A DNA stretch of 23,075 nt from a virus: positions 1 through 23,075 of the IMG/VR virus record IMGVR_UViG_3300009187_000078. One strand, written 5' to 3'. A program made the translations under genes and the position numbers. Shown here piece by piece: positions 1-23,075 of this stretch; the stretch's first letter is position 1; each line of letters starts with the position of its first letter. Below the pieces are notes generated by a model. That model made no database searches, had not been told where the DNA came from, and saw nothing but the letters and a program-made list of their open reading frames with translations.

Positions 1-37
1 CCTATGTGGGGGAGGAGAAATTTTGTGGTTAATCAGT

Positions 38-59
38 TGCCTCCCCCCCACGGGGAGGC
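38..59. repeat. Perfect GC-rich hairpin, 9-bp stem
   Basis: TGCCTCCCC (38-46) and GGGGAGGCA (51-59) are perfect complements around a 4-base loop. No T run follows on either strand: an A run lies 17 bases to the right, which puts the T run before the hairpin when the minus strand is read. It therefore does not look like a standard intrinsic terminator. It lies in the leader or trailer of whatever follows the leftward Cro-like gene. Its role is unknown; an RNA structure is the simplest reading. Confidence 0.6.
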
Positions 60-75
60 ATCTTCACCAACACAC

Positions 76-121
76 AAAAAAAAAAAAAAGAGGCCAAACC
101 ACCCCCCCCCCCCCCCCCCCC
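76..121. repeat. Adjacent homopolymers A14 and C20
   Basis: An uninterrupted run of 14 A (76-89) is followed 12 bases later by 20 C (102-121). Runs this long are rare in phage DNA and prone to slippage in replication and sequencing. They lie downstream of the Cro-like gene on its transcribed strand, where they read as G20 then T14. No convincing reading frame uses them. They may be a real slippage site or an assembly or sequencing artefact near a contig end. Confidence 0.8.
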
Positions 122-166
122 GACAGGACTAGCCGGGAAACAAAGCGAAGGGCGGTCGACCCGCAG

Positions 167-181
167 GCTCACGCCGTGAGC
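167..181. promoter_or_regulatory. 15-bp palindrome, possible protein-binding site
   Basis: GCTCACG C CGTGAGC is a perfect 7+1+7 palindrome. The one-base centre makes an RNA hairpin unlikely and fits a site for a dimeric DNA-binding protein. It lies 35 bases past the stop of the Cro-like gene. I see no second copy in the window, so its function is a guess. Confidence 0.35.
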
Positions 182-215
182 GAGTGCCGGATCAAAATAC
201 TGGTTATGCGTACAG

Positions 216-431
216 TTATTCAATCGGGTACAGGTCAGGGCGCAGCTGTTGGCGCGGGACGCCAGTTGCGGCCTCAACCGCTAGAACACGCTCGGCAGGC
301 ACCCGCTTCCACTGGTGAACGCTGGCTTTTGTCAGCCCAAGCCTTGCTGCAAGCGCGGAGTAGCCCCCGACCGCCTTAATGGCAAGCTCAAGAGTTTCTG
401 CCCGTTCGGGGCGATGGTTCTTTGAAGTCAT
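216..431 (-). CDS. Cro-like HTH regulator, YdaS family
   Basis: A 71-residue protein with a helix-turn-helix of the YdaS/Cro type. The stretch GGYSALAARLGLTKASVHQW (about residues 22-41) is the HTH, followed by the typical tail PAERVLAVEAATGV and RPDLYP. In lambdoid phages, YdaS-family proteins sit in the cro position opposite the repressor and turn down repressor or early transcription. The gene is divergent from the CI-like gene, as expected. I chose the ATG at 431. A TTG at 467 and an ATG at 449 are in frame but fall inside the predicted promoter. A -35 GGTCAA/TTGACC (462-467) and -10 CATACT (438-443, minus strand) would start transcription at about the A of this ATG, so the message may be leaderless. 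It probably heads a leftward operon that leaves the window. YdaS proteins are also described as antitoxins; no toxin partner is visible here. Confidence 0.8.
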   Translation of the reverse strand: MTSKNHRPERAETLELAIKAVGGYSALAARLGLTKASVHQWKRVPAERVLAVEAATGVPRQQLRPDLYPIE

Positions 432-437
432 GGAGCA

Positions 438-467
438 AGTATGACTCATCCATACGTCAAAGGTCAA
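438..467 (-). promoter_or_regulatory. Leftward (PR-like) promoter of the Cro-like gene
   Basis: Read on the minus strand: TTGACC (467-462), an 18-base spacer, then CATACT (443-438). The core TGGATGAGTCATACTT closely matches the rightward early promoter at 942-969 (TGGATGTGCCATACTT), suggesting both are bound by the same regulator. The predicted start falls on or next to the ATG at 431. The call is from sequence only. Confidence 0.5.
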
Positions 468-504
468 GGATTTCCGTACTCCCGGGCACCTGATTTGCTT
501 TATG

Positions 505-529
505 GTTTGCCAAATGAAGATTGGCGAAC
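505..529. promoter_or_regulatory. Inverted repeat across the repressor start codon
   Basis: GTTTGCCAA (505-513) and TTGGCGAAC (521-529) match 8 of 9 as an inverted repeat. The 7-base centre holds the ATG at 514. It could be an operator for self-repression at the transcription start, or an RNA hairpin presenting the start codon in its loop. No Shine-Dalgarno sequence is visible before either ATG (502 or 514). Confidence 0.45.
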
Positions 530-912
530 GAATGAAGGCGGCAAGACAGCAGGCCCGCCTTACACAGCAACAGGTGGCTGACGCAATTCAGTCCACGAAG
601 GCATCTGTGAGCCAATACGAAAACGACTACTACCACCCAAGCCTTGAAACCTTGGTCAGGTTCTCGGAATTGACCGGCGCAAGCCTGGACTGGCTGATTC
701 TTGGGCGGGAAAAATCTATGGGCTATGACAGGCGCATTCGAGATCTGCCAGAAGCTCTCAAGGAATACGTCATTGAGGCATTGCTGCTCGCGGAGCGTGT
801 ACAAGCATCCACACCAGCCAAGTTTTTGCGTCCGCCAACCTCAGAGACCTACGTTGAGTTCTCTGAGTACCTGTCGCAACTGGCAAAAATTGACGAAAAG
901 CTCGTGAAGTAA
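514..912 (+). CDS. CI-like XRE-family repressor
   Basis: A 132-residue protein with an N-terminal Cro/CI-type HTH (about residues 1-65): KIGERMKAARQQARLTQQQV, then STKASVSQYENDYYHPSLET and a TGASLDWLILG end. This is the usual XRE fold of phage repressors. The C-terminal half (about 70-132) is helical and polar. It does not show the LexA/S24 self-cleavage domain (no Ala-Gly site, no Ser-Lys pair), so classic RecA-triggered autocleavage is unlikely. It probably maintains lysogeny by binding the two similar promoters at 438-467 and 942-969. The ATG at 502 is also in frame; I prefer 514 because the family normally begins just before this Lys-Ile/Gly-Glu-Arg motif. Being the first rightward gene, with recombination genes downstream, corresponds to lambda cI and the PL operon, mirrored. 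Confidence 0.8.
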   Translation: MKIGERMKAARQQARLTQQQVADAIQSTKASVSQYENDYYHPSLETLVRFSELTGASLDWLILGREKSMGYDRRIRDLPEALKEYVIEALLLAERVQASTPAKFLRPPTSETYVEFSEYLSQLAKIDEKLVK

Positions 913-927
913 AAAATTTTGCGATCG

Positions 928-969
928 ATGTTTGGATTTACTTGACTTTATGTTTGGATGTGCCATACT
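928..969 (+). promoter_or_regulatory. Rightward early (PL-like) promoter with paired operator repeats
   Basis: TTGACT (942-947), a 16-base spacer and CATACT (964-969) form a good sigma-70-type promoter. A 10-bp direct repeat, ATGTTTGGAT, lies at 928-937 and 950-959. The copies are 22 bp apart (two helical turns) and flank the -35 box, a layout expected for cooperative repressor binding. A related string, CTTTATGGTTTG, occurs at the repressor start (499-509). The transcript would begin near 976, 33 bases before the first early gene. Confidence 0.6.
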
Positions 970-1008
970 TCTTTCCACACCGCACTTACAGCGGCAGGAG
1001 AGAAAGCC

Positions 1009-1371
1009 ATGGGATACGCAGATCAAGTTTGGGAACAAGAGTGCGCACTAGAAGATGCGCGCCGCACCTGGGTTGACAAGCGCGCCTGGGAAATTGAGCG
1101 CGTGCTTTTGTCTGTTGACAAGTACGGCCGCAGCACCAGCAGCACAAAAGAAATGCTGGTCAAGCCGCGCTACAGCTTCAGTAGCAAGCCCTGCAGCATT
1201 TGGGATGAGTTCGCTGACTGGGTGCAGCAAAACCTGACCGGCAGCGACTGGCTGCGTGACATCGCTCGCGGCCGTAGCCACAAGTACGTCGAAGCCTTTG
1301 CTGCGGAGTTCGCGCAGCACGAGTCCGAGTCACTGAGCTACGACGATCTGGTCTACCGGGAGGTTTTCTGA
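1009..1371 (+). CDS. Early operon protein of unknown function, 120 aa
   Basis: First gene of the rightward early operon. The ATG at 1009 follows a clear ribosome binding site (AGGAGAG, about 9 bases upstream). An in-frame ATG at 958 lies inside the promoter and is unlikely. The product is soluble, rich in Trp, Glu and Arg, with a helical N-terminus (VWEQECALEDARRTWVDKRA) and an acidic C-terminus. I do not recognise a family. As the first gene behind a PL-like promoter it holds the place of lambda N or of host-takeover and anti-defence genes, but nothing in the sequence shows either role. Its stop overlaps the next ATG (TGATG). Confidence 0.7.
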   Translation: MGYADQVWEQECALEDARRTWVDKRAWEIERVLLSVDKYGRSTSSTKEMLVKPRYSFSSKPCSIWDEFADWVQQNLTGSDWLRDIARGRSHKYVEAFAAEFAQHESESLSYDDLVYREVF

Positions 1372-1571
1372 TGAACCCGATGAACCGAGACGAACTGCGG
1401 CATGAACTGCAGTTGGCAATCAACCTGGCGTTGTCTTGCTGGGCGCGCATGGACGCCGCAGAACGCGACATGGCGCTGCGCTTGGAAAGCCGGTTCGAAA
1501 ACCGCGAAGGCCGCGTCTTCTTGCACTGGCGCAAAGCCCTCGTACAGGAGAAAGCAAATGAACCGGCCTGA
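1371..1571 (+). CDS. Small helical protein of unknown function, 66 aa
   Basis: Starts in a TGATG overlap with the gene before and has a GGGAGG binding site just upstream, so it is probably translationally coupled. The protein is charged and predicted mostly helical: MNRDELRHELQLAINLALSC near the start, then AERDMALRLESRFENREGRV. It shows no membrane segment and no motif I recognise. Its last 14 bases overlap the next gene, which has its own binding site inside this frame. Placement in the recombination operon is the only clue to function. Confidence 0.65.
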   Translation: MNPMNRDELRHELQLAINLALSCWARMDAAERDMALRLESRFENREGRVFLHWRKALVQEKANEPA

Positions 1572-1764
1572 CTTCTTGACGTCGCCGCATTCGCACACCC
1601 GTGCGCCTCGCTCAACCCGCTACGGGCAGGGTTGGGCCGAGTTGCAGCGCCAGCAGGCGCACGTAAAAGCGTACGAAGGCTTTCTTAACGCAGCGATTGC
1701 CGGCGCACTGGTGTGGGCGCTCGTCGGCATGGTGTTTGTTTGCTTATGGGGAGTGATGCTGTGA
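1558..1764 (+). CDS. Small single-span membrane protein, 68 aa
   Basis: The ATG at 1558 is preceded by AGGAG (1546-1550) at good spacing. A longer frame open from 1402 has no such signal and would overlap the previous gene throughout. The product has a polar, basic N-terminal part (about 1-42) and one hydrophobic helix near the C-terminus (AAIAGALVWALVGMVFVCLW), followed by only four residues. This is probably an inner-membrane protein with its N-terminus in the cytoplasm. Its stop TGA overlaps the GTG of the ERF gene. A superinfection-exclusion or host-modifying role would fit an early membrane protein, but that is speculation. Confidence 0.65.
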   Translation: MNRPDFLTSPHSHTRAPRSTRYGQGWAELQRQQAHVKAYEGFLNAAIAGALVWALVGMVFVCLWGVML

Positions 1765-2375
1765 AAGAGATCAGCGCAGCGATGGCACTGGCCTTCGCAA
1801 AAATTGAAGGCGCAGTGAAAGGCAAAACCAATCCGGCATTTCGGTCGAAGTACGCCGACCTTGCGGCTGTGGTCGATGCAATCAAGCCCGCCTTGGCCGA
1901 GCATGGCCTGTTCTTTAGGCAAGTGACGCATCCCGCCGACGCAGGCGTGTGCGTGGAAACCATCATCCACCACAGCAGCGGCGAATCGATGGCCTGCGGG
2001 CCTTTGTTTGTGCCTGCCAGCAAACAGGACGCGCAAGGCTTTGGCTCGGCGATGACTTACGCACGTCGCTACTCGCTAATGGCCGCATTCGGTGTGCCAG
2101 CAGAAGACGACGACGCAAATGCTGCAGTGGCGAGCAAGCCAGCAAACAAGCCCGCAGAGCGCGTCGGCGAGCAAGAAGCCAAGATGATTTTGGACTCGTT
2201 GCGCGAAGCGGCTGTGGACGGCTTAGAAGCCCTTCAGGCGCGGTTCAAGTCGATCCCGAACAGCGCTGCGAAGACTGCTGTGTGGCTGCAGCACCAGGAC
2301 TCACTGAAAGCTGCGGCAGCGTTGCAGCATATGCCCGAGATCCCGGCCTTTCCCAGCACAAAGGTGGCTGCATGA
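1761..2375 (+). CDS. erf: ERF-family single-strand annealing protein
   Basis: A 204-residue recombinase of the ERF type (P22 Erf family). It coats single-stranded DNA and anneals complementary strands during phage recombination and genome circularisation. Family signatures are clear: KGKTNPAFRSKYADLAAVVD (about 21-40), IKPALAEHGL, and QGFGSAMTYARRYSLMAAFG (about 93-112) ending in the GVPAEDDDAN stretch. The C-terminal third is variable and Ala/Lys-rich, as usual. I chose the GTG at 1761: GGGGAG (1748-1753) sits 7 bases before it, and it overlaps the previous stop as GTGA. The ATG at 1746 lies within that signal. It pairs functionally with the YqaJ exonuclease two genes on, like Redbeta with Redalpha in lambda. 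Confidence 0.9.
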   Translation: MKEISAAMALAFAKIEGAVKGKTNPAFRSKYADLAAVVDAIKPALAEHGLFFRQVTHPADAGVCVETIIHHSSGESMACGPLFVPASKQDAQGFGSAMTYARRYSLMAAFGVPAEDDDANAAVASKPANKPAERVGEQEAKMILDSLREAAVDGLEALQARFKSIPNSAAKTAVWLQHQDSLKAAAALQHMPEIPAFPSTKVAA

Positions 2376-2542
2376 GCGAGCTTGAGATCGAAGCCGCGCT
2401 GCGCCAGCTGGTCGACATGGTGCGCAGGATGGATCCCGACTTCACCGATGCGCACGGCTTGCCGCAGACCACCGACGATGAGTACGACGCTGCCCTGCAG
2501 CGGGCTGAAGACGTGCTCGATTTTTTGGACGAACTGCAATGA
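2372..2542 (+). CDS. Small acidic protein between annealase and exonuclease, 56 aa
   Basis: A short, strongly acidic protein linked by ATGA overlaps to both the ERF gene and the exonuclease gene. It begins MSELEIEAALRQLVDMVRRM and ends DAALQRAEDVLDFLDELQ; both ends look like amphipathic helices. No family is recognised. Coding capacity is supported by the exact overlaps at both ends and by gene-like codon use. Its place between the two recombinases makes a helper or partner of one of them reasonable, but this is inference. Confidence 0.7.
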   Translation: MSELEIEAALRQLVDMVRRMDPDFTDAHGLPQTTDDEYDAALQRAEDVLDFLDELQ

Positions 2543-3156
2543 ACGACGCCGAGAAAGCCGCTTGGCTATCAAGTCGCTGCGGGAAGCTGACGGCCAGCCG
2601 CATGTTCCAGGTGCTGGACATGACGGCAAAGGGCGCAGAAGGCGCGAAGCGCAAGGCTTTGAAGATTGAGCTGCTCGCAGAGCGCTTGACGGGCGATGCG
2701 GTTCCGCACTTTGTCAACAGCTTCATGCAGTGGGGCATCGAGCAGGAGCCGGCTGCAAAGGCCGCGTATGAACTGGCCACTGGGTGCCTGATTGGCCCTG
2801 CCGGATTCGTCGATCACCCGAGCATTGAAAACTTTGGTGCAACGCCGGACGGGCTGCTGCCCGGTGGTGTCATCGAGTTCAAGTGCCCGGCCACCACCAC
2901 GCATGTGTCGTGGCTGCTGGCTGGCGGCGTGCCGGATCAGCACAAGCCGCAAATCTTGGCGCAACTGGCCTGCACGGGCCGAGAGCATGCGGTGTTCGTG
3001 TCATTCGATCCGCGTGTGCGCGATCCGCGCAAGCAGCTGCACATCGCCGAGTGGACGCCGAAGCTGGAAGAGATCGAAGAGATCGAAGAACACGCCCGCA
3101 AATTCCTTGCGGAAGTGGAAATGATGTTCCAACAACTTACGGAGAAAGCAGCATGA
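2539..3156 (+). CDS. YqaJ-like / lambda-type 5'-3' exonuclease
   Basis: A 205-residue nuclease of the YqaJ viral recombinase family (PD-(D/E)XK fold, related to lambda exonuclease). It would trim 5' ends of double-stranded DNA so that ERF can anneal the 3' tails. Visible family features are the N-terminal SSRCGKLTASR motif (11-21), WGIEQEP with Glu68, GATPDGLL with Asp104, the catalytic IEFKCP with Glu113 and Lys115, and a following Gln (PQILAQ, about 138-142). All expected catalytic residues are present and the length is normal. The C-terminus is a long acidic helix (EEIEEIEEH). The ATG overlaps the previous stop (ATGA), and the stop overlaps the next start. Confidence 0.9.
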   Translation: MNDAEKAAWLSSRCGKLTASRMFQVLDMTAKGAEGAKRKALKIELLAERLTGDAVPHFVNSFMQWGIEQEPAAKAAYELATGCLIGPAGFVDHPSIENFGATPDGLLPGGVIEFKCPATTTHVSWLLAGGVPDQHKPQILAQLACTGREHAVFVSFDPRVRDPRKQLHIAEWTPKLEEIEEIEEHARKFLAEVEMMFQQLTEKAA

Positions 3157-3401
3157 GCATTAAGTACGAAGCGTGCGCCAGAGGCGAGAAATACACCACC
3201 GCAGCCGGCGATGAAAAGCAGCGATGGATTCGATGCGGCGTTGTGCTGGAAGGCAAAAACGGGCTGTCGCTGAAGCTGGAATCGCTGCCGGTGAACTTCG
3301 ACGGATGGCTGAGCTTCTTCGAGCCGAAGCCGCGTGAAGAGCAGCGTCCGCAGCAGCGCCGCCAGTCTGCTGCAAACATGGACTCCGACATCCCGTTCTG
3401 A
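3153..3401 (+). CDS. Small protein with SSB-like C-terminal tail, 82 aa
   Basis: An 82-residue protein in an ATGA overlap with the exonuclease gene. The core (about 1-60) is predicted beta-rich: KYTTAAGDEKQRWIRCGVVL, then LSLKLESLPVNFDGWLSFF. After a polar Gln/Arg linker it ends in DSDIPF. This is nearly the acidic tip (DDDIPF) with which bacterial SSB recruits its partner proteins. The core is shorter than a normal OB-fold SSB (about 110 residues) and I cannot confirm an OB fold by eye. It may be a compact phage SSB, or a protein mimicking the SSB tail to draw host repair enzymes to the recombination site. The recombination context supports either. Confidence 0.8.
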   Translation: MSIKYEACARGEKYTTAAGDEKQRWIRCGVVLEGKNGLSLKLESLPVNFDGWLSFFEPKPREEQRPQQRRQSAANMDSDIPF

Positions 3402-3433
3402 ATTCAAAACAAAACGCAAATGGAGAGCCCAGC

Positions 3434-4288
3434 ATGCAAGCGCTGATGAACGATGAAATGAATAGCCGCACCGGCACTAGCAAAGTAAAGCATTACGGCT
3501 GGGGTCTGAAAGACAGGCCCGGTGAGTTAACGTGGCTCGACAAGAATGAATTGTTGGTAGACCACAGCTACCAGCGCAATGCCAACCATAGGCGCGTACT
3601 TCACATTGCACAAAATTGGAGTTGGCTGGCGTGCGGCGTGATTGTGGTTGCCAAGCGCGAAAACGAGCAGCGTTTTTATGTTGTGGACGGGCAGCACCGG
3701 GCGTTGGCTGCACTAAAGCGCAGCGACATTGAACGTCTGCCGTGCCTAATGTTTAAAACGGAAAGCGAAAAAGAAGAAGCGGCGGGGTTTTACGACGCCA
3801 ACACAGGCCGAAAGTTGCCCACGATGCTGGAAAAGTGGCGGGCGCAGTTAATGCGCGGCGACGCCAACACGACTTTTGTCGATTCGCTGATACGACAGGC
3901 TGGTCGTGTAGCGGACGACACTTCTGGCCCTGGCGGTGTGCGGTGCTTAACGGCGATGCTAAGTGCCGCTAACGCCGATCGCGAAATGCTTTCCCGCATG
4001 TGGCCGTTGGTGGTTGAAGTGTGCCAAGGGCAGGCCATACACGGACGAGTGTTTGAAGGTTTGATGTGGCTGGAAGCGCACCTTCCAGAAGGGCAAAGCC
4101 TGACGGACAAGCGTTGGCGCGAGCGCGTGACGCGCGTTGGATATTCTGGACTACTGGACGCGGCTCAACGCGCAGCGACGTTTTACGCACGCGGCGGCGC
4201 AAAAGTGTGGGGGCTTGGACAACTTGAAGCGCTGAACAAGGGGTGCCGAATTCATATTGCCCTGTTGGAAGAGGGCAACTCGAAATGA
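3434..4288 (+). CDS. ParB-fold protein (DUF6551-like)
   Basis: A 284-residue protein with a ParB/sulfiredoxin-type N-terminal domain. It has a start like ELTWLDKNELLVDHSYQR (about 31-48), a short alpha/beta stretch, and the hallmark VVDGQHRALAALKR (about 87-100), followed by LPCLMF. In ParB relatives this Gly-Gln-His-Arg loop binds nucleotide (CTP or ATP). The rest is helical, with no recognisable DNA-binding domain. GGAGAG lies about 10 bases before the ATG. It is separated from the SSB-tailed gene by 32 bases, the first gap in the operon. Phages often carry such proteins near replication and recombination genes. Their targets are mostly unknown, so partition, nuclease or kinase-like activity cannot be told apart here. 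Confidence 0.75.
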   Translation: MQALMNDEMNSRTGTSKVKHYGWGLKDRPGELTWLDKNELLVDHSYQRNANHRRVLHIAQNWSWLACGVIVVAKRENEQRFYVVDGQHRALAALKRSDIERLPCLMFKTESEKEEAAGFYDANTGRKLPTMLEKWRAQLMRGDANTTFVDSLIRQAGRVADDTSGPGGVRCLTAMLSAANADREMLSRMWPLVVEVCQGQAIHGRVFEGLMWLEAHLPEGQSLTDKRWRERVTRVGYSGLLDAAQRAATFYARGGAKVWGLGQLEALNKGCRIHIALLEEGNSK

Positions 4289-4304
4289 GCGAATTGAATT
4301 CGAG
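4279..4304 (+). promoter_or_regulatory. Mini-ORF and inverted repeat before gene 4313
   Basis: Between the ParB-fold gene and the next gene, an ATG at 4285 overlaps the previous stop and opens an 8-codon frame (MSELNSRL) that ends just before the ATG at 4313. The same stretch holds an inverted repeat, CTCGAA (4279-4284) / TTCGAG (4299-4304), whose right arm covers the GAGG binding site of the next gene. It could couple or damp translation, or be the remnant of a lost gene. Confidence 0.3.
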
Positions 4305-4312
4305 GCTTTGAC

Positions 4313-4528
4313 ATGCCGGGCATTCGCAAAACTGTTGACGAACTCATCCGGCGCACAGACCGAATGTTTATCGTCGACTGCAAAAACCGCCACCTGGCCC
4401 TGATCGAGTTGGTCGGCCGGGAGGAGTTTCAGCGCACGCCGTGGCGGCGCTTCGACGCGGATTTTCTTGCGGATGTTGAAGCGTATACGCGGCTAAGTGC
4501 GCTGCCCGCGCAGATGGAGTTGCTGTGA
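4313..4528 (+). CDS. Unknown small protein, 71 aa
   Basis: A 71-residue protein with CGAGG at good spacing before the ATG. The sequence (VDELIRRTDRMFIVDCKNRH, then RRFDADFLADVEAYTRLSAL) suggests a small alpha/beta fold with a charged surface. There is no membrane segment or recognised motif. It overlaps the next gene by four bases (GTGA), so the two are probably co-translated. Function unknown. Confidence 0.65.
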   Translation: MPGIRKTVDELIRRTDRMFIVDCKNRHLALIELVGREEFQRTPWRRFDADFLADVEAYTRLSALPAQMELL

Positions 4529-4821
4529 TTTTTGACGACAGAGCGCTGGAAGTGCACCAGCAGTGGCCGCAAGGCACGGTGTATCGCAAGCTGATCGACG
4601 ATGCACCAGATCGCGCAGAGATTGCTGCGGAGAAGAAGCGCGAGCGCAGCGCCGCAAGGCAAGCGCTTGTCGCTGCGTGCGCGATTGAGCATGGCATTAC
4701 GCAGATGCAAGCGCGCAAGCTGATAAAGAAAGTCAGGGCGCCAGCGCGACGTGTGGCCGATGCGCAGACGATGCAAGAGGCTGCGGCAAGGGTTAGGAAT
4801 GATCGAAGGGGTACGGCATGA
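4525..4821 (+). CDS. Basic helical protein of unknown function, 98 aa
   Basis: Starts at a GTG overlapping the previous stop (GTGA). The middle and C-terminal parts are strongly basic and Ala-rich (AEIAAEKKRERSAARQALVA, then QMQARKLIKKVRAPARRVAD), suggesting nucleic-acid binding. I see no zinc site and no clear helix-turn-helix, although ACAIEHGITQMQARKLIKKV could form one. A regulator or DNA-binding role is possible but not shown. The stop overlaps the next ATG. Confidence 0.65.
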   Translation: MIFDDRALEVHQQWPQGTVYRKLIDDAPDRAEIAAEKKRERSAARQALVAACAIEHGITQMQARKLIKKVRAPARRVADAQTMQEAAARVRNDRRGTA

Positions 4822-5045
4822 CACGCCAAGAGACTGATACGTTGTGGTTCCAGGCCATGCATGAATCCATTAAGGACGGCGAGCAATTTACTCGTTATCA
4901 CTTCGCAGACCTTGTCGCAGCGCATGAGCGTGAAGCCTGCGTGCAGATTCTTGACCAGAATGCCGCCATGTGCGGCAACAATTCAATGGTGCGCGATGTG
5001 CTGGTCGGAAATGCTCTAGCCATCCGCGCAAGGGGTGCGGCATGA
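4818..5045 (+). CDS. Small phage protein with ADLVAAHEREAC motif, 75 aa
   Basis: A 75-residue protein joined by ATGA overlaps on both sides. It carries a motif very common in small phage early proteins: a FADLVAAHEREAC helix (about 29-41) and a C-terminal IRARG. A second, shorter relative lies at 5422-5613 with the same FA.L(V/I)A..EREAC core and the same end, so the two are probably duplicates. No biochemical role for this group is known to me. Confidence 0.7.
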   Translation: MTRQETDTLWFQAMHESIKDGEQFTRYHFADLVAAHEREACVQILDQNAAMCGNNSMVRDVLVGNALAIRARGAA

Positions 5046-5047
5046 GC
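5019..5047 (+). repeat. Direct repeat copy A (29 bp)
   Basis: The sequence covering the IRARG end of the 4818 gene and the ATGAGC start of the next gene recurs at 5587-5615 with one mismatch. A further shared stretch, GAGCGTGAAGCCTGCG, occurs near 4926 and 5530. The spacing between copies is 568 bp. Recombination between them would remove the two genes between while keeping the frame layout. Confidence 0.75.
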
Positions 5048-5425
5048 GAACTGGAAAAAGCAGCGCGTCAGGCGTTGGATGTGCTTGAGGCATGGCAGCG
5101 CCCATTTGGCCCATTTTTTCATCTTGAAGAATGGCCAATTAAATGGACGGACTATGGTGCCGTGACCATAACGCTTACGCCGAGGCTGCTTAGAAATCGG
5201 CAGCGCTCTGGCGAGCTTCAATCAGTAGAGCAAACTGAGCTTGGCAAGGCGCACAACGCAGCCATTGATAGGTTGCGCGCGACCTTGGCCGAAACCAAAT
5301 TATCGCCACAGGATAATTTGCATAAATCTCTTATAACTCACGCCGAAAACTGTTGGTCGTGGAGTCCGGCGCACTATGCCTGCGCGTGTGCAGAGATAGC
5401 CCGGCTGCGGGAATGGCGCAAATGA
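5042..5425 (+). CDS. Unknown early protein, 127 aa
   Basis: Starts at the ATG of an ATGA overlap. The N-terminal part (ELEKAARQALDVLEAWQRPF) and the later helix (LGKAHNAAIDRLRATLAETK) are typical of small phage proteins that count or pair helices. Cysteines and histidines near the C-terminus (HAENCWSWSPAHYACACAEI) might bind metal but do not match a standard zinc finger. It lies between two copies of the 29-bp repeat and so could be lost by recombination. Function unknown. Confidence 0.65.
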   Translation: MSELEKAARQALDVLEAWQRPFGPFFHLEEWPIKWTDYGAVTITLTPRLLRNRQRSGELQSVEQTELGKAHNAAIDRLRATLAETKLSPQDNLHKSLITHAENCWSWSPAHYACACAEIARLREWRK

Positions 5426-5613
5426 CACGCGACGACATCATCCGTATGGCGCGGGAGGCTTATGGTGACTGGTATCCCAACGCCGTTCCGCATGAACTTG
5501 AACGCTTCGCCAGCCTTATCGCCGATGCCGAGCGTGAAGCCTGCGCGACGATCATTCAGCGTGCCGGTCTGCCCTCTATTGCCGCGGCCATCCGCGCAAG
5601 GGGTGCGGAATGA
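5422..5613 (+). CDS. Paralogue of the 4818 protein, 63 aa
   Basis: A 63-residue protein in an ATGA overlap with the gene before. It begins MTRDDIIRMAREAYGDWY and continues to ELERFASLIADAEREACATI and IAAAIRARGAE. The FASLIADAEREAC core and the IRARG end match the protein at 4818-5045, and the DNA is locally near-identical, so this is a duplicated module. Proteins of this sort are widespread in phages and have no assigned role that I can name. Confidence 0.7.
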   Translation: MTRDDIIRMAREAYGDWYPNAVPHELERFASLIADAEREACATIIQRAGLPSIAAAIRARGAE

Positions 5614-5615
5614 GC
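5587..5615 (+). repeat. Direct repeat copy B (29 bp)
   Basis: Second copy of the repeat at 5019-5047, one mismatch (A for C just before the ATG). It covers the IRARG end of the 5422 gene and the ATGAGC start of the excisionase-like gene, again at a gene junction. Confidence 0.75.
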
Positions 5616-5846
5616 CTGATGCTGACTGCGTACTTGATGGAAAAATTCGGGCCGCGTCTTGGCACTGACGAGCTAGCGCAGGTGCTGGGCATTGCGCCGC
5701 GCACGCTGGAGAACAAGATATATCGGGGCGAAGTGCCGGTGCCGACGTATAAGGACTGCGGCAAAACGTGGGCCGATTGCCGGGATGTGGCCGAGTATCT
5801 GGATGCTTGCAGGGCTAGGGCGAAGGCAGAAGCGATTCAGGCTTAA
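5610..5846 (+). CDS. HTH protein, probable excisionase
   Basis: A 78-residue DNA-binding protein, last gene of the early operon. The middle (LGTDELAQVLGIAPRTLENK, about 17-36) is a MerR/AlpA-like winged helix-turn-helix, followed by a YRGEVPVPTYKDC wing and a short helix. Phage excisionases (recombination directionality factors) have this size and fold. It lies directly before the convergent integrase, with 32 bases of tail-to-tail overlap. Together these make it the likely Xis that, with integrase, bends attL/attR for excision. The sequence also resembles PrtN-type activators, so a transcription role is the main alternative. Confidence 0.65.
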   Translation: MSLMLTAYLMEKFGPRLGTDELAQVLGIAPRTLENKIYRGEVPVPTYKDCGKTWADCRDVAEYLDACRARAKAEAIQA

Positions 5847-6816
5847 GCTGGGTGTAGCGCTTTAGCATTGCCCATGACTTGTGCCCGCTCACCAGCGCCA
5901 CCTGCTCGATGCGCAGGCCGGACTCAAATAACCGGCTGATGCCTTCGTGCCTCAAGTCGTGGAATACCAGGTCTTCGACCTTCGCCACCCTGCAGGCCAG
6001 CAGGAAGTTGTCGCTAATCCATTCCGGCGAGACTTGGAACACGGAATTATCGGAAATTATTTGCCGCTGAATAATCGCAAGCGATTCACCTAAAAGCGGA
6101 ATCCGCTCATCGTTGCCAGACTTTTTGCGCGGGTCTTTGCGATCTCGGATCGTCAGCAGTCGCGCATCGGCATCCACGTCGTCCCACGTCATCCGCACGA
6201 TCTCGCCGCGTCTCATGCAAGTGGCGATGGCAAAGTCGATGATGTCGCGCAGCAATGGCGATGCCGCGGCACGCACTGCGGCTAGCTCATCAGCAGTCGG
6301 CCTGCGCTCGCGTGGCGTGCCAGGCCCAATTAACCCCAGGTGATCCAGCAGCGGCCTGCTTTGCGCCACGATGTCTGGAAAGGTTTCGCCCAGCGCCATC
6401 GCCGAATACTTCAGCACCGTGCCGAGCTTGGATATCTCCATCGAAACCGTGTACGGGCCTGCGCCGCTCTTGCCACGCCGCTGGCAATAGGTCGCCAGTC
6501 GTTGCGGCTTGATGCCGGCCACAACCTCGTCGCCGAGATCGCGCTCCAACCAGCGCAGCATGTAGACCTCGTTGCTCTGCGGATTGATCGGGCGCTGGCC
6601 GGAGTCGCGCAGCTTGATGTACGCCTGAATGGCGTCGCCAACGGTTGCGCCCTTGGCTGATTTCACCGCCGTACCGGACTCAATCGCGGCCTCGGTCTGC
6701 CGTGCCCATCGCTCGGCCTCGGCCTTCGTCTTGAAGGTTTTGGATAGACTGCGGGCACCTGTGCGCCGCACGAATGCGCGAAAAGTGCCTTCCGTTGTCT
6801 TGACGATGGACGCCAC
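5815..6816 (-). CDS. int: Tyrosine-family phage integrase
   Basis: A 333-residue site-specific recombinase inserting the phage into the host chromosome at attB. I chose the GTG at 6816 because GGGAGAG lies 5 bases upstream; the frame stays open to 6864 without a better signal. The N-terminal part (about 1-50: TFRAFVRRTGARSLSKTFKT) is the AP2-like arm-binding domain, then a SAM-like core-binding domain (about 55-150), then the catalytic domain. Catalytic residues are in place: Arg202 (TCMRRGEI), a Lys in the DRKDPRKKSG hairpin, His286 and Arg289 (HDLRH), His312 (SGHKS) and nucleophile Tyr321 (KRYTQL). The gene faces the early operon, unlike lambda. attP should be just behind its start (6829-6965). 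Confidence 0.92.
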   Translation of the reverse strand: MASIVKTTEGTFRAFVRRTGARSLSKTFKTKAEAERWARQTEAAIESGTAVKSAKGATVGDAIQAYIKLRDSGQRPINPQSNEVYMLRWLERDLGDEVVAGIKPQRLATYCQRRGKSGAGPYTVSMEISKLGTVLKYSAMALGETFPDIVAQSRPLLDHLGLIGPGTPRERRPTADELAAVRAAASPLLRDIIDFAIATCMRRGEIVRMTWDDVDADARLLTIRDRKDPRKKSGNDERIPLLGESLAIIQRQIISDNSVFQVSPEWISDNFLLACRVAKVEDLVFHDLRHEGISRLFESGLRIEQVALVSGHKSWAMLKRYTQLKPESLLPSP

Positions 6817-6828
6817 GCCTACTCTCCC

Positions 6829-6965
6829 GTGTAATTTGCACGCCCCGCCGAGCGATTCGTGCAAATGAGTTGTGTACAGGAGTGTAATTCAGTGCGCGGT
6901 AGTGTGGTTTTGTGCGGGTTTCCCGCTATACTGTAAGCGTTTGCCTCCGTAGCTCAGTGGGAGTC
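6829..6965. other. Probable phage attachment site attP
   Basis: This is the gap between integrase and the end of the late operon. It contains a perfect 9-bp inverted repeat, ATTTGCACG (6834-6842) / CGTGCAAAT (6858-6866), and a direct repeat GTGTAATT (6829-6836 and 6882-6889; 53 bp, about five turns apart). Both are candidates for arm or Xis sites. Next come a hairpin (GCGGG TTT CCCGC, 6914-6926), a TATACT -10 box (6927-6932) and, 10 bases on, GCCTCCGTAGCTCAGTGG (6943-6960). That last string is the acceptor strand, U8-A9, D-stem and D-loop start of a bacterial tRNA. Homology stops near 6963, before the anticodon arm. Tyrosine integrases commonly target tRNA genes; here the phage would carry the 5' end, which is less common than the 3' end. 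The exact core cannot be fixed without attB. Confidence 0.6.
6927..6932 (+). promoter_or_regulatory. TATACT -10 box ahead of tRNA-like 5' end
   Basis: TATACT is a near-consensus -10 element and is preceded directly by a 5-bp hairpin sequence. The best -35 candidates 16-17 bases upstream (TGGTTT / GTGGTT) are poor. The distance to the tRNA-like start (10 bases) is typical of tRNA promoters. It could supply a promoter to the reconstituted tRNA in the lysogen, or drive the small ORF at 7000. Confidence 0.4.
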
Positions 6966-6999
6966 GGGGCAAGCAACCGTGCGGCTTTTGGGGCGACCC

Positions 7000-7107
7000 G
7001 TGCAAAAACCCGAGCAGTTCAAAGACAATCCGAGCTGGCCGTTCGGCCGGATGCGCCCAGTGCGCCGCAAACGCTACCCGGCTGATCTGCCGCCTGCGCC
7101 GTTCTAA
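7000..7107 (+). CDS. Possible 35-aa basic proline-rich protein
   Basis: A short rightward frame: GTG at 7000 with GGGGCGAC just upstream, or GTG at 6979. The product begins with QKPEQFKDNPSWPFGRM and ends YPADLPPAPF, with a basic centre (RPVRRKRY). Its TAA overlaps by two bases the stop of the convergent gene at 7104-7247. A promoter-like TATACT lies about 70 bases upstream. The composition looks protein-like, but the length is too small to be sure. Any real product would be an orphan gene between attP and the late operon. Confidence 0.3.
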   Translation: MQKPEQFKDNPSWPFGRMRPVRRKRYPADLPPAPF

Positions 7108-7247
7108 CGCGCTTCCAAGTACAGGCCGATGTTGCTGACCGCGTAGCCAGCAAACGCTAGTGCTAGGCCGGGCTTGCCGGTGACGTACAGGTTCATTGCC
7201 ACGAAGGCATACACCAGCCCGACGATGGCAATCAGGGTGGCGCTCAT
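7104..7247 (-). CDS. Small two-helix membrane protein, 47 aa
   Basis: Last gene of the leftward late operon. The ATG at 7247 overlaps the stop of the metallophosphoesterase (ATGA). The protein begins MSATLIAIVGLVYAFVAMNL, has a YVTGKPG turn, then LALAFAGYAVSNIGLYLEAR. It reads as two short hydrophobic helices joined by a Gly-Pro hairpin, with almost no soluble part. Its place at the end of the lysis region makes a holin, pinholin or antiholin conceivable. Another small membrane protein of unknown role is equally possible. Confidence 0.7.
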   Translation of the reverse strand: MSATLIAIVGLVYAFVAMNLYVTGKPGLALAFAGYAVSNIGLYLEAR

Positions 7248-8197
7248 ACCTCGAGCACTTCGCCGCGAAACTCAACCTTGCCCTCGGCCAGCACGCTGAC
7301 AACCTCCGGCCACAACAGCCGCCCATCGCGCCACGTCAGCACCACAAACCCGCTGCGCCAGTCGGCAGGCGAGTCTTCGCGGTAGCCGAAGGCGTCCCAT
7401 TCGGGTTCTGCCAACATCCCAGTGTCGACGCCATACGATGTCGGCTTGTCTGCGTATGCCGATAAAGGCATAACCTTCAGGCTGTGCAGGTGGCCGGTAA
7501 CAAACGACATACCCAGCGCACCCTTCACGTTGTTGGCAGGCGCATACATGCCGCCGCGATACCGGTGCTTGATGATCGTGTTGTCGTTTACCCAAAGCGA
7601 CCACGCGAAGTCCCATTTTGGGAACAGCTTGCGCAGATCCATTGCTTCCATGTCGGCCAGCGCAGGTGCCGCTGACTGGACGTAGCTGTGCAAACGGATG
7701 TCGTGGTTGCCAAGCGTCCAGACGCGCCGCGCACCCTTGGCGGCATTGGCAATCTCGTCCATGCGTTCGTCGCAGGCCCGCAGTTCAGCCGCTGGCGTTG
7801 GGATCTCGCTGCCGAACATCTTGGGCCAGCGGCTAATGGCAGCGCCGTCCAGTGCATCGCCATTGCACACGACAACAGACGGGCGCAATTCGGGCAGCAA
7901 CTTCAGCAGGGCGCGGTTTGCGGTGCTGATTGCGCCAGGTTGAAAGTGAGCGTCGCTGAACACGACAATGCGCCCATCTTGCAGGTCAACCTTCAGACGG
8001 CCGATTGCCTCATGCGCCACCGGCACCTCGGTCTTGCGAGCCAGTGCGGCGTGCTTCAGGGGCGGCACACCAATTGCGCGCATCCGGGTCGTCATTGCCC
8101 GCACAGACACGTTGAACTGTTTGGCAAGCAGGGTGGGCGAGTTGGTGCTTTTCATCGCCTCGACCAGTGCCTCGTCTTGAACACGTCGAACGCCCAT
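7244..8197 (-). CDS. Calcineurin-like metallophosphoesterase with N-terminal HTH
   Basis: A 317-residue protein. Residues about 5-48 form a helix-turn-helix-like segment (DEALVEAMKSTNSPTLLAKQ, then NVSVRAMTTRMRAIGVPPLK). The phosphoesterase domain follows, with all metal-binding motifs: SDAHFQPG (Asp82, His84), GDALDG (Asp114, Asp117), GNHD (Asn164, His165) and GHLHS (His236, His238). Such enzymes hydrolyse phosphomonoesters or diesters using two metal ions; the substrate here is unknown. Start: ATG 8197 in a TGATG overlap with the previous stop; a GTG at 8200 is possible. It is odd to find it in a late operon next to lysis genes. Roles in nucleotide or RNA-end processing, or against host defence signalling, are possible but not shown. 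Confidence 0.85.
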   Translation of the reverse strand: MGVRRVQDEALVEAMKSTNSPTLLAKQFNVSVRAMTTRMRAIGVPPLKHAALARKTEVPVAHEAIGRLKVDLQDGRIVVFSDAHFQPGAISTANRALLKLLPELRPSVVVCNGDALDGAAISRWPKMFGSEIPTPAAELRACDERMDEIANAAKGARRVWTLGNHDIRLHSYVQSAAPALADMEAMDLRKLFPKWDFAWSLWVNDNTIIKHRYRGGMYAPANNVKGALGMSFVTGHLHSLKVMPLSAYADKPTSYGVDTGMLAEPEWDAFGYREDSPADWRSGFVVLTWRDGRLLWPEVVSVLAEGKVEFRGEVLEV

Positions 8198-8487
8198 CAC
8201 GCCACCGCCAGTTCGCCGGATGCTTCCAGCTTATAAATCTGCCGAATCATGCCGGCCGGGATCTCGGTGACATGGGCGTGTGCGTTTTCTGTCAGCGTTG
8301 CAACGATCTGGCACCACTGATCGTCCAGGTGAACCAGCCAGCCAACGGTGATGCAGTCGTGCATCCCTTTGCGACGTGGTGGCTCGGGCTGTTGTCCTTC
8401 CTGCCAGTGCGATGCCACGCTCATCGCTGCGTCCGTCCAGTGCACAGCCACCATGTGGGCGGCTTCTTTTGCCTTGCGTTTCGACAT
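8197..8487 (-). CDS. Unknown late protein, 96 aa
   Basis: A 96-residue soluble protein between the lysozyme fusion and the metallophosphoesterase. It starts with a basic patch (MSKRKAKEAAHMVAVHWTDA), then GKR-like and His/Trp-rich segments, and ends PAGMIRQIYKLEASGELAVA. The middle (CITVGWLVHLDDQWCQIVAT) is predicted beta and looks like a small SH3-like or barrel fold, but I cannot assign it. The palindrome AACCTCGAGGTT sits on its ribosome binding site. The stop overlaps the next start (TGATG). Confidence 0.65.
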   Translation of the reverse strand: MSKRKAKEAAHMVAVHWTDAAMSVASHWQEGQQPEPPRRKGMHDCITVGWLVHLDDQWCQIVATLTENAHAHVTEIPAGMIRQIYKLEASGELAVA

Positions 8488-8490
8488 TTC

Positions 8491-8502
8491 AACCTCGAGG
8501 TT
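8491..8502. promoter_or_regulatory. 12-bp palindrome over a ribosome binding site
   Basis: AACCTCGAGGTT is a perfect palindrome ending three bases before the ATG of the 96-residue gene. It contains that gene's only Shine-Dalgarno-like string (GAGGT). It may be a chance palindrome, a dimer-binding site, or an RNA element lowering translation. Confidence 0.3.
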
Positions 8503-8526
8503 AGTGAGTCGGCGTCAGGATCTGTG

Positions 8527-9594
8527 CTACTCGGTGGTCGGTGTGGCCCCCAGTCCGCGCGAGCGAGATGTGGTGAACGATGAGCCAAGCCAGAAGCCCG
8601 CCACAGCGCCCAGGACGCCCGTAACGACGCTGCTGGCAATGGCAGCGCGCAACTCGTTGGTAAAGCCTTCTGCGCCCGTCAGAACCAGCCACACGGTGCC
8701 GTAGAGCAACGGCAGCAGGGCAAGGCTGATCCAGAAGGCCGGCATCTTGTAGAACGGCGCAGGCTCAGCAGCTGCACGCACGCTGAACTCACGCGCAGCA
8801 CCGATGCCACCGCCGATCTCTTGCAGTTCGTACCAGATGGCCTGCACGGCTTCTGTGGCCTGCTTGCGCATCTGCGGATCGGCCTGCACGGTTTCCACGG
8901 CAGCTTGCAGGTTGGGCGCGCCGGTGGCCGCAATGACTGTCTCGGCAACCTTTTGCGCAATGGCCGCAGTCTTGTCTGTCTTGGGGCCGCTGCCGAAGAG
9001 TTTTGCGACCTCGGGAATAGCGGAAATAAGCGACGGCAGTAGCGCCGCGACGATTGGTGCCATGATGGGTTTGTCCGTATGGATTGCAGCGACTGGCTGC
9101 ATGGGCGGGAAGTCGCCAACATCCGGTAGCGGCTGCATGGCAACTGGTTTCAGAAACAGTTCGCGCTCTGCTGCGCGCCTGCGTATCAGGCCCGGCAGTA
9201 CCTTGCCGGCCGCCATGTTCCAGCGGCCAAACTCGCCAGCAGCGTCTGCGAATCGGTCGTCGTTGATGAACCGCAGCATGGTGCTGCGCCGCAATGCCTC
9301 GGTGCCGACGTTGTAAGCAAAACTCACCAGCGCGGCGAATTGGTTCTCGTTTGTTGGCACACGCAGCATGCCGGCCACGGATGCCTCAAACCCCTGCAGA
9401 TCGTGCGCCAGATAATTGAGCGCCTGCTGCTCGGTGCAGGTATCGCCGGGTGACACACGCCGGCCATCTGGATAGCGGGTGGTGCCGATGCCGATCGTCC
9501 AAGGCACACCGCCTGTGCCGGGGTCTGGGTAGGCTTTCAGCCGCAGCCCCTCGAACTCCTTGATCAGCGCAAGGCCGGCTGCGTTGATACGCAT
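8527..9594 (-). CDS. Endolysin (GH24 lysozyme) fused to a holin-like membrane domain
   Basis: A 355-residue protein in two parts. Residues 1 to about 150 are a T4/P22-type lysozyme that cuts the glycan chain of peptidoglycan: LIKEFEGLRLKAYPDPG with catalytic Glu15 and Asp24, then WTIGIGTT with Thr33, and FAALVSFAYNVG. Phage lysozymes usually end about here. The protein continues without a stop into a Pro-rich linker, a hydrophobic stretch (MAPIVAALLPSLISAI, about 178-193) and an amphipathic helical region (about 205-265). Two clear membrane helices follow (MPAFWISLALLPLLYGTVWL, 284-305; and 318-340) with a polar tail. This C-terminal part resembles phage 3TM-holin-like proteins, normally separate genes. 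No signal-anchor is seen at the N-terminus. Start: ATG 9594 (TGATG overlap) rather than GTG 9597. Export and timing may thus be built into one chain. Confidence 0.85.
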   Translation of the reverse strand: MRINAAGLALIKEFEGLRLKAYPDPGTGGVPWTIGIGTTRYPDGRRVSPGDTCTEQQALNYLAHDLQGFEASVAGMLRVPTNENQFAALVSFAYNVGTEALRRSTMLRFINDDRFADAAGEFGRWNMAAGKVLPGLIRRRAAERELFLKPVAMQPLPDVGDFPPMQPVAAIHTDKPIMAPIVAALLPSLISAIPEVAKLFGSGPKTDKTAAIAQKVAETVIAATGAPNLQAAVETVQADPQMRKQATEAVQAIWYELQEIGGGIGAAREFSVRAAAEPAPFYKMPAFWISLALLPLLYGTVWLVLTGAEGFTNELRAAIASSVVTGVLGAVAGFWLGSSFTTSRSRGLGATPTTE

Positions 9595-9863
9595 CACTTG
9601 CCCGCGAACTTAGCGCCGAGTTCGACGATGGAGTACACCAGCATGGCAGCCAGCCAGACACCGATGCCACGGTTCACCCACTGATCGACCTTCTTCTCGG
9701 TCTTGGCGATTGCCGATTCGTTGACCGCGATCTTGGCTTCGCACGCGCCGATGCGTTCGCCTTGCGTTGTTTGGCGCTCTTCGATCAGCACCAAGCGCAT
9801 CACCGCGTCGGTGAGCTTGTCGACCTTGTTTTCCAGCCGCTGAAAGTCCTGATCGGTTGTCAT
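9594..9863 (-). CDS. Coiled-coil, single-span membrane protein (holin-like)
   Basis: An 89-residue protein. Residues about 5-65 form a heptad coiled coil (DFQRLENKVDKLTDAVMRLV, then ACEAKIAVNESAIAKTEKKV). One hydrophobic helix follows near the C-terminus (GVWLAAMLVYSIVELGAKFA). This is the shape of XhlA-type and related accessory holin proteins. Its position directly before the lysozyme supports a lysis role, although a structural role is not excluded. It is joined by ATGA to the tail-fibre gene upstream and by TGATG to the lysozyme fusion downstream. Confidence 0.7.
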   Translation of the reverse strand: MTTDQDFQRLENKVDKLTDAVMRLVLIEERQTTQGERIGACEAKIAVNESAIAKTEKKVDQWVNRGIGVWLAAMLVYSIVELGAKFAGK

Positions 9864-10585
9864 GCGGCCTCCAGCGCGGCGACGCGGGCACGCAGCGACT
9901 GCAATTCGGCAACGATGTTGGCGATGAACTCTGGCGACCCGTACTCCATGCTCTGGTATCTAGGCGAGCCGTCGTCGTTTACCGCGTCTTTCTCGCCGAA
10001 CACACTGGAAGGCGACACGGCGGCGACTTCGTGAGCAATAAAGCCAGCACCAAGCTGTCCACTTGTTGCCCATGTCCATGACTTAGGTTGCAGCGCGTCG
10101 ATGAATGCACCGCTGCCTGTCAGTGGCTGCGGGTCATTCTTTAGCCTATAGTCCGATGATGCTGCGTAGGACGTTTGGGCGCTGGAGTTGGTGACAACAA
10201 CACCCGCAGCAATGCCGTTCCTGTAGAACTGCATGTTGTTGGCGCTATTGGCCCCGGCATTGAAAATGTTGCTTGAGATCGAAGCGCCGACACTGTAGTC
10301 GGACTCTGCAATAACGCGTCCGTCATTAACTATCGATGCGCCCTTCACATTCGTGTTTGCTGACGGAACGCTTGTTCTTCCCACCAGCATGTCGCCTGGA
10401 TTAACAATCAGCGTCCCAGTCATTGTGTCGCCGGCTTTTGTAACCCTAGCGTCGCGCAGCGTTGCGATGAACGACGCATGGGCGCGCAGGTAGTCGTCTA
10501 TCGTCCCCCTGGCCGACTCTGCGCCTGCCGGTGAGTTGGACGCCGCTGTGGTGGACAGATCGGTGATTAGCGTTGGTACGGGCAT
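9860..10585 (-). CDS. Tail fibre with S74 self-cleaving chaperone domain
   Basis: A 241-residue fibre. The N-terminal region (about 1-60) includes the common fibre motif RVTKAGDTMTGTLIVN. A short beta-rich shaft follows. The C-terminal part (about 144-241) is an S74 intramolecular chaperone: SDYRLKNDPQPL (Ser144, Lys149, the proteolytic pair), FIDALQPKSW, GFIAHEV, the YQSMEYG strand, and the closing coiled coil VAELQSLRARVAALEAA. Such domains guide trimer folding, then cut themselves off, which would leave a mature fibre of about 143 residues. That is short, so it may be a small side fibre or tip. It is the first gene after an intrinsic terminator (10599-10642). The ATG has a GGATG string at weak spacing. 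Confidence 0.9.
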   Translation of the reverse strand: MPVPTLITDLSTTAASNSPAGAESARGTIDDYLRAHASFIATLRDARVTKAGDTMTGTLIVNPGDMLVGRTSVPSANTNVKGASIVNDGRVIAESDYSVGASISSNIFNAGANSANNMQFYRNGIAAGVVVTNSSAQTSYAASSDYRLKNDPQPLTGSGAFIDALQPKSWTWATSGQLGAGFIAHEVAAVSPSSVFGEKDAVNDDGSPRYQSMEYGSPEFIANIVAELQSLRARVAALEAA

Positions 10586-10598
10586 AGTTCATCCGGGC

Positions 10599-10642
10599 AA
10601 AAAAATAGCGCCGGTATCGGAGTTATCCGACAGCGCGGCGCT
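10599..10642 (-). terminator. Intrinsic terminator before the tail-fibre gene
   Basis: On the minus strand, AGCGCCG (10642-10636) pairs with CGGCGCT (10613-10607), with an inner TCGGA/TCCGA stem, followed by A and T7 (10605-10599). It lies between the virion muramidase gene and the tail-fibre gene in the same direction of transcription, so it must be read through or only partly efficient unless a separate promoter serves the lysis genes. Confidence 0.7.
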
Positions 10643-10683
10643 GGGTGGCGTGGCAGGATGTGGCGGTTATAGAAAGGCGTCAG

Positions 10684-10833
10684 ATGGATAGCGAGCAGTA
10701 CTACAGAATCCTGGCGGTGGCGGCCATCTCTGCGGTTGTGCCGACCGTTGTGTCACTGATTCAGCAAGCCTTGCAGCGCAGGGCTGAGCGCAACGCCACC
10801 CGGCACAGCAAGCCTGCGGGCCGCGTCAGATAG
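10684..10833 (+). CDS. Possible small membrane protein on the opposite strand, 49 aa
   Basis: A rightward frame within the leftward late operon. The ATG at 10684 has GAAAGG about 7-12 bases upstream. The product has a polar start (MDSEQYYR), one hydrophobic helix (ILAVAAISAVVPTVVSLIQQ) and a basic tail (RRAERNATRHSKPAGRVR), a typical single-span inner-membrane design. It occupies most of the 167-base gap between two late genes, and its last 81 bases overlap the 3' end of the muramidase gene. No strong promoter is seen. It may be a moron-type gene expressed in the lysogen, or a chance frame. Confidence 0.4.
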   Translation: MDSEQYYRILAVAAISAVVPTVVSLIQQALQRRAERNATRHSKPAGRVR

Positions 10834-12855
10834 CAGTCCGTAGCCTGCGCCCTGGCGTCCGGTGAGCGCGCTAGCGGCAAGTCGCTGGCCTGTCGGCGTG
10901 TACATCAGCGAGCCTGGAATAGCCGCGGCAACTTGCGCCCACATCATCGGGTTCAGAAAGTTGGATGCGTTTAGCCGATCAGCCGTTCCGCTGTTTGGCG
11001 TTCTTGTGCCAACGACAGACCGCCCCGCAGACGACAAGTCCTGCATTAACGCGGTGCCTTCTGCAAAGCGCGCCTTGTCTTTGCTTCTGTCTGCCGCCTG
11101 AACTGCACGTTGAAGCTGGGCCGGAGAAAAGACGCCATCATCCGTACCGACATATGACGCAGCACGCTGCACTCGCTTGAAGTTTGCCCAGCCGGCATTT
11201 GCTGATCTCACCATGTTGGCTGCGCCTGGTGGAGCTTGACGCGCTACGGCTTGCCTAAGTGCATCTTGCGCGGCCTCAATTGCATCGCCTAGCTTTTGCA
11301 CATCAAAGTCTTGCGCGGCGCGGTAGCCGACAGACAAATCACCAAGGTTTTGCTCTGCGGCCTTCATGGCCTCGGGCGTCAGGCGGCCATTTTGCGCACG
11401 ATTAAAGATTTCGGCTTGCAAAATTCTAAAGAATTGCTCGTCTTTGTCTTTAGGCAAAACAGCCAGGCCTGCACGAAGGTTATTTAGCTCAACGGAAAGC
11501 GGCCGGTCAATGGCGATTGGCCCGACAGCGTTTAGCGCGTCATCGTAGGCAGAATTGAGCTTTTGTCTGGTGAACAGCACCGCGTCGTTGCCGATCTGCC
11601 CTGTCGGCAGCTTTTGCCCAATCGGTGCCAAGGCTCGATTGAACGCCGCCTCGTTTAGTTCACCAACAGCACGCTGCTGCCCTGACTTGATTGCACTGCC
11701 TACAAACGGCAACGAAGTCAGCTTTTCTTCCGCAGACTTGAAACCGTCACCCATGATTTGTCCGATGGTTGGCGTGACGCCTTCGCGCCGCAGCATTGCG
11801 ACTTTTGGATTAACTGTCGGCGAAATCACCCCTGCCAGCACCCTGCCGCCCGCACCAAAAGCTGCGCCACCAGCAGCGCCCGTCATTACCTGTTTGCGCT
11901 TCTCATCCCAGAAGTCGCCTTGTGTCACCGGCTGCAATGCGCCAGACAACAACCCAGCGCCAGCACCCAAACCTGCCGCACTTGCCATAGATGCGCCAAC
12001 AGGAGCGGCCACAGTCAACGGCAACGTACCGACTACGTTGCCAGTCATGCGCCCAAAGTCAAAGTCATCTTGCCCGCCACGCACGTCGCGCTTGTATTGC
12101 GCGTCCTGCTGGCTAACGTACCTGTTGAACTCGGCGGCCTTGTTTGCAGCACCAGGCAGGCCAACGGCAGCGCCTGCTTGCGTGAACATCTGGCCCAGCG
12201 CGTTGATAGGGTCTGCAATGCCTTGGGCAATGCCTTGCACGCCGCGCATGAATGCACCGGGTCGCTGCTGCACCGGCTGCGCAGACTGCGCTGGCTTTTT
12301 GCCGTACAGCTCGGCAGACAAGTCTTTGGGTTCTGACTGGTTGCTTGTGCCGTACAGCTCCGCAGACAAATCCTTGCCGCTCTTCATTTCGCGTTGCACG
12401 GCAAGCGCGGCAGACGATACCTTTTCTGGGTACCGAGAATCGGTCGCATAGCCTGCCTTGTAGATTTGCACGCCAAACTCTTTTGGATCGCCTTTTTTGG
12501 CGGCTTCTAGTGCGCGGGCGTAGCGGGAATCGTTCAGCAGCCTAGCCCAGTCGGACATGGACTGCGCCGGGGTGTCGTAGGCTCGGAAGTCGTCCTGTAT
12601 GCGCACCATGCGACCGCCAACTTCCTCATTGGTGGCTGTGCGTGCCGACTTACCCTGCCAGTTGCCGCCAGCCTTTATGCCGAACAGGTTGTTGGACGAA
12701 GTGCCGTCGGAATTCTTGGGCAGCGACCGGCCCCAGCCGGTTTCCAGGCCCGCTTGCCCTAGCAGGATATGCGCCGGAATTCCGGTTTCAGCCTCCGCCG
12801 CCTGCGCCTGCGGGAGCATGGCCTCGACAAATGATGCAACCGCGTTTTTAGCCAT
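10753..12855 (-). CDS. Virion-associated muramidase / DNA ejection protein, 700 aa
   Basis: N-terminal residues about 5-145 are a FlgJ-like (glucosaminidase-fold) peptidoglycan hydrolase: IPAHILLGQAGLETGWGRSL with the catalytic Glu38, SNNLFGIKAGGNW, and IYKAGYATDSRYPEKV. It would open the cell wall locally during DNA entry. Two copies of DLSAELYG follow at about 152-159 and 168-175. The remaining ~500 residues include a long Ala/Gly-rich, membrane-active-looking segment (about 255-325: LTVAAPVGASMASAAGLGAG) and helical regions. This matches the large internal ejection proteins of podoviruses such as P22 gp16. GAAGGTGA precedes the ATG. It is the third of a row of ejection-type genes. Confidence 0.8.
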   Translation of the reverse strand: MAKNAVASFVEAMLPQAQAAEAETGIPAHILLGQAGLETGWGRSLPKNSDGTSSNNLFGIKAGGNWQGKSARTATNEEVGGRMVRIQDDFRAYDTPAQSMSDWARLLNDSRYARALEAAKKGDPKEFGVQIYKAGYATDSRYPEKVSSAALAVQREMKSGKDLSAELYGTSNQSEPKDLSAELYGKKPAQSAQPVQQRPGAFMRGVQGIAQGIADPINALGQMFTQAGAAVGLPGAANKAAEFNRYVSQQDAQYKRDVRGGQDDFDFGRMTGNVVGTLPLTVAAPVGASMASAAGLGAGAGLLSGALQPVTQGDFWDEKRKQVMTGAAGGAAFGAGGRVLAGVISPTVNPKVAMLRREGVTPTIGQIMGDGFKSAEEKLTSLPFVGSAIKSGQQRAVGELNEAAFNRALAPIGQKLPTGQIGNDAVLFTRQKLNSAYDDALNAVGPIAIDRPLSVELNNLRAGLAVLPKDKDEQFFRILQAEIFNRAQNGRLTPEAMKAAEQNLGDLSVGYRAAQDFDVQKLGDAIEAAQDALRQAVARQAPPGAANMVRSANAGWANFKRVQRAASYVGTDDGVFSPAQLQRAVQAADRSKDKARFAEGTALMQDLSSAGRSVVGTRTPNSGTADRLNASNFLNPMMWAQVAAAIPGSLMYTPTGQRLAASALTGRQGAGYGLLSDAARRLAVPGGVALSPALQGLLNQ

Positions 12856-12864
12856 GTCTCACCT

Positions 12865-14502
12865 TCAGCGAATGATCCAGCCCTTGGCCTGCATGTCCTG
12901 AATGACTTGCTCCGGCCTTCTGTTGCTACTCAGCGCAGTTCTACGCACGTCGTCCATGGAATACACCCGCTGAGCGCCCACCTGTCCGCTAACGGACGGC
13001 GTGCCGATGCCTTTCTGGGTCGCTGGCACTGACTGCCCTGGAGTCGACTGATCGCCCCTTTTTTGCCACCTCTCAAACGTCATGGCAGCGCCGTTTAATT
13101 TGAAGTCTTCCGGCGTAGCGTCGTCAGCAAAAACAGGCACGGCGTCTGCGTATTCTTTCCACTCTGCGTCGAACCCAGTGATATGCCCGCGACGCGCAAA
13201 GTAGGCTTCTTTGGCTTTCAAATAATCAGACTCTCGGTTGTACATGGCCTGCCGTGCATCGCGGATGGCTTTGTTGACCGGCCCTTCCTTGTCAATGGAC
13301 GGAACGGCTTGCACAAACATCGCCACATCCCTATCCGACGAACCGCCGGAACCCGGCTCGCGTTCACGCGGCGCAAGCGCGGCGGTGATCGCGCTCATGT
13401 TTGACTTGTCGCCGGATAAAAAGGCAGAAGCAGAAGGTAGTGCTTTCGACAAAAAGTCGCCCGTCGCGGTGCGTCTGTTCAACGCGCCGAAATTACGCAT
13501 TCTGTCCAACGCCGCTGCGTCTTGCTTCAGTCCGGCACGCTCTTCGTCAAGCAATTTCCTGATCCGCTCGCCTTCTCGGACGCGCACATCGTCTGCGCGT
13601 TTAGGCGGCAACCCATTCCACGGAGCTAGCGGGTCTGCCGGCTCTGGCGTAATTGCCGGAGCTTGCGACGGCGGCGATCCGGCGCTGCCTCCAATAGGCG
13701 GAACAGATGCCGGCGCGGTTGGCGACCGCCCAGCAGAAGGCTGTTGCAGTGTTGGGTTTGGTGCAATCGACCATGTTCCAGCTTTAGGATCAAAGACGAC
13801 AGGCGGCATGTCCGGCCTGTAATCATTGCCCGGAACGCCTTGATAGAACTGATACCTAGGCGAATCTGTCGCTGCAACCAGATCGGCTGGATTGCCAGTG
13901 GCAGCAAACCGCGCAACCGATTCCTGCGTAAACTTTTCGGGGTTAATTTTTGCCCACGGCGATTCGCCTTGAAGCGACTTGCGCAGCTCCAATGCTTTCA
14001 GAGGGCTGACTTTCATCAGTTCATTGATGAAGTTGTTCTGGTCAAACCCGCCGGCCGTCGGCAACGAAACCGCCTGCTTTGGGCCAACAGTGTTTGCCGC
14101 GCTGTTGATCGCGCCCAGGTTGGCTCTGTCGAACTCTGGGTCGCCCGACATCGACTCAAGCAGCATGCTGCCTTGTTGCGATCCGGGCGTGATGCCGCCA
14201 CCGAGTGACCCGGCAGAAGGCGCAGTAAACGCATTGCGTGCAGCGGCCTTAATTTGCGCATCCAGTTCGCGCGCGGCCTGCCTGTCTTCGTCTTCCTGCT
14301 GCAGCCTGCGCATCTGATACGCCTGCATCATCTGCCTGTAACGGTTGGCCTCTGCAGCCTGTTGTGCAGCAGGAAACGCACCAAACGCAGCACCCAGCCC
14401 ACCGCCCTGTGACATAGGCGTCAGCAATGCCTGCGATGCACCCAGCAGGCCCATCGTGATCGGGTCATCGAACCCACCACGCGCATCAAGCAATCCAGGC
14501 AT
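12865..14502 (-). CDS. Internal virion / ejection-type protein, 545 aa
   Basis: A 545-residue protein. I chose ATG 14502 (TTGGAG 8 bases upstream) over GTG 14511, which lies inside the previous gene. The N-terminus is Gly/Ala-rich (MGLLGASQALLTPMSQGGGL). A Gln/Arg-rich helix follows (about 45-85: RYRQMMQAYQMRRLQQEDED), then a long low-complexity, Pro/Ser/Ala-rich linker (about 235-290) and a charged helical C-terminus ending QVIQDMQAKGWIIR. Long helical, low-complexity proteins in this place of podovirus genomes are usually packaged in the capsid and injected with the DNA. No enzyme motif is seen. The call rests on composition and neighbours. Confidence 0.65.
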   Translation of the reverse strand: MPGLLDARGGFDDPITMGLLGASQALLTPMSQGGGLGAAFGAFPAAQQAAEANRYRQMMQAYQMRRLQQEDEDRQAARELDAQIKAAARNAFTAPSAGSLGGGITPGSQQGSMLLESMSGDPEFDRANLGAINSAANTVGPKQAVSLPTAGGFDQNNFINELMKVSPLKALELRKSLQGESPWAKINPEKFTQESVARFAATGNPADLVAATDSPRYQFYQGVPGNDYRPDMPPVVFDPKAGTWSIAPNPTLQQPSAGRSPTAPASVPPIGGSAGSPPSQAPAITPEPADPLAPWNGLPPKRADDVRVREGERIRKLLDEERAGLKQDAAALDRMRNFGALNRRTATGDFLSKALPSASAFLSGDKSNMSAITAALAPREREPGSGGSSDRDVAMFVQAVPSIDKEGPVNKAIRDARQAMYNRESDYLKAKEAYFARRGHITGFDAEWKEYADAVPVFADDATPEDFKLNGAAMTFERWQKRGDQSTPGQSVPATQKGIGTPSVSGQVGAQRVYSMDDVRRTALSSNRRPEQVIQDMQAKGWIIR

Positions 14503-14503
14503 C

Positions 14504-14908
14504 TCAAGCACTCCAAGACTGGCCGATCATCGAAGGCGTCCAGCCCGGAATCTCCGCGCTCGGCCCCCATCCGCTGTAGTAGCCCACTGTGCCGTTGGTC
14601 GATTGCGCAGGCGCTGCACTTGCCGGCGCTGCTGCGGGCTGTTGGCGCGCAGCCATCTGCGGCGGCATGTAGCCCTGTCTGCGCGACAGCAGGCCACCCA
14701 TGTAGCTATTCATCATCTGTGCGCTGCGCGTGTTGCCGCCGTACTGCGGGAACTGCGACTGCTGCATGCCCATGCCGCCGTTGCCGAACAGTTGCGCAAA
14801 CTGCGCGGGCAGCTGCTGCTGCATGTTGCCAAGATTTAGCCCGAGCAAGCCGCCGATTGGACGAAACGATTGCGACCCGTAGCCGCTGGTGATGTCTGAC
14901 CAGTTCAT
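14504..14908 (-). CDS. Met/Gln/Gly-rich small virion protein, 134 aa
   Basis: AAGGGG precedes the ATG at 14908. The protein is of low complexity: LNLGNMQQQLPAQFAQLFGN, GGMGMQQSQFPQYGGN, then QMAARQQPAAAPASAAPAQS and a Trp-rich end (WGPSAEIPGWTPSMIGQSW). It carries few charges. Its place between two ejection-type proteins and the one-base gap to the next gene suggest a co-expressed minor virion component, perhaps also injected. Not a recognised family. Confidence 0.6.
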   Translation of the reverse strand: MNWSDITSGYGSQSFRPIGGLLGLNLGNMQQQLPAQFAQLFGNGGMGMQQSQFPQYGGNTRSAQMMNSYMGGLLSRRQGYMPPQMAARQQPAAAPASAAPAQSTNGTVGYYSGWGPSAEIPGWTPSMIGQSWSA

Positions 14909-14911
14909 TAT

Positions 14912-15910
14912 TTAGCCCCTTGGAACGCCAAAGCCGTTGAAGTACCCGCCAGCAGGCGTAAGCGGCGACGCAAGCGAATCCATGGTCATGCTGCCCGAGT
15001 TAAACGGGTTGCCGCCCAAGCCACCTGAAAACGGATTGCTGCCGCTCCCACCCAACAGCCCGAAGCTGCGAGCCATGCCCAGCCCGCCTGCAGCGCCACC
15101 CAGTGCGCCCAGCATCGGGTTAATCGACTGCGATGCACTGGCGGTGCGCCCCAAGTTGGGATTGAACATGGACGCAAACACATCCAACTGCTGACGCGGG
15201 TAGTTGCGCGCTTCGTCGAACTGCGCAAAGTCGGCGTTCAGATAGTTTTGGCCGAGCGCCTGCTGTTGCTGGCCTATGCTGTTCAGTGCGTTTGCATTGC
15301 CAAAGTCGAACGCTTGCCGTGCGCCTGCAAAGCCTGGGGCGGCTTGCACTGCGCCGAGTTGGCGGCCACGCTCTGCTTGGAAGTTCTGTCCGTACAACCC
15401 AAGCCCAAACTGCCCCAGCGAGTCACCGAAGGCGCGGTTCTGTTGGCCCTGCAGTTCCGATTGAGCGCTGCCACCGAATGCGCCACCAAAACCCGCTGCG
15501 GCGTTTGTCTGCGCTGCCGTGCCAGTCTTGTACGCATCAGCCATGCGGCCCGCTGCGGCGTCGAAGGTGCCCTTCAGGTACGGATTGCTGTCAGGCGACA
15601 GGTACGCGCCAGACATGGTTTTGGACAACTCGTCCTGCGCTTGATCCCACAGCGGCTGGTTGTAGTTGGCGGCATTGCGCGCCATGTCCATGCCGGCCAG
15701 CGTGTCTTCGGTAAACGGAGCAATGCGGTTGTAGCCGTACTCGTTGTACGGCATATTCGCCACGTCCCGCACGCGCTGCGCGTACTCGGGCGCATAGGGC
15801 TGCAGGAAGTCTGGCAACTCTTGTTTGCTGACTTGCGTGCCGCTGCTTTTTGATGATCTGCCGCCAAGCAAACCGCCCAACAACGTAGCGCCAATTGAAA
15901 TCGGATCCAT
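14912..15910 (-). CDS. Gly/Ala/Gln-rich ejection-type protein, 332 aa
   Basis: Starts with a hydrophobic glycine-rich segment (MDPISIGATLLGGLLGG) that could insert in a membrane. The conserved-looking part follows: ELPDFLQPYAPEYAQRVRDV, FTEDTLAGMDMARNAANYNQ, YLSPDSNPYLKGTFDAA, then long Gln/Ala/Gly helices (SELQGQQNRAFGDSLGQFGL, GQQQQALGQNYLNADFAQFD). Proteins with this NPYL and Gln-rich helical pattern are typical DNA-transfer proteins of podoviruses (place of P22 gp7/gp20). GGGGAA precedes the ATG. It is the first of four internal-protein genes in a row. Assigned by composition and order, not by a catalytic motif. Confidence 0.7.
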   Translation of the reverse strand: MDPISIGATLLGGLLGGRSSKSSGTQVSKQELPDFLQPYAPEYAQRVRDVANMPYNEYGYNRIAPFTEDTLAGMDMARNAANYNQPLWDQAQDELSKTMSGAYLSPDSNPYLKGTFDAAAGRMADAYKTGTAAQTNAAAGFGGAFGGSAQSELQGQQNRAFGDSLGQFGLGLYGQNFQAERGRQLGAVQAAPGFAGARQAFDFGNANALNSIGQQQQALGQNYLNADFAQFDEARNYPRQQLDVFASMFNPNLGRTASASQSINPMLGALGGAAGGLGMARSFGLLGGSGSNPFSGGLGGNPFNSGSMTMDSLASPLTPAGGYFNGFGVPRG

Positions 15911-15911
15911 A

Positions 15912-16220
15912 TCAATTCCCCGTCAATGCTCGAGTAGCTACCCATGTTCCAGGCGTGCCACTCGCAACGCACACCCATCCTGTAATCACATAGCGACTGC
16001 CAGCGCTGCCAAGTTCCGTCGGCGTGCTGTTGCGCACCTCATCGCCCTGCATCCAGTCGCCCGTCGTCGGAAACGAGGTATTAGCAGCGTGGATGGAGGC
16101 AATGCGGCCTTCTGTTGCGCCGTTAACTTGCCGCGCAAGGCTTGCGAGCAGTTGCTTCAGAAACGGCTGGAAGGTCGGCCCCGAAATCGGCGGCAGCACC
16201 GGATCTTCGTTCAATCTCAT
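15912..16220 (-). CDS. Small tail-associated protein, 102 aa
   Basis: A 102-residue protein in an ATGA overlap with the gp10-like gene. The N-terminal half is helical (FQPFLKQLLASLARQVNGAT). The C-terminal half ends with WVCVASGTPGTWVATRAL, a beta-strand pattern often seen in phage tail-fibre and tail-spike segments (GWVCVA-GTPGTW). It may be a small fibre or adaptor part bound to the tail. The exact role is unknown. Confidence 0.6.
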   Translation of the reverse strand: MRLNEDPVLPPISGPTFQPFLKQLLASLARQVNGATEGRIASIHAANTSFPTTGDWMQGDEVRNSTPTELGSAGSRYVITGWVCVASGTPGTWVATRALTGN

Positions 16221-17686
16221 TCGGCGCTCACCCCGGTCAGATCCACATCCAGCGCGGTGATCTCAAACCCGCCCGTCACCGTCATAACCACTTGATGCCA
16301 GCGCGCTTCTGCCAGCACATCGAACCTCTTGTCGATGTAGGTGGCCGACTGGTACACCGATGCCACATCACCCAGCGCATCGCCCACCAGCAGGTTCATG
16401 CTAGCGGCGGTGGGGTTAGCAACGAAGCGCGGACGCACCCGGCGCATCAGCGACAAGTTGCCGTCGGTGCCGAAGTACGTTGTGCGGAATGTGCTGCTGT
16501 TGGCCGAACCGTTCAGCGTTGCGATGCGGTCGCCGGTGGTGACAATCGCCGCTGCTTCCATATCCGCGTCGCGGAACAGGTCGTCATAGCTCGGTGCGTC
16601 GATTGCTTCATACGTCACGCCAGTTGGCGGCACGGTGTCAAAGGTACTGGATGGGGCCAGGTACTGCAGGCCGAAGCGGGCTGCGTAGTTGCGCCCCCTG
16701 CCCCACTTGCCAGTCAGGTAAGAGTAGATCAGGCAGTCATTCAGGCTGCCGGTCGATTCGCTATTTGCAAACAGGATGTAGACGACGCCTTCTGCGCGGT
16801 CTACCACGCAAGATGTCTTCTCGCGGTAGGTGGGATTGAGTCGCTGGTAGAACCACCGACGAACTATCCCGTCGCCAATTTTAACAGGGCGCGAACCGTC
16901 AAACACATACATGCCACGCGGGCCGACAACAAAATGTGCGGGCGCACCATTCACCACAATCTGCGCCACCGCGTACTTGCCTACGCACCCGCCATCACCC
17001 GGCACCAGCGCCCATGTCCACCACAGCGGCGGGCCTGAATTAGTGCCCAGATACACGCCGGAGTTCTTGTACACCACCATCTGCTCGCCCAGCGGCTTGG
17101 CAGCGCGAATCGGGCCGGGTGTGGCATACAGTCGCCCACGCACCGAACCGCTTGCAATGGCTGGCGTCCAGTCGGTGGCGTTGGCCTGCGCGCTGCTCCA
17201 CCAGCCGTCGTCGTAGTCCCAGCTTGAGCCGTCGGATGCGTTGAAAGCCATCACAAACAGGCCGACCGTCTCGACGATCTCGGCACGCGGCGCGCCGGTA
17301 ATGTCAGAAAACAGGCTGCCAGTGGATACCTGCATCACCGTACCGTTGTTGGCCGCCAGCACCTGGTTGCCAAACGTCGTGAAGTACCAGCTGCTGGATG
17401 CAGGCGCGGAGTAGTTGCCTGCTGCGCGGGTAACGTCCACCCAAGTTGCGCCGCTGGCTGAGTACAGCTTTGTGGCCGTGCCCATGTACAGCGTCTTGGA
17501 GCTATCCACGCGCTCCACAGTGGCCGCGCCAAAGATTTCGGATGCAGCGGTAGCAATGCCCGTGTCCAACGCCTCTGGGGCGGCTTTGATGCTGCGCTCG
17601 ATGGGCATGACGCCGGTAGCGTCCACCAGTGCGCCAGCTACACCCGGATCAGCGTCCGGGGCGAATTGAGTCAGCGGAACTAGCAT
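16217..17686 (-). CDS. gp10-like tail / DNA stabilisation protein, 489 aa
   Basis: I chose ATG 17686, one base after the stop of the adaptor gene; the frame extends to 17761 only inside that gene. The protein begins MLVPLTQFAPDADPGV and consists of repeated beta-rich blades: TLYMGTATKLYSASGATWVD, WYFTTFGNQVLAANNGTVMQ, and later FVVGPRGMYVFDGSRPVKIG and DCLIYSYLTGKWGRG. This is the beta-propeller style of the P22 gp10 'packaged DNA stabilisation' or hub protein in related podoviruses. It would sit under the portal/adaptor and help close the head. The order coat, gp4-like, gp10-like supports this. I infer the family from pattern and position. Confidence 0.75.
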   Translation of the reverse strand: MLVPLTQFAPDADPGVAGALVDATGVMPIERSIKAAPEALDTGIATAASEIFGAATVERVDSSKTLYMGTATKLYSASGATWVDVTRAAGNYSAPASSSWYFTTFGNQVLAANNGTVMQVSTGSLFSDITGAPRAEIVETVGLFVMAFNASDGSSWDYDDGWWSSAQANATDWTPAIASGSVRGRLYATPGPIRAAKPLGEQMVVYKNSGVYLGTNSGPPLWWTWALVPGDGGCVGKYAVAQIVVNGAPAHFVVGPRGMYVFDGSRPVKIGDGIVRRWFYQRLNPTYREKTSCVVDRAEGVVYILFANSESTGSLNDCLIYSYLTGKWGRGRNYAARFGLQYLAPSSTFDTVPPTGVTYEAIDAPSYDDLFRDADMEAAAIVTTGDRIATLNGSANSSTFRTTYFGTDGNLSLMRRVRPRFVANPTAASMNLLVGDALGDVASVYQSATYIDKRFDVLAEARWHQVVMTVTGGFEITALDVDLTGVSAE

Positions 17687-17687
17687 G

Positions 17688-18317
17688 TCAGCCGAACCGG
17701 ATGTCATAGGCCGGCAGATGCACCGGCAGTTCGCGCTGCTTGTACCAAGTCGCGTGCTCAAAGTTCCGGCGCTCGCTGCGGTTCAGTTCGTCGATCCGCG
17801 CAATCGTCATCTGTTCGTACTGCACCAGGCGGTTGTCATCCAGCACGAACTTGCGCGCTTCAGCAAGCGATGCCATGAGATACACATCCGGGTAGTCCTG
17901 CAGCACCCAGTTGGTGTCGGAATCGGCCGCCAAGGTTGTTAGCTGAACCGTGTAGATAAAGGTGGGCGACGAACTATCAGCCGGGTAGACCTTGATCTGG
18001 TTGTTAACGATCGAATACACCGGGTATGTGGGCCGGATGCCGCCCTGATTCATTGCCCGCATGTCTGCGGCAGTAATGGCTTTGTACTCAACTGTGCCCA
18101 GCGTCATGGCAACAGCCGAGCGGAAATTAGTGGGAAGTGTTGCGGTGCCGTTCACCACGCTCAGCGTCGTGGACGCTTCCATGCGCGGCGAAGTAATGGA
18201 GCGGGTAAGGCGGTGGGTGGCAAACTCAATGAACGTCGGAATCCTGTCTGTCAGATCGTTGCGATGCAGCCATGCGGCCACCTCGGTCTTCAGTCCCGCG
18301 TATGTCGTGAGCGCCAT
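17688..18317 (-). CDS. Head-to-tail adaptor (gp4-like), 209 aa
   Basis: A 209-residue protein beginning MALTTYAGLKTEVAAWLHRN and continuing with FIEFATHRLTRSITSPRMEA, a beta region (TLSVVNGTATLPTNFRSAVA) and a helical C-terminus (YPDVYLMASLAEARKFVLDD). This is the pattern of phage adaptor proteins that bind below the portal ring in P22-like and related podoviruses. AGAGGGAA precedes the ATG. It directly follows the coat gene and precedes the gp10-like gene, the expected order. No enzyme motif is present. Confidence 0.75.
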   Translation of the reverse strand: MALTTYAGLKTEVAAWLHRNDLTDRIPTFIEFATHRLTRSITSPRMEASTTLSVVNGTATLPTNFRSAVAMTLGTVEYKAITAADMRAMNQGGIRPTYPVYSIVNNQIKVYPADSSSPTFIYTVQLTTLAADSDTNWVLQDYPDVYLMASLAEARKFVLDDNRLVQYEQMTIARIDELNRSERRNFEHATWYKQRELPVHLPAYDIRFG

Positions 18318-18336
18318 AGTTCCCTCTGGTGATGGT

Positions 18337-18361
18337 GGGGCCAGCCTTGTGAGCCGGCCCC
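18337..18361. repeat. Hairpin between coat and adaptor genes
   Basis: GGGGCCAGC (18337-18345) and GCCGGCCCC (18353-18361) pair on the minus-strand RNA as a 9-bp stem with one G-U pair and a 7-base loop. No T run follows, so it is not a standard intrinsic terminator. It may protect the 3' end of the coat message or mark a processing site. Confidence 0.5.
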
Positions 18362-18384
18362 TTACTGCTTAACGCTTACAACGA

Positions 18385-19587
18385 TCAGCCGTCAGCGTGG
18401 ATACGCGCGGCCAGCTGGGCGCGGATCGTCTTGTAGCCGTACAGAACGTCGATCCGGCACGGCATGGTGTCGGACGAAATTGCGTACTGACGCACGGTGC
18501 GCAGCGAGATGCCGTCATAGACTTCACGGGCTGCGAAATCCACGCCTTTGGGCATCACCAGGTCAGCGGTTGCAAAGGCAAACGCATCGCGGTGGAAGAC
18601 CATCGACGGGGTGAGCAACTCAGCGTTACCAGCACCAACCTTCACGATGGCCGAGGAGTTCGCCATACCGGCAGCCACCACGTTCTGGCGACCGCCAGAA
18701 GTGAAGATGGCCGGAGCAAACGTCAGCGAGCCAGCGCCGCCAGCGTAGTCAGCAGCGACCACGAACTGCTGCAGCACACCGGTCGAAACCTTGGTCTCGG
18801 GGTGAACGCGGAAGCAGCCTGCGACGGTGAAGATGTCGCCAGCCTTGAAGGTGCCGGTGCCGGTCGCCACGGTGACAGCGGTTGAGCCGTTGGTGGTCAC
18901 TGCGCCGTTGACGGTGTAGGTGGTCGTCTTGGGAGAGGTGCCGGTTGCGTGGTTGGCGAGCAGAGTGTTTTCGTAGAAGTCGAAACCACCCGTGCGGCCC
19001 ATCATGCCTTCTTTGTACTGCTGCTTGATCGCGTTGGAGTCCTGGAACAGACCCTTGAGCGCATCCACCAGCTTGGCGGTGTGATCGGTCGACAACAGCG
19101 CGGTGCGGTTGTTGTCCATCGGAGCCAAGTTGTCATTCAGCAGCTTGCGGCCCTGCATGATGTTCAGGAACGAGATGGCATTGCCGTCGTTGTCGACAAT
19201 GTTGTACACGTCCTTGTACATGTTGAGCGCGTCGGCTTCGATGTTCGCGGCCAGCACAGACATCGCAGGCTCAAGAATGCGAGCAGAGAAGTCGTCCAGG
19301 CTCAAGGTGAGTTCTGCGCTGCTGAAAGTGAGGTCAACGCCCTTTTGTGTAGCGATCTGCAGCGTGGTGCTGGTTTCGCTAGTGTCTTGCGTGGACAAGC
19401 TGGCGCCGGTGCGAACGGTGTACTCGTTGGGCAGACGGATCTTCAGCGAGTCGCCGATCTTTGCGCCACTGTTGGCGAAAGAGTCGTCGTAGGTGCGGTT
19501 GATGTTGCCGATGAAATTTAATTTTTGATGGAGCACTTGCAATGCTTTGCGAGTGACGGCGGTGGGAGTTAACAGCGAATTTGGCAT
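18385..19587 (-). CDS. Major capsid protein, P22 coat family
   Basis: A 400-residue coat protein. Start MPNSLLTPTAVTRKALQVLH, then NFIGNINRTYDDSFANSGAK and IGDSLKIRLPNEYTVRTGAS, which are characteristic of the P22 coat (gp5-type, HK97 fold) family. The SEIDAL-like helical spine (DDFSARILEPAMSVLAANIE) and the segment GRTGGFDFYENTLLANHATG follow. The middle (about 220-300) carries a beta-rich inserted domain (AVTTNGSTAVTVATGTGTFK), as in P22's I-domain. About 420 copies would form a T=7 shell, assembled round the scaffold encoded just upstream. AGGA lies 8 bases before the ATG. An intrinsic terminator precedes the gene. Confidence 0.92.
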   Translation of the reverse strand: MPNSLLTPTAVTRKALQVLHQKLNFIGNINRTYDDSFANSGAKIGDSLKIRLPNEYTVRTGASLSTQDTSETSTTLQIATQKGVDLTFSSAELTLSLDDFSARILEPAMSVLAANIEADALNMYKDVYNIVDNDGNAISFLNIMQGRKLLNDNLAPMDNNRTALLSTDHTAKLVDALKGLFQDSNAIKQQYKEGMMGRTGGFDFYENTLLANHATGTSPKTTTYTVNGAVTTNGSTAVTVATGTGTFKAGDIFTVAGCFRVHPETKVSTGVLQQFVVAADYAGGAGSLTFAPAIFTSGGRQNVVAAGMANSSAIVKVGAGNAELLTPSMVFHRDAFAFATADLVMPKGVDFAAREVYDGISLRTVRQYAISSDTMPCRIDVLYGYKTIRAQLAARIHADG

Positions 19588-19605
19588 GATTGCGTCCTAG
19601 AAATG

Positions 19606-19626
19606 AAAAAAGCCGCTTTCGCGGCC
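19606..19626 (-). terminator. Intrinsic terminator between scaffold and coat genes
   Basis: On the minus strand, GCCGC GAAA GCGGC is followed directly by T6. The stem can extend through a G-U and A-U pairs into the T run. It sits between scaffold and coat genes of the same operon. It may cut scaffold transcripts from upstream while coat comes from another start, or be overridden by antitermination. Confidence 0.8.
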
Positions 19627-19659
19627 TTGGATTCGTTAGTGACTAAGTTGTGGTGAGTG

Positions 19660-20523
19660 CTATCGGCGTGCAGCTGCCGTGCGCCGCTGTTCGTGGCGCA
19701 TCCAGTCTTCGATGCTCATCTTGTCGGGGTCTACAGTGGCTTTTGCGTTACCACCGCTGATGGTGCGAACAGGTTTTGCAGCGACTGCCGGTGCAGCAGC
19801 TCCGGCCTTTTTGGTCATCTCTGCGAGCACTTTTTGCGCATGAAGTGCTTTGACAATCCACGGTTCGCGGATGCCGTTCAGTTGCTCTTCTTTTGCGCCC
19901 AGTGACTTCGCTACTTCGCGCAGGGATTGCGCGTATTCGGGTGACCACCCCTTGATTTCGCGGCTCAATGCCTCGTTTGCCTCTTGCAGTTGCCTGGCAG
20001 TTTCCTGCTGCTCCTGCATTGCTCGTTGGCCTTCGTGCTGCTGGATTTGTGCGACGAATTGCGTGCGTGAGTCCTTCAGCTGCTGGTACTGGAAGAACTC
20101 TTGCTGTGCGCGCACTGGGTCGGATTGACTCAGTGATTGCCAATCAACGCCTGCGTACTGCTGCAGACGCTCATCCAGTGCAGTGAGTCGCGCCACTGCT
20201 TGGATGTTTGCCCTTTCAGCCTCGATGCGTGCCTGCTGCTGCGCGAATGTCTGCTCGGCTTGTTGGCGTGTTTGCGCCAGTTCCTGCGTCTTTCGCGTGT
20301 AGTCAGCTTGGCGAAGGATTGCGTCCTTCAACTCAGGCGGGAGTGCGTATTTCTTCCCCTCGTACTCGACTTCCTCGAAGACCTCTGGGTCAACGCCTTG
20401 CGTGTCGCCGTCGGTGTCGTTGGATTGGTCTGCAGTGGGGTCGCTTCCGATCTCGGGCTGCGCTTGGTCGAGCGCGGGCTGCGAGAGTTCTGCCTCGGGC
20501 AGATTGTTCTCTGTGTCGTCCAT
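19660..20523 (-). CDS. Scaffolding protein
   Basis: A 287-residue acidic protein. Residues 1-50 are Asp/Glu/Gln-rich and disordered. Next comes EEVEYEGKKYALPPELKDAI and LRQADYTRKTQELAQTRQQA (about 50-90), a segment very typical of phage scaffolds. Then long coiled coils (about 80-190: QTFAQQQARIEAERANIQAV, QEQQETARQLQEANEALSRE) and a basic C-terminal end (IEDWMRHEQRRTAAARR), which in P22 binds the inside of the coat shell. It directs procapsid assembly and then leaves. Position just before the coat gene fits. Terminators stand on both sides of the gene, suggesting its amount is regulated separately. Confidence 0.88.
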   Translation of the reverse strand: MDDTENNLPEAELSQPALDQAQPEIGSDPTADQSNDTDGDTQGVDPEVFEEVEYEGKKYALPPELKDAILRQADYTRKTQELAQTRQQAEQTFAQQQARIEAERANIQAVARLTALDERLQQYAGVDWQSLSQSDPVRAQQEFFQYQQLKDSRTQFVAQIQQHEGQRAMQEQQETARQLQEANEALSREIKGWSPEYAQSLREVAKSLGAKEEQLNGIREPWIVKALHAQKVLAEMTKKAGAAAPAVAAKPVRTISGGNAKATVDPDKMSIEDWMRHEQRRTAAARR

Positions 20524-20547
20524 GTGTTTTCAAAGTGAACGCGCAAT

Positions 20548-20571
20548 AAAAAAGCCGCCCGAAGGCGGCTT
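20548..20571 (-). terminator. Intrinsic terminator upstream of the scaffold gene
   Basis: On the minus strand, AGCCGCC TTCG GGCGGCT is a perfect 7-bp stem with a stable tetraloop, followed by T6. It lies between the GNAVA-repeat gene and the scaffold gene. It would limit transcription into the head genes unless antiterminated. Confidence 0.88.
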
Positions 20572-20593
20572 GTGCTAACCGATTGCGCGGCGG

Positions 20594-21691
20594 TTAGATA
20601 CTTGCGAGCAGGACGGCGATGTCGTCTTCGTCGTCGCGCTCTATCTGTTCGCGCATGAGGCGCGCGATGAGTGCGGTTTGCAGTGCGTCTGCGTAAACCT
20701 TGCGGATGTCTTCGCTAATCCGTCGGGCTTCTTTGGCAAGCCCTGCGTAATCCGGCCCCTTGATGGGCTGCACCACCACGGCTTGAGCGGCCACAGCGGC
20801 GGGTGCTTCTACGTCTTGCGTGGCAGCGTCTTGCGCGTCTTCCTGCGCGGCGTCGTAGGCTCTACGCACGCTCATTGGATCGAGCGGATCAACCTCCATC
20901 CACCGAGTACCCACCCGCACGCGGTAGCGCGTCTTAGGCGCATAGCCCGGGGTTGCACTGGGTGCTACGGTGAGCGGCGGCAGCAGGCAGGTTTGGCCTT
21001 CAGCGACTGCATTACCTGTACCGCAGTCCAGCGTCAGATCGACGCTGACCGTTGCGCCAGACGGCCCGCCAGCGACTGCATTGCCGGTGGTGAATCCCAG
21101 CGTGATGTCTTCGCTGACTGTTGCGCCTGCTGGCCCGCCTGCCACTGCGTTGCCAACAGTGAACGGGACGGTGGTGCCGCTAGTTGCTTGGTACTGCGCT
21201 TCGGCCCAAGTGACGCGAACAGCGCCGTAGACGGACACGCCTGCTGTAGCGCCTGCCGCCACAGCATTGCCAATGCCAAGCGGGATAGTGACGTTGGGGT
21301 TGGCTTGGTATTGCGCTTCTGCCCAAGTGATGCGTGCTGCGTACAGGCTGATGGACGCTGTGCTGCCACCGGCAATCGCATTGCCAACCGTAAGCGGTAC
21401 GGTGACACTGGGGTTGGCCTGGTACGCGGCCTCCGACCACGTTACCCGCAGCCCGTACTGGCTCAGTGCGAACGTGCTGCCTGCAGCGACTGCGTTGCCG
21501 ACGCCAAACGAAATCGCTTCGTTGAGCGATGCAGTGCCGGATGCGCCTGCAGCGACTGCGTTACCGACTAGAAAGTCGTACTGTTTGTTCGGCCCAAAGG
21601 TTGCCGATTCCGCAATGTCTCCAGGCGCGCGATTCCGTATGGCAGGCGTAAGCCTGCGCGCACCTTGTGGCGGGATAGGCGGCAACGGCAT
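20594..21691 (-). CDS. GNAVA-repeat head-region protein, 365 aa
   Basis: The region from about residue 42 to 235 is built of seven imperfect repeats that each open with (V/I/T)GNA(V/I)A.G: VGNAVAAGASGTASLN, VGNAVAAGSTFALSQYG, VGNAIAGGSTASISLYA, IGNAVAAGATAGVSVYG, VGNAVAGGPAGATVSED, TGNAVAGGPSGATVSVD and TGNAVAEGQTC. Three of them carry an insert of the type RVTWAEAQYQANP followed by TVPL. Unit length thus varies from about 21 to 40 residues, and strands alternate with Gly-rich turns. The C-terminal third (about 250-365) is different: a short strand region (RYRVRVGTRWMEVDP) and charged helices ending DDEDDIAVLLASI. Not a family I know. Its place upstream of scaffold and coat suggests a capsid decoration or head-fibre part. 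Confidence 0.7.
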   Translation of the reverse strand: MPLPPIPPQGARRLTPAIRNRAPGDIAESATFGPNKQYDFLVGNAVAAGASGTASLNEAISFGVGNAVAAGSTFALSQYGLRVTWSEAAYQANPSVTVPLTVGNAIAGGSTASISLYAARITWAEAQYQANPNVTIPLGIGNAVAAGATAGVSVYGAVRVTWAEAQYQATSGTTVPFTVGNAVAGGPAGATVSEDITLGFTTGNAVAGGPSGATVSVDLTLDCGTGNAVAEGQTCLLPPLTVAPSATPGYAPKTRYRVRVGTRWMEVDPLDPMSVRRAYDAAQEDAQDAATQDVEAPAAVAAQAVVVQPIKGPDYAGLAKEARRISEDIRKVYADALQTALIARLMREQIERDDEDDIAVLLASI

Positions 21692-21694
21692 TGC

Positions 21695-22495
21695 TTAACC
21701 GTTGGCGATAGTGAGCATCAGTTCGACGGACGCACCTGTGGCGGTCGAGTCCGGGTTAATGCAGATTTGCAGGGCCGACGTATCGAACACCCGCGGCATG
21801 CCGACACGCAGGTAATCGTGCAAGTCAGAGTAGTTGGCAAGCGGCACGCGCCCAGTCCACAGCGGACGGATCACCAGCACGTTAAACGTTCCCGCTGACG
21901 CCACAGTACCGACCACGCCAGTGACGCCCTGCACGCCCGTATCGCCAGCTTGCAGCGGCAACTGCCACATGCGGCCAACGGTAGGTGCAGCGCCAATGCC
22001 GACTGCGCCAGTGCTGCGACCCGTGGCGCCGGACTGGTTGGTGTACGTCACGTTTACGGCTTGGTTGCCCGTGGCCGCCGTCACCTGCTCCACCCAGATT
22101 TCGGTGTTCGTGAAATCCGTACCGCCTGGCACCCTTGCGCTAAACGAACCAGGCGTCTGACCGGTAGTGCTGGCGTTGAATGCATAAGCGCCACCCTTCC
22201 ACAGCAGGTCGTAGACCATGATGCGACTGGGAACGACGCTGGAGTATTCGACGTTAATTAGATGGCCGTTAGCACCACCGCCGAACGTATTGAGCAGCGG
22301 CATGCCAGCAGTAGTGTCGTCAGGCACCACGCCAGTGGTAGTGCTAGTTCCTGCCAGCACGCCAGCGCCGGGGTCGCCAGCCAGGTCAATCGTAGAGAAC
22401 CAGCCGTTGGCAACAGCGGTACGCGATGCGGTCTTCTTGATCGGCACGCGCTGCTTGGTTGCAGCTATCAGACCGTCCAGTGTGGTGATTGCCAT
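21695..22495 (-). CDS. Probable structural (head) protein, 266 aa
   Basis: AAGGGAA lies 7 bases before the ATG. The protein begins MAITTLDGLIAATKQRVPIK. This resembles phage structural proteins that start 'MAITT.DGL..A', although I cannot name the family. It is beta-rich with few charged residues: GVLAGTSTTTGVVPDDTTAG, LINVEYSSVVPSRIMVYDLL, FTNTEIWVEQVTAATGNQAV, and LPLANYSDLHDYLRVGMPRV-like end segments. No catalytic motif. Gene order (before repeat protein, scaffold and coat) suggests a capsid-surface or decoration protein. A tail role is the alternative. Confidence 0.65.
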   Translation of the reverse strand: MAITTLDGLIAATKQRVPIKKTASRTAVANGWFSTIDLAGDPGAGVLAGTSTTTGVVPDDTTAGMPLLNTFGGGANGHLINVEYSSVVPSRIMVYDLLWKGGAYAFNASTTGQTPGSFSARVPGGTDFTNTEIWVEQVTAATGNQAVNVTYTNQSGATGRSTGAVGIGAAPTVGRMWQLPLQAGDTGVQGVTGVVGTVASAGTFNVLVIRPLWTGRVPLANYSDLHDYLRVGMPRVFDTSALQICINPDSTATGASVELMLTIANG

Positions 22496-22504
22496 GTCGT
22501 TCCC

Positions 22505-23075
22505 TTATGCGCTCACAAAGCGCAAGCGCATGTTTGTCCAGTCGGCTACCGATGCCCAAGTGCCCGATGGCACGGTCAGTGTGTAATCGCCGTTAGCAGT
22601 GCGTGTGGTGTCAGTTGCATGCACGGTGGTGTTGCACACCAGCGAAAGCGTCACCGATGCGCTGCCGACGATGCCCTGCACGCGGTAGTTGATGAGCAGA
22701 TCAGTGCCGGCCTGGGGCGCGGTCATCGACGCCAACCGCACTTCGTCGGTCTGGCCGGCAGCCGTGGCGTAGATGTAATCGGCGTCGTTGGCAGTCGTCT
22801 CGTCGATCAGCGCGTAGTGGTCGGTGCCGGTGCTGGGCGACCACTGGGTCGTGATGTCGCTGGTCGGGCGCGCGTAGGTGTAGGTGATGGATGCGAATTC
22901 CCACGCACCGATGGTCGGGGCGGTCGTGCTTCGTGCGCTACCAACGATGTCTAGGTCGTTGGTGTAGGTCTGGTCGCGGACGCCTGCATTGATTACGTCA
23001 GCACCAGCTTTAATGCGGAAATCCTCTGATCCAACCGTCAAAGAAGTAAATTGATTGGATGCTGTTTTACTAAAC
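22505..23075 (-). CDS. C-terminal part of a beta-helix surface protein (5' end off window)
   Basis: The frame is open to the window edge; a TTG at 23041 is not a credible start, so the gene begins beyond 23075. The first visible part, SEDFRIKAGADVINAG followed by DIVGSARSTTAPTIGAWEFA, is the typical last rung of right-handed beta-helix proteins (DF-K-GS-AI-AG ... D--G--R----IGA-E). The remaining ~125 residues form a separate beta-sandwich-like domain (ADYIYATAAGQTDEVRLASM, then VTLSLVCNTTVHATDTTRTA), ending WTNMRLRFVSA. Beta-helices in phages are mostly tailspikes or capsid-bound fibres that bind or degrade surface sugars. Location before the head genes is unusual for a tailspike. Confidence 0.7.
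   Translation of the reverse strand, partial: FSKTASNQFTSLTVGSEDFRIKAGADVINAGVRDQTYTNDLDIVGSARSTTAPTIGAWEFASITYTYARPTSDITTQWSPSTGTDHYALIDETTANDADYIYATAAGQTDEVRLASMTAPQAGTDLLINYRVQGIVGSASVTLSLVCNTTVHATDTTRTANGDYTLTVPSGTWASVADWTNMRLRFVSA

Follow-up and report, generated by a model that had tools for sequence, protein, structure and literature searches.

Among the known systems closest to the integrase studied here are the dusA-associated integrases, a family described by Farrugia et al. in 2015 (PMC4482086). Elements of this family replace the 5′ end of their target gene, and putative −10 and −35 boxes were found upstream of the gene after insertion. The same study mentions one tRNA-Arg case, in Pseudogulbenkiania ferrooxidans 2002. 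The pTN3-like integrases of archaea use the 5′ half of a tRNA as attB and the rebuilt tRNA is severed from its own promoter (PMC8371274, PMC5495485). Very few exceptions aside, rebuilt bacterial tRNAs are expressed from their original promoter (PMC8371274); the same review, citing Williams 2002, describes a rebuilt tRNA severed from its promoter as seldom met in bacteria. In the tRNA-dependent lysogeny known from mycobacteriophages, the host tRNA is destroyed by integration and its place is taken by one that the phage encodes (PMC10865867).

We have analysed a viral record of 23,075 bases, referred to below as the window. It encodes a P22-type coat protein (PHROG 283) whose best database matches are annotated P22 coat proteins, and the virus is most likely a temperate podovirus. 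We consider it very likely that positions 6835–7006 form the attP site, that integration through this site rebuilds the 5′ end of tRNA-Arg(CCT) and that the −10 box of the phage then drives the host tRNA. The integrase belongs to the same superclade as the dusA-associated integrases and, as with these, the 5′ end of the target gene is replaced, with putative promoter boxes upstream; the target there is dusA, whereas here it is tRNA-Arg(CCT). With the pTN3-like enzymes it shares a tRNA 5′ half as attB and a rebuilt tRNA placed behind element DNA. In the archaeal elements attP is part of int, which integration disrupts, whereas here attP is upstream and int stays intact. Classical bacterial integrases at tRNA 3′ ends are also tyrosine integrases whose tRNA target is restored after insertion, but they carry the 3′ end and the host promoter stays in place; here the reverse holds. 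The phages with tRNA-dependent lysogeny likewise have a common core overlapping a tRNA gene, but they encode a spare tRNA and do not rebuild the target (PMC10865867), which is rebuilt here.

Results

The integrase was recognised by Pfam (Phage_integrase, PF00589, E 8.9e-19) and by PHROG. R203, K227, H286, R289, H312 and Y321 are invariant in an alignment of the window with six relatives, which together with the Pfam match supplies the catalytic R...K...HxxR...H...Y pattern of a tyrosine recombinase. The best of the annotated phages among the matches listed has an integrase only 40% identical, and blastn gave no match. The features of the locus are collected in Table 1.

Table 1. Features of the attachment region and loci of the integrated relatives
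Feature	Position	Strand	Basis or conservation
Tyrosine integrase, 333 aa, GTG start, related to dusA-associated integrases	5815..6816	−	Pfam, PHROG, alignment, tree
Left arm-type repeat TTTGCAC	6835..6841	+	Conserved in L003–L005
Left arm-type repeat, inverted, GTGCAAA	6859..6865	−	Kept here in L004, absent here in L005
Putative −10 box TATACT, reads away from int into the tRNA start	6927..6932	+	Position, register, conservation
attP core, 5′ end (nt 1–19) of tRNA-Arg(CCT)	6943..6960	+	Identical in host genes and attPs of relatives
Second conserved block GTGCGGCTTTT (ATGCGG in relatives)	6979..6989	+	Alignment
Right arm-type repeat GTGCAAA	7000..7006	−	Conserved in L003–L005; GTATCAC in L002, L006, L007
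Integrated loci L184/L164 (G776), L205 (G789), L087, L148, L246, L287, L289, L293			

The core, GCCTCCGTAGCTCAGTGG, lies on the plus strand (6943–6960), 126 nt upstream of the int start. It is exactly nucleotides 1–19 of Burkholderiales tRNA-Arg(CCT). Phage and host cease to be identical at 6960, where the phage continues with GTGGGA and the host with GTGGATAG. An earlier note on this DNA had read the string as the 5′ end of a bacterial tRNA, with homology stopping soon after the D-arm; both points hold and the tRNA can be named. ARAGORN and Rfam detected no complete tRNA in the 23 kb of the window, possibly an incomplete record, so only the tRNA 5′ end is present. The exact 18-mer was not found in 369 genomes sampled at class level; with mismatches allowed, the matches in 56 of these genomes were mostly tRNA-Arg(CCT) genes. 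A set of 349 genomes came from a single order, that of an Azonexus MAG, which we take to be Burkholderiales in GTDB. The search pattern was matched in 25 of the 349, and 23 of these 25 have the exact tRNA 5′ end. All but two of the matched places have the sequence GCCTCCGTAGCTCAGTGGATAG; with few exceptions, those that do are intact tRNA-Arg(CCT) genes. The order-level matches thus identify the attP core as nt 1–19 of tRNA-Arg(CCT). Judged from sequence comparison, a tRNA-like string beside int exceeds what chance would give, since the 18-mer equals the tRNA-Arg(CCT) 5′ end and occupies the same place near int in relatives.

Some other tRNA-Arg(CCT) genes met in the searches have unusual structures. 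In L057 (positions 1466–1777; G052) two tandem 138-bp repeats lie upstream of the gene, each containing the tRNA leader and a 5′ fragment ending GTGGGG; these are possibly old att scars. L070, in which the tRNA is cut after the anticodon, was considered as a lysogen junction and rejected: the tRNA (L070:1501–1805, G548) is split by a group I-type intron of 229 nt according to ARAGORN (Rfam Intron_gpI, 33.8 bits, below the gathering score, E 9e-7). L166, also from G548, has a tRNA-like start split in a similar way.

The close integrase group includes eight further free phages, each of which has the tRNA 5′ end, and of the tRNA only this end, at the same place beside int. The 18 nt are intact in seven and reduced to 14 nt in one (L086), and the flanks have diverged. 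The same 18-mer adjoins int in L002–L007, whose integrases are 81–88% identical to that of the window, and in L037/L041, where the identity is 51%. When the nine attPs are aligned, the 16 columns of TTGCCTCCGTAGCTCA are nearly invariant (one exception, at the first T) and form by far the longest block of this kind.

The arm repeats change as a set across the nine-phage alignment. The earlier note had proposed an inverted pair and a direct repeat as arm sites. The inverted pair is confirmed and is compatible with arm sites. The direct repeat, GTGTAATT, does occur in the window; its conservation among the relatives is incomplete, and its reading as an arm site is not supported. A third copy, GTGCAAA at 7000–7006 to the right of the core, had been missed. 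Where the integrase N-terminus of a phage differs, TTTGCAC is replaced by GTATCAC or GTAGCAC. The phages with TTTGCAC/GTGCAAA arms (window, L004 and L005) have integrases that are 96–98% identical over residues 1–50 and 82–83% identical in the body. Compared with the window, the GTATCAC-arm phages (L002, L006 and L007) are only 60–66% identical at the N-terminus and 85–91% in the body; L003 is intermediate (78% N-terminus, 89% body). Such covariation would be expected of an integrase that recognises the arms with its N-terminus and the shared core with its body. About 18 nt to the right of the core, (A/G)TGCGG is also conserved across the nine-phage group. It possibly begins a short ORF (MRLLGR... 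or MRLF...), which in the window would start at GTGCGGCTTTT and span 42 aa (6979–7107). A host tRNA promoter stranded on this side by integration could read the ORF.

Eight integrated relatives were found, and each has an intact tRNA-Arg(CCT) beside int, on the opposite strand and with its 5′ end facing int. The tRNA starts about 110–190 nt from int and reads away from it, so the tRNA 5′ end and the sequence upstream are prophage DNA, whereas the 3′ half comes from the host. The element has therefore replaced the 5′ end of its target gene together with the region upstream, and the restoration of the tRNA 5′ end by the phage, predicted in the earlier note, fits all eight loci. That note had also held that related prophages integrated elsewhere would refute its reading; these eight all sit at tRNA-Arg(CCT). 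Upstream of the tRNA, G776 and G789 have similar sequences (GTATCAC arms, GAAACCGGGTAGRAT), which are unlike native promoters. G788 is from the same genus as G776 and shares its downstream flank, but has a native-looking promoter upstream of the tRNA. Two of the lysogens, L287 and L293, have a G4·G69 mismatch in the acceptor stem, as expected if a phage 5′ strand has been joined to a foreign 3′ strand. We give this only modest supporting weight, because such mismatches are also seen in viral-contig tRNAs outside lysogens (L294, L283, L285, L291 and L292). The wobble pair T2·G71 of L087 and L289 was rejected as a sign of a chimera, since native genes carry it too. A search for attR in G776, the rest of its genus, G790, G791, G793 and G794 was unsuccessful; the contigs of G776, G789 and G489 break off within the prophage or near it, and IMG/VR provirus records are trimmed.

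Elements of the 3′ type are found at the same gene (the L284 element, and 3′ fragments in G775, G780 and G781); tRNA-Arg(CCT) is attacked from both sides. In L087 the host side past the tRNA 3′ end has GTGATAC repeats and a reading frame resembling an integrase N-terminus (VQYLQRRGDMYYFYMRVP), and this tRNA may be occupied from both ends.

TATACT is separated from GCCTCCGTAGCTCAGTGG by exactly 10 nt, the spacing given in the earlier note, and is the best −10 match within the upstream 110 nt. We scored every hexamer in the 110 nt before the tRNA start at 29 att sites, which include close relatives and so are not all independent. At 19 of the 29, members of the main clade (give or take near-duplicates), the best-scoring −10 match is 9–11 nt before the tRNA. 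L246, of a second group, has a weaker but top-ranked match at 9 nt, L164 and L205 have a match at 11 nt that ranks second, and L148 has a weak −10 only. Six of the 29 (L103, L104, L106, L087, L289 and L287) are without a −10 at 8–12 nt; in L087 and L289 it is found at 18–19 nt. Most of the native host tRNA-Arg(CCT) genes (n = 32) have such a box at 9–12 nt, others at about 17–23 nt. The best reading of the TATACT box would thus be a promoter in native register, consistent with its position, register and conservation, and the promoter for a host tRNA that the earlier note had suggested gains support.

A profile scan of viral contigs, followed by classification of the upstream regions, gave two main kinds of att site in the wider family. 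One is the tRNA-Arg(CCT) 5′ end, in slightly different host versions (GCCTCCG, CCCGCCG, GCCGCCG, CTCCTCG and others), and the second is the dusA 5′ end (the AP[MV][ML]DW region). In a tree of 79 integrases the window groups with the dusA-associated integrases; its own 31-row clade (27 tRNA-Arg, 4 unknown; support 100/100) adjoins the dusA rows and uses tRNA-Arg(CCT) 5′ ends. The dusA rows of this tree were recognised by a dusA 5′ end beside int, and it was built without the sequences of Farrugia et al. Set against the dusA-associated integrases, the tRNA users comprise a large separate phage clade and a second small group, the pair L148 and L246, which falls among the dusA rows with weak placement. 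This distribution suggests that the dusA integrase group repeatedly uses gene 5′ ends and, at least in the sampled tree, has switched between a protein-coding target and a tRNA target. Resemblance to the dusA target was considered as the reason for the choice of tRNA-Arg(CCT); tested against 169 tRNAs, this idea failed. In L062 (468–1576) dusA lies directly upstream of tRNA-Arg(CCT) and divergent from it, so the two targets of the group are neighbours in some hosts.

Discussion

We propose that Int would bind the arm sites on both sides and recombine the core with the identical 18 nt of the host tRNA-Arg(CCT), with the exchange point falling somewhere between about nt 5 and nt 19 of the tRNA. 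One junction would fuse the upstream DNA of the phage and its tRNA 5′ strand to what is left of the host tRNA, so that an intact tRNA-Arg(CCT) results. At the second junction the host promoter and a 5′ stub should face the right arm of the phage. Displacement of the host promoter would explain why the phage carries a −10 box in native register, and this box most likely drives the host tRNA from phage DNA.

It is conceivable, though on balance unlikely, that integration at the 5′ end is real and TATACT instead belongs to the Int/IHF/Xis footprint, the tRNA of the lysogen being transcribed from another start or only poorly expressed. By eye no consensus −35 can be made out and, as noted above, a −10 in register is missing from several att sites. 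Motifs such as GGGAAAAACAGGG recur in left arms of the dusA type, and in a similar form in those of the tRNA type, so conservation of the left arm can have other causes. Against a footprint, the hexamer varies only within the −10 consensus (TATACT, TAGACT, TACACT, TAGAAT, TAGGAT) while its distance to the tRNA start is kept, and native host promoters have the same register.

Two further readings were considered. Most tRNA-targeting phages use the 3′ side, and 3′-type elements do occur at this tRNA, yet an ordinary 3′-end attP, or a captured tRNA fragment unconnected with integration, is highly improbable: the string is the 5′ end (nt 1–19), the 3′ half is absent from the window, and in the integrated relatives the 5′ end of the tRNA is on the int side. 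Extremely improbable is a tRNA-dependent lysogeny of the mycobacteriophage kind, in which the host tRNA would be destroyed and replaced, since the window (which may be incomplete) encodes no replacement tRNA and the tRNA is intact in eight of eight integrated relatives. Rebuilding of the tRNA 5′ end behind a phage-supplied −10 box accordingly remains our preferred reading.

Conclusions

Replacement of a 5′ end and promoter at dusA, one tRNA-Arg case and the archaeal pTN3 precedent are already known. What is new, as far as comparative sequence analysis can indicate, is a clade-wide branch of the dusA-associated integrases at the 5′ end of tRNA-Arg(CCT), with a conserved and apparently element-supplied −10 box. 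A whole clade, with eight integrated relatives, thus runs opposite to the usual bacterial rule and appears to carry a promoter in native register. It offers a natural example, open to testing, in which the transcription of one tRNA is taken over by a mobile element; the att sites could also serve integration vectors for Burkholderiales. It is more speculative, and we think it quite doubtful, that the prophage controls this AGG-decoding host tRNA to the point where the strength of the new promoter and, in some lysogens, a mismatched chimeric acceptor stem alter tRNA-Arg(CCT) supply and the stranded host promoter drives transcription of the phage right arm. If true, the change in tRNA-Arg(CCT) supply would amount to a lysogenic conversion of decoding capacity, at the arginine codon AGG.
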